From Candidatus Nitrosopelagicus sp. (GTDB lineage: Archaea; Thermoproteota; Nitrososphaeria; Nitrososphaerales; Nitrosopumilaceae), in assembly GCA_028343215.1 (NCBI GenBank), contig JAOLYB010000009.1:1-45937 (forward strand): a stretch of 45,937 nt of DNA, in the 5' to 3' direction. This document shows, piece after piece, positions 1-45,937 of this stretch. The translations under genes and the position numbers were made by a program. The notes beneath the pieces were generated by a model. That model searched no databases and was not told the DNA's origin. It saw only the letters and a program-made list of their open reading frames with translations. Each line of letters begins with the position of its first letter. Position 1 is the stretch's first letter.

Positions 1-651
1 CAAGATGCAAAACCTGCTGAGGCAGCTCCTAAACCAGCTGAGACAAAACCGGCAGAAACTGCAAAACCAAAACCAGCAGAAACTAAACCGGAAACAAAAC
101 CAGCAGAAACTGCAAAACCAAAACCAGCAGAAACTGCACCAAAACCAGCTGAGAAAGCACCACCAGCTTCAGTTCCACTTCACGAAAGATTCCGTGAAAT
201 TCCAACAGGAAATTGGAACGTACAAAAAGTTGCAATCACTGGTTTCACTGCACCAAGTAACCGATACTTTGGTAGCAGAGCTCTTGCAGCACAAGTTGAA
301 GTTACACCATCCAACTGGAATGATCACAAAACAAAAATCACTGGTTACACAGCACCAGGAAACAAGTACTTTGCAACAAAACAAAGACTTGCATATCATC
401 CGGAAGCCAAAAAATTTGGTACTTGGATAAAAGATACTCCAGCACCACAAACTCAAAAACCAGCAGAAGCTAAAAAAGCAGAAGCAGGTGGTCCACATGG
501 ACATGATGAAAAACCAAAAGTAGAAGCCAAACCAAAAAAAGCAGATAATGCTGATACAGCTAAAGATGCATATGCTGCAGAAATGAAGAAAAAAGGCGCA
601 ACTTTACCAAAAGGATTCATCAAAGATGCAAAAGCAAACACAGGACACTAA
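1..651 (+). CDS. Lys/Ala/Pro-rich repeat protein with KANTGH tail, 5' end cut by window edge
   Basis: The frame is open from base 1 to the TAA at 649-651, so the start lies outside the window. The visible 216 residues are a KPAET-rich linker, a two-repeat domain (each repeat N-W-N-x2-K-x2-ITG-x-TAP-x-N-x-YF), a short GGPHGHDE segment, and a tail containing KGATLPKGF and ending KANTGH. The central domain is nearly the same as in the gene at 2061-2951, and 260 bp of it are identical at DNA level. The His segment and tail match the small gene at 1088-1249. I do not recognise a known family. The charged, Pro/Ala-rich make-up suggests a cytoplasmic structural or nucleic-acid-associated protein, which is inference only. 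Confidence 0.85.
   Translation, partial: QDAKPAEAAPKPAETKPAETAKPKPAETKPETKPAETAKPKPAETAPKPAEKAPPASVPLHERFREIPTGNWNVQKVAITGFTAPSNRYFGSRALAAQVEVTPSNWNDHKTKITGYTAPGNKYFATKQRLAYHPEAKKFGTWIKDTPAPQTQKPAEAKKAEAGGPHGHDEKPKVEAKPKKADNADTAKDAYAAEMKKKGATLPKGFIKDAKANTGH
172..431 (+). repeat. 260-bp perfect direct repeat, copy 1
   Basis: Bases 172-431 are identical to 2397-2656, including third codon positions. The block encodes the ITG/TAP repeat domain. Flanking coding sequence differs clearly, which points to recent duplication or gene conversion limited to this domain. Confidence 0.95.
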
Positions 652-700
652 TCATTAGTGTAAATTCTAGAACATTCTTTTTTTCTTTTATTTTCTTTTA
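645..700 (+). terminator. Hairpin overlapping the stop codon, then T-tract
   Basis: A perfect 7-bp inverted repeat (ACACTAA, loop TCA, TTAGTGT; 645-661) includes the stop codon of the preceding gene. It is followed by TTCTAGAA and a run of T from 678. The same element follows two paralogues, at 952-968 and 1243-1259. Position and T-tract suggest a terminator or 3' end stability element. Confidence 0.6.
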
Positions 701-802
701 AAATTCTAATATTTTTGTATATTTTATCTTCTAGAATTTTGTAATTAAATGCTAAAACTAAATCCTGAAATTAAGCTGTTCATTAAATATCTGTAATTCT
801 AA

Positions 803-958
803 TTGGAAGAATTGACCAAATTAAAAAAATCTACCGCAGCAGAAGCAAAGAAAAAACAAAAAGATGCTAAAGCCGAATATATTGAAAAAATGAAGGCTAA
901 AGGCGCAACTTTACCAAAAGGTTTCATTTCTGATGCAAAAGCAAACACAGGACACTAA
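803..958 (+). CDS. Small KANTGH-tail paralogue (51 aa, TTG start)
   Basis: A short open frame ends in the array tail (KGATLPKGFIS, then DAKANTGH), followed by TAA at 956-958. The first possible start is TTG at 803, directly after an in-frame stop at 800-802. A second TTG lies at 812. The body before the tail is highly charged (KKSTAAEAKKKQK) and probably helical. It lacks the ITG/TAP repeat domain and the GPHGHDE segment of its neighbours. Coding status rests on the tail being kept in frame with paralogues, including the hairpin over the stop. It could also be a decaying remnant of a longer copy, because no ATG is present. Confidence 0.55.
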   Translation: MEELTKLKKSTAAEAKKKQKDAKAEYIEKMKAKGATLPKGFISDAKANTGH

Positions 959-1000
959 TCATTAGTGTAAATTCTAGAACTTTCTTTTTTTATTTCTATT
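952..1000 (+). terminator. Hairpin overlapping the stop codon, second copy
   Basis: The stem ACACTAA/TTAGTGT with TCA loop (952-968) covers the stop codon of the 51-aa gene and is followed by T-rich sequence from about 981. It matches the elements at 645 and 1243. Confidence 0.6.
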
Positions 1001-1049
1001 TTTCTTAATTCTTTTCTAAATCTGTGTTATTTATTGAAAAAATTCCATA

Positions 1050-1073
1050 TCATTACATAAATAAACAACTAAT
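1050..1073 (+). promoter_or_regulatory. Leader element shared with the 2061 gene
   Basis: TCATTACA (1050-1057) and CAACTAAT (1066-1073) lie just before the ATG at 1088. The same two blocks precede the gene at 2061 (2018-2025 and 2039-2046). CAACTAAT starts exactly 22 nt before the ATG in both. It may be a common transcription start region or 5' leader signal. Confidence 0.4.
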
Positions 1074-1087
1074 GCTATGACCAATCT

Positions 1088-1249
1088 ATGGCTGGTCCAC
1101 ACGCACATGATGAAGAGCCAAAAAAAGAAGTAAAAAAAGCAGATGATGCTGAAGCAGCTAAAGAAGAATATGCTGCAGAAATGAAGAAAAAAGGCGCAAC
1201 TTTACCAAAAGGATTCATCAAAGATGCAAAAGCAAACACAGGACACTAA
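1088..1249 (+). CDS. Small GPHAHDE/KANTGH paralogue (53 aa)
   Basis: ATG at 1088 to TAA at 1247-1249. The protein starts MAGPHAHDEEPKK, continues through a Lys/Glu/Ala helix-like stretch (AKEEYAAEMKKK) and ends KGATLPKGFIK, DAKANTGH. It is a stand-alone version of the C-terminal third of the gene ending at 651, so the array has both long forms and a tail-only form. No ITG/TAP repeat, membrane segment or Cys is present. The shared leader blocks at 1050-1073 and the stop-codon hairpin make a real gene likely. Function unknown. Confidence 0.7.
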   Translation: MAGPHAHDEEPKKEVKKADDAEAAKEEYAAEMKKKGATLPKGFIKDAKANTGH

Positions 1250-1300
1250 TCATTAGTGTAAATTCTAAATTCTCTTTTTATTTTATTTTTTTAGTTTTTT
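1243..1300 (+). terminator. Hairpin overlapping the stop codon, third copy
   Basis: The same ACACTAA-TCA-TTAGTGT stem-loop (1243-1259) spans the stop codon of the 53-aa gene and is followed by repeated T-runs to about 1300. Confidence 0.6.
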
Positions 1301-1384
1301 TTGCAATTTTCATACATTTTTTCTCATTTTTCTGATCTCCCAGATCAGTATGAATTAAATATGAATAGGATGAGGTTTTTCTTA

Positions 1385-1939
1385 ATGACAATCGGACTTT
1401 ATTTTGGTACTCAAACTGGAAAAACTGAAACAGTTTGTGGTATAATTAAAGAACAACTAGGCGATGCAGTAGGAACTGCTAAAGATGTTACCGAAGCTGA
1501 TTTGGCAGACTTTGCCGGTCTTGACGGTCTCATATGTGGCATTCCTACATGGAATACTGGAGCTGAAGAATTAAGATCTGGAACTGCTTGGGATGACCTA
1601 TTAGAAAAAATTGGTGCATTAGATCTCAAAGGAAAGCCAGTCGCAATATTTGGCTTAGGTGACTCTGTTGGTTATGGACAAGACTATGTCGATGCAATGG
1701 AAGAACTACACAGATATTTCGAAAAAGCAGGTGCAAAAATGGTCGGATACGTAAGTCTTGACGGCTATGAGAACTTTACTAGTTCAAGATGTTTGATCCC
1801 ACATCTCAATGAGATTACACAACCAGACGATGGTGAAAAGTTTTGTGGACTTCCTGTCGATGAAGATAGTGAAAATGAACTAACAGCAGAACGAGTAGAG
1901 AACTGGTGCACTCAGCTTAAATCTGAAATGGGAATATAG
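1385..1939 (+). CDS. Flavodoxin
   Basis: Small FMN electron carrier, 184 aa, which fits long-chain flavodoxins. The N-terminal FMN phosphate loop is GTQTGKT (residues 8-14). The isoalloxazine-flanking loops are PTWNTG (54-59) and GLGDSVGYGQDY (90-101), and the long-chain insertion follows (YVSLDGYENF). The frame is open upstream to 1301, but the ATG at 1385 places the phosphate loop at the usual distance from the N-terminus. The gene sits inside the KANTGH-tail array without sharing its sequence features. The likely role is a replacement for ferredoxin in cytoplasmic electron transfer, for instance under iron limitation, as known for the family. Confidence 0.93.
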   Translation: MTIGLYFGTQTGKTETVCGIIKEQLGDAVGTAKDVTEADLADFAGLDGLICGIPTWNTGAEELRSGTAWDDLLEKIGALDLKGKPVAIFGLGDSVGYGQDYVDAMEELHRYFEKAGAKMVGYVSLDGYENFTSSRCLIPHLNEITQPDDGEKFCGLPVDEDSENELTAERVENWCTQLKSEMGI

Positions 1940-2017
1940 AACATCTACTATCCTCATTACAACTCCTTTTTTCAAATTTTTACATATTTTCGTTTATTTT
2001 TTTGCAAAAATTTTATG

Positions 2018-2046
2018 TCATTACAAAATGCACATAAGCAACTAAT
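2018..2046 (+). promoter_or_regulatory. Leader element shared with the 1088 gene
   Basis: TCATTACA (2018-2025) and CAACTAAT (2039-2046) repeat the pair found at 1050-1073. The distance from CAACTAAT to the ATG is the same in both, while the spacing between the two blocks differs by 5 nt. A T-rich stretch (about 1986-2003) upstream may hold the TATA element. Confidence 0.4.
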
Positions 2047-2060
2047 TCCCTATTCCACCA

Positions 2061-2951
2061 ATGGCGACATCGAAAAAGCGTACAACAACAAAACGTAAAA
2101 CAACAACAAAACGTAAAACAACAACAAAACGTAAAACAACATCTTCAAGAACAACAAAAGCTGATTTAGAAGCAAAGATTGCTCAATTAGAAAAGCGATT
2201 ATCCGGTCTTGCAGCAGGTGCTGAATCAAAACCAGCTCCAAAACCAGCTCCAAAACCAGCAGAAACTAAACCAGCAGAAACTGCAAAACCAAAACCAGCA
2301 GAAGTTAAAAAACCAGAAGGCGGTGGCGGTCCACACGGACATGATGAAAAGCCCTCAGACAAGGCACCACCAAAGCCTGCAGAGAAAGCACCTCCAGTTC
2401 CACTTCACGAAAGATTCCGTGAAATTCCAACAGGAAATTGGAACGTACAAAAAGTTGCAATCACTGGTTTCACTGCACCAAGTAACCGATACTTTGGTAG
2501 CAGAGCTCTTGCAGCACAAGTTGAAGTTACACCATCCAACTGGAATGATCACAAAACAAAAATCACTGGTTACACAGCACCAGGAAACAAGTACTTTGCA
2601 ACAAAACAAAGACTTGCATATCATCCGGAAGCCAAAAAATTTGGTACTTGGATAAATGATGCTCCAGCAAGTGGACAAGCAAAATCTGCTCCACCACCTC
2701 CACCACCTCCACAACCTGAAATTCAGGCTAGTGCTGGAAGTGCATCTGATGGAAAATCAAAGCAGCAAGAACTTGAAGACTATGAGAAAGAATACTTGGT
2801 ACGTCTAGAACAGAAAAAAGTTGATGATGCAAAAGCAGCAGCAGAAGCAGCAGCCGCAGAAGCAGCAGCAGCAGCAGCCGCACAATCTAACCGAGGCTCA
2901 ATGCCGAAAGGTTGGGGACCTGCAGGTGTAAAAGCAAACACTGGACATTAA
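2061..2951 (+). CDS. Modular Lys/Pro/Ala-rich protein with H1-like N-terminus, ITG/TAP repeats and KANTGH tail
   Basis: 296 aa, intact. Order seen: a very basic Thr/Lys/Arg tail with three TTTKRK units (residues 8-25), a short coiled coil (33-50), a KPAP/KPAET linker, GGPHGHDE (89-95), two 34-residue repeats starting at N126 and N160 (N-W-N-x2-K-x2-ITG-x-TAP-x-N-x-YF), a poly-Pro run (211-217), a charged helix with long poly-Ala stretches (about 240-275), then SMPKGW and the terminal KANTGH. There is no signal peptide or membrane span. The basic tail resembles histone H1 or bacterial HU-extension tails, so DNA binding is possible (inference). Residues 113-199 are encoded by DNA identical to the partial gene at window start. 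The stop-codon hairpin of the other copies is missing here. Confidence 0.88.
   Translation: MATSKKRTTTKRKTTTKRKTTTKRKTTSSRTTKADLEAKIAQLEKRLSGLAAGAESKPAPKPAPKPAETKPAETAKPKPAEVKKPEGGGGPHGHDEKPSDKAPPKPAEKAPPVPLHERFREIPTGNWNVQKVAITGFTAPSNRYFGSRALAAQVEVTPSNWNDHKTKITGYTAPGNKYFATKQRLAYHPEAKKFGTWINDAPASGQAKSAPPPPPPPQPEIQASAGSASDGKSKQQELEDYEKEYLVRLEQKKVDDAKAAAEAAAAEAAAAAAAQSNRGSMPKGWGPAGVKANTGH
2082..2135 (+). repeat. 18-bp in-frame tandem repeat, 3 copies (TTTKRK)
   Basis: The unit ACAACAACAAAACGTAAA occurs three times without change and encodes the basic hexapeptide TTTKRK. It lies in the N-terminal tail of the 2061 gene. Confidence 0.9.
2397..2656 (+). repeat. 260-bp perfect direct repeat, copy 2
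   Basis: This is the identical partner of 172-431. Identity ends abruptly at GGATAAA, after which the two genes diverge in sequence and length. Confidence 0.95.
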
Positions 2952-2974
2952 CCGCCCTTACTCTTCTTTTTATT

Positions 2975-3442
2975 TTATTTTTGAAAAGCTTCTAGGACTT
3001 CCTTTGAATGTCCTTTTGGTTTTACTTTAGGAAATACTTTGAAAATTTTCCCTTTTTCATTTACTAAAAATGTACTACGATTAATTCCCATGAACTCACG
3101 TCCCATGAATTTTTTTAATCCCCATACTCCAAACTTCTTACAAACATCTGTTTCTACATCTGCAAGTAAAATGTAAGGTATGTTCATTTTGTCACAAAAT
3201 TTCCTATGTGATGTTACATCATCTTTGCTAATTCCAATAATTTCAATTCCTGCCTTTTGAAATTTTTTATAATCTTTAGAAAATTCGTCTGCCTCAGTTG
3301 TACATCCTGGTGTGAAATCTCTTGGATAGAAATAAACCACAAATTTTTCTCCTTTTAGATGTGAAGATTTGAACATATTGCCGTCGGCATCTTCTAATTG
3401 AAATTTAGGTACTAATTTTCCTTCTTCGATCATAAACTTCAT
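2975..3442 (-). CDS. Peroxiredoxin, Bcp/PrxQ type
   Basis: 155 aa thiol peroxidase that reduces hydrogen peroxide and organic hydroperoxides using a thioredoxin-type donor. The motif FYPRDFTPGCTTEA carries the peroxidatic Cys47. The usual PrxQ resolving Cys five residues later is absent (CTTEADE). Other Cys residues (in KFCDKM and DVCKKFG) could resolve, or the enzyme works as 1-Cys. The start is MKFMIEEG, and a second Met at residue 4 is equally possible. It converges on the 2061 gene with a 23-nt gap and is divergent from the aquaporin gene. Confidence 0.93.
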   Translation of the reverse strand: MKFMIEEGKLVPKFQLEDADGNMFKSSHLKGEKFVVYFYPRDFTPGCTTEADEFSKDYKKFQKAGIEIIGISKDDVTSHRKFCDKMNIPYILLADVETDVCKKFGVWGLKKFMGREFMGINRSTFLVNEKGKIFKVFPKVKPKGHSKEVLEAFQK

Positions 3443-3490
3443 GTGGTTTTTCCAGATAAATATTCTTTGAGTTAAAATTGACTAGAATGT

Positions 3491-3498
3491 TTTATATG
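3491..3498 (+). promoter_or_regulatory. TATA box of the aquaporin gene
   Basis: TTTATATG is centred about 26 nt before the ATG at 3521, which predicts a leaderless or near-leaderless transcript. Confidence 0.6.
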
Positions 3499-3520
3499 GA
3501 CAAAATATTCGAAATCGAAT

Positions 3521-4234
3521 ATGGTTAATACCCGAGCCTGGCTTGCAGAAGCAATCGCAACATTTGCTTTAGTATTCTTTGGACCTCTATCTGTAATTTT
3601 ATCTGCAGCGTGGTTTGGGGATGGATTATCTACTGAAGCGGTAATTTTCATTTCACTTGGACACGGTGGAATAATTGTTTTGATGGTTTACGCATTTGGG
3701 CATGTATCTGGTGCTCATATCAATCCTGCAGTTACAATTCCTATGATGATATTAAAGAAAATTAGTGTTAAAGATGGAATTGGATATATTTTATTTCAAA
3801 TTATGGGTGCAATTGTAGCAACTCTTACTTTACAAGCATTATTGCCTGAAATTGGCAAAAAAGTATTCTGGGGTGCACATGGTGGTCCAAGTGAACTTCT
3901 CGGCAATAGTATGATGTCGGGTTTAGCAGTTGAAATTATCTTAACATTCTTCCTAATGGTTGTCATATTCATGACTGCTGTTCATAAAAACGCACCAAAA
4001 CAAATCTACGGCGGTGTGATTGGTGGTATGGTTTTCATGTTACATCTAGTCGGTGTTCCTCTAACAGGTGCATCTATGAATCCTGCAAGATCTTTCTCAC
4101 CTGCTGTAGTTGCTGGTGATGCTGGTTTATGGGAAGTTCAATGGTTGTATTGGGTAGGACCAATCATCGGTGGTATCATTGGTGCTGTGGTAATGCATTA
4201 CATATTTACAAAACCAGCTGAAAAAGAAGCATAA
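3521..4234 (+). CDS. Aquaporin / MIP-family channel
   Basis: 237 aa membrane channel for water or small neutral solutes. Six hydrophobic spans are visible, and the two half-helix signatures are AHINPAVT (NPA at 68-70) and SMNPARS (NPA at 187-189), the second followed by the selectivity-filter Arg190. Both NPA boxes are intact. Whether it passes only water or also glycerol or ammonia-like solutes cannot be read from the sequence. Next to it lies the tRNA gene on the same strand. The start is fixed by the TATA element 26 nt upstream. Confidence 0.93.
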   Translation: MVNTRAWLAEAIATFALVFFGPLSVILSAAWFGDGLSTEAVIFISLGHGGIIVLMVYAFGHVSGAHINPAVTIPMMILKKISVKDGIGYILFQIMGAIVATLTLQALLPEIGKKVFWGAHGGPSELLGNSMMSGLAVEIILTFFLMVVIFMTAVHKNAPKQIYGGVIGGMVFMLHLVGVPLTGASMNPARSFSPAVVAGDAGLWEVQWLYWVGPIIGGIIGAVVMHYIFTKPAEKEA

Positions 4235-4278
4235 TTTTTTTTCCAAACGTTTTTAACAATTTTTCAAATTAAATTAAT

Positions 4279-4353
4279 GGGTTCGTAGCTCAGCATGGAT
4301 AGAGCGAGTGCTTGCGGAGCATTAGGCCGGGGGTTCGAATCCCTTCGGACCCG
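4279..4353 (+). tRNA. tRNA-Arg (anticodon GCG)
   Basis: A complete 75-nt cloverleaf can be folded. The acceptor GGGTTCG pairs with CGGACCC (one G-U). The D stem is GCTC/GAGC, the anticodon stem AGTGC/GCATT with loop TTGCGGA (anticodon GCG, reading CGC and CGU), the variable loop AGGCC, and the T arm GGGGG-TTCGAAT-CCCTT. The discriminator is G and CCA is not encoded. No intron is present. Confidence 0.95.
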
Positions 4354-4464
4354 TTATAATTTCAATAACAAAATGACGGCAAGAATTACCTCAAAACAAA
4401 ATTTCTATGTATTTTCTTGGTAAAATAATAATACTTTAAATGATTACTGGAGGGAGAATTTTGG

Positions 4465-5400
4465 ATGTTAAAAGATAAGATTGAAGAATTGAAAAAGAAA
4501 AAGGATGTAGTTATTCTTGCACATAATTACCAAATTCCTGAAGTTCAAGATATAGCTGATTTTGTAGGTGACTCCTTAGGTCTTGCACGTCAAGCAGCAA
4601 AAACTCCTCATAAGACAATTTTATTTTGCGGTGTACATTTCATGGCTGAAACTGCAGCGATAATTAGTCCTGAAAAAAAAGTTCTTATTCCTGATATCAA
4701 TGCAGGTTGTTCATTATCTGATTCAATAAACATTGATCAATTAAAAAAATGGAAATCTGAACATCCAAATGCAGTTGCAGTTGGTTATGTTAACACTACT
4801 GCTGAAATAAAATCTGAATTAGATTATTGTTGTACTTCCTCAAACGCAGTAAATGTTGTTAAAGCAATTCCTGATGACAAAGAAATTTTATTCTTACCTG
4901 ATATGTTCTTAGGATCTTATGTTGCAAAAATGACTGGCAGAAAAAATATGTTAATTTGGGCAGGAGAATGCCATGTACATGCTGGAATTACTCCTGATCA
5001 TGTAAAAGAAAAATTAAACTCTCTTGCTAATGCAGAATTTTTAATTCACCCTGAATGCAGCTGTACTACACCTATGATGTATGATGTTGCAAATGGCAGT
5101 TACAAATCCAATCAAGTACAAATACTATCTACTGAAGGAATGATGAATCATGTTAAAAATTCAAAATCAAATGAATTTGTGGTTGCAACCGAAACTGGAA
5201 TTTTATACAGAATGAAGCAGCAAAATCCTACTAAAAAATTCATTCCTGCATCAGAAAAAGCAGAATGTGAATATATGAAAATGATCACATTAGAAAAAGT
5301 CTATAATTCTCTATTAAATGAGGAAAATGTAGTTACTGTTCCAAAAGAAACTGCTGATAAGGCACGACTTGCAATTGAACGAATGCTTGCAATAAGTTAA
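4465..5400 (+). CDS. nadA: Quinolinate synthase
   Basis: 311 aa enzyme that condenses iminoaspartate with dihydroxyacetone phosphate to quinolinate in NAD synthesis. The three cluster-binding cysteines match the family: C82 in AGCSLSD, C169 in GECHVH and C268 in AECEYM. Substrate motifs AHNYQIPE and HPECSCTT are present. A purine-rich GGAGGGAG at 4449-4456 precedes the ATG and could serve as a ribosome binding site, which is rare in this window. The gene ends face to face with nadC, the next enzyme of the pathway, with a 4-nt TTAA overlap of the two stop codons. Confidence 0.96.
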   Translation: MLKDKIEELKKKKDVVILAHNYQIPEVQDIADFVGDSLGLARQAAKTPHKTILFCGVHFMAETAAIISPEKKVLIPDINAGCSLSDSINIDQLKKWKSEHPNAVAVGYVNTTAEIKSELDYCCTSSNAVNVVKAIPDDKEILFLPDMFLGSYVAKMTGRKNMLIWAGECHVHAGITPDHVKEKLNSLANAEFLIHPECSCTTPMMYDVANGSYKSNQVQILSTEGMMNHVKNSKSNEFVVATETGILYRMKQQNPTKKFIPASEKAECEYMKMITLEKVYNSLLNEENVVTVPKETADKARLAIERMLAIS

Positions 5401-6224
5401 GAAATTTCTAAACTTAAATCTATACCATTAACTGAATTAGTAATACCTCCTACAGAAATCATATCCACATTTGTTTTAGCATATTTTGTAATGTTCTTTG
5501 AATTTATTCGTCCTGATGCTTCTAAAACAACTTTATTTCTTAATTTGAGTTCAGTTAGTTTTTTTACAGTCTTTTTAATTTTTTCTGGAGAAAAATTATC
5601 TAGCATTATTATGTCCGCTCCCATTTTTGCGCACAAAATTGCATCTTTTTGAGTTTCAACTTCAATCTCAATTTTACCTCTTGTTTTTTTTGCTTTTCTT
5701 AAAATATCTTCAATTGATTTCTCAACTGCCAAGTGATTATCTTTGATCATAATCATCTCGTTGAGAGTCATTCTATGTTTTTCTCCACCACCAATTTTTA
5801 CTGCCTCTTTATCAAAAAATCTTAAACCAGGAACTGTCTTACGTGTGGCGAAAACTTTGGATTTTGAACCTACCGATTTAATCTGTTTTTTAAGATTGTT
5901 TGTCTGTGTTGCAATTCCACACATTCTTGATAGAAGATTTAATGCTGTTCTTTCACATGTTAAAACGTCTCCTGCATTACCTTTTATTTCTAAAATAGTT
6001 TGATTTGGTTTTATAATTTTCCCATCTTTTTTGTAAATTTTAGTTTTACATTTTTTTAACGCAAAAATGTCTTTAGCATACTTTGTGCCTGCAACAATTG
6101 TTTCTTCTCTTGTAATTATTTTTGCAACGATTTTTTTCTTTTCTAATAATTTACTTGTAATATCTCCGTTTCCAACATCTTCATCTAAAAATCGTTTTAA
6201 TTCTCTTTTTGGAGAATATTTCAA
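5397..6224 (-). CDS. nadC: Nicotinate-nucleotide pyrophosphorylase (carboxylating)
   Basis: 275 aa quinolinate phosphoribosyltransferase that makes nicotinate mononucleotide from quinolinate and PRPP. Family signatures seen are FLDEDVGNGDITS near the N-terminus, TRKTVPGLR, GGGEKHRM and IMIKDNHL. It is the third gene of an rpo7-spt4-nadC set read leftwards, one base from spt4, and it converges with nadA, so two consecutive pathway steps are coded on opposite strands with overlapping ends. Confidence 0.96.
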   Translation of the reverse strand: MKYSPKRELKRFLDEDVGNGDITSKLLEKKKIVAKIITREETIVAGTKYAKDIFALKKCKTKIYKKDGKIIKPNQTILEIKGNAGDVLTCERTALNLLSRMCGIATQTNNLKKQIKSVGSKSKVFATRKTVPGLRFFDKEAVKIGGGEKHRMTLNEMIMIKDNHLAVEKSIEDILRKAKKTRGKIEIEVETQKDAILCAKMGADIIMLDNFSPEKIKKTVKKLTELKLRNKVVLEASGRINSKNITKYAKTNVDMISVGGITNSVNGIDLSLEIS

Positions 6225-6225
6225 T

Positions 6226-6414
6226 TTAAGTTACCTTTAATGCGTATTTGCCTGGTTTACTAATTCCTAATGTATTGGCAATTTTTGAGTTGGTTGGTTT
6301 GACAACTAGAACTATTCCATTCCAGTCTGGTGAAAGGTCTGTTGATTTACATACTGGACAAACTTTTGCCACTGTTACACATCTACATTCTCTACAAGCT
6401 AATTCTTTTGCCAA
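6226..6414 (-). CDS. spt4: Transcription elongation factor Spt4 (RpoE'')
   Basis: 62 aa zinc-binding partner of Spt5, which together bind the RNA polymerase clamp and raise processivity. The Cys pairs CRECRC and CPVC form the zinc site, followed by the conserved DWNGIVLVV and SKIANTLGI stretch that contacts the Spt5 NGN domain. Length and order are as expected for archaeal Spt4. The ATG begins immediately after the rpo7 stop codon, so the two are translationally close. No spt5 is in this window. Confidence 0.95.
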   Translation of the reverse strand: MAKELACRECRCVTVAKVCPVCKSTDLSPDWNGIVLVVKPTNSKIANTLGISKPGKYALKVT

Positions 6415-7014
6415 TTATTTTTCCTCAACAACAACTTCTTTTGCATCAACTTCTTCGCCGTTTGCTTTTGCAATTTCTTCTTTAATCCATTCTTCTGTAC
6501 CTAAGAATGGTTGTCTACATGTAATTCCAATTTTTCCCATAGTAGCTGCTTTGCCTAATGAGACGGCAGTAATTCTAGTTCTTAACATGGAACCAACTTT
6601 TAATGTTCTTCCACTTTGATTTGCAATTATCATTCCAGATGCTACATCACTTTTCAAATAATCATCCATTACTTGTGACAAGTGTAACAATGCATCAGTT
6701 GGTCCAATTCTTACAAATGCACCAAAGTCTGTAATGTCTACAATTTCACCTTTGACGATTTCTTGTAATTTTGGATAAAATGTTAATGCTTGAAATTCTA
6801 CTCTATGGAATGTACCTCCATCACCTGGAATCATTTTTCCCATTGGCTCTACTTTGGCATCCATTACCATTATGATGTATCCTAATTCCTGATTGATCAT
6901 GCTTTCATATTTTGATTTTAAGATACTCTCTGCGGCTTTCTTCAATGTTGAGCCAAATAGACTAGGTGGAATTCTTACAATATCTACTAGAGTTGAAACC
7001 GAAAACAATTGCAA
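6415..7014 (-). CDS. rpoE1: DNA-directed RNA polymerase subunit Rpo7 (RpoE1)
   Basis: 199 aa stalk subunit of archaeal RNA polymerase, homologue of eukaryal Rpb7. The N-terminal tip domain begins MQLFSVSTLVDIVRIPPSLF, and the central S1/OB domain is visible as IVKGEIVDITDFGAFVRIGP. The C-terminal end is acidic (EEVDAKEVVVEEK) and short of any known motif. It heads the rpo7-spt4-nadC set and is divergent from the Mrp gene. The known partner is Rpo4, which is not in the window. Confidence 0.95.
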   Translation of the reverse strand: MQLFSVSTLVDIVRIPPSLFGSTLKKAAESILKSKYESMINQELGYIIMVMDAKVEPMGKMIPGDGGTFHRVEFQALTFYPKLQEIVKGEIVDITDFGAFVRIGPTDALLHLSQVMDDYLKSDVASGMIIANQSGRTLKVGSMLRTRITAVSLGKAATMGKIGITCRQPFLGTEEWIKEEIAKANGEEVDAKEVVVEEK

Positions 7015-7178
7015 TTTTTTGATGGAATTTTTATTTATGAACCTTTGGATATTTTCTAAGATTTATTCAAATTATTCCAATTTTTGTCGAATGTCTGCTC
7101 GTCAGTTCACTATATGTCTCTAATTAGTTCGGACTAAGTAAAGAATATTTTAAATGAAGAGAATGAGTAATCTGCACA

Positions 7179-8264
7179 ATGGTTGGTGTAGATCAAGTAT
7201 TAGAAAAACTGGCAACAGTCGTTGATCCTGATTTGAAAAAAGATATCGTATCAATGGGTATGATTAAGGATTTAGAATTGAACTCTGGTGATCTAAAATT
7301 CACTTTAGAACTAACTACTCCTGCTTGTCCATTCAATGATGAGATTGAAGCTGATGTAAGAAAAGCTATTGATGATATTGATGGCATTGAAAATTTTGAT
7401 TTGAAAGTTACTGCAAAAGTTATGGAAGGTCGTTCACTTGATGCCGATGAAGCAATGGCAACTGTCAAAAATGTAATTGGTGTTGCTAGCGGAAAAGGTG
7501 GAGTTGGAAAGTCTACTGTGTCATTAAATCTTGCACTTGCATTATCTCAAACTGGTGCAAAGGTTGGTTTACTTGATGCAGATATCTATGGACCTAGTAT
7601 TCCGCTAATGTTAGGAATGAAAGATGGTGCAATGGAAGTTGAAGACAATAAATTACAACCTGCAACATTTGATGATCTCAAAGTAGTATCTTTTGGATTT
7701 TTTGCAGAACAAGAACACCAAGCGGCAATTTATCGTGGACCTATAATCTCTGGAATATTAAAACAATTTTTAGTTGATACAAACTGGACAAATCTTGATT
7801 ATCTTATAGTTGATCTTCCACCTGGTACTGGTGATATTCCATTAACATTAGCACAAACAATTCCTATCACTGGCATACTAGTTGTAACAACTCCTCAAGA
7901 TGTTGCTAGTAATGTTGCCGTCAAAGCAATTGGAATGTTTGATAAACTCAACGTGCCAATACTTGGCGTTGTAGAAAATATGAGTTATTTCTCCTGTCCT
8001 GATTGTTCAAACAAACATTACATCTTTGGTAATGGTGGAGCAAAAAAAATTAGTGAAAAACATGAAATTCCATTCTTAGGTGAAATTCCATTAAACTCTG
8101 GAATTATGGAAGGTTCTGATTTAGGTAAACCTGTAATGATGACCGATGCAGAATCACCTAGTGCAGAAGCATTTAGAATTGCAGCAAAAAATGTTGCAGC
8201 ACAATGTAGTATCGTTGCAGCAAAATTACAAGAAGAGATGCAAGCGGAAGCTGCTACAAACTAA
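7179..8264 (+). CDS. Mrp/NBP35-family P-loop ATPase with N-terminal MIP18 domain
   Basis: 361 aa iron-sulfur cluster carrier. An N-terminal MIP18/DUF59 domain (about 5-85, with TTPACP) precedes a deviant Walker A SGKGGVGKS (104-112). The later motifs DADIYGPSIP and DLPPGTGD are characteristic, and the SCPDC pair near residue 276 is the cluster-binding CxxC. The likely role is assembly or transfer of Fe-S clusters to apo-proteins such as NadA. A TATA-like TTTTAAAT (about 7149-7156) lies about 27 nt before the ATG. The kinase gene follows after 4 nt. Confidence 0.95.
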   Translation: MVGVDQVLEKLATVVDPDLKKDIVSMGMIKDLELNSGDLKFTLELTTPACPFNDEIEADVRKAIDDIDGIENFDLKVTAKVMEGRSLDADEAMATVKNVIGVASGKGGVGKSTVSLNLALALSQTGAKVGLLDADIYGPSIPLMLGMKDGAMEVEDNKLQPATFDDLKVVSFGFFAEQEHQAAIYRGPIISGILKQFLVDTNWTNLDYLIVDLPPGTGDIPLTLAQTIPITGILVVTTPQDVASNVAVKAIGMFDKLNVPILGVVENMSYFSCPDCSNKHYIFGNGGAKKISEKHEIPFLGEIPLNSGIMEGSDLGKPVMMTDAESPSAEAFRIAAKNVAAQCSIVAAKLQEEMQAEAATN

Positions 8265-8268
8265 TCTC

Positions 8269-8766
8269 TTGATTTTACCTCCAAACTTACGTGATGAATT
8301 AAAAATTCCTTTAGGTAAATTAATTCTAAATGATTCATCTGAAAAAGAATCTTATATTCAAAAAATTTATTCTGAAAAAGTCGTGATTACTGTTGGTGAT
8401 GCGACATCAGAGTTACTTTTAGGAATGGGGTTGACTCCATTATTGCACATTATCGATGGACAAGAAAAACGTGAGAAACGTTCTCCTCCTTTAGCTGAAT
8501 CAATCAACACTGAATTAACTGTAAAAAATAATCCTGGTGAAATCAGCACTGAAAGTTACAATCTAATTAAAGATATTTTTGAACAAAAGCCTCCAATTCG
8601 ATTACTAGTTGACGGTGAAGAAGATTTACTAGTCCTGCCTGTTTGTCTGTTCGCACCTACAAACTCAGTTGTAATGTATGGTCAACCCAATGAAGGACTA
8701 GTAATTGCTGAAATTACTGATGAAGTGAGAGACAAGGTTCAAAAAATAGTAAATCAAATGAAATAA
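8269..8766 (+). CDS. GTP-dependent dephospho-CoA kinase (DUF359 family)
   Basis: 165 aa. Archaeal enzymes of this family carry out the last step of CoA synthesis using GTP, unlike bacterial CoaE. Seen here are VTVGDATSELLL, the PLLHIIDG segment, NNPGEIS and LLVDGEEDLLVLP, the family's conserved core. The frame is open far upstream into the Mrp gene, but TTG at 8269, four bases after the Mrp stop, gives the normal family length. It is co-transcribed with the Mrp ATPase by position. Confidence 0.88.
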   Translation: MILPPNLRDELKIPLGKLILNDSSEKESYIQKIYSEKVVITVGDATSELLLGMGLTPLLHIIDGQEKREKRSPPLAESINTELTVKNNPGEISTESYNLIKDIFEQKPPIRLLVDGEEDLLVLPVCLFAPTNSVVMYGQPNEGLVIAEITDEVRDKVQKIVNQMK

Positions 8767-8822
8767 GGGATGATGAGACGGTGGCTGTATGACTTGTGAT
8801 TACAACACTAAACTCTGACCAT
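8767..8822 (+). ncRNA. C/D box guide sRNA (probable)
   Basis: Directly after the kinase stop codon are a perfect C box ATGATGA (8770-8776), 12 nt, a degenerate D' ATGA (8789-8792), 3 nt, a C'-like GTGATTA (8796-8802), 12 nt, and a D box CTGA (8815-8818). GG/CC can close the terminal stem. Two 12-nt guide intervals are the spacing typical of archaeal C/D sRNAs that direct 2'-O-methylation. I could not assign rRNA targets. Confidence 0.7.
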
Positions 8823-8885
8823 CTTTTACACTTAGCCAAGATCATTTGACATCATCCAATAAAGTCTAAAATTTAGAATCTAATT

Positions 8886-9266
8886 ATGAAGCTAGATGAT
8901 GAGCTCCGTTTAGTAATACTGGAAAAAGTAGGAATATACTCAAAAAGATTCTCAACTCCTGAGCCACAAGTATTTTTTACAAACAAAGAAGTGATGGCTG
9001 CTCCAAAAGAAATTACAGAAGGTTGTAGAACTACGGCCTACAAGTATTATGGTGTTTCATACATGGAAAAAAATACAATTTTTCTCAATATCAAAAAAAT
9101 CCCTGATGAGAAGACTTTGGAAAATACAATTGTCCATGAATTGATCCATCAAAGATTTCCGTATCTTAGCCATGGTAAAAGATTCAACAAATTAGTCCAT
9201 CAGGGGTTGCGTGGAAAGACATTTGATCCATATAGGAAAAGAAATTCTCCCAAAATCTCTTGTTGA
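8886..9266 (+). CDS. Small zinc metallopeptidase-like protein (HELIH, SprT-like)
   Basis: 126 aa. The zinc-binding helix is IVHELIHQR (H84, E85, H88), and a further His in LSHGKRF (H96) is a possible third ligand, as in SprT/WSS1-like minimal peptidases. It is cytoplasmic, with no signal or membrane span. The family assignment is from the motif and size only. A DNA-protein crosslink or general peptidase role is inference. The stop codon sits next to a TTTATAT element that probably serves the pyrophosphatase gene downstream. Confidence 0.75.
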   Translation: MKLDDELRLVILEKVGIYSKRFSTPEPQVFFTNKEVMAAPKEITEGCRTTAYKYYGVSYMEKNTIFLNIKKIPDEKTLENTIVHELIHQRFPYLSHGKRFNKLVHQGLRGKTFDPYRKRNSPKISC

Positions 9267-9302
9267 TTTATATTCTTCAGAGATTCGTTTTTCAAATATA
9301 CA

Positions 9303-11363
9303 ATGGCTACTGAAACTATTCTGGGCTTGCCTATCGAGGTAATTATTCCAATTATTGCAGCAATTGCATCCTTTGCAGTTGCAGGAATATACACGGGCTG
9401 GGTTGCCAAACAAAATCCTGGTACAAAACAAATGCAGGAAATTTCTGAAGCAGTAAGAATCGGTGCAGCAGCATTTTTGAGACGTGAAATGAGAATTATT
9501 ATTCCAATTGCAATTGGATTATCTGTAATTATTGGATTTTTCATTGGTGATTCAAATGGAATCGCTTTTGCAGTAGGTGCAACACTTTCCGCAGTTGCAG
9601 GATTTATCTCATTGAAAGTTACAGTAAAGGCTGCAGTAAGAGCCGCACATGCAACAGGTTCTGGTTTAGGAAAAACTTTTGCTATCACATTTAGAGGCGG
9701 TGCAACAGTTGGTCTTGCAGTTCCTGCAATGGCACTAGCTGCAACCGCAATTTTGTATATGATTTATCCAAACCCAATCACCATTGCCGGTATCGGAATT
9801 GGTGCAAGTCTAATTGCATTATTCATTAGAATTGGTGGTGGAATTTTCACAAAGGCTGCCGATATGGGTGCAGACTTGGTAGGAAAAGTAGAAGCAAACA
9901 TTCCTGAAGATGACCCACGAAACCCTGCTACAATTGCAGATAATGTGGGTGATAATGTAGGAGATGCAGCAGGCATGGGTTCAGACGTATACGAATCATA
10001 CATTGTAACAATTTTAGCATCATTACTAATTGCAGCATTAATTGGTTCACCAGAAAACTTTGCATATCCAATCTTAATTGGAGCATCTGGATTAGTAGCA
10101 TCAATCATTGGTACTGCAACAATTGGCTCAAGAAATATTACTGATGTTATGAAGCCGCTTAACATTTCATTTTACGTTTCAGCAGCAATTGCAATTGCAC
10201 TTAACTTTGTATTCACTCAAATAATTTTAGGAGATACTCCAATTGCTTATGCATTATTTGGTTCAACTGTCATCGGTGTAATTCTGGTTCCAGTCATACA
10301 AAAGATCACAGACTATTACACAAACGCAAACTCAAAACCTGTTGTAGAAATTTCTGAATCTGCAAAGTGGGGCTATGCATCATTAACATTAATGGGAATT
10401 ATCAAAGGCTTACAATCAACCGGACCATTCATGATTGCACTAGTTGCAGCAATTATCATTTCATTTGCAATTACATCTGCAGCAGCACCTGAAGGTACTG
10501 ACCCATTATTGTATGGAATCTTTGGAACATCACTAACTGCAATGGCTATGCTAAGTCTAGCAGGAATTGTTCTCTCAATTGATGCATTCGGTCCAATTGC
10601 AGACAATGCAGGCGGTATTGTAGAGATGACCGAAATGGGTGAAGAAAATCGTAAAATCACTGATGAGATTGACGCAGTCGGAAATACGACAAAGGCTGTA
10701 ACCAAAGGCTTTGCAATTGCAAGCGCAGCGCTAGCCGCATTAGCAATGATTCAAGCATTCCAATTTGAGGCATCACACTATTTCAGCGACGTTGTAATTG
10801 ACTACGGTCTATCAAACCCATCAGTTATTGTAGGTCTCTTAGTTGGTGGATTAATTCCATTTATCATCACAGGCCAATTAATCAGCGGCGTAGAACGTGC
10901 AGCAAAGAAAATGGTCTATGAAGTTAGAAGACAATTCAAAGAAGATCCTGAAATTTTAACCGGTAAATCAAAACCTGATTATGCAAAGTGTGTAGACGTT
11001 GCAACAATTGCATCAATCGGAGAACTATGGAAATCAGCATCAGTTGCAGTAGCAGCACCAATCATTGTTGGTATATTATTAGGTCCTTCAGCAGTAGCAG
11101 GTCTCTTAATGGGAGCCGTTGTTTCTGGAATTTATCTTGCATATCACTTGGCAAACACTGGCGGTGCATGGGATAACGCAAAGAAACTCATTGAAATGAG
11201 AGGCGAGAAAGGTACTGAAGAACACAAAGTCGCAGTAGTAGGTGATATCATCGGTGACCCTTACAAAGATACAGCAGGTCCTGCACTAAACACAGTAATC
11301 AAACTCTTGAACACAATTGCAATCGTATTCGTTCCAGTATTCTTTGCAGTTATTGTATTATAG
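9303..11363 (+). CDS. hppA: Membrane-bound proton-translocating pyrophosphatase
   Basis: 686 aa integral membrane pump that couples pyrophosphate hydrolysis to H+ (or Na+) export. The catalytic loop runs KAADMGADLVGKVE, then DDPRNPATIADNVGDNVGD with the acidic residues that bind Mg-PPi. About 15-16 membrane spans alternate with these loops. The cation-determining position reads GNTTKA (K464). K+-dependent enzymes have Ala in place of this Lys, so the enzyme should be K+-independent, which favours H+ pumping. Codon use is strongly biased (GCA, ATT), consistent with high expression. Confidence 0.97.
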   Translation: MATETILGLPIEVIIPIIAAIASFAVAGIYTGWVAKQNPGTKQMQEISEAVRIGAAAFLRREMRIIIPIAIGLSVIIGFFIGDSNGIAFAVGATLSAVAGFISLKVTVKAAVRAAHATGSGLGKTFAITFRGGATVGLAVPAMALAATAILYMIYPNPITIAGIGIGASLIALFIRIGGGIFTKAADMGADLVGKVEANIPEDDPRNPATIADNVGDNVGDAAGMGSDVYESYIVTILASLLIAALIGSPENFAYPILIGASGLVASIIGTATIGSRNITDVMKPLNISFYVSAAIAIALNFVFTQIILGDTPIAYALFGSTVIGVILVPVIQKITDYYTNANSKPVVEISESAKWGYASLTLMGIIKGLQSTGPFMIALVAAIIISFAITSAAAPEGTDPLLYGIFGTSLTAMAMLSLAGIVLSIDAFGPIADNAGGIVEMTEMGEENRKITDEIDAVGNTTKAVTKGFAIASAALAALAMIQAFQFEASHYFSDVVIDYGLSNPSVIVGLLVGGLIPFIITGQLISGVERAAKKMVYEVRRQFKEDPEILTGKSKPDYAKCVDVATIASIGELWKSASVAVAAPIIVGILLGPSAVAGLLMGAVVSGIYLAYHLANTGGAWDNAKKLIEMRGEKGTEEHKVAVVGDIIGDPYKDTAGPALNTVIKLLNTIAIVFVPVFFAVIVL

Positions 11364-11398
11364 AAAAAATCTATATCTTCTAGCGAATTATCACAATC

Positions 11399-11602
11399 GT
11401 GCTATCTAAAAATATCTTACTTTTCATAGGTTGTCTGTTTGGCAGTGTTGCAGGTATATTTCCAAGTAATTTGATAATGTTTTACGGCTTTACAACTGAA
11501 ACCTTTAGCATGTCTATTCCGTTTATCGTAATAGGTGTAGTAGGCGTTGTAGTTTGCTTTCATTTTGCCCATAAAGCAGAAAATGTTCAATCTGAAATGT
11601 GA
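11399..11602 (+). CDS. Small membrane protein, unknown
   Basis: 67 aa with GTG start. Two hydrophobic segments (about 6-29 and 38-57) are joined by a short loop, and a polar tail (HKAENVQSEM) follows. It lies 35 nt behind the pyrophosphatase on the same strand and may be read through from it. No family recognised. Confidence 0.6.
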   Translation: MLSKNILLFIGCLFGSVAGIFPSNLIMFYGFTTETFSMSIPFIVIGVVGVVVCFHFAHKAENVQSEM

Positions 11603-11633
11603 CGCTTCCAAAATATTTTCTTTTAATAGGTTC

Positions 11634-11661
11634 GTATCATGAACTTGTAAAAATATGATAC
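11634..11661. repeat. Inverted repeat in intergenic DNA
   Basis: GTATCAT (11634-11640) and ATGATAC (11655-11661) form a perfect 7-bp inverted repeat with a 14-nt loop, upstream of the 32-codon reading frame. It could be an operator or an RNA hairpin. There is no further support. Confidence 0.35.
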
Positions 11662-11695
11662 ATTGTTTAAAATCTAAACAAAGAACTGGTGACTC

Positions 11696-11794
11696 ATGTA
11701 TGAAAGAAAACTCCTAAAAGATCAAAAAGAGCGCTCTGTTCTTTTTGTAGGGTTTTTGTTGATTGTGGGCATAGGCATAATGATGATCCCATAA
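11696..11794 (+). CDS. Single-span mini membrane protein (32 aa)
   Basis: ATG at 11696 to TAA at 11792-11794. The polar N-terminus MYERKLLKDQKERS is followed by one hydrophobic helix (VLFVGFLLIVGIGIMMIP) that ends the protein. A charged head plus a terminal membrane anchor is a common layout of real archaeal miniproteins, but no homologue is known to me. The rest of 11603-11872 shows only the inverted repeat at 11634 and AT-rich sequence. Confidence 0.45.
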   Translation: MYERKLLKDQKERSVLFVGFLLIVGIGIMMIP

Positions 11795-11872
11795 TTCCTT
11801 TCTTTTCTTTCTGAAATTTTTAGATGAACTTAGGTAAAAAATAGAAAAATAAAATAAAAAAAGATTATAGAA

Positions 11873-12139
11873 TTAACAGCCTTCCATCTTTTGGATGAAA
11901 TAACCTTTTTCTTTAATCTCAGTTTCTACTGGTTCTGGGGCACCTTGTGTGTGACAGAATTGACATTCCTCTCCTGTTACAGTTGCACCTTCTTCACCAA
12001 CAGTTGCTAGCCATTCTTTTGCAAATGCGATTGCTTGATCATGATCTTGCTTATCGGTGATAACATCGAAATGCATTGTATGACCATCTTTGGCTTTAAC
12101 ATAAGTGTCGTAGACGTGTATATCCATTGCCATATTCAT
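11873..12139 (-). CDS. DUF2024 family protein
   Basis: 88 aa. The sequence fits DUF2024: IHVYDTYVKAKDG and TMHFDVIT at the start, a helix with AIAFAKEWL, then ECQFCH and a terminal GYFIQKMEGC. CQFCH plus the terminal Cys suggest a metal or redox site. There is a structure for a bacterial member but no known function. Three Met codons (1, 3, 5) are possible starts, and the family usually begins right before the VHVYDTY stretch, which favours Met5 (12127). Confidence 0.8.
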   Translation of the reverse strand: MNMAMDIHVYDTYVKAKDGHTMHFDVITDKQDHDQAIAFAKEWLATVGEEGATVTGEECQFCHTQGAPEPVETEIKEKGYFIQKMEGC

Positions 12140-12182
12140 GGATCAAAACCAGTTCTATTTAATTCAAACAAATTATTACAAC

Positions 12183-12611
12183 TTATTGGAAAAAATGTCG
12201 TTCCATAATTCTGATTTTTATCTCTTCAACATCTTCTTCTAGAATGAATGCTTTACAATCTGTAGTTAACCCGGAAAAAATAACCCATGGGACATCTCCA
12301 TTCAATGCCATAAATTTTCGATCAGTATTTGATGGTAGTGCGATTGATTTTGGATGAGAATGAAAAATACCCACTAATTGTAAATGTTCTGTTTCTGCAT
12401 GTTTGTATCCTGATAGAAGCTCATCAGGTGAAATTGTAAATTCCATTTCCGGATTTCCATCAACATTTTGTGTTAGAAAAACTTCTTTTACATTCCATTG
12501 CTGTTCTTTTTGAATTCCAAGTAACATGGCACATGATTCATTCTGACCTGATTTTATGGCATGTTCAGTAAGTATATCTAATTGAGATTGATTTAGAACT
12601 ATTTCTTTCAC
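12183..12611 (-). CDS. JAMM/MPN metalloprotease (archaeal Mov34 family)
   Basis: 142 aa from GTG at 12611. The JAMM zinc site is complete: E25 in QNESCAML, then GIFHSHP (H84, H86), S94 and D97 (LPSNTD). Archaeal JAMM enzymes cleave ubiquitin-like modifiers or release sulfur-carrier proteins. The open frame extends to 12674 inside the preceding blue copper gene, but the GTG five bases after that gene's stop gives a normal JAMM N-terminus (KEIVLNQ). The two genes form one transcription unit. No ubiquitin-like gene is nearby in this window. Confidence 0.85.
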   Translation of the reverse strand: MKEIVLNQSQLDILTEHAIKSGQNESCAMLLGIQKEQQWNVKEVFLTQNVDGNPEMEFTISPDELLSGYKHAETEHLQLVGIFHSHPKSIALPSNTDRKFMALNGDVPWVIFSGLTTDCKAFILEEDVEEIKIRIMERHFFQ

Positions 12612-12616
12612 TATTG

Positions 12617-13423
12617 TTATTCTACGGACTCTTCTATAATTATTGTTGAGACCATCCATGGGTGTACAATACACATGTATTCGTATGTTCCAAGGTCTAA
12701 CTTGTTAGTGTCCAGTTTGTAAGTTTCCCCTGCATTTAGTAGTCCTGTATCAAATGTTTCACCAAAGTCTACTGAACTTGTAGCGGTATGTGACATTGCA
12801 TCATCGTTTACCCATTCAATAATGTGACCCTTTGAAACTACCGCTTCATCTGGTTCATAGTCTGGTGCACCTTGTACATCTGATCCTGCTAACATTGAAA
12901 TTATGAATATTGGTCCCTCTGGAATTGCTTCTTCTACAGCTTCTTCTACTTCAGAAACTTCTGATGCAACCATGTAAGGGTCTGGTCCTACAAAACCAAA
13001 TGCCATGTAAAGTCCAATTCCTGTTCCAAATGCTAAAACAAAGATTACTCCAACAGGTTTTGCATATGTTGGCATTTTCATCGCAAAGTATGAAATTACA
13101 ATTGCCGGAATTGCAATCATAATTAATATTCCTGCAAATAACGGTAATGTTGAATTTTCTGTCATTGTAGTTGCAAATGTTCCAAATCCTAGAGAAATTG
13201 ATATAATTGCTAGTACAGTTGCTTTGGTACGATTTGATGTTGAAATTCCTCCTTCCAAAAGACCTGCAGTCATTATAATTAATCCAAACATGAAGAGTAA
13301 TCCCGTTAATGCATGCATTCCATCAATGAATGTATGGGCAATTCCTGAATATGATGTGATAAGTCCCACAAGACCGATTGCGGTTAGTCCTCCACCTGGC
13401 ATTATTAGATCCCAATTACTCAA
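12617..13423 (-). CDS. Multi-span membrane protein fused to a C-terminal blue copper (plastocyanin-like) domain
   Basis: 268 aa. The first 145 residues hold four to five hydrophobic spans. After an acidic linker (about 153-170) and another hydrophobic stretch comes a cupredoxin domain with all type 1 copper ligands: H212 (MSHTATS), C251, H254 and M257 (YMCIVHPWM). The copper domain should face the outside. The fusion of a multi-span module to plastocyanin is typical of ammonia-oxidising thaumarchaea, where such proteins are thought to replace cytochrome c. It is divergent from ctaB with a 91-nt gap. Confidence 0.9.
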   Translation of the reverse strand: MSNWDLIMPGGGLTAIGLVGLITSYSGIAHTFIDGMHALTGLLFMFGLIIMTAGLLEGGISTSNRTKATVLAIISISLGFGTFATTMTENSTLPLFAGILIMIAIPAIVISYFAMKMPTYAKPVGVIFVLAFGTGIGLYMAFGFVGPDPYMVASEVSEVEEAVEEAIPEGPIFIISMLAGSDVQGAPDYEPDEAVVSKGHIIEWVNDDAMSHTATSSVDFGETFDTGLLNAGETYKLDTNKLDLGTYEYMCIVHPWMVSTIIIEESVE

Positions 13424-13514
13424 TTCTGCTTTGATGCTTTCAGAGTATTATTTTATCCTTATGTAACAAAGAAGATCGTCTATTAGAAGGGAATAAATTC
13501 GATACATCAAAAAT

Positions 13515-14396
13515 ATGAGTATATTGGGAATTAAAGAAATAATTGAAATTTCAAAACCAAGAATTGTCGTTCTTCTTGTAATTACAGCTGTTACTTCGAT
13601 GTATGCAGCAAGTAAATTGATTGGACCTGAATTGGACACTTGGGGATTAATTCATATCATTATTGCAGGTGGTTTAGCATCAGCTGGCTCAAGTGCATTG
13701 AATCACTACTATGACCGTGATATTGATCCATTAATGGAAAGAACCAGTATTAGACCAATACCATCTGGACGAATAAAACCAAACTCTGTTTTGATTTATG
13801 GTTTGACGGTAAGTGTGATTTCTGTTGTATATGGTGCATTAGCTTTGAATTACATTTCAGCATTTTTCATTGCACTTGGAATATTTTTCTATGTGATAAT
13901 TTACACAGCATGGCTAAAGAGATTAAATTCGTCAAACATTGTGATTGGTGGATTTGCCGGAAGTGCAGCTTCTATGGCCGGTTGGTCTGCAGCAACAGGC
14001 TCTATGGATATTCTAGGATTTTTAATTGGATTTCTTGTATTCGTTTGGACTCCATCTCACTTTTGGTGTCTAGCAATGAAAATGAAGGATGAATATTCTG
14101 CAGCCAAAGTTCCAATGCTTCCGGTTCTAATTGGAATGCAAAAAACATCAAAATACATTTTGATTAATACTTTGATTCTACTTCCATACTCGTTAATGCT
14201 TTACGCATTTGGAATGGGTCTTGTTTATACTGCAATTGCAGCTGCTTCTGGGGGTCTCATGCTTGTATATCATTACAAGTTAACAAAAGAACCAACATCT
14301 GACTTTGCATGGAAAGCATACAAGGTAACTGCTCCGTATTTGACAATAATTTTCTTAGCTGTTGCATTAGATGCAGCTTTTAATTTCAGATTTTAA
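13515..14396 (+). CDS. ctaB: Protohaem IX farnesyltransferase (haem O synthase)
   Basis: 293 aa UbiA-superfamily membrane prenyltransferase that converts haem B to haem O for haem-copper oxidases. The signature NHYYDRDIDPLMERT, followed by RPIPSGRI, contains the prenyl-diphosphate Asp residues and is specific for CtaB. The second Asp-rich motif is modified to WTPSHFWCLAMKMKDEY. Seven or more hydrophobic segments are visible. Placement beside a blue copper protein supports a respiratory role. Confidence 0.94.
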   Translation: MSILGIKEIIEISKPRIVVLLVITAVTSMYAASKLIGPELDTWGLIHIIIAGGLASAGSSALNHYYDRDIDPLMERTSIRPIPSGRIKPNSVLIYGLTVSVISVVYGALALNYISAFFIALGIFFYVIIYTAWLKRLNSSNIVIGGFAGSAASMAGWSAATGSMDILGFLIGFLVFVWTPSHFWCLAMKMKDEYSAAKVPMLPVLIGMQKTSKYILINTLILLPYSLMLYAFGMGLVYTAIAAASGGLMLVYHYKLTKEPTSDFAWKAYKVTAPYLTIIFLAVALDAAFNFRF

Positions 14397-14401
14397 TAAT
14401 T

Positions 14402-14692
14402 TTAAGAGTTAGGAAAACTGGCTTCGTAGTCTTTTTCTTGTGTTTCTTTTATTTGTTCGTCGTAGGCATCTTCTTCAACTTTTTCTGTAACTGCCTGAAT
14501 TCTTCTATTATCTTTTGTTACCCATGCTACGTTGATCAATCCCATTATTTCTAAATCTAGTAGAACTTTGTTGAATTTACCTTCTGTGATAATTGTACCA
14601 TCTTTTGTAAGTGCCTTCTCTAACTCTTTATCGGTATAGTTTTCCTTTTGCTTGATTACTTCTAATACATGATTTCTTATTGGAATTGCCAT
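14402..14692 (-). CDS. Winged-helix-like small protein, unknown
   Basis: 96 aa from ATG at 14692, eight bases after the cdc48 stop. The frame is open further into cdc48, but this ATG avoids a 67-nt overlap. Helices with TDKELEKAL and NKVLLDLEIMGLINVAW followed by a beta-hairpin-like segment look like a winged helix-turn-helix. The tail is acidic (EEDAYDEQIKETQEKDYE). It is the last gene of the zinc ribbon-aEF1B-cdc48 unit and could be a regulator or a Cdc48 cofactor (inference). Confidence 0.75.
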   Translation of the reverse strand: MAIPIRNHVLEVIKQKENYTDKELEKALTKDGTIITEGKFNKVLLDLEIMGLINVAWVTKDNRRIQAVTEKVEEDAYDEQIKETQEKDYEASFPNS

Positions 14693-14699
14693 ATCAAAT

Positions 14700-16874
14700 T
14701 TAACCGTAAAACGTTTTGTCAGCCTCTCGTGGAATAATGCTTGATGCACCTTCTTTAATCTTCTCATACCATGATTCTACTTCTTTTGTTATGGATGGTC
14801 TGATCTTTTTTAATCCTGCAGCAAAGTCTTTGCTTGAAATTTCTTTAGAATTATTTTGCATTGCTTCAACTGCAGCTTCTCTGCATAATGATGCTAAATC
14901 TGCACCTGAATAACTCTGTGTAGCAACCGAAATCTCATGTAAATCTACATCTTTTGATAATGGCATTCCATCTGTCAATATTTTGATAATTTCTAAACGA
15001 CCTTTTTCATCTGGTGGACTAACAAAGACGTTCAAGTCTAATCTACCTGTTCGTAACATGGAGTTATCAATCAAATCTGGTCTGTTTGTTATTCCTATAA
15101 TTACAACTCTTGAAGTTGTTCCTTCTTCCATCTCTGTTAACATTTGACTGAGTATATTCTCACCAATTCCTCCACCTTCTTCTCCATTTTTCATTTTTGC
15201 CAAAGAGTCTAGTTCGTCAAAAATTATTACACATGGTGATGATGCTTTTGCTTTTCTGAAAATTTCTCTTATAGCTTTTTCTGATTCTCCCACCCATTTT
15301 GATAATATCTCTGGTCCTCTAACAAGAATCATGTTGCCTCCACTTTCAGTAGCTAAAGCTCTGGCCAAAATTGTCTTACCACATCCAGGTGGTCCATACA
15401 ACAATGCACCCCTAGGTGGTTTTATTCCCATTTTACTAAATTTCTCAGGATCATTCATTGCAACTATCAAGTTATCTTGAAGAACATGTTTCGATTCTTC
15501 TAATCCTCCAACATCTTCCCAGTAAACTTTCGAGCGTTCAACATAGAACTCTCTCATAGCTGTTGGAATTATGCCATGCATTGCATCATAAAAGTCAATT
15601 ATTTTCACTTCCATTGATTGAAGAACTTTTGCAGGAATTTTTTCTGTTTCTAAATCAATTTCTGGTAAATACCTCCGAATTGATCTGATTGCTGCTTCTC
15701 TACATAATGATTTCATATCTGCACCTGTGTATCCATGTAATTCTGATGCAAGACTTTTCAAGTTAACATCATCTGCAATAGGCATCCCTCTAGTGTGAAT
15801 TTGCATAACCTCTAATCTACCATCCGCATTTGGAACTGAAATTTCCATTTCTCTATCAAATCTTCCTGGTCTTCTTAATGCGGGGTCTACACTGTCTGGT
15901 CTATTTGTTGCACCAAGTACTACTACGTTTCCTCTATCTGTTAATCCATCCATTAATGCAAGTAATTGTGCAACAACTCTTTTTTCTACATCACCGTATG
16001 CCTCTTCTCTTTTTGGCGCGATTGCATCAATCTCGTCTATGAAAATTATACTTGGTGAATTCTCTTTTGCTTCTTTGAAAATATCTCTCAATTTTGCTTC
16101 TGTTTCACCATAATACTTGTTCATAATTTCTGGACCGTTAATTGATAACATTCTTGCTTCGGATTCACTTGCAAGAACTTTTGCGAGTAATGTCTTACCA
16201 CATCCAGGTGGGCCATACAACAAAACTCCGCTATGTGGTTCGATTCCAAGTCTTACAAATAATTCTGGATGTCTTAATGGGAGTTCCACTATTTCTCTCA
16301 TTATTTTAATCTCTTCTTCTAATCCTCCAACTTCTTCGTACGTTATACGAGATTTTTTATCTTCAGATGCTTCTGATAAGATTGTTAGAGTGGTGGTACG
16401 TTCAATACGTACTATTCCTTTTGGGGAAATTTTTTCTATTTTAAAGTCCATTGCATTTCCGAGAATCATTACTGAAATTTCATCACCTTGACTTAATGGT
16501 AATCCTTTCAATCTATTTTTTACGAAATCAGTAAATTCCTTGTCAACTGTTACTTGATCTGCAATTGGAGTTAATGTAACTGATTTTGCAGGTTTTGTTA
16601 CTATCTTTTTAATTTCAACTACGTCGCTTAATGCAACTCCTAAATTTTTTCTTGTTTGACCATCAATTCTGATTGTGTCAGGATATTTCTCATCTTCATC
16701 AGTAGGCCAAACAATGGCACATGTTGATTTTTTTGAATTAATTTGAATAACATCACCTGGTGTCACTTGTAGATAATCCATTGCGTCTGGACCGATTCGA
16801 GCTCGTTTTTTCCCAATATCTCTTTGTTTTGCTTCTCCCACTCTCATTTGTAGCGGGTCGACATTTCGAGTCAA
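14700..16874 (-). CDS. cdc48: Cdc48/p97-type AAA+ ATPase with HbYX C-terminus
   Basis: 724 aa unfoldase. A double-psi-barrel N domain (1-180) is followed by two AAA modules, each with Walker A GPPGCGKT (221-228 and near 500), and Walker [11 protein letters not shown] and [10 protein letters not shown]. Second-region motifs (ATNRPD, ITNRPD) and sensor Arg residues are intact in both. The protein ends KTFYG, i.e. hydrophobic-Tyr-X, the motif by which proteasomal ATPases dock to and open the 20S proteasome. It should therefore serve as a proteasome-feeding unfoldase. It sits 8 nt behind the aEF1B gene. Confidence 0.97.
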
Positions 16875-16882
16875 CTAAACTC

Positions 16883-17164
16883 CTATTTCATGTCAACTGA
16901 CATGCGGCTCATATTCAGCACCTCAAATTCACTAACACCTTCAACAGATTTGACAGAATTTTCTAATGATTCCATCTTACCTTCCGCATCTTCTAACGTG
17001 AATTCTGCTTTGATAAACTCTAATCCAAAAGCTAATGGTTCTTTTGTATGTCTACGCAATTCAATCTCATCTTTTAGACTTGATTTTATTCCTTCAACTA
17101 ATTTATCTAAATCTACTTCGGTTCCGGTAGGAAGTATCTTTACAATTAAAAGTAATTGAGCCAT
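16883..17164 (-). CDS. Translation elongation factor 1-beta (aEF1B)
   Basis: 93 aa guanine-nucleotide exchange factor for aEF1A. The compact alpha-beta sandwich starts [20 protein letters not shown], contains [14 protein letters not shown] and ends [13 protein letters not shown], the conserved exchange element, as in other archaeal factors of about 90 residues. It follows the zinc-ribbon gene after 3 nt, an arrangement common in archaea. Confidence 0.93.
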
Positions 17165-17167
17165 TTT

Positions 17168-17347
17168 CTATGGTCCCGAAAAGCCGCATGATTTGCATGT
17201 ATATGGTGCTGCGGCTTCTCTACAACTTCCACATCTCCAAATTAATTCGTTATTACACTCTGGACAATTGAATTTAACATTCTTGTCACCTGGCATGATG
17301 TGTCTACTACAACCATTGCATATCGGTAGTGTAATACTTGAAGACAT
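17168..17347 (-). CDS. Zinc-ribbon protein linked to translation (HVO_2753-like)
   Basis: 59 aa, ATG at 17347 to TAG at 17168. Four CxxC pairs (CNGC, CPEC, CGSC, CKSC) form two zinc fingers joined by NELIWR, and the protein ends GFSGP. This matches the archaeal COG2888 Zn-ribbon family that regularly sits before the aEF1B gene. It lies upstream of aEF1B here, so it is the first gene of the unit. Confidence 0.9.
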   Translation of the reverse strand: MSSSITLPICNGCSRHIMPGDKNVKFNCPECNNELIWRCGSCREAAAPYTCKSCGFSGP

Positions 17348-17390
17348 ACTAAAATCCGCTCTATTAGGAATTTATACCTTCCTTGAAATT

Positions 17391-18533
17391 TTATGCTTTA
17401 TTCTGAACAAGTCTCTTGATTTCTCCTCCAATCAATGCTTGCATTGTGTTGAAGGAACCTTTCATTCCCAGTAATCTGAGAATTGAACTTGTATGGAAAT
17501 CGAAGTCTTCTTTATTTGAAATATCTTCTTCAATTTCAGGTGTAATTGAATTAAATAATTTACTTACTGTTCCATTATCCAATCTTGCAAGTATTTTTCT
17601 AGCAAGATTTTGCTTCTCAAACTCTTTTCCAAACTTTTCTTTCCATTGTTTTTCGTAATTCATCAATGATGAAGACTTTCCTGTTTCTATTGCTTCTGAA
17701 ATTGCTCTACCTGCCATAATTCCTGCCATTCCACATGAAAAAATGCCTCCTGCAGTTGTAGGCTTTGCTTGTCCTGCAGCATCTCCAACTATCATTGTAT
17801 TACCATCAACAAAATTCTTAATCGGTCCTTTGATCCAGATTGGCGCAAATATCTTTCTAATTGTTGAAAAATTACCTTTAGATTTTAGAAATTCATCCAT
17901 TCGTCCTAATGTATTGATTCCTTTACCTGAAACTCCCACTTTACCTACTCCTTTTCCTGAAGGAATTATCCATGCAAAAAATTCTGGATATTTCTCTTGA
18001 TCAAAATATACTTCTACCTGACCTTCTTTAATCCAATCTGCATAAACTTCGTATTGTGCAGTTAGTAATATTCCGTCTCTATCTTTATTCGCTAATCTTG
18101 AAACTCCTCTACAATCTACAAAAAATTTACATTCTACATTTCCATTTGATGTTCTTATTGTATTGTCATTTTTTTCTTGAAAACTAGTCTTTACTGAAAT
18201 TTCGGCACCGTTATCCCTTGCTTGTCTTGCTGCTTGTTTATCTAATTCTCTTCTGTTTATGACTATGATTTTTTGTCTTTTTGAATTAATTGTAATCTCT
18301 TTTCCTTCTGGAGAAAAAATTTTTGCGCATTCTACTTTACTGTCAAATGTTTTTGGTGATGGTTCAATTCCTAATTCTTTTAATGCATTTTCGCTAACTA
18401 ATCCTCCACAATGTTCAGGACTACCAACTTCGAATCCTTCTTCTAAAACTAAAACAGAATGACCATTTTTTGCAATTTCTCTTGCAGCTAAAAGTCCAGA
18501 AATACTTCCTCCAGCTACTACTGCATCATACAT
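17391..18533 (-). CDS. Geranylgeranyl reductase family FAD-dependent oxidoreductase
   Basis: 380 aa flavoprotein of the family that saturates geranylgeranyl chains of archaeal membrane lipids. The N-terminal dinucleotide fold reads AVVAGGSISGLLAARE and ends with VLVLEEG. The substrate-side motif EHCGGLVS and the second FAD motif MIVGDAAGQAKPTTAGG are present, as in archaeal GGR enzymes. The glycine pattern of the first fold (AGGSISG) departs slightly from GxGxxG. Reduction of lipid side chains is the best guess, and other polyprenyl substrates are possible. Confidence 0.88.
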   Translation of the reverse strand: MYDAVVAGGSISGLLAAREIAKNGHSVLVLEEGFEVGSPEHCGGLVSENALKELGIEPSPKTFDSKVECAKIFSPEGKEITINSKRQKIIVINRRELDKQAARQARDNGAEISVKTSFQEKNDNTIRTSNGNVECKFFVDCRGVSRLANKDRDGILLTAQYEVYADWIKEGQVEVYFDQEKYPEFFAWIIPSGKGVGKVGVSGKGINTLGRMDEFLKSKGNFSTIRKIFAPIWIKGPIKNFVDGNTMIVGDAAGQAKPTTAGGIFSCGMAGIMAGRAISEAIETGKSSSLMNYEKQWKEKFGKEFEKQNLARKILARLDNGTVSKLFNSITPEIEEDISNKEDFDFHTSSILRLLGMKGSFNTMQALIGGEIKRLVQNKA

Positions 18534-18601
18534 GTATGGTTTGTATCTTTATTTGGTATTTGAATTGTAACGTTTATCATCAACTTCCATAATTATTTCA
18601 T

Positions 18602-18955
18602 ATGACTGATATCAAACAGGTTATTGCGGTTAGAACTGATCTTGGAATGGGAAAAGGTAAGATTGCAGCACAAGTTGGTCATGCATGTGTTATGGGTGCC
18701 GAACATGTTCGAAAATCACATCCTGAATGGTTTCAAACTTGGTGGGGTGGACAAGAGAAAGTTGTCGTCAAGGTTTCTGGAATAAAGGAATTAAATGAAG
18801 TCAAAAAAGGTGCAATTGAGTTAGGTCTTCCGTGGTCTGAAATAACTGATGCTGGTCATACACAAATTGCACCAGGAACAACAACTTGCATATCTGTTGG
18901 ACCTGCTCCTGAAAACTTAATCGATAAAGTTACTGGGGATTTATCGTTACTTTAA
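18602..18955 (+). CDS. pth2: Peptidyl-tRNA hydrolase, Pth2 type
   Basis: 117 aa archaeal/eukaryal-type enzyme that releases peptides from drop-off peptidyl-tRNA. Conserved features: KQVIAVRTDLGMGKGKIAAQVGHA with the catalytic His-region, TWWGGQEKVVVK, and the C-terminal DAGHTQIAPGT and VGPAP stretch. Length matches the family. A TATA-like CGTTTATC lies about 27 nt before the ATG. Confidence 0.96.
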   Translation: MTDIKQVIAVRTDLGMGKGKIAAQVGHACVMGAEHVRKSHPEWFQTWWGGQEKVVVKVSGIKELNEVKKGAIELGLPWSEITDAGHTQIAPGTTTCISVGPAPENLIDKVTGDLSLL

Positions 18956-18990
18956 GAATCAGATATAACAAGCTCTAATTTTGAAAAGTT

Positions 18991-20775
18991 GTGAAGCAAA
19001 AAACAAAAGGTATTCTTGCATTCGCATTTTTGGGAGGTATTTTATTAACATCGACTGTATTATTTGCAATTGCTCCACCAGCAGCCACCATGACTATGGA
19101 AGAAAAAGAAGTTCTAGATAGATTTGATTTTATGATGAATGCATGTGTAGAACGTACATCTGACTTAGAAAATAATGAACAAGCTCTTACTGCATGTCAG
19201 GAAGTTGCAACTCAAGACCGTAATTCTTCACTATGTGATGTTGGACAGAAAATTGGTGAGCAGATGTTAATTGATAATTATTGTACTGAACTTAGTTCAA
19301 CAATGACCGGAACTCCTATGGATAATTTCCCTGATGATCAACGTGCAACTTTCTGTGGTGGTAGTGATGCAAAATCTACATCTTATGTACAGGAATATAA
19401 AATTCCAACTTTATGCACACAACCACTTGCAATTAAAGTCGCACCTGATGGAAATGTATGGTTTGTTGAATCAAATGTAGGTCAAATTGCAAAATTTGAT
19501 CCTATATCTGAAAAATTCACTGAATTTGAAAATGATATGTGGCCAGAAGGTGCACGTACTATGTCATGGGGAATGGATTATTCTTCTGATGGTACAATGT
19601 GGTATACTGATGGAAGTTTTGATACTCTTTGGCGTTTTGACACCATTGGTGAAACATATGATGCGGTATCATTCCCTCCTTCTGAAGAAGGTTCGTTACC
19701 TCAAAAACTTGCTATACGTGGTTCAAATATTATAGTAAATGACTTCACCGGAAGTAAAATTACTTTCTTTGATTTAGCTCAAAACATTGATGATCTTACA
19801 TATTCTAGTATTGTAGCACCAATTCCAAATTCATTTACTGGTGATTTTGGAGTTGATTCTAAAAATAATTTATGGTATACAAATTGGGTTCCTGATACTA
19901 CTGGATTATTATTAAAATTCAATATTGAACAATACAAACAAGATTCCTATTTGGCAAGTACAGGAATAGATATTCCGCTTGAAAATTATTTTGATGTATA
20001 TGATTTTCCAGATGATCTTAATACTGCAAATGGATTGTCTGTAGATGAAAATGATAATGTTTGGATTGTAGATACTTCTAGTAGTTTCTTTTTCAAATTT
20101 GATCCTAATGGAGAAGAATTTACAAAATTTGTTACCTCAACACCTCAAAAATCTGCATATGGGAACTCAACTGGAATAATTAAAACACCGATTTCTAGAC
20201 CCTATTGGACTGAAACTGATATGAATGGAAATCTCATTTTCAATGAACAAACATCCAATCAACTTGCAGTCTTTGATATTGATAATGAACGACTAATAGA
20301 ATACATGGTACCATCTAAAAATCCTAACTGGGCTGATTGTGAAGATAAATCTAAATCAAACTGTGGTGTTGCACAAATTTTTGGCTTTGATGTGATAGAT
20401 GATAAAATTTGGTTTACAGAATGGGCAGAAAATAAAATTGGTGTAGTTGATACTGGAAAATCTCTTCCATTCACAGTAAATACCAATGTTGAATCTATAA
20501 ACCTCAAAAAAGGTGAAACTGAAACAATTTCTTTGAGTATAAATCCATCATCATCAAACATTGGGGATATCAATTTCAATTTTGCTCATACTGCATCAAC
20601 TGTTACAAAATCATCTGATCTTTTAATCTCACATGACTTCAATAGTTCTAATGAAATTATTGTCTCAATTACTGCAAGTCAAATTGCATTATCTGGAGAT
20701 TACAAATTACTTTTAGGAGTTTTCAACTCTGAGGTAAACGTATCAAAATACGTTGATGTCATTATTGAACCGTGA
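18991..20775 (+). CDS. Exported beta-propeller (Vgb/NHL-like) protein
   Basis: 594 aa with GTG start, 25 nt behind a GATATAAC element. An N-terminal hydrophobic signal or anchor (residues 8-30) is followed by a Cys-containing helical region (about 35-115, six or more Cys), then blades with repeated phrases such as VAPDGNVWFVES, SSDGTMWYTD, DSKNNLWYTN, DENDNVWIVDT and DDKIWFTEWAENKIG, as in streptogramin lyase-like propellers. The last 90 residues look like an Ig-like or CARDB beta domain. It is probably a cell-surface protein. Enzyme activity cannot be inferred. It overlaps truD by 4 nt. Confidence 0.85.
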   Translation: MKQKTKGILAFAFLGGILLTSTVLFAIAPPAATMTMEEKEVLDRFDFMMNACVERTSDLENNEQALTACQEVATQDRNSSLCDVGQKIGEQMLIDNYCTELSSTMTGTPMDNFPDDQRATFCGGSDAKSTSYVQEYKIPTLCTQPLAIKVAPDGNVWFVESNVGQIAKFDPISEKFTEFENDMWPEGARTMSWGMDYSSDGTMWYTDGSFDTLWRFDTIGETYDAVSFPPSEEGSLPQKLAIRGSNIIVNDFTGSKITFFDLAQNIDDLTYSSIVAPIPNSFTGDFGVDSKNNLWYTNWVPDTTGLLLKFNIEQYKQDSYLASTGIDIPLENYFDVYDFPDDLNTANGLSVDENDNVWIVDTSSSFFFKFDPNGEEFTKFVTSTPQKSAYGNSTGIIKTPISRPYWTETDMNGNLIFNEQTSNQLAVFDIDNERLIEYMVPSKNPNWADCEDKSKSNCGVAQIFGFDVIDDKIWFTEWAENKIGVVDTGKSLPFTVNTNVESINLKKGETETISLSINPSSSNIGDINFNFAHTASTVTKSSDLLISHDFNSSNEIIVSITASQIALSGDYKLLLGVFNSEVNVSKYVDVIIEP

Positions 20776-21968
20776 TTCCACAAATTGATAAAGAGATAGG
20801 ACTCTCTGTTTATACTACAAAATATGCCCCTATTTCTGGAAAAATTAAAAAAAATGAAAATGATTTTTTGGTGAAAGAGGTTTTATCTGAAAAAGCCATT
20901 GACTCATTTGATAATTTGGATGGACATGCTGTTTACCTGTTAAAAAAATCTGGAATTGATACAAATCATGCATTAATTGATATCGAAAAACGCTATGGCC
21001 TTGTCTTAAAATCACTTGGTTTGAAAGATGCAAATGCAAAAACAGAACAGTACGTTTACACTTACAAAAAAATAAACTCTCTAGAAGAATATACTGGACA
21101 AAAATATTCTGCAAAAAGACTTGGATTTGTAGAAAAACCAATATCAAAAAAAGATATGCTAGGAAATTATTTTGAAATTAGAGTATCTGATATGAATGAA
21201 TCATTGCCGTCATTTACCGGTAGTGAAAACATTCTTAATTTTTTTGGATATCAAAGGTTTGGTTCAAAACGACCCATAACACATCTAGTTGGAAAATCAA
21301 TCATTAAAGGTGATTATGAAGAAGCACTTGAGTACCTACTAAGTTTTTCATCAAAATATGATTCAGAAAAAAACAATGAAATGCGGAAATTAATATCTGA
21401 ACGTAAATCTGAATCTGAAGTAATTGAATTATTACCATTTTCTATGGATATTGAAAGAAATTTACTAAAACAACTTTCCAGTGACAGTGATTCTAAGAAT
21501 GCAATACGTTCGATTCCTCTTGCATTACGAAGATTTTACATTCAAGCATACCAATCATTTCTATTCAATAAAACTTTGAGTCTTGCACATGAATTTGAAG
21601 AAGAATTATCATTACCGACAACTGATGATGTTTGTTTTGATAAAAATTCTATATTGGGAAAATTTGAAAATGATCCTAAACAAAAACTTGCTATTCCGCT
21701 TGTAGGTCATTCATATTATAAAAAATCAAGGTTTGATTATTATATAAAAAAAATTCTTGATGAAGAATTGCTTACTCCAAAAGATTTCTTCATAAAAGAT
21801 TTCCAAGAACTCTCAGTTGAAGGTGGATTTCGTAATGCATCAATTAATTATTTGAACTTCAAGATTGATGAAAATATGATAAAATTTCAATTATCTCGTG
21901 GCTCATATGCCACAATTCTGTTAAGAGAAATTCTAAAACCTTCAAATCCTTTGGATTCTGGATTTTAA
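20772..21968 (+). CDS. truD: tRNA pseudouridine synthase D
   Basis: 398 aa pseudouridine synthase that modifies tRNA (U13 in bacteria, U35-type sites in some archaea). Motif I FLVKEVLSE, the catalytic motif LGLKDANAKTEQ with D86, and NFFGYQRFGSKRP are all present, as is an inserted TRUD domain. The start is GTG at 20772, overlapping the TGA of the preceding gene (GTGA), which suggests coupled translation with the propeller gene although the functions look unrelated. Confidence 0.94.
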   Translation: MIPQIDKEIGLSVYTTKYAPISGKIKKNENDFLVKEVLSEKAIDSFDNLDGHAVYLLKKSGIDTNHALIDIEKRYGLVLKSLGLKDANAKTEQYVYTYKKINSLEEYTGQKYSAKRLGFVEKPISKKDMLGNYFEIRVSDMNESLPSFTGSENILNFFGYQRFGSKRPITHLVGKSIIKGDYEEALEYLLSFSSKYDSEKNNEMRKLISERKSESEVIELLPFSMDIERNLLKQLSSDSDSKNAIRSIPLALRRFYIQAYQSFLFNKTLSLAHEFEEELSLPTTDDVCFDKNSILGKFENDPKQKLAIPLVGHSYYKKSRFDYYIKKILDEELLTPKDFFIKDFQELSVEGGFRNASINYLNFKIDENMIKFQLSRGSYATILLREILKPSNPLDSGF

Positions 21969-22009
21969 AATTTTGAAAGCTTTTTTTATTGTTTAACCTG
22001 AATGGATGT

Positions 22010-22468
22010 ATGGAGAAAGCAACTTTTGCCGCAGGGTGTTTTTGGCACGTTGAAGAAGTGTTTTCTAAAACAAATGGTGTAAAATCTACCGCTGTAGGAT
22101 ATACCGGAGGTCATACAGATAATCCTACATACGAAGATGTTTGTACCGATAAAACTGGCCACGCTGAAGCTATACAAGTTGAGTTTGATCCTGCAGAAAT
22201 TTCATATTCTGATTTAGTAAAAGTATTTTTTGAAAATCATAATCCAACTACTCCTAATAGGCAAGGTCCTGATATTGGCATTCAATATCGTTCCGCAATA
22301 TTTTGTCATAATCCTGAGCAAGAACAAGCAGCAAAAGATATTAAAGAAAAATTAAATCCGTCTGCACAAAAGACATTTGGAAGTGATATTGTCACTGAGA
22401 TAAAATCTGCTTCTACATTCTACCGTGCTGAAGAATATCATCAAAAATATTTTGAAAAAAATTATTAA
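22010..22468 (+). CDS. msrA: Peptide methionine sulfoxide reductase A
   Basis: 152 aa enzyme that repairs methionine-S-sulfoxide. The active site is AAGCFWHVEEVF with Cys10, followed by GYTGGHTDNPTYEDVC and HAEAIQVEFDP. The frame opens earlier at a TTG (21989), but ATG at 22010 gives the usual MEKATFAAGCFW N-terminus and lies at TATA distance from TTTTTTATT. It converges on the gene at 22465 with overlapping stops (TTAA). Confidence 0.96.
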   Translation: MEKATFAAGCFWHVEEVFSKTNGVKSTAVGYTGGHTDNPTYEDVCTDKTGHAEAIQVEFDPAEISYSDLVKVFFENHNPTTPNRQGPDIGIQYRSAIFCHNPEQEQAAKDIKEKLNPSAQKTFGSDIVTEIKSASTFYRAEEYHQKYFEKNY

Positions 22469-22671
22469 GTTAATTTTTTCTTTTCTACAAAATACCCAAT
22501 TAATATCAAAATTACTCCTATCATACTGATAATCATTCCATTATCTATCCATTCTTCACTTTCATACATGAATGACGATTCTGGTCCAATCATTCCTTGT
22601 CCTTGAAAACTGAATATGATTCCAAAAATTACCAGAATTACTCCTGGAATTACAATTGATAATGATTTCAT
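22465..22671 (-). CDS. Small two-span membrane protein, unknown
   Basis: 68 aa with hydrophobic segments at about 5-22 and 45-63, an extracytoplasmic-looking loop (MIGPESSFMYESEEWID) and a basic end (EKKKLT). No family recognised. Its stop overlaps that of msrA by 4 nt. Confidence 0.65.
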   Translation of the reverse strand: MKSLSIVIPGVILVIFGIIFSFQGQGMIGPESSFMYESEEWIDNGMIISMIGVILILIGYFVEKKKLT

Positions 22672-22750
22672 ATTGTAAAGTTCTTTTAGTTAAAATAAAA
22701 ATGCGATGTTCATTGAAAATGATCATTCGTTAGGAACAAATTGAAAAGAA

Positions 22751-23506
22751 TTGATTAATTGGGTAAATCAATTTTTACTCGGTTTTTTAATCCAAATTCC
22801 AAAAGAATTTTCTGTGTATAGTTGGAATAGTTCTGATGAAAATGTGCCAAAAATATTCAAATATTCAAATTTGATTGTTTTTGGGTCTGCTGCTGGAATT
22901 GCATTATTGACAGCATTTTTACTCAATACCTATTATGCTGAATTATTTCTTGAACATCCGTACATCATGAATATTTTATTTGCTCCTGCATTTGGAATTG
23001 GATTTCTATATGGTCTAAAAATTTCTGAAAGAGCATTACAACCCTCTGAAACTCGAAGTGCGTTCAAAAGAAAAATTATGAAATTATTTCTTTTCTTCTT
23101 AGTCATTGGTGGTTTGTTTAGCTCTGTAAATTTTGCACTTCATGGTGGCGCAATGATACCTGATTCATCTTTAGTTGATGATGGAGTGGTTCCTTGGGCT
23201 ACTGATATGATTACTGCAAATGGCGGTGCAACATTTTTGATTGTATCCAGTATTACAATTATGGCTGCCGCAACAAGAAGAATTGTTGGATTAAATGGCG
23301 GAATTATTGGAAAAATTATTACATTTGGTGGAACATTTGTTTTCTTTTCAATGATTAGTATGAGTTTAACACAAACAGATCCTTCTAACTCTCAAATCTA
23401 TCTATACACGTGTTACCACGCTGGAATTATTGGTGGTGCGATGTATCAAATGAATCGTTTTACTTCTAATCTTAACACTTGGGAAGATTACATGAACGGA
23501 CAGTAA
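22751..23506 (+). CDS. Multi-span membrane protein, unknown
   Basis: 251 aa with TTG start. Five or six hydrophobic spans are visible, with a loop GGAMIPDSSLVDDG after the third and an N-terminal amphipathic part (NWVNQFLLGFLIQIPKEF). No catalytic motif seen. It ends exactly where the convergent blue copper gene ends (TAA next to the opposite TAA), so the two 3' ends must be transcribed across each other. A role near the copper protein is possible but not shown. Confidence 0.7.
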   Translation: MINWVNQFLLGFLIQIPKEFSVYSWNSSDENVPKIFKYSNLIVFGSAAGIALLTAFLLNTYYAELFLEHPYIMNILFAPAFGIGFLYGLKISERALQPSETRSAFKRKIMKLFLFFLVIGGLFSSVNFALHGGAMIPDSSLVDDGVVPWATDMITANGGATFLIVSSITIMAAATRRIVGLNGGIIGKIITFGGTFVFFSMISMSLTQTDPSNSQIYLYTCYHAGIIGGAMYQMNRFTSNLNTWEDYMNGQ

Positions 23507-24118
23507 TTATTCTACTATAACAGTTCCAATCATCCAAGGATGAACGAGACAATAATATATGAATTCACCTTTGTCTGAAAACTCAAATTCGTATGTATCT
23601 CCTGCCATAATCATTCCTGAATCAAAGGCTCCGTCTGGTCCACCATCTGGAGTTCCGCTTGTTGCAAGATGTGCAGCACTATCATTATTTTCCCAAACTA
23701 CTGTGGTGCCGGTTGAAATGTTTAATGTTGCTGGAATATAACATTCATCGGTTTCTTCACATCCTGGTGCACCTGATCCTTCGGGAATTGAAACAATTTC
23801 TGCAGATACTTGCGGTGCTTCCATAACTGGTTCTTCCATAATCATAGTTTCAGATTCTTCTGTATCATCTAATGTCATTCTAGGAATTTCATATAATGTA
23901 TTTCCAGGTTTTTCAAACATCTCACATCCTTCCTGCATGTAATTTCCTGCTTTACACATCTCAAAAAATGCTGTATTGTCTCTTTGTATTCGATCTGCAT
24001 AAAGAACATCCGGTCCAATTGCGACTTGAACTATTCCAATTGCTGCTAGTGATGCAGCTACTAATATCATTGAGTAACCAACTTTTCTATAATTATGTGG
24101 ATCTTGCATTTCTGACAT
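23507..24118 (-). CDS. Membrane-anchored blue copper protein (plastocyanin-like)
   Basis: 203 aa. One N-terminal membrane anchor (about 14-35) is followed by a Met/Glu-rich linker and a cupredoxin domain (about 105-203). Copper ligands: H150 (AAHLATSG), C190, H193 and M196 (YYCLVHPWM). C120 and C126 may form a disulfide. The domain should lie outside the membrane as an electron carrier, comparable to the copper domain at 12617 but with a single anchor. Its ATG lies about 27 nt from the symmetric AAATTTAAAA element shared with the divergent neighbour. Confidence 0.93.
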   Translation of the reverse strand: MSEMQDPHNYRKVGYSMILVAASLAAIGIVQVAIGPDVLYADRIQRDNTAFFEMCKAGNYMQEGCEMFEKPGNTLYEIPRMTLDDTEESETMIMEEPVMEAPQVSAEIVSIPEGSGAPGCEETDECYIPATLNISTGTTVVWENNDSAAHLATSGTPDGGPDGAFDSGMIMAGDTYEFEFSDKGEFIYYCLVHPWMIGTVIVE

Positions 24119-24140
24119 TTACTTTGAGGCAAAATTAGGC

Positions 24141-24150
24141 AAATTTAAAA
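24141..24150. promoter_or_regulatory. Shared TATA-like element between divergent genes
   Basis: AAATTTAAAA reads as a TATA-like box on both strands. It lies about 27 nt from the ATG at 24118 (minus) and 28 nt from the GTG at 24174 (plus), so one symmetric element could serve both leaderless genes. Confidence 0.4.
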
Positions 24151-24173
24151 CTTGAGCCTTCTTAATTTCATTA

Positions 24174-24497
24174 GTGACAATTCAAATTCTTCATTATGAA
24201 TTTCTTGGACCTATCAAGCTATCCGAATGGGGCCCGCCTATGGATAAAGTGGTTTACATAATTTTCAACCAGAATAAATCTGGCTTTATACCACTTCATG
24301 CTGGTGAATCTGACAAAACCGATCAGAAGGACTTTTTCACACAAAATGATAATTTCAAGTGCTGGATTCAACATGCTGGCAATGAAGAGAGTCTTTATCT
24401 CGCAATTTTACCTCTATGGGAGTCTGAAGCGCCAGAAAGAAAACGTATTGTAGACAAAATTATATCGAAATATCGTCCTCTATGTCAGACTGAATGA
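24174..24497 (+). CDS. Conserved-looking hypothetical protein
   Basis: 107 aa, GTG start placed 28 nt after the element at 24141. A mixed alpha/beta sequence without membrane span, with FKCWIQHAG and YLAILPLWESEAPER as the most distinctive parts. I do not recognise the family. Its TGA abuts the opposite-strand stop of the next gene. Confidence 0.65.
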   Translation: MTIQILHYEFLGPIKLSEWGPPMDKVVYIIFNQNKSGFIPLHAGESDKTDQKDFFTQNDNFKCWIQHAGNEESLYLAILPLWESEAPERKRIVDKIISKYRPLCQTE

Positions 24498-24734
24498 TTA
24501 TTTTGAATTTATTTTATCTTTAACTTCAAATAATTGCATTGTAAGAAGGTCAATTGCTTTTTTCAAGTGATCAAATTCATTAATTGAATGAATTTGTCCC
24601 TCTGTAAGTTTTCTTAAAATTTTAACATTAGCTTTTGATTCTTCATCTTTAGCAGTTACCTCTAATGCATTGATTTTTGCCAGTATGTTTTCCAAATCTT
24701 TAATCATTTCTTCTTTTGGTGCGTGTTTGTTCAT
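24498..24734 (-). CDS. Small helical protein, unknown
   Basis: 78 aa, almost wholly charged helix with heptad-like Leu/Ile spacing (EMIKDLENILAKINALEV and DHLKKAIDLLTMQLFEV), so it is probably a coiled coil. A TATATAG element lies about 25 nt before its ATG on the minus strand, which supports expression. Confidence 0.65.
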   Translation of the reverse strand: MNKHAPKEEMIKDLENILAKINALEVTAKDEESKANVKILRKLTEGQIHSINEFDHLKKAIDLLTMQLFEVKDKINSK

Positions 24735-24764
24735 GTTTTTGAAATTCTTTTTTCCTATATATGA

Positions 24765-24917
24765 CTAGAGTTGTTCATCATCAATCTCTTCAAATGCATC
24801 TAAAAATTGGTTACATGTACAATCGGGGATTTGACAAGATCCTCTTCTTAACATTGACTCCGATGATGTGGTGGTTTTATGAATTTCATCAGTATGATGA
24901 CACCGTCTACAAATCAT
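24765..24917 (-). CDS. Cys/His-rich small protein (50 aa)
   Basis: ATG at 24917 to TAG at 24765. The protein starts MICRRCHH and later contains RGSCQIPDCTC, giving two Cys clusters that could bind zinc, and ends with an acidic helix (FEEIDDEQL). The reading frame is free of stops across clear Cys/His patterning, which supports a real gene. Possible metal-binding regulator; no family known to me. It lies between the coiled-coil gene and the dehydrogenase on the same strand. Confidence 0.65.
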   Translation of the reverse strand: MICRRCHHTDEIHKTTTSSESMLRRGSCQIPDCTCNQFLDAFEEIDDEQL

Positions 24918-24941
24918 GTTTGTAACAAAATTCCTAGTAAT

Positions 24942-25979
24942 TTAAGGAATTAGAACTGCACGCGCTTGTATATTTGAATTTTTTAACCTCTCAAGTACTT
25001 CATTTGCATGTTCTAATGGAAATGATTCAGTAACAACCTTAAAATTATTTTTTTGTGCAATCTCAATTACTTTTTCCATGTCTTTCATAGAACCAATCAG
25101 TGTTCCTCTTACTGTTTTTTCCTCAAACGCTAAGAAATTTGGAATTTTACCTACTGTAGCAATTATTACAGTTCCTCCTTTTTTCACTGATTTTATGGCG
25201 GTGTCTGTTACAATATCTGATGGTGCAAATACAATTGCCGCATCAAATAATCCATAATCATTCTTAACTTTATTCAAAAATTCATCTTGGGATTCTGTAA
25301 ATTGGAATGTTTTTTCTGCACCCAGATTTTCTGCAACATTTAGGTGCTCTTTCTTTCTTGATACGCCAGTTACTTCACATCCCTCTACTTTGGCAAATTG
25401 TATTGCCATATGTCCTACTCCACCAATTCCATAAATTGCAATTTTTTTATTTTTTTCAGGTTCTGCTGCTTTGACTGCTTTGTATGCAGTTATTCCCGGG
25501 CAAAATAGTGGTGCTGCATATTCTGATGACATACTTTCTGGAACTTTTGTCAGAAAGTTTTCTGACGCATTAATAAATTCTGTATAACCTCCGCGTAATG
25601 TCTCGCCTGTTATTTCATTATCTTCGCAAAGGTATTCTTTTCCTTCATCACAATACCTACAATTCATACATGATTTCAAAAGTGGTGTTATTCCAACTCT
25701 ATCTCCAATTCTAAATTTTGTAACTTTATCTCCAATTTCAATAATTTTTCCAACCACTTCATGTCCTGGTACTGTTGGGAATGATGGAGGAATTCCAATC
25801 TCTTGCCAATCTCCTTCTATTCCGTGTAGTTGAGAATGACATACTCCACATGCTTCGATTTTGATTAAAACTTCATCAGGATTATCTATTGTATGTCTTT
25901 CAATATTTGTTAATTTTAATGGCTTGTCTTCGATTTTCTTACATTCTGAAAGAACCATTGCACGCATCATTTCTGTCAT
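24942..25979 (-). CDS. Zinc-dependent alcohol dehydrogenase
   Basis: 345 aa from ATG at 25979. Medium-chain dehydrogenase with catalytic zinc ligands Cys in EACGVCHSQLHG and His in PGHEVVGKI, and four structural zinc cysteines in SCMNCRYCDEG and YLCED. The Rossmann motif is IYGIGGVGHMA. The layout fits AdhA-type alcohol or aldehyde reductases. The frame also opens at 26003, but the start at 25979 lies 28 nt from the TTTATTTTTA element shared with the divergent gene. Confidence 0.92.
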   Translation of the reverse strand: MTEMMRAMVLSECKKIEDKPLKLTNIERHTIDNPDEVLIKIEACGVCHSQLHGIEGDWQEIGIPPSFPTVPGHEVVGKIIEIGDKVTKFRIGDRVGITPLLKSCMNCRYCDEGKEYLCEDNEITGETLRGGYTEFINASENFLTKVPESMSSEYAAPLFCPGITAYKAVKAAEPEKNKKIAIYGIGGVGHMAIQFAKVEGCEVTGVSRKKEHLNVAENLGAEKTFQFTESQDEFLNKVKNDYGLFDAAIVFAPSDIVTDTAIKSVKKGGTVIIATVGKIPNFLAFEEKTVRGTLIGSMKDMEKVIEIAQKNNFKVVTESFPLEHANEVLERLKNSNIQARAVLIP

Positions 25980-26002
25980 AAATGAGCCTAATCTAACACA
26001 CA

Positions 26003-26012
26003 TTTATTTTTA
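26003..26012. promoter_or_regulatory. Shared TATA-like element between divergent genes
   Basis: TTTATTTTTA is centred 28 nt from the ATG at 25979 on the minus strand and 28 nt from the ATG at 26035 on the plus strand. It helped to choose both starts. Confidence 0.35.
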
Positions 26013-26034
26013 GTAGGATGTTCTTATGACAAGT

Positions 26035-26268
26035 ATGGCTGAAATTTTAAAAAAAGATGATTTTCGACGTGTTGAGCTGTTAAATTTAGTAACTAAAAAT
26101 GGTAGTTTCAAAAATCTAAGTGATGATCAGCTTATTCTGTTAGACAAATTATTAAAAAAGAAAGACTACAGTAACGAAAAAAAGGCAGAAAAATCAAAGC
26201 AAAAACTACTAAAACAGATTAACATAGAAATTTACAAACGTAATGATACTGCAATCTGGAAAATCTAG
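26035..26268 (+). CDS. Small charged protein, unknown
   Basis: 77 aa from ATG at 26035 (an ATG at 26026 is also in frame). Lys-rich helices (DDFRRVELLNLVTK, LILLDKLLKKKDY, KQKLLKQINIEIYKR) without Cys or membrane span. No family recognised. It precedes the YyaL-type gene by 36 nt. Confidence 0.65.
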   Translation: MAEILKKDDFRRVELLNLVTKNGSFKNLSDDQLILLDKLLKKKDYSNEKKAEKSKQKLLKQINIEIYKRNDTAIWKI

Positions 26269-26304
26269 AATACCTACAAATAATCAATACTTTGAATTAT
26301 CATC

Positions 26305-28329
26305 ATGCCGAATAATCTATCTAAAGAAACAAGTCCATATTTACTTCAACACAAAGATAATCCTGTTGAATGGTACTCTTGGAATAATGAATCATTAAAA
26401 AAAGCAAAAGATGAAAATAAACCTATTTTTCTATCTGTTGGTTACAGCTCTTGTCATTGGTGTCATGTTATGGCTCATGAGTCATTTGAAAATGATGATG
26501 TGGCCAAAATTATGAATGAAAATTTTATTAATATCAAAGTTGACCGCGAAGAACGACCCGACTTGGATGACATTTATCAAAAAATATGTCAAATGTCGAC
26601 TGGTCAAGGTGGATGGCCACTAAGTGTATTCTTGACGCCTGAACAAAAACCATTTTACGTTGGAACCTATTTTCCGGTTCTTGATTCCTATGGCAGACCT
26701 GGTTTTGGTAGCTTATGTAGACAGTTAGCACAAGCATGGAAAGAAAAACCAAAAGATGTTGGTACTTCCGCTGAACAATTTATGTCAAATCTTACTAAAC
26801 TGGAACGAGTTTCTGATGGTGGAGAAATTGAAAAATCTATTTTGGATGAGGCTGCAGTTAATCTTTTACAGGTTGCGGATACTAACTATGGTGGATTTGG
26901 TCAAGCACCTAAATTTCCAAACGCTGCAAATCTTTCTTTCATGTTTAGATACTCTAAACTTTCGGGAATCACAAAATTTCAAGAGTTTGCGTTAATGACA
27001 TTGAAGAAAATGGCTAAGGGTGGAATCTTTGATCAGATTGGTGGTGGATTTCATAGATATTCAACTGATGGACGATGGCTTGTACCTCATTTTGAAAAAA
27101 TGTTGTATGACAATGCACTTTTACCTCCTGTCTATGCTGAAGCGTATCAAATTACAAAAGATCCATTCTACCTTGGGGTTGTCACAAAAACTCTTGATTA
27201 TGTAATACGTGAAATGACATCTACTTCAGGTTTATTTTATTCTGCTCAAGATGCAGATACCAATGGAGAAGAAGGACAAACTTTTGTTTGGAAAAAACGT
27301 GAAATTGAAAACATCTTAGGTGATGATTCTGAAATATTTTGTATTTATTATGATGTTACTGATGGTGGAAACTTTGAAGGAAATACAATTCTGGCAAATA
27401 ATATCAATATCTCTTCTCTTTCATTCAAATTTAATAAAACTGAAGATGAAATTACTGAACTTTTGAAACGTTCGTCAAAAAAACTACTTGATGTAAGAGA
27501 TAAACGAGATCAACCTGGAACTGACGATAAGATTATTACGTCATGGAACTCTATGATGATTTCAGCATTTGCTAAAGGTTATAGAATTTCGGGAAATGAA
27601 AAATATCTTAATGCTGCCACAAATGCAGCCAAATATTTTTCAGAACAATTCTCTAAACATGGATTTATGCATAGAACCTTCAAAAACGATGTTCCAAAAT
27701 TAAATGGATATTTGGACGATTATGCATATCTTGTAAATTCGCTTGTTGATGTTTTTGAGATAACATCTAATGCACATTTTCTTGATATGGCTCAAAAAAT
27801 TGCAAATTATATGATAGAACACTTTTGGAATGAAACTGAAAAATCATTTTACTTTACAGCTGATACACATGAATCTTTGATAGTTCGTCCAAAAAATTAT
27901 TATGATTTATCTGTTCCATCTGGAAATTCAGTTGCTGCAAATGCATTACTAAAACTCCACCATCTTGTAAATGATGAAAGATTTCTTAAAATATCTAAAC
28001 AAATTTTGGAATTAAATGGTACCTCTGCTGCAGAAAATCCATTTGCGTTTGGATATTTGCTTAATGTAATGAATCTATATCTAAAACATCCTACAGAAAT
28101 TACAATAATTAATTCTGAAAACTCTGAAATTGTAAATTCTTTGTATAAGAAATTCATACCTGAAGGAATTATAATTCAAATTAAAGATGAAGAAAATTTA
28201 AAATTATTATCTAAATATCCATTTTTTGAAGGAAAAGAATTCTCGGATAAAACAAATGTAACTATTTGTAAAAACTTCACTTGCTCTTTACCGTTATCTG
28301 AATTATCTAAAATAGAAGAAAATCTCTAA
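26305..28329 (+). CDS. YyaL/SSP411-type thioredoxin-domain protein (DUF255)
   Basis: 674 aa. The N-terminal thioredoxin-like domain starts [19 protein letters not shown] and has the redox-like [15 protein letters not shown] six-hairpin glycosidase-like helical domain follows ([40 protein letters not shown]). The family is widespread (human SPATA20), but its substrate is not established. Length is normal. Its TAA overlaps the TAG of the opposite gene by 4 nt. Confidence 0.94.
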
Positions 28330-28646
28330 ATTCTTTGTATATCTATTCTTAAAACTTGTCCAACTTGTGGTCTACCAAGTTTTTCATATCTATTTTTTGG
28401 CATAGTAATTGAGATATTTGTCTGTGCATAACTCTTCATTTTGATAGTTGGCTGTGCTTGTAGCATTGCTTCAAGTAATGGCATGACTTGTTCTTTTGTA
28501 TCTTGATCAAGTTTCTTTGAAACGTTTTCCATAATCAATTGTTTTTGTGAAATTGGTTCTGTTTGAACATCTTCTGCAAGTGCTATTTGAATTGCTTGAC
28601 CATTATCAACAATTTGCTGAATCTTATATCCAATTATTTCTGACAT
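28326..28646 (-). CDS. Hypothetical protein
   Basis: 106 aa from ATG at 28646; earlier ATGs at 28652 and 28658 are in frame, but 28646 is better placed (24 nt) behind an AATAAAT element. Alpha/beta sequence beginning [17 protein letters not shown], with a Gln/Met-rich centre ([11 protein letters not shown]) and ending [12 protein letters not shown]. No membrane span or known motif. Confidence 0.65.
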
Positions 28647-28679
28647 AATCATCGTCATTCTGTTTGGATTTATTCCTAC

Positions 28680-28964
28680 CTATAGCTTCTTTTGGTCTAA
28701 CGCCTTGGTTATTTTTTCAATATTGTCTCTCACAAATTCATGAAATTCTTGTATATCGTCTAATCTAACTTCTAATTGTTGATTTGAGTATGTCTGTAAA
28801 AATGCTGAATACACTGTACCGACTATTACTCCAAAGGCTATCTCTCTTTTAGAGTTGGAAAATTTACTGTATTCGTTTGCAAATTGATTATAGGAATCAG
28901 CCTGGTCGATGTAGTATTGTAATAACCCCTCTAGAAATTTTTTATTCTCATCTGAAATTGCCAT
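28680..28964 (-). CDS. Hypothetical helical protein
   Basis: 94 aa, mostly helix. Tyr/Asn/Gln-rich start (LLQYYIDQADSYNQFANEYSKF), a mildly hydrophobic centre (IAFGVIVGTVYSAFL) too polar for a certain membrane span, and a charged end. It may be in one unit with the gene at 28326. No family recognised. Confidence 0.6.
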   Translation of the reverse strand: MAISDENKKFLEGLLQYYIDQADSYNQFANEYSKFSNSKREIAFGVIVGTVYSAFLQTYSNQQLEVRLDDIQEFHEFVRDNIEKITKALDQKKL

Positions 28965-28996
28965 TTAACATTCTTGTTTGTGTGTATGTATAAGAA

Positions 28997-29761
28997 TTAT
29001 TGTCGAGCTAAAATCTTTGAGCATCTGCCAAGGGCATTAGTGATTCTTTCAGGGTTTCTTGAAAAAATCACATATGATGATACTGAAATTATTAATAGTG
29101 CACTTGAACCTAATGGAAATTCTGGAACTGCTGCGTACTCATCTGACTCTGCAATTATGGTATAATCTGCAACATTCATTGATTGATTCTTCTCATAAAT
29201 TGGAACTAAAAAGTGACTTTCTTCACCGGCTCTCAGAAAATCTGGCTGTGTTTGAATTTTTGAAACTGTCAATACTTTTCCATCTCTGTCATATAACGTT
29301 GCAACAACGTTTATCATGTTGGCAGTAATCTCACCGTTGTTTTCAACAGTGCCTGAAATTATTAAATTATTTAATTGGTCTCTCTTCATTTCTGATGAAA
29401 CAATTTCAATTACTTGATTCTTTGGTGCTGCAAGTTTGTATTCAAACCCCAAATCATAATCTGAAACACCATTCATTTTTTTTTCATTTGTAATAATGTC
29501 AAAACTACCTTTCATTCCTGGCATTATTATATTTGACATAACTTTTCCATCTATTATGTCTAGTACTTTTCCATTTTCATCAATTAGTGTAGCTATGATT
29601 TTTATTTTATTCACTGGTGATTTTGAATCATTTTTAATTTCACCTACAATGTGCATTATACCGTCATTTCCAATGTATATTTGATCATTCTCGACTACTA
29701 TCTCACCAAAAGCTGGTTGCACCAAAAATAATAATGGAATTAAAAATACTAATTTTTTCAT
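28997..29761 (-). CDS. Exported protein with FxLYD-like domains and PEFP C-terminal sorting-type tail
   Basis: 254 aa. A signal peptide (MKKLVFLIPLLFLVQPAFG) is followed by two similar beta domains (about 22-110 and 115-205) with phrases such as IVGEIKNDSKSPVNKIKIIATL and IISGTVENNGEITANMINVVATL-like repeats, typical of FxLYD/DUF3426 surface modules. The C-terminus has PEFP (213-216), a hydrophobic helix and basic residues, the layout of thaumarchaeal PEF-type sorting signals. The tail beyond the helix is about 20 residues, longer than usual. It is a candidate substrate for the archaeosortase at 36152. Confidence 0.8.
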   Translation of the reverse strand: MKKLVFLIPLLFLVQPAFGEIVVENDQIYIGNDGIMHIVGEIKNDSKSPVNKIKIIATLIDENGKVLDIIDGKVMSNIIMPGMKGSFDIITNEKKMNGVSDYDLGFEYKLAAPKNQVIEIVSSEMKRDQLNNLIISGTVENNGEITANMINVVATLYDRDGKVLTVSKIQTQPDFLRAGEESHFLVPIYEKNQSMNVADYTIIAESDEYAAVPEFPLGSSALLIISVSSYVIFSRNPERITNALGRCSKILARQ

Positions 29762-29792
29762 AAAAATACTATTATTTTAAACGCTTAAAGAT

Positions 29793-30299
29793 TTACTGTT
29801 CTATTCCTGATTTTGCATCATTAAATGATTTTAATCCTGCTTGTTCTGCTTCAAATGACAATTGTGTTAATTCTTGAGATCTGATTAATTCGAGTTCATC
29901 TCCATTTTTAATCCAACCTAAACGATGCTCATGTGATTCAATCTGATACTCTAAAGATAATTTTAGTAGTTTTACTGATCTTGAGAAGGCATCTGGTGGT
30001 TGTAATTCATCGTATTTGTCTAATAATTTGTTGAATGTTTCAATATGTCTTTCTCCAATTCTAATCATTTCTTCATCAGATATTGCATTCTCATTCCATT
30101 TTGCTATGCTTGAAATGAACAGTCCTTGCTCATTTTGGATTTCTTCTTGAAGTGATTGAATTTCATTTCCAAATGCAAATCCACGAATTTTTGCCTGATC
30201 TGCAGAATAAAAGTAAAAGACAACAATTCCTATTATGATTGCACCTATTACGATGATTGGGAATTTACTTTTGGATTTTTTTGCTTTACGTTTTTTCAA
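29793..30299 (-). CDS. Single-anchor membrane protein, unknown
   Basis: 168 aa. A strongly basic start (MKKRKAKKSKSKF) is followed by one membrane helix (14-31) and a helical domain rich in Glu/Gln that contains IGERHIETFNKLLDKYDEL and LSLEYQIESHEHRL. The topology is N-in with the domain outside. No family recognised. It ends the run of minus-strand genes starting at the RAM-domain gene. Confidence 0.7.
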   Translation of the reverse strand: MKKRKAKKSKSKFPIIVIGAIIIGIVVFYFYSADQAKIRGFAFGNEIQSLQEEIQNEQGLFISSIAKWNENAISDEEMIRIGERHIETFNKLLDKYDELQPPDAFSRSVKLLKLSLEYQIESHEHRLGWIKNGDELELIRSQELTQLSFEAEQAGLKSFNDAKSGIEQ

Positions 30300-30301
30300 T
30301 A

Positions 30302-30592
30302 TTAGTCGATATATTTTCCTGCTTCATCTGATTTTAATTCAATATTAAGTTCTGTTCCACTGATAAAAGATTCCCCTCTGACGGTTCTAATTCTTGCAAT
30401 AACTAGTTCATGTGGCCAAATTTCTACTACCACCTGACCGACTTCTGGACTATCTGGGGCATCAACTATTTTGATATCTTCTTTTTTAATGCCATACTCC
30501 TGCAATTTTTTTAAACTGTGTTCTATTAGTGGTTCTGGGTCATTGTGACTTAGTGCCCACACTGTTCCAGAATATTCAATTTGCTGCAACAC
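30302..30592 (-). CDS. Hypothetical protein
   Basis: 96 aa soluble alpha/beta sequence with GTVWALSHNDPEPLIEH, IKIVDAPDSPEVGQ and VVEIWPHELVIARIR. The stop is two bases before the following gene's start, so the two are coupled. No family recognised. Confidence 0.65.
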   Translation of the reverse strand: MLQQIEYSGTVWALSHNDPEPLIEHSLKKLQEYGIKKEDIKIVDAPDSPEVGQVVVEIWPHELVIARIRTVRGESFISGTELNIELKSDEAGKYID

Positions 30593-30619
30593 AGTTTCAC
30601 TTTTTTTTTCGTATAAGTG

Positions 30620-30856
30620 TCATTCGCCTTTAATGACATTTAGTGTCATTGTACTTACGACTCTTGATAATTGTCTAATTCTCAATGAAACTGTTTTTTC
30701 AAAATCTTCTTGTGTCTCTGCATGAATTTCTGCTATTATATCGTATGCACCAAATGTAACATATGCATTTTTTATCTCAGACACTTGTTGTAATTCTTCT
30801 AAAATATACTCTTCAGCACCTAAATCACAATTTAATAAAACGAATCCGATATGCAT
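30620..30856 (-). CDS. Stand-alone Lrp/AsnC ligand-binding (RAM) domain protein
   Basis: 78 aa. It consists only of the RAM domain: GFVLLNCDLGAEEYILEEL, a strand with AYVTFGAYDIIAEI and SRVVSTMTLNVI, with no DNA-binding helix-turn-helix. Such proteins form oligomers that bind amino acids or modulate full Lrp regulators. It lies upstream of small unknown genes and downstream of the helicase on the same strand. Confidence 0.88.
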   Translation of the reverse strand: MHIGFVLLNCDLGAEEYILEELQQVSEIKNAYVTFGAYDIIAEIHAETQEDFEKTVSLRIRQLSRVVSTMTLNVIKGE

Positions 30857-30901
30857 TTTTTCTTACACTTTTCTAACTAATCCTTCTCTTTAAGTGTTAA
30901 A

Positions 30902-32257
30902 CTACCACTTCTTCTTTGTATCTCGACTTTGTCTTCCATATGATGAACGTCCACTACTTCTTCTTTTGTATTGATCCCTTGCAGGTCCATCTCTACTACG
31001 TCCACCACCATAACTTGATCTTCCACCGCCACCATAACTTGGTCTACTTCTGCCACCATAACTTGGTCTACGTCCATATCCTGAACGCATTGGCTGTGCA
31101 ACACGTCTTCCTACATCACGTTTCAATGGATCTGGAATGTGAACCTCAATTCCCATTGTTTTATTTAGATCAGTCAAGTCTGATTTAATTTGTTTTTTAA
31201 TAAATTTCCAATCTGCAATTGATGAATATGATACTAGTGTAATTGCTCTTCCTTTAGCTCCTGCTCTTGCTGTACGTCCAATTCTATGGAAATAGACCAT
31301 GTCTTGATTTGGAACATCATAGTTTACTACTAAGCCTACCCTTGGAACATCTATTCCTCTCGCTGCAACATCTGTTGCAACCAATATGTCTGCTTGATTC
31401 TTTCTAAATTTCATCATTGAATATTCTCGTTTATTTTGTGACATATCTCCTTCAATTGCAACTACTTTGTATCTAGATTTTTGTAAATCTCTTGCAACAT
31501 TTCTTGTTCTAATTTTTGTTGAACAGAATACTATGACTTGACCTCTATTTTGATTAATAAAATCTGTAAGGTATTTGTGCTTCTCTCTATCTTTGATTAC
31601 TAAAAATGACTGATCGATTCCTTCTCCACTTAAATCATCTGAATCAATTAGAATATTTTTTGGATTGTTTAGATACTTGTCCGAAAGTCTAAGAATTTCT
31701 GGCGGCATTGTTGCTGAAAATAACGATGTAATTCTATTTCCTGGAACTTTTTGTAAGACGTATTCTATGTCTTCAATGAATCCCATGTCCAGCATTACAT
31801 CTGCTTCATCTAATACAACATGTTTGATATCATTAGTTCTGATTGAACCATTATCCAAATGATCAATCAATCTTCCAGGTGTTGCAACTACTATCTCTGG
31901 TTTTCTACGTAGTGCGTCTAATTGAATTCCAATTCCTTGTCCTCCATAAACTGTTACTACTTTGATTTTAGTATATTTTCCAACTTTTTTTATCTCTTCG
32001 GTAATCTGCATTGCTAATTCTCTTGTTGGTGCAATGACTAGTCCTTGGATTCCTCCTCCATGGATGATGTTTTGCAGCATTGGTATTCCAAATGTGGCTG
32101 TCTTTCCTGTTCCTGTATGTGCTTGGCCAATTACATCATTTCCTTGTAAAAGCTCAGGAATTGCCTGTGCTTGTATTGGAAAAGGTTTTGTAAATCCGAG
32201 CTCCTTGATGGATCTCATTATGTCTTCATTTATTTTTAATTCGTCAAATGTGTTCAT
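30902..32257 (-). CDS. DEAD-box RNA helicase with RG/YGG-rich tail
   Basis: 451 aa. All core motifs are present: Q motif with FPIQAQAIPE, AHTGTGKTA, PTRELAMQ, VLDEADVMLD, SATMP, the ATDVAARGIDVP region and HRIGRTARAG. The last 60 residues are a low-complexity Arg/Gly/Ser/Tyr tail (RRPSYGGRSRPSYGG and similar), as in cold-adapted bacterial and archaeal RNA helicases, which strengthens RNA binding. Likely role: RNA remodelling, ribosome assembly or decay. Confidence 0.95.
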   Translation of the reverse strand: MNTFDELKINEDIMRSIKELGFTKPFPIQAQAIPELLQGNDVIGQAHTGTGKTATFGIPMLQNIIHGGGIQGLVIAPTRELAMQITEEIKKVGKYTKIKVVTVYGGQGIGIQLDALRRKPEIVVATPGRLIDHLDNGSIRTNDIKHVVLDEADVMLDMGFIEDIEYVLQKVPGNRITSLFSATMPPEILRLSDKYLNNPKNILIDSDDLSGEGIDQSFLVIKDREKHKYLTDFINQNRGQVIVFCSTKIRTRNVARDLQKSRYKVVAIEGDMSQNKREYSMMKFRKNQADILVATDVAARGIDVPRVGLVVNYDVPNQDMVYFHRIGRTARAGAKGRAITLVSYSSIADWKFIKKQIKSDLTDLNKTMGIEVHIPDPLKRDVGRRVAQPMRSGYGRRPSYGGRSRPSYGGGGRSSYGGGRSRDGPARDQYKRRSSGRSSYGRQSRDTKKKW

Positions 32258-32433
32258 TTTTTTTCTGTCTAAAGCAATGACAGAGAAAGCGAACCTAATC
32301 CATCATTATTTCTATTCTCACTCGATTCGATCGTCTAATAAACCCATGCTTAGAATTAATTGATTCCTATGGTGAATAGTGTAATTGTAAAATCTGTCAA
32401 ATTGTTTATAACCTATTTTTGATTGATGAGCAT
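32258..32433. other. Intergenic stretch between helicase and small CxxC gene
   Basis: Part of a 356-nt region without a large gene. A 28-codon frame (start 32278) is present but has no distinctive feature. I see a TATA element TTTATA at 32405-32410 for the next small gene and nothing else I can support. Confidence 0.5.
32405..32410 (+). promoter_or_regulatory. TATA box of the 41-aa CxxC gene
   Basis: TTTATA is centred 27 nt before the ATG at 32434, the leaderless distance seen elsewhere in this window. Confidence 0.5.
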
Positions 32434-32559
32434 ATGGATGAAAAAAAGCAAAATGATATGGATGAACAAATTGAGGCTGAAAACTCTGAAGTCTCCTGTA
32501 GCTCTTGCCCTATTGATTCTGTTGCCCAAAAAATCATGAGTTTGTTTAGGCGTAAATAA
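32434..32559 (+). CDS. Small acidic protein with SCSSCP motif (41 aa)
   Basis: ATG at 32434 to TAA at 32557-32559. The acidic N-terminus (MDEKKQNDMDEQIEAE) is followed by VSCSSCPIDS and a basic amphipathic end (IMSLFRRK). One CxxC could bind metal or a cluster, or form a disulfide. The TATA box at leaderless distance and the acid-to-basic layout support a real gene. It lies 54 nt before the DsbA-like gene, on the same strand. Function unknown. Confidence 0.55.
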   Translation: MDEKKQNDMDEQIEAENSEVSCSSCPIDSVAQKIMSLFRRK

Positions 32560-32613
32560 CATCATCTTAGAGGCAATGCAAGGTTTTTTAATTAATTTTC
32601 TTTCTTAAAACTT

Positions 32614-33294
32614 ATGGTGGATACAAAGAAAATTGCAGTTGCTGGTGCAGCTGTAGTATTAGTTGCAATACTTGTAACGTTTGCCACATCATACATGTCT
32701 GACTTTGACACTCCTCGGACTTCCACTACTGAAGGTGAATTTCAAAAACTCGAACTAAAACAAGCACCTGTATTAGGTTCTAAAACTGCAACTGTTGCAA
32801 TTATCGAAGTTGGTGATTACCAATGTCATATGTGTAAACTTTGGTTTGAAGAAACTCGACCACAAATTATTGAAAATTATATTAACACTGGAAAAGCAAA
32901 TCTTGTTTTTGTTGATATGCCATTTCTAGGTAGTGATTCAATTCCTGCTTCTGAAGCAACATATTGTGCAGATGATCAAGGAAAATATTGGGAATATCAC
33001 TCAATGCTTTTCACATACCAAGAAGATGAAATAGATGGTGGTTGGGCCAGTGCTACTCGATTACAAGCTTTTGCATTTAACTTAGGTTTGGATATTGAAC
33101 AGTTTGATAAATGTATGACTACTGATGATCATTTTGCTAGAGTTAATTATAACAAACAAGTAGCTGTTACTGAATTTGGAGCAAATAGTACTCCTATGTT
33201 CATGATTGTAAATACAGATAATGGGAAAGCGCAACGAATTGTAGGTGCACATCCATACTCAACATTTGAAGATGTAATTAATTCATTACTCTAA
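32614..33294 (+). CDS. DsbA-like thiol-disulfide oxidoreductase, membrane-anchored
   Basis: 226 aa. N-terminal signal-anchor (7-26) and a thioredoxin/DsbA fold with active site DYQCHMCKLW (C71, C74). The cis-Pro loop reads NSTPMFMIV. Further Cys occur in ATYCADD and DKCMTT, typical of archaeal DsbA/Com1-like proteins. It should catalyse disulfide formation or exchange outside the cell membrane. The next gene starts one base after this stop, so the two are coupled. Confidence 0.92.
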   Translation: MVDTKKIAVAGAAVVLVAILVTFATSYMSDFDTPRTSTTEGEFQKLELKQAPVLGSKTATVAIIEVGDYQCHMCKLWFEETRPQIIENYINTGKANLVFVDMPFLGSDSIPASEATYCADDQGKYWEYHSMLFTYQEDEIDGGWASATRLQAFAFNLGLDIEQFDKCMTTDDHFARVNYNKQVAVTEFGANSTPMFMIVNTDNGKAQRIVGAHPYSTFEDVINSLL

Positions 33295-33295
33295 A

Positions 33296-33772
33296 TTGAA
33301 AAATACTTTTGGAATAATTTACTCAAAACCTTTTTACATTTTAATTGCAATTGGAATTTTTTTCTTTCTTTTTTTACCACTAATTATAGTTTCAGAATTT
33401 TTATTTCTTGAACCATTTTTAGCATTCTCTATATATCCTGAAACGACACTGAGTTTTTCTTTAATTGTAACATTATCATTTCTTTCATCTCTTGCAGTAT
33501 CAATGAATATTTATCGTGTTAAATTAATTAAAGAAACTAAAAAAATAGGTTCGAGTATTGTTGGAACTATTGTTGGGGCATCTGCAGGTGCCTGTTCTTG
33601 TGGACCAATTGCATTTTCAATTATTGCCACATTTGGGACAGCTGGAAGTATTGTAAGCTCATTTCTAACAATTTATGAAATTCCAATTCGCTTAACATCT
33701 ATTGGAATTCTTGGAATCGTAATTTTTGTCACTTCAAAGTCTCTTTCACGTGAGTGTAAAGTGAAATTCTAA
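33296..33772 (+). CDS. Four-span membrane protein with CxC motif, partner of DsbA-like protein
   Basis: 158 aa, TTG start one base after the dsbA-like stop. Four hydrophobic spans: about 12-35, 50-72, 88-115 (with AGACSCGPIAF, C100 and C102) and 130-148. The CxC lies at or in the third span. Coupling to a DsbA-like gene suggests electron transfer from or to it, like DsbB or VKOR, but these have different Cys layouts. A metal transport role is an alternative. No family recognised with certainty. Confidence 0.75.
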   Translation: MKNTFGIIYSKPFYILIAIGIFFFLFLPLIIVSEFLFLEPFLAFSIYPETTLSFSLIVTLSFLSSLAVSMNIYRVKLIKETKKIGSSIVGTIVGASAGACSCGPIAFSIIATFGTAGSIVSSFLTIYEIPIRLTSIGILGIVIFVTSKSLSRECKVKF

Positions 33773-33851
33773 CCTAGTTCAATTTTGTTAATGTAAAAAG
33801 ACAATTTTTTACAACCCACTAAAATTACTTTCAAAATTGCAATACATTACT

Positions 33852-33932
33852 ATGTCACGATTCTTTGTTCCAACTCGTCCATCTAAACGGGCATACGATG
33901 CTGACGAATTAGATGAGACAGACGATCAATAA
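33852..33932 (+). CDS. Possible 26-aa miniprotein
   Basis: ATG at 33852 to TAA at 33930-33932, reading MSRFFVPTRPSKRAYD and an acidic end (ELDETDDQ). A basic-aromatic head and an acidic tail look non-random, but no promoter or homologue is clear to me. Confidence 0.35.
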   Translation: MSRFFVPTRPSKRAYDADELDETDDQ

Positions 33933-33944
33933 TAGAAGTTCTTT

Positions 33945-34865
33945 CTATATTTTTAAAAATGAATTACTTGGTACCTCTAAATCTGTAAATATCTCTGGAT
34001 GCAAAATTTTCGCTAAAATTTCAATACCGCTTACTACTCTAATGCTTGGTTTGCTAAAAAATGAATTTGCATCAACTGCAAAAACTTTCTTTTCTTTAAC
34101 AGCTCTCAATTGATTCCATTTTGAATCGCTTCTAAGATATTTTTCATACTCTGAAACTGTTCTTTTAACATCAAAACCACATGGCATCAAAATTATTACG
34201 TCCGGATCTACGTTCTCAATTTCCTCGATATTCATTTTTCTTGAATGTTCGCCAGTTTTTGTTATCATGTTAATACCTCCTGAGTATTCAATCATTTCTG
34301 GTACCCAATGCCCTGATGTAAAAAATGGTTTCACCCATTCTATTCCTAAAACTTTAGGTTTGTTTGAAATTTGCATATCTTTAATTTTATTTATTCGTGA
34401 ATTAAGTGAATTAATAATTTTCGCACCTCTTTGCACTTCATCAATTTTTTCTGCAATATCTTCTACACATTTTAGAATACCTTGTACATCATGAGGACTC
34501 ATTGAATAAATTTCTGGTTTCTCATCCAGAATTTCAATTGCATTTTTTACTTGATTGGTGTATGCTGAACAAACCTCACAAATTTCTTGTGAAATAATTA
34601 GATCCGGTTTTGCATTAGATACGTTTTTCACTACTAATTTGTAAATGTCTTCTCCTTTCTCTGAAAGACTGCAAATTTTCTCATCAATTTCTTGACTTGA
34701 CATATTTTCTGGTTCAAAAACACTCTCTATCACTTTAGGTTTGTTTGACGCATCACTTGGGAAATTACACTCATGAGTTACACCAAATAATTTTTCTTGT
34801 GCTCCTAATTCATAAATTAACTCTGTTGCACTAGGCAAAAATGAAATAATTCGTTTACTGTTCAA
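33945..34865 (-). CDS. BtuF/FecB-like substrate-binding protein without signal peptide
   Basis: 306 aa of the ABC transporter periplasmic binding fold (helical backbone, cobalamin/Fe-siderophore type): RIISFLPSATELIYELGA, KPDLIISQEICEVCSA, GIEWVKPFFTSGHWVPEM, PDVIILMPCGFD and a C-terminal IRVVSGIEILAKILHPE. There is no signal peptide or lipobox at the start, so it is predicted to be cytoplasmic, and no ABC permease is nearby. This form may be involved in cobamide metabolism or storage rather than uptake (inference). Confidence 0.88.
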   Translation of the reverse strand: MNSKRIISFLPSATELIYELGAQEKLFGVTHECNFPSDASNKPKVIESVFEPENMSSQEIDEKICSLSEKGEDIYKLVVKNVSNAKPDLIISQEICEVCSAYTNQVKNAIEILDEKPEIYSMSPHDVQGILKCVEDIAEKIDEVQRGAKIINSLNSRINKIKDMQISNKPKVLGIEWVKPFFTSGHWVPEMIEYSGGINMITKTGEHSRKMNIEEIENVDPDVIILMPCGFDVKRTVSEYEKYLRSDSKWNQLRAVKEKKVFAVDANSFFSKPSIRVVSGIEILAKILHPEIFTDLEVPSNSFLKI

Positions 34866-34955
34866 TTGAAATTCTTGTATTCTTTGTTCACTTTAACTTT
34901 GTGTCAATTTTTTACTAGATGAATTATTTATTATTCATAAATTTCCTGAAAATAT

Positions 34956-36113
34956 ATGTCTAGAACCGGTTCTGATATTAGAAAAGGCATTGAACAAAAT
35001 TGGCACGAATATCTTTCAAAGTATGCAAATCTTTTCTCTTCTAATGAAATACAGGGTTCTAGTCCGCCCTCAGTTTTTGTAGGCTCATACGGATATCCTA
35101 AAGTTGGAATTGGACCTATGCTGCCCCCTATTCATGGGGATACAACACTCTTAGATTCTCCTGAAAAATGGCTTGGAAAAACTCTTGAAGAAATTGTCAA
35201 TTATAGATTAAATCTTGTGCGTGGAATAAAAAAAGCGGGAATTGAAGAGACTAGCGGTCGTTTTATTGAAAGCCTTCATGAATTAGCAATGTCATCAGGC
35301 TCTATTGATTCTGAAATAGAGTTCTTGAAAAAACCTACACCAATTCCATCTCTTGATGGTCAAAATGCACCATTTGGTCCTCTCGGTGAAATAAAGAGTG
35401 CAAAATTCTCGCCAAACTCTTCTATCAAACCAATAGAGAATGCATACTATGACACTGATCTAAAAGCTGAAGATGCAGTGATGAAACTTTATAATTCTGG
35501 AATTGAAATATCCAAAATTCAAAAATGTTTCAGTATTGGCATGTTTGGTAAAAACCGAAAATTAGTTCCAACAAAATGGAGTATAACGGCAACAGATCAA
35601 ATAATATCTAATGATTTAATGCATAAAATACTTGATTTTGATATAATTGATAGATATAATGTCTTTAACTTTGATCATCTTGGGAATTTATTTTCGGTGA
35701 TATTGTTTCCTCATAGATGGATTTTTGAAATGCAAGAAGCATGGCATGACAAAAACTCCATAGGATTTGGAAATGATTATGAAAATGCAAAAGGAATTGA
35801 TCACAATCCGTCTATAGCAGGCGCATATTTTGCAGGTAAATTGGCAGTTACAGAATACTTGGAAAAAATCAAAAGACAATCAGGTGTTATGATATTTAGA
35901 GAAATTCAACCAGAATATGCTGTACCTGTTGGTGTTTGGCAGGTTCGTGAAGGGGTGAGGGAAGCAATGAAAAAAACTCCTCAAGAAACAAATTCATTAA
36001 ATGAAGCAATCAGTCTTGCAACAAAACGAATGAGTATTAGTAAAAATGAATGGCTTGCTCATGGAAATATGCTCAAACTTGTAGCTCAAACAAACATGTC
36101 TGATTTTTTCTAA
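34956..36113 (+). CDS. nreA: Archaeal DNA repair protein NreA
   Basis: 385 aa of the archaeal Nre family. The N-terminal half has PSVFVGSYGYPKVGIGPM, and the C-terminal half has KWSITATDQIIS, DFDIIDRYNVFNF and GVWQVREGVREAM. The final eight residues QTNMSDFF match the PCNA-interacting PIP motif (Q-x-x-hydrophobic-x-x-F-F) known for Nre proteins. A role in repair with PCNA is known for the family in haloarchaea. No zinc-finger Cys cluster is seen at the N-terminus. Confidence 0.92.
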   Translation: MSRTGSDIRKGIEQNWHEYLSKYANLFSSNEIQGSSPPSVFVGSYGYPKVGIGPMLPPIHGDTTLLDSPEKWLGKTLEEIVNYRLNLVRGIKKAGIEETSGRFIESLHELAMSSGSIDSEIEFLKKPTPIPSLDGQNAPFGPLGEIKSAKFSPNSSIKPIENAYYDTDLKAEDAVMKLYNSGIEISKIQKCFSIGMFGKNRKLVPTKWSITATDQIISNDLMHKILDFDIIDRYNVFNFDHLGNLFSVILFPHRWIFEMQEAWHDKNSIGFGNDYENAKGIDHNPSIAGAYFAGKLAVTEYLEKIKRQSGVMIFREIQPEYAVPVGVWQVREGVREAMKKTPQETNSLNEAISLATKRMSISKNEWLAHGNMLKLVAQTNMSDFF

Positions 36114-36151
36114 TATTTGCATATTTATTGAGAGACTTCAAACGACACTCA

Positions 36152-37090
36152 ATGGAAAACAAAAGTGTGTTTATAGCAATTCTTCTTGTTTTATCTCCAA
36201 TCCTATTCACAATGGCGATATATCCTGATAGCTTTAGTCTTAGCTGGAATCAAGGTAGAGGTGGATTTCTTTTTGCAGCCGCATTCATTGCAGCAGAATT
36301 AATTGGATTAAAATTTGTAATTCCAAGGAAGCGTTTCTTTTACTGCATTCCGTTAATTGCACTTACAATAACATACTTCGTATCTCTACAATTCGGCGTT
36401 AGAGATTACATAATGAGTTTAGTTGATGTTTTTGGTGTCTTAGAATATTCTTGGGAATGGTTATTTGATTTTACAGTAATGGCAATTTTTGTCACTGCGT
36501 CTCTTGCAATTCTATTTGGAAGAAAATGGATTAGAATAGGACCTGCTGGCCCAATATTTTTGGCTGGTAATGCAATTATTTTGGCATTAGATTCTTTCTT
36601 TCCTTATGATACTCTTGGACCATTACAATACATTGTACCGTATTTTGTGCAAGCCAACGTTTGGGTAATTACTGTACTTGATCTTGGTGTTGCAACTGCA
36701 CGTGATAATCTGATGTTCCTTAATGGTGACTTTGGTCCTTTTGCATTACAAGTCTTCTGGCCATCTGCAGGAGTCCATAGTATAATCATCTATTCACTAG
36801 TAATGATGGCATTTCTCATAAAAATGAGAATTCCTCGAAATCGTAAAATCATATATTTTGTTTTAGGTATTCTTGGAACTATTTTTGTAAATATGATCCG
36901 AATATTTTCATTATCTGTTTACGCACTAAAAGTAACTACTGATCCTGAAGCTTGGGAAGAATTTCATTCTGTAGCTGGAGAAATAATGTTCCTTCCTTGG
37001 TTATTCATATTCTTATTGGTTGTTACTGCAGTTGAAACAAAAAGACTCAAAAAATTAGAATCTGAAGACACATCTAAAAATAATTTGTAA
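36152..37090 (+). CDS. Archaeosortase/exosortase family protein (thaumarchaeosortase type)
   Basis: 312 aa from ATG at 36152, TATA-like ATATTTATT about 27 nt upstream (a TTG at 36128 is in frame). Eight or so membrane spans. The catalytic triad of the superfamily (Cys, Arg, His) maps to S205 in WPSAGVHS, R250 in MIRIFSLS and H272 in EFHSVAGE, so the Cys is Ser here. The enzyme class cleaves C-terminal PEF-like sorting signals of surface proteins and attaches them to lipid. It overlaps the convergent dinB by 17 nt. NreA lies upstream. Confidence 0.82.
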   Translation: MENKSVFIAILLVLSPILFTMAIYPDSFSLSWNQGRGGFLFAAAFIAAELIGLKFVIPRKRFFYCIPLIALTITYFVSLQFGVRDYIMSLVDVFGVLEYSWEWLFDFTVMAIFVTASLAILFGRKWIRIGPAGPIFLAGNAIILALDSFFPYDTLGPLQYIVPYFVQANVWVITVLDLGVATARDNLMFLNGDFGPFALQVFWPSAGVHSIIIYSLVMMAFLIKMRIPRNRKIIYFVLGILGTIFVNMIRIFSLSVYALKVTTDPEAWEEFHSVAGEIMFLPWLFIFLLVVTAVETKRLKKLESEDTSKNNL

Positions 37091-38165
37091 TGCTACTTTG
37101 ACCTTCAACGTCTGAAAATTCTGAAATTCTAACTCCAATTCTTCTAACCAACATAACTTGTTCAACTAATGCTTCTTCTAATAATTGATTTGCAACTTTT
37201 TTTAGTTGATCCTCATTACTTACTGGATTTTTTAGCATTCTTGATTTAGTTTTTGTTGATAGATCTTCATTTACAAATTGAATTCCAATTGAGCGATACA
37301 TTTTATTATTTTCAATTGCTATTATATTCAATTGCACACATAACTCCATTACATTTTCTTGTAAAAATTTGAGTTCTTTGGAATTTTTCTTTAAAGTGAC
37401 AATTTTACTGAACTGAATTGTTGGAGGTCTTTCTTTGACTATTTCTGTGTCTATGCCTTTTGCGGAATTAAAAATATATCCTCCAGTTTTTCTTCCAAAT
37501 ATTTTATTCAAATCAAAAATATTAATTCTTCTTAATTCTTCTATTGTATGGACATTCATTTGTGTGAATATATCTTCTGTTTTTTTACCTATTCCTGGAA
37601 TTTCTCTAATCTTAAGTGGTGACAAAAACTCCTCAACCTGTTCTGGTTTTACTGTTGTTAATCCATCAGGTTTTTTATAATCTGAAGCAATTTTTGACAG
37701 TAATTTGTTTGGTGTAATTCCAACAGAACATGTGAGTTTTAGGTTATTTCTTATTTCATTTTTTAATTGTTGTGCTAAATGTTCAGCATTATGAAAATCT
37801 GCTTCAGTTTTTTTTGTAACGTCTAGATATGCTTCATCTCTACCTACATACTCGAACACATCTGCATACTTTTCAATTATTTCCATTCCCTTTGATGACA
37901 TATCCGAATAATAATCAAAATCGGCTGGCAAAAATACGGCATCTTCTTCTTTTAATTTATTTTTTGCAAGCATTATGGGTATTCCAGATTTTACCCCGAA
38001 TTTTCTTGCATTATAATTTGCAGTAGCTATGGCACCACTATCTCCTCCTCTATCTGAAAATATACAAACTGCAACACATTTTCCTTTTATTTTGGAATCT
38101 CTAATTTCTTCACACTGTGCATAAAAATAGTCAAAATCAACATGAAATACAATACGTTCTTCCAT
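37074..38165 (-). CDS. dinB: Y-family DNA polymerase IV
   Basis: 363 aa translesion polymerase of the Dpo4/DinB type. Active-site motifs are IVFHVDFDYFYAQCEE (metal ligand Asp) and GRDEAYLDV (usually SIDEAYLD, here Arg before Asp). Thumb motif GIGKKTEDIF and the little-finger domain are complete. The C-terminus QSSITNYF is a PIP motif for PCNA binding. The palindrome at 38195 lies near its promoter. Confidence 0.94.
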   Translation of the reverse strand: MEERIVFHVDFDYFYAQCEEIRDSKIKGKCVAVCIFSDRGGDSGAIATANYNARKFGVKSGIPIMLAKNKLKEEDAVFLPADFDYYSDMSSKGMEIIEKYADVFEYVGRDEAYLDVTKKTEADFHNAEHLAQQLKNEIRNNLKLTCSVGITPNKLLSKIASDYKKPDGLTTVKPEQVEEFLSPLKIREIPGIGKKTEDIFTQMNVHTIEELRRINIFDLNKIFGRKTGGYIFNSAKGIDTEIVKERPPTIQFSKIVTLKKNSKELKFLQENVMELCVQLNIIAIENNKMYRSIGIQFVNEDLSTKTKSRMLKNPVSNEDQLKKVANQLLEEALVEQVMLVRRIGVRISEFSDVEGQSSITNYF

Positions 38166-38194
38166 AATGTATTTTAAAATTCAATTCTTATTAC

Positions 38195-38206
38195 AATTAC
38201 GTAATT
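38195..38206. promoter_or_regulatory. 12-bp palindrome between divergent dinB and 38237 genes
   Basis: AATTACGTAATT is a perfect palindrome next to the TATA-like TTTTATAT (38205-38212) of the rightward gene, 28 nt before its ATG. It may be an operator for either gene. Confidence 0.4.
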
Positions 38207-38236
38207 TTATATCTGAATCTGAACTAGTCATCATTA

Positions 38237-38485
38237 ATGGATTCGGCAATTGAAGTAAATGATGATGGCGTTAAGGTAAATCCCGAAATCATGGAAAATG
38301 AAAAATTCTATCATTGTATTTTCAAGGATAAAGTGATTCTAGTCTTTAAGGATCATCAAGAATTTTTGAATTGTTTCGAAATTGAAGAAAAGGAAATAGT
38401 AGACAAAATCAAATCTTCAAAAGATGATGATGTACATTCTATACTTGAATCTTATATTGAAAAAGAGAAGCTTAAAAAACAATAA
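38237..38485 (+). CDS. Small acidic protein, unknown
   Basis: 82 aa, acidic and mostly helical, with YHCIFKDKVILVFKDHQEFLNCFEIEEKE as its core (two Cys) and a charged C-terminal helix. No family recognised. TATA at 38205 fits a leaderless start. The Alba gene follows after 18 nt, so the two are probably one unit. Confidence 0.7.
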   Translation: MDSAIEVNDDGVKVNPEIMENEKFYHCIFKDKVILVFKDHQEFLNCFEIEEKEIVDKIKSSKDDDVHSILESYIEKEKLKKQ

Positions 38486-38503
38486 ACTTGTCTTACTGTA
38501 TTA

Positions 38504-38956
38504 ATGAGTTCAAATTCTGACGCATCTGACATTCTTGATGAAATATTAGAAGATTCAAAAAAACCTACAAGCACACCCGAATCACAACCAGAACCTACAA
38601 GCACACCCGAATCACAACCAGAACCTACAAGCACACCGGAATCTGAAAAAAAATCTCCAAAAAAACCATTTAGTCCCGATGAAAAACCTACACGAAAATT
38701 AATTCTGGTAGGTGTGAAACCTTTGGTGACATATGTGAATTCAACATTAACACAATTATCGACTTTACCTACAGTAACAATTAAGGCAAGAGGTCAACGT
38801 ATCACTCAGGCTGTAGATGTATCACAATTCATCATGAAACGTATGCACTCTATTGGTTATCGTATATCTGATGTAAGAATCTCATCTGATGCACTAGAGT
38901 CTAGAGATGGAAAAACTCGTAATGTCTCTACCATTGAGATTGACATCTCAAAATAA
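38504..38956 (+). CDS. alba: Alba family nucleic-acid-binding protein with N-terminal repeat extension
   Basis: 150 aa. The last 88 residues are an Alba domain (KLILVGVKPLVTYVNS, TIKARGQRITQAVDV, GYRISDVRI, STIEIDI) that dimerises and binds DNA or RNA. In front sits a 60-residue Ser/Thr/Pro/Glu extension with the decapeptide PTSTPESQPE repeated 2.6 times (residues 21-46) plus a Lys/Pro-rich hinge. Most Alba proteins are about 90 aa, so the extension is unusual; it is acidic and probably disordered. Confidence 0.92.
   Translation: MSSNSDASDILDEILEDSKKPTSTPESQPEPTSTPESQPEPTSTPESEKKSPKKPFSPDEKPTRKLILVGVKPLVTYVNSTLTQLSTLPTVTIKARGQRITQAVDVSQFIMKRMHSIGYRISDVRISSDALESRDGKTRNVSTIEIDISK
38564..38638 (+). 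repeat. 30-bp tandem repeat in the Alba extension
   Basis: Two identical 30-bp units at 38564-38593 and 38594-38623 are followed by a partial third from 38624 with one base change (CCG for CCC). The repeat is in frame and its copy number could vary between strains. Confidence 0.93.
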
Positions 38957-38959
38957 TTG

Positions 38960-39574
38960 TTATAATTTCAACAAAAATTCTACTCCAAAATAGATTAAAA
39001 CTACACTTAAACCTATAATTATAATCTTGAAATTTCTTTTTGATAGGTAATTTTTTGCTCTTGAAGAAAAGGCTGCTATGGTAAATAACCACACATAATC
39101 CATCCAGATATGAAATAAAAATAGAACTACAATTCCAATAATTCCAAAAATTTGTATTGATTCTGAAATTAATACTAGACCAATTGTTAACCACCATATA
39201 ATGAAAAATGGATTCAATGCACTAAGAAGAATGCCTGTTACAAATGGTCCTTGGCCTGATTTTGTTTCTAAACTAAATTTTTGTTTTGTCACTGCTCTGA
39301 TTTGTAACAAAGCAAATCCAAATAATCCTATGGCGCCTAATACTGTAATTATAGTTCTAATCTCTGGAATACTTTCAATAGAAAAAAAACCTATTCCTAA
39401 TAGGAGTATTAATGGAAATTCTACAACGGTATGTCCTACCGCCATTTTTATTCCTGAAATTTTTCCTTCACGTAATCCATACATCACGTTTGCTGCAAAT
39501 AATGGACCTGGTGACATTACACCTGATGCAGAAATTACTATAACTAATCCTAAAAAACCTAATATTTCTTGCAT
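38960..39574 (-). CDS. LysE/RhtB-family exporter
   Basis: 204 aa, six hydrophobic spans, N-terminal signature SGVMSPGPLFAANVMYGLREG typical of the LysE superfamily, and an NPFFIIWW motif in the fourth span. Exports amino acids or related small compounds. Its stop lies 3 nt from the convergent alba stop. Confidence 0.88.
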   Translation of the reverse strand: MQEILGFLGLVIVISASGVMSPGPLFAANVMYGLREGKISGIKMAVGHTVVEFPLILLLGIGFFSIESIPEIRTIITVLGAIGLFGFALLQIRAVTKQKFSLETKSGQGPFVTGILLSALNPFFIIWWLTIGLVLISESIQIFGIIGIVVLFLFHIWMDYVWLFTIAAFSSRAKNYLSKRNFKIIIIGLSVVLIYFGVEFLLKL

Positions 39575-39598
39575 ATTAAATTGAATTTAATGTAGATA

Positions 39599-40321
39599 TT
39601 AACGATAGATGTGGTCGCCTAAATCTTTTGTATTTTGTGTTGCTTGTTGTAATTGTTCTTCGATAATTTTTGATTCATTTTCTAGTTTTGTTAAGTTACA
39701 TGATATACCTGGGATAATCTTAGAAAATGTTTCACATAAATTAGCTGTAGCCTTGAAATCTGGAATCTCTTTATTTGAACTTACTAACAAGACGATAACA
39801 TCTAGTCCTCGTGTTGCACCTTCATTCAATAATATTCCTGATATTCCTGGAATTGTTGCATGATCAACCATTGTAATTCCACTTTCAACAAGTTTTCCTC
39901 TGGCATTTCCTGTCGATGCAACTCCAAATACATCTAATTCGTTTGATCCTTTGACTGTAATACTGCTAACAATTGTTGTACATTTTTTTTCTTCGGCCCA
40001 ATCTAACATCATTCTTGCAGCAGTTCTATGCATTGTTACATCAAGAGTAAGAAAAGATGAAAATATCCCGACTTTTAGATCCTTATTTACAAATATTCTA
40101 GTTGCATAATTTGGCATGCCATTTTTTATAATACTAATTGGTGGAAACTTGTCTGAATCAATATTCGCCTGTAGCTCAAAATTGGACGTATTAATCAAAG
40201 ATTCTGTAGCTATGGCACTTGTGATTCCAGAAGATGGGAATCCGTTAACCAGTATACCTCCTTCCAAATTTATTGGTACGATCTCTTTGATTTCTATATC
40301 CTTAGTCATACTATACTCCAT
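39599..40321 (-). CDS. PAC2-family proteasome assembly chaperone-like protein with HbYX end
   Basis: 240 aa. PAC2 fold: GGILVNGFPSSGITSAIATE, PNYATRIFVN, a strand with VSSITVKGS, VFGVASTGNAR and GISGILLNEGA. The C-terminal 25 residues form a charged helix ending DHIYR, i.e. hydrophobic-Tyr-X at the very end, the motif by which archaeal assembly chaperones (PbaA/PbaB) and ATPases touch the 20S proteasome. The start may also be the ATG 12 nt downstream. Confidence 0.9.
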   Translation of the reverse strand: MEYSMTKDIEIKEIVPINLEGGILVNGFPSSGITSAIATESLINTSNFELQANIDSDKFPPISIIKNGMPNYATRIFVNKDLKVGIFSSFLTLDVTMHRTAARMMLDWAEEKKCTTIVSSITVKGSNELDVFGVASTGNARGKLVESGITMVDHATIPGISGILLNEGATRGLDVIVLLVSSNKEIPDFKATANLCETFSKIIPGISCNLTKLENESKIIEEQLQQATQNTKDLGDHIYR

Positions 40322-40389
40322 ATCTTACATCTAAAATAATTTATCTTTCTAGGAAAACTTTAAACTGTAAGTAATTCACAATTTGACGA

Positions 40390-41484
40390 ATGCCCGAAAA
40401 AATTAAAGTTGCATTAGTTGGTCTAGGAAACTGTTTTTCTGGACTTATTCAAGGAATTGAATATTATTCAAAAAACCCTTCTCAGAAGGTTACTGGCATA
40501 ATACATGAAAATTTACGTGATTATACTATCCATGACATTGAATTTGTTGCTGGATTTGATGTTGGCGCAAATAAGGTTGGAAAACCAATCAATGATGCAA
40601 TTTATGAATTACCAAATATGGTAAACTGGATTGATAAAAATGATATGCCTAAGGCAAACGGAAATGTGTATGAGAGCCCTGCTCTTGATGGTGTTGGTAT
40701 ATGGGTGGAAAATAAGGTCAAACCAATTGAAAGTGGAAAATCTGAATCTGAATTACGTGAAGAAATAATCAAAATTTTAAAAGACACTGGAGTTGAAATC
40801 ATAGTTTCATATCTACCTGTAGGCTCTGAAAAGGCAACTCAATTTTGGGCTCAAGTGTGCCTGGATACCAATACGGCATTTGTTAATTGCATGCCTGCAT
40901 TTATCGCATCTGATAAGGAGTGGGCTCAGAAGTTTACTGATAAGAATATTCCAATTATTGGTGATGATATTAAAGGTCAGGTTGGAGCAACCATTGTTCA
41001 TAGAACCCTTGCACGATTATGTGATGAGCGTGGAACAAAAATAGAAAAAACTTATCAAATTAATGTTGGCGGAAATACGGATTTTCTTAACATGAAAGAA
41101 CAAGAACGTCTTGTTAGTAAAAAAATATCAAAAACTGAGAGTGTTCAAAGTCAACTGACTGATAGATTAGATGATGATAATATCTATGTGGGACCTTCAG
41201 ATTTTATTCCTTTCTTAGGTAATACAAAACTCATGTTCATGAGAATTGAAGGTAGACAATGGGCAAATATCCCATATAATATGGAAGTTCGTTTAGAAGT
41301 GGATGACAAGGCAAATTCTGCTGGAATAGTTATTGATGCTATAAGACTTGCAAAAATTGCACTTGATCGTGGTTTAGGAGGTCCAATCATACCTGCATCT
41401 GCATATTTGATGAAACATCCAATACAACAAATGACAGATCCTATTGCAAAAACTGAAATTGAAAATTTTGTAAAAGGAGAATAA
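40390..41484 (+). CDS. ino1: Inositol-1-phosphate synthase
   Basis: 364 aa NAD-dependent enzyme that turns glucose 6-phosphate into inositol 1-phosphate for archaeal inositol lipids or solutes. Rossmann motif VALVGLGNCFSGLIQGIEYY at the start, SYLPVGSEKATQFWA, FVNCMPAFIAS, GDDIKGQVGATI and NVGGNTDFLNM are conserved for the archaeal/actinobacterial type. The last 70 residues carry KANSAGIVIDAIR. The start is the ATG giving MPEKIKVALVG. Confidence 0.94.
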   Translation: MPEKIKVALVGLGNCFSGLIQGIEYYSKNPSQKVTGIIHENLRDYTIHDIEFVAGFDVGANKVGKPINDAIYELPNMVNWIDKNDMPKANGNVYESPALDGVGIWVENKVKPIESGKSESELREEIIKILKDTGVEIIVSYLPVGSEKATQFWAQVCLDTNTAFVNCMPAFIASDKEWAQKFTDKNIPIIGDDIKGQVGATIVHRTLARLCDERGTKIEKTYQINVGGNTDFLNMKEQERLVSKKISKTESVQSQLTDRLDDDNIYVGPSDFIPFLGNTKLMFMRIEGRQWANIPYNMEVRLEVDDKANSAGIVIDAIRLAKIALDRGLGGPIIPASAYLMKHPIQQMTDPIAKTEIENFVKGE

Positions 41485-41580
41485 CATCTCTAATCTTATT
41501 CATAGCACTACAAAGTTTGTTACCAAAGTCAAAATTACTTGTTCATGTTAATTATGCAACTCTATGTCTTATGATCTTTA

Positions 41581-44500
41581 ATGGTTCATGTAAAAAAAGT
41601 TGAGATCTTTGGTTTCAAATCATTTGGATTCAAAAACACGATCGTAGATTTTGAACCTGGGTTGGTATCAATTTCTGGACCGAATGGTTCTGGTAAAAGT
41701 AATATTTTAGATGCAATTACTTTTGCACTTGGGGAAAATAGAGCAAAAATAATGCGTGCACCAAATTTACGTGGTCTCATGCATGATGTTGAAGGTTCAA
41801 CAAGACGTGGACCTAAAATGGCTAGAACTAGTGTACATTTTGATAATCTTGATAGAAAAATTCCTGTTGATTCTGATATTGTCACAATCACAAGAGAAAT
41901 GAATGAAAAAGGTGACAACATTTACTATCTAAATAAAAAGAAAGTCATACGTTCTAAAATTCTAGATCTCATGGAAATTGCAAATGCAGGTTTAAATCAA
42001 ATTAATAATGTACAACAAGGAACTGTTACTAGAATTTCTGAAATGACCTCTGAAGAAAAAAGAATCGTCATAGAGGATTTAATTGGTCTTTCTGCTTTCG
42101 ATGAAAAGAAGAAGGAAGCAGAAAAACAATTGACAGATGCAGATCATAAACTGGAGATTGCAATGGCAAAAATGGGTGAAGTAAAGAAAAGAATTGATGA
42201 ATTGGAAGAAGAACGAAATAAAAAACTCCGATATGACTTGCTTGAGCGTGAATTAAACCGTTATCGTGCAATATCTGCTGCAACAAATCTTAAAACAATT
42301 CAATCTGAAAAAATATCTAAAGATAAGACTCTAAACTCATTAAATTCTGAAATAAAACATCTTGAAGAAGAAAGAGCAATTCTTAGAAAAGATGCCGCAG
42401 AGATTAGAGCACAAAAAACAAAATTCATGGATGAAGTTAATGCATATAATAAATCAAAATCTGAAATAGAGACCAAATTAAGTTATGAACGACGAAAATT
42501 TGATGAAGCGGATAGTTTAATCAAAACAAGTACAAATCGTCTAACTGAAATTGACACTAATCTTCCAAACCATAAAGTAAATCTTGACAATTTACAATTA
42601 CAAAAATCCTTTTCTGAATCTCAAATATCTTATTTTAAAGATAAAATAAACAATCTTCGCGAAACTGAAAAATCATTTGATGAAAAAACAAACATTCTTC
42701 GAATTCAAAAAACTGAAGCATTACGAAAACAATCTCAGGTAATAACTCAGAAGCGTGATGTTGATCAAAAAATACAACGCTTAACTGATAAAATAACTGC
42801 AACAAAACTAGGAGTTGGAGAATTTGAATCTGCATCTATAAATGCAAATGAAAAACTTTCATCCAATAAAGAAAAATTTAATTCACTTTCACAAAGTCTT
42901 GAAACATTAGAAAATCAAAAAATAAAACTTGAACGAATAGTTGATAATCATAAAGCGTCTATCTCTGAAATTAATTTACGAATAAAAAAATTTACTGATG
43001 ATAAATCAAGATCTGAAAGTGATATACATGAACTATCAGAATTAATAGATGCCTCATCCAAAGGTGCAAATAAGTATGAAACAAAAATTAAATTTGCAAA
43101 AGGAATAATGCATGAAGACTATTCAATATCTAAACTAAAACATAGCACACAAGATTTTGGAATAGAAGGTTTGGTTTATGAAATACTTTCTTGGGATAAA
43201 AAATATGAACGTGCATCTCTTGCAGTTTGTTCCAATTGGATAAAAGCTGTAGTTGTAAAAGATTTCGAATCTCTTATTTCTCTTGCCGAATTTGTTACAG
43301 ATAAAAAACTACCAAAACTCAAAATTATTCCACTAGAATCAATTCCTGAAGTAAAAATTGAATGTCCAAAACAAACTGGCGTGTTAGGCATTTTGTCTGA
43401 CTACGTTAAGTGTGAACAAAAATTTTTAACACTCAAAAATTTTCTTTTTGGAAATGTTGTGTTGGTTGAATCACGAAATATTGCCATAAAATTATCTAAA
43501 TTAGGATTCAAAACAATTACTATTTCTGGTGAGTATTTTGAAGCAAAAACAACTTCTGTCACTATTGACAATAATTCAAAAATCTCAAAATTGACTAAAA
43601 TTATCAACATGAGTGATTCTGTTGAAGGTCTTCAACAAATGATTGCAGCACTAAGACAAACAGTCACAAAAAAGAAAAATCGTGCAAAAAAACTGGATTT
43701 ACTAGTAAAAAATTATGAAAAAAGACTGTCTTTATCTGAAGTTGGAATGACTACTACTATCAATAGTCTTTCTGAATTGAAATCACGCATATCTCAAATA
43801 TTCAATAATAAAAAATCATTTGAATCTAGAATTAATCAATTGCAAAGAACACATGAAAGATTTTCACGAGAATTAATTAATCGTAAATCTCATCTGGAAT
43901 CTCTCGAATCTCAAATTAAACTTGTTAGGGATAATTATGCCGAACCTCAAATGGATAGAATTGCAAATGAACTTACACTTGTCAATGAGGAAATAGTTGC
44001 ACAAGATAAAAAATTAGCCCCAATACATAGTGAACTTAAACAAAAACAATCTCATCTTGCTGAGTTGATGGCTCATGATACAAAAATTACTGCTGAAAAG
44101 AAAAATCTTCAGCATACGTGTTCATCAATGAGCCAAGAAAAATATCATTTAGAAGTTGATATACGTCGTGCAACAAAAGATAATGAAACAGCTGAATCTG
44201 AACTTATCAAATTACGTGACGATGAACAAAATCTTATCTCAACTTCCGGTACTTCTGTAGAAAAAATGTCTGAATTTGATACTAGTCTTGAAAACTTAAA
44301 CGTCAAGGAACGTGATTCTACAAAAGAAATTACTACCCGTGAAAGAAACACTGATGCCTTGAATCGTGATCTTACTGATCTACGTCAAAAAGAATCTAAA
44401 ATAACATCACTTCTTGCTACCTTTGGATTTGATAATACTATTGAAGTATTTGATGTTGAATCTACTATCTCATCACTTGAATCTGAACAAAATCGTATAA

Positions 44501-45117
44501 AGAATTCTCTTAATGCTGGTGCACCATTACAATACGTAGAAATTTCAAATGGATACAAATCTTCATCTTCTAAAAAGAACATGCTTGAAAAAGAACGTAA
44601 TACAATTGTTGCATTTATTGAATCTGTTGAAAAGGATAAGAGGCAAACATTCCTTGATGCATTTGATACTGTGGATACTCAAGTAAGAGATGCATTTTCA
44701 AAAATGACAGGTGGATCTGCTTGGTTAGAACTTGAAAATGAAGATGATATATTCAATTCTGGATTAAACTATTTGATTCAATTTCCTGGAAAACCAAAAA
44801 GAGAATCAACATCGATTAGTGGTGGTGAAAAAACTCTTGCTGCAACTGTCTTTGTATTGGCACTTCAAAAACTAAATCCATCGCCATTTTATTTATTTGA
44901 TGAAGTTGACGCACATCTTGATGCACCAAACACTGAAAAATTATCTAACATAATTAAAGAAAGATCTGAAGGCAGTCAATTCATTATGGTTTCTCTCAAA
45001 GATTCTGTTGTAGAAAAGGCGCGTCTAATTTATGGTGTATTTCCAAAACACGGTGTATCACATGTCGTGAAATACAAAGATAAGAGATTACTATCTTCCC
45101 TAGAAAGTCAGCAATAG
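41581..45117 (+). CDS. smc: Chromosome segregation protein SMC
   Basis: 1178 aa. The N-terminal ATPase head has Walker A SGPNGSGKSN (33-40) and QGTVTRISEM. Two long coiled coils flank a hinge (about 510-650), and the C-terminal head has the signature SISGGEKTL (about 1078-1086) and Walker B FYLFDEVDAHLD. Archaeal SMC condenses and segregates chromosomes with ScpA/ScpB, which are not in this window. Its TAG abuts the opposite-strand stop of the dehydrogenase. Confidence 0.97.
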   Translation: MVHVKKVEIFGFKSFGFKNTIVDFEPGLVSISGPNGSGKSNILDAITFALGENRAKIMRAPNLRGLMHDVEGSTRRGPKMARTSVHFDNLDRKIPVDSDIVTITREMNEKGDNIYYLNKKKVIRSKILDLMEIANAGLNQINNVQQGTVTRISEMTSEEKRIVIEDLIGLSAFDEKKKEAEKQLTDADHKLEIAMAKMGEVKKRIDELEEERNKKLRYDLLERELNRYRAISAATNLKTIQSEKISKDKTLNSLNSEIKHLEEERAILRKDAAEIRAQKTKFMDEVNAYNKSKSEIETKLSYERRKFDEADSLIKTSTNRLTEIDTNLPNHKVNLDNLQLQKSFSESQISYFKDKINNLRETEKSFDEKTNILRIQKTEALRKQSQVITQKRDVDQKIQRLTDKITATKLGVGEFESASINANEKLSSNKEKFNSLSQSLETLENQKIKLERIVDNHKASISEINLRIKKFTDDKSRSESDIHELSELIDASSKGANKYETKIKFAKGIMHEDYSISKLKHSTQDFGIEGLVYEILSWDKKYERASLAVCSNWIKAVVVKDFESLISLAEFVTDKKLPKLKIIPLESIPEVKIECPKQTGVLGILSDYVKCEQKFLTLKNFLFGNVVLVESRNIAIKLSKLGFKTITISGEYFEAKTTSVTIDNNSKISKLTKIINMSDSVEGLQQMIAALRQTVTKKKNRAKKLDLLVKNYEKRLSLSEVGMTTTINSLSELKSRISQIFNNKKSFESRINQLQRTHERFSRELINRKSHLESLESQIKLVRDNYAEPQMDRIANELTLVNEEIVAQDKKLAPIHSELKQKQSHLAELMAHDTKITAEKKNLQHTCSSMSQEKYHLEVDIRRATKDNETAESELIKLRDDEQNLISTSGTSVEKMSEFDTSLENLNVKERDSTKEITTRERNTDALNRDLTDLRQKESKITSLLATFGFDNTIEVFDVESTISSLESEQNRIKNSLNAGAPLQYVEISNGYKSSSSKKNMLEKERNTIVAFIESVEKDKRQTFLDAFDTVDTQVRDAFSKMTGGSAWLELENEDDIFNSGLNYLIQFPGKPKRESTSISGGEKTLAATVFVLALQKLNPSPFYLFDEVDAHLDAPNTEKLSNIIKERSEGSQFIMVSLKDSVVEKARLIYGVFPKHGVSHVVKYKDKRLLSSLESQQ

Positions 45118-45937
45118 TTATTTTTCTGATAATTTTGTAATGTATGCTATAATTCCTGTATAGTCTATATCTCCAAACCCTGCATCTTTTGCATCTGCGT
45201 AAACTTTTCTTGCAAGTTTTGCCATAGGTAACTCTGCATTGCATGAATTTGCTGCATCATTAATTGTATCAAGATCTTTTTTTAAATTTGCAAGTGTAAA
45301 TGTTGGCTCATAACTTCCTTTGATCATCTTGTAAGCCTTACCTTCACTCATACCTGTTTTAAAATACGTTGAATTCAAAATTTTCAAAAATATTTCTGGA
45401 TCAAACCCTGCTTTTTTTGTCAATGTAATTCCTTCTGAAAGCGATAATGCAAGCATTGAAATTTGTAAATTCATTGCAAGTTTAATTGAGTGTGCAGTAC
45501 CCGTATTTCCCAAGTAAAATGATTGTTCTGCTATTGTATCGAAAACTTTTTTAAATTTTTCAAAAATATCTTTTTTTCCTGATGCCATTAGTACCAATTT
45601 CCCATCAATTGCAACATTTGGACCGCCCATTACCGGTATTTCCAAATAATCTATGCCTGCGGCAACAACTTTTTCTGAAATTTTTTTGCTTGAATTTGGA
45701 TTAACTGTACTCATATCTGCAATACATATTTCATCATGTTTTCCTGCTATTATTCCAGAACTACCAAAAATTACATCATTTACTGCATCTGCATCTTTTA
45801 CCACCGTTATCACTAAATCTGAATTCTCTGCAACATGTTTGGGTGATTCAACAATTTTGGCTCCATTTTTTTTAAGATTTTCAGTTTTTTCTTTAGTTCT
45901 GTTAAAAACTATTACTTCATACCCTACGTCAAGTAAA
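45118..45937 (-). CDS. NAD-dependent beta-hydroxyacid dehydrogenase (HIBADH family), 5' end cut
   Basis: The frame stays open to the window edge, so the N-terminal nucleotide-binding loop is missing (only about 20 residues by family comparison). Visible are the rest of the Rossmann fold (GYEVIVFNRT, DLVITVVKDA), the substrate loop (VMGGPNVAIDGKL) and the catalytic Lys helix (AHSIKLAMNLQ), then the helical C-terminal domain (SYEPTFTLANLKKDL). Substrate could be 3-hydroxyisobutyrate, tartronate semialdehyde or a related aldehyde acid. Confidence 0.9.
   Translation of the reverse strand, partial: LLDVGYEVIVFNRTKEKTENLKKNGAKIVESPKHVAENSDLVITVVKDADAVNDVIFGSSGIIAGKHDEICIADMSTVNPNSSKKISEKVVAAGIDYLEIPVMGGPNVAIDGKLVLMASGKKDIFEKFKKVFDTIAEQSFYLGNTGTAHSIKLAMNLQISMLALSLSEGITLTKKAGFDPEIFLKILNSTYFKTGMSEGKAYKMIKGSYEPTFTLANLKKDLDTINDAANSCNAELPMAKLARKVYADAKDAGFGDIDYTGIIAYITKLSEK

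Follow-up and report, generated by a model that had tools for sequence, protein, structure and literature searches.

The disordered carboxysome or pyrenoid scaffolds CsoS2 and EPYC1 combine multivalent short motifs with a conserved C-terminal peptide, and CsoS2 additionally carries VTG/ITG-like repeats. The PopZ-type polar organising scaffolds of bacteria are composed of a short helix, a Pro-rich linker, and oligomerising helices, and the histone H1-like and AlgP-like proteins have a Lys/Thr-rich repeated basic tail. Here, we compare with these systems a group of genes of the Nitrosopumilaceae, archaea that dominate ocean ammonia oxidation. The genes are marked by an LPKGF motif, which is not known from CsoS2 or EPYC1, and the system was found in 166 of the 200 genomes of the family. 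With a probability of about 0.4, we consider that they encode cytosolic, mostly disordered, self-associating scaffold proteins with short linear docking motifs, linked to the membrane.

The window, i.e., the whole analysed stretch of 45,937 nucleotides from Candidatus Nitrosopelagicus sp., contains four paralogous open reading frames (ORFs) at positions 1–651, 803–958, 1088–1249, and 2061–2951. All lie on the + strand and end in KANTGH (631–651, 938–958, 1229–1249, and 2931–2951, including the stop codons). A fifth KANTGH gene is located on another contig (C12) of the same genome. The earlier note had described four paralogues mixing three modules with a KANTGH tail, which was borne out, all the elements being found in their places. 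As an array of four, the locus was described correctly in number but not in continuity: an FldA-type flavodoxin gene (1385–1939, +; NCBIfam NF006738, 3.8e-62), which is context and not part of the group, interrupts it between genes 3 and 4, and the first gene is truncated, because base 1 of the window is base 1 of contig C43. The neighbourhood includes peroxiredoxin and flavodoxin genes.

The first and last ORFs, for which the names TAP1 and TAP2 were coined in this analysis, contain two WN..K..ITG.TAP.N.YF repeats with a period of 34 residues. The 5′-truncated TAP1 (1–651, +) consists of a Pro/Ala/Lys linker, the two-repeat module (181–438; profile match), the GPHGHDE segment (490–510), and the tail GATLPKGFIKDAKANTGH, in which GATLPKGF occupies positions 595–618; its full-length KANTGH-bearing orthologues have 245–267 amino acids (e.g., L039:4057-4860). 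TAP2 (2061–2951, +; 296 amino acids) begins with a basic KRTTT tail, followed by a coiled coil, a linker, the module (2406–2666), a second coiled coil, RGSMPKGW (2892–2915), and KANTGH. AlphaFold prediction for the full-length TAP2 gave two confident helices and low confidence for the remainder. The first helix covers residues 33–53 (2157–2219; block means 84–88); the second, with LEDYEKEYLVRLEQ and invariant L, YE, Y, and R, covers residues 234–276 (2760–2888; block means 75–92). Three of the ORFs have the tail version GATLPKGF and the last has GSMPKGW. GPHGHDE or GPHAHDE is present in three of the four, the exception being the 51-codon ORF.

The two small members had been given 51 and 53 codons; both ORFs were found, but gene 2 is probably shorter. 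Since relatives have no ATG at the start of the ORF, translation probably begins at a conserved TTG at position 812, giving 48 codons and a protein with a single tail motif (812–958, +). Gene 3 (1088–1249, +; 53 amino acids, GPHAHDE and tail) has a TATA-like TAAATAAAC at 1058–1066, 22–30 nt upstream, and its relatives vary in length only by whole codons. The pooled pN/pS values, 0.31 for gene 2 and 0.23 for gene 3 vs 0.28 for gene 4, indicate purifying selection on the small ORFs.

The search for the tail across 200 genomes of the family showed that KANTGH does occur outside its own genome; however, 13 of the 14 genomes that carry it belong to the genus of the window. Some related copies, e.g., both in L100, stop at LPKGF without it. 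KANTGH therefore cannot be kept as the fixed C-terminal element that the earlier note had proposed, and is a recent extension nearly confined to one genus. The deeply conserved element, as judged from the alignments, is (R/K/H)G(T/S/A)(L/M)PKG(F/W). Among 92 complete relatives, a set that includes strains of one species, the motif was exactly terminal in 64 and within 12 residues of the end in 21 more (85/92 together), and copies of GxLPKGF/W were also repeated inside the proteins. The TAP proteins of genus g9 use LPAG. The proposed constraint on the C-terminal residues was upheld and fits recognition by a partner. Within the motif, L is paired with F and M with W (counts 141, 4, 5, and 22, which are not phylogenetically independent), as expected for one binding pocket.

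The motif was observed well above control levels. A reversed tail pattern matched neither the genome of the window nor any of the 200 family genomes, and a stringent DNA pattern for the motif gave 68 matches in nine genomes vs one for its reversed control. By manual assignment, 65 of the 68 belonged to four families: TAP (40), DUF3892-like (16), membrane (5), and coiled-coil (4) proteins. By a hand count, a related pattern was enriched in the window's family alone, in 83/146 genomes vs 7/104 from other families, with reversed controls of 6 and 8, respectively. These counts bear on the suggestion that the proteins are disordered, fast-drifting, low-complexity sequences serving a general protective or filler function, among which repeat recombination spread the motif. 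The Pro/Ala/Lys/Glu-rich linkers do vary freely and the repeats do recombine; however, with purifying selection, invariant residues, and 65 of 68 matches in four families vs a control of one, a filler role has only a slim chance of being correct.

The three other motif-bearing families, observed directly in the genomes, are unrelated to TAP. The DUF3892-like proteins contain up to 21 copies of the motif. Their heads scored 21.6 bits vs a cut-off of 22.3 for DUF3892 (PF13031), a small neighbour reached 23.4, and Pfam gave no DUF3892 match in the window genes. A helix of the L..YE..YL type, as in TAP2, is also present in four DUF3892-like frames (L089, L224, L040, and L220). In several Nitrosopumilus-type genomes (L221, L222, L225, and L226), RG(S/T)LPK(E/Q/D) is all that the DUF3892-like protein has of the motif, with no G-F following, and the shared helix is missing as well. 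L222, the one protein of this family scanned for DUF5679 (PF18930), matched it. The coiled-coil proteins L233, L241, L242, and L247 end in a Lys-rich tail.

In the membrane protein, an outer part is followed by one transmembrane segment, Lys/Arg residues, and a tail ending in the motif; this layout was seen at nine loci found by motif, and a cytoplasmic orientation of the tail is probable from it. Among 30 loci found by homology, nine have the motif tail (two as MPKDW) and nine, from genera g2, g4, g12, and g14–g17, have a Cys-rich tail instead. Neither tail occurs at any of the seven g6 and g9 loci, and in the loci read from g9 the membrane protein contained no motif. Two loci outside the family (L278 and L279) stop at the membrane segment. 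Covariation of the terminal versions of TAP2 and the membrane protein within a genome was considered and rejected. The versions match in L051/L231 (GSMPKGWKPS) and in L058/L236 and L135/L234 (LPKGF), but L050 ends in GTLPKGF and its membrane protein L270 in GSMPKDWKPS, and L092 ends in RGTLPKGF and its counterpart L244 in RGTMPKGWD.

Occurrence on unrelated proteins, together with the exactly terminal position in 64/92, could also suggest that LPKGF/W marks the proteins for a protease or quality-control factor, as a C-degron or tag would, and is not a scaffold contact. We consider this distinctly unlikely, as one protein may hold up to 21 internal copies, and the KANTGH extension buries the terminus, yet the motif stays conserved. 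The Cys-rich tails raise another alternative, a metal-handling network in which these tails and GPHGHDE would bind copper or zinc and LPKGF would be a companion contact. GPHGHDE aligns with an internal GTLPKGF, and the DUF5679 match and the peroxiredoxin and flavodoxin neighbours are in line with it; however, the His segment is present in only 2/28 aligned TAP2 sequences and Cys is absent from the window's TAP2, so that metal binding is a very doubtful function for the group.

Sequence comparison within the locus revealed that genes 1 and 4 share a direct repeat of 281 nt with 99% identity (164–444 and 2389–2669, +). In addition, a 166-nt repeat with 77–90% identity covers the 3′ ends of genes 1–3 and about 48 nt past the stops (534–699, 841–1006, and 1132–1297). 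The module shared by TAP1 and TAP2 was identical at the DNA level within the genome in 14/28 loci, and the identity of the two paralogues exceeded that of both to their best sampled orthologues in 23/28. Exact tracts reached 579 nt; in 8/28 loci, the longest exact run was shorter than 120 nt. Concerted evolution of the two large genes is thus directly visible in the alignments, and gene conversion is its probable cause, the 281-nt repeat being a putative conversion tract. The active duplication proposed in the earlier note is supported and reaches as far as apparent gene conversion. Even without selection, conversion can take place between direct repeats that lie close together. A near-identical module maintained in this way is as expected if TAP1 and TAP2 are interchangeable in one assembly.

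For the window proteins, Pfam and NCBIfam gave no match above the curated cut-offs, and the best PHROGs match had an E-value of 0.37 (best E-values of the four proteins over these searches, 0.017–0.96), in agreement with the earlier note, which named no described family with this tail. When Pfam was searched with the module and full-length sets and NCBIfam with the trimmed module, all matches of the first member were below cut-off, and the best E-values of the other members were 8.3e-05 or weaker; the full-length sequences had scattered weak matches to coiled-coil or low-complexity families. The ITG/TAP repeat, present as a single copy in some relatives, is real as a sequence, but its status as a folded domain was not supported: AlphaFold on 54 module sequences gave no confident model (mean pLDDT 61, pTM 0.29), although low scores obtained with 28 or 54 related sequences are not proof of disorder. 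One PDB sequence search yielded a best E-value of 0.39, and another, with the trimmed module profile, nothing up to E 10. A 17-residue match to the CFA/I adhesin repeats in the PDB (0.00054 over the entire chain, but roughly 6 bits for each stretch) was regarded as spurious.

The novelty of the module is qualified by one resemblance, since 26/54 module sequences weakly matched the RNase H1 N-terminal domain (Cauli_VI, PF01693; best E 0.0017), as did 8/28 trimmed ones; the window protein scored 14.6 bits with a cut-off of 21. This recurrent resemblance is the only lead to a known family and points weakly to a possible distant relative. For the module, it also points to nucleic acid rather than to protein docking. 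In that case, the basic tail and the RNase-H1-N-like module would bind DNA, RNA, or hybrids, the coils would bridge, and the C-terminal peptide would be secondary, making the proteins nucleoid- or RNA-associated organisers. Residues 1–35 of TAP2 have a net charge of +13, some relatives (L023, L024, and L113) have long N-terminal RKT or KTT repeats, and the four coiled-coil proteins named above have a Lys-rich end; in addition, TAP genes were among the best places in a genome-wide PF01693 search in G003 (E 0.135) and G034 (E 0.377). However, none of the 14 genomes so searched had a match reaching the cut-off, unrelated NCBIfam models also weakly matched the trimmed module (4/28, best E 0.0063), and the trimmed-profile PDB search was empty. 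Most aligned members outside the genus of the window have few N-terminal basic residues, and this reading leaves no place for the membrane protein with the motif. The PF01693 resemblance made us slightly less confident of the scaffold reading and slightly more of this one; we nevertheless consider nucleic-acid organisation an unlikely explanation.

That the peptide is shared by unrelated soluble proteins and a membrane protein, at its probable inner end, suggests a docking system not described so far. Under the scaffold reading, which we prefer, the TAP proteins would self-associate through their coiled coils, and the central motif, placed C-terminally and in many cases in the linkers as well, would allow one molecule to hold several partner domains. 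A common reader of the motif may tie the TAP, DUF3892-like, long coiled-coil, and membrane-anchored proteins into a membrane-linked assembly. TAP1 with one coil and TAP2 with two could enter it interchangeably, and the small KANTGH proteins, with one motif each, could be monovalent caps or competitors. Against this reading stand the many genomes in which the membrane protein has no motif, the shortened motif of some DUF3892-like proteins, and the mismatched terminal versions of TAP2 and the membrane protein in some genomes. Disorder, co-assembly, the reader, and the scaffold role are deductions. We advance more tentatively, as less likely than not, the wider proposal that GxLPKGF/W is a docking code private to the Nitrosopumilaceae, wiring the four families through one putative hub into a membrane-linked, possibly condensate-like assembly. 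Conversion would keep the scaffold pair alike within a species, and the module, diverging between species, may be a species-specific self-recognition surface.

In the open-access literature, the matches listed for LPKGF all concerned proteins of coronaviruses or the immune responses that these elicit, and guessed Nitrosopumilus locus tags gave no match. Searches on proteome, gene conversion, scaffold, short-linear-motif, and DUF3892 subjects returned no paper on these genes, by titles and abstract starts. The highly expressed disordered proteins in the parts consulted of PMC5069720 were set aside as a counterpart, being euryarchaeal, and the consulted parts of PMC10936438 do not mention the proteins described here. 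A scaffold system connected with a membrane protein through a shared peptide would add a new component to the cell organisation of these archaea. The motif could serve directly as bait for the hub, and two neighbouring genes evolving in concert across many genera are a natural case in which to study archaeal gene conversion.

TAP proteins share with the histone H1-like and AlgP-like proteins a Lys/Thr-rich repeated tail beside a coiled coil, but the motif and modules are not shared. Outside the genus, most aligned relatives have a short tail, whereas in a histone H1-like nucleoid protein a long basic tail would be expected in all members. In the second family with the motif, DUF3892 corresponds to the head and DUF5679 to the ribbon at the C-terminus; the heads score near or under the DUF3892 cut-off, and neither domain is present in the window genes. 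As for PF01693, the second repeat of the window protein (within 2406–2666) matches profile positions 15–39 of 44, whereas the first third of the profile is unmatched and no confident fold was obtained. The PopZ-type scaffolds resemble TAP in the helix, Pro-rich linker, and oligomerising helices, with no library match. CsoS2 and EPYC1 likewise gave no library match; motif repeats were seen, and the low pLDDT outside the two helices may reflect a disordered chain of their type.

The window corresponds to contig C43 of a genome of 1.06 Mb (74.7% complete), and its closest named relatives are contigs of Candidatus Nitrosopelagicus. Four genes of the forward strand share the KANTGH tail: the large gene TAP1 (1-651, incomplete because the contig begins within it), small gene 2, small gene 3 (1088-1249), and the large gene TAP2 (2061-2951). 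Since the TTG at position 812 is conserved, small gene 2 was assigned 48 codons from that start, not the 51 given in the earlier note. The neighbours and relatives of a fifth KANTGH gene, at the beginning of contig C12, indicate that it forms the end of a coiled-coil protein of the DUF3892-like type, which starts at the end of contig C23. A flavodoxin gene (1385-1939, forward strand) is located between small gene 3 and TAP2. Many Nitrosopelagicus loci, and one Nitrosopumilus contig (L128:829-1446), likewise have it next to TAP genes, while a search of loci L100, L107, and L109 gave no match.

Small genes 2 and 3 and TAP2 are real genes. The pooled pN/pS values were 0.31 and 0.23 for small genes 2 and 3 (six genomes each) and 0.28 for TAP2 (eight genomes), and the small genes differed in length by whole codons only. 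The 3' ends of TAP1 and of both small genes are copies of one another that reach approximately 48 nt beyond the stop codon; both small genes therefore resemble duplications of the TAP1 3' end. In the 60 nt preceding 73 TAP genes, 45 TATA-like hexamers lay between -30 and -27 relative to the ATG and 6 at other positions, a distribution that suggests very short leaders.

Relatives of TAP2, some of them weak, were detected in 166 of 200 genomes of Nitrosopumilaceae, covering all 22 genera. Among 250 genomes of the class, the profile of the module, i.e., the two-repeat ITG/TAP segment, matched 118, which represent 19 of the 62 genera and all belong to this family; another draw of equal size comprised 146 family genomes and 104 others. 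Genomes G046, G019, and G001 are presumably Nitrosopumilus maritimus, Nitrosopelagicus brevis, and Cenarchaeum, respectively. In most of the loci read, one flank carried aldolase-like, radical-SAM, and UbiD-like genes and the opposite one a peroxiredoxin and a MIP channel (all named by eye), with the exception of L054, which retained the peroxiredoxin/MIP-channel side only, L201, where neither side was clear, and short contigs, which were partial.

Module-bearing frames numbered 97 in 77 loci, 92 of them with a real stop (strains of one species counted separately). The peptide [LM]P[KA]G[FW] was exactly terminal in 64 of these 92 frames, lay at most 12 residues from the end in 21, and had neither position in 7, five of which had near-variants. 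Copies also occurred within linkers, with seven strict ones in a Cenarchaeum-type TAP (L054). In genera g6 and g9, the motif took the form GTLPAGM or GTLPAGF, and the module in the frames read was a single repeat, STGYTGNKYFATR. Within the motif, the preferred pairs were L/F and M/W (141, 4, 5, and 22; Fisher p 3e-19), in sequences that are related and were cleared of redundancy by context only. KANTGH was present in 14 of the 200 family genomes, 13 of which belong to the genus of the window. As the motif is shared widely and KANTGH is nearly confined to one genus, KANTGH is a late extension behind the motif. Locus L055 (genome G155, genus g12; a 155-aa frame from base 3, reverse strand, on a 5.4-kb contig) carries a Nitrosopumilus-type module fused to a Nitrosopelagicus-type KANTGH tail, which reflects either exchange between genera or contamination.

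The motif was not restricted to TAP proteins. Its DNA pattern gave 68 matches in nine genomes vs. 1 for the reversed pattern; 40 were placed in TAP genes, 16 in DUF3892-like proteins (grouped by similarity of their heads), 5 in a membrane protein, and 4 in a coiled-coil protein with one copy, and 3 were unplaced, the two inspected having no fitting frame. Among the DUF3892-like proteins, strict copies numbered 21 in L224 and 15 in L089; L040 carried NKSMPKGW and NKTLPKGF, and L222 had four copies of RGSLPKE and no strict ones. The C-terminal end of L222 matched DUF5679, and similar CxxC ends were recognized by eye in L221, L224, L225, L226, and L248. The L224 protein (1031-5020, genome G023) has 1329 aa, and its copies are mostly HGTLPKGM.

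The membrane protein (L231, L234, L246, and other loci) adjoined a CofD-like gene (named by eye) in the loci found by motif. In nine loci found in this way, it consisted of an outer part, one transmembrane segment, basic residues, and a motif-ended tail, with an N-terminal hydrophobic segment in L234 and L235, where the start is visible. Relatives were present in 29 of the 30 genomes searched, two of them belonging to other families. Thirty loci were found by homology (further copies without a locus excluded): 9 had motif-ended tails (L269 and L270 as MPKDW), 9 had Cys-rich tails, 7 (g6 and g9) had neither, 1 had another ending, 2 from outside the family stopped at the membrane segment, and L261 and L280, out of frame, were given no verdict. 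The Cys-rich tails (L251-L255, L257, L258, L263, and L264) occupy the place of the LPKGF/W motif elsewhere and are possibly metal-binding. No Pfam or NCBIfam match was obtained for the two members scanned (L235 and L237), and the single member compared with PDB sequences gave nothing convincing (best E 0.32).

TAP1 and TAP2 were compared in 28 loci containing both genes, leaving out same-contig copies and L144 and L153 (partial first gene). The module DNA was exactly identical in 14 of them, and in 23 the two genes were more identical to each other than either was to its best orthologue in the set. The remaining five loci (L041, L042, L043, L045, and L102) all belong to the genus of the window. 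Exact tracts reached 579 nt, with the first codons differing, and the longest run was below 120 nt in 8 loci; in L100 and L112 it equals the overlap between the stretches that were compared. The window contig starts just upstream of the TAP1/TAP2 repeat. Identity of 1.000 is not only an assembly artefact, since it was observed in single-contig genomes (L048, L049, L050, L051, L052, and L057). In L194:5784-6899 (genome G058), two TAP units form one 371-aa frame, an apparent in-frame fusion as expected from unequal recombination between the paired genes.

AlphaFold predictions gave a mean pLDDT of 61 and pTM of 0.29 for the module (54 sequences); for full-length TAP2 (28 sequences), residues 33-53 and 234-276 formed confident helices, with low confidence elsewhere. 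The sole recurrent library match, a weak one, was to the RNase H1 N-terminal domain (PF01693), seen for 26 of the 54 module sequences with a best E of 0.0017; in the window protein, it covered the second repeat (profile positions 15-39 of 44; 14.6 bits vs. a cut-off of 21). Genome-wide, PF01693 exceeded the cut-off in none of 14 genomes, and TAP genes ranked among its best places in two. The module trimmed to the second repeat matched PF01693 weakly in 8 of 28 sequences, gave equally weak, unrelated NCBIfam matches, and had no match in PDB.

A reader, i.e., a partner recognizing the motif, was not found. A shared reader together with a role as scaffold is the best explanation for a peptide that, within the sampling, occurs in one archaeal family only, is common to otherwise unrelated proteins, is often multivalent, and in some species is carried on the tail of a membrane protein.
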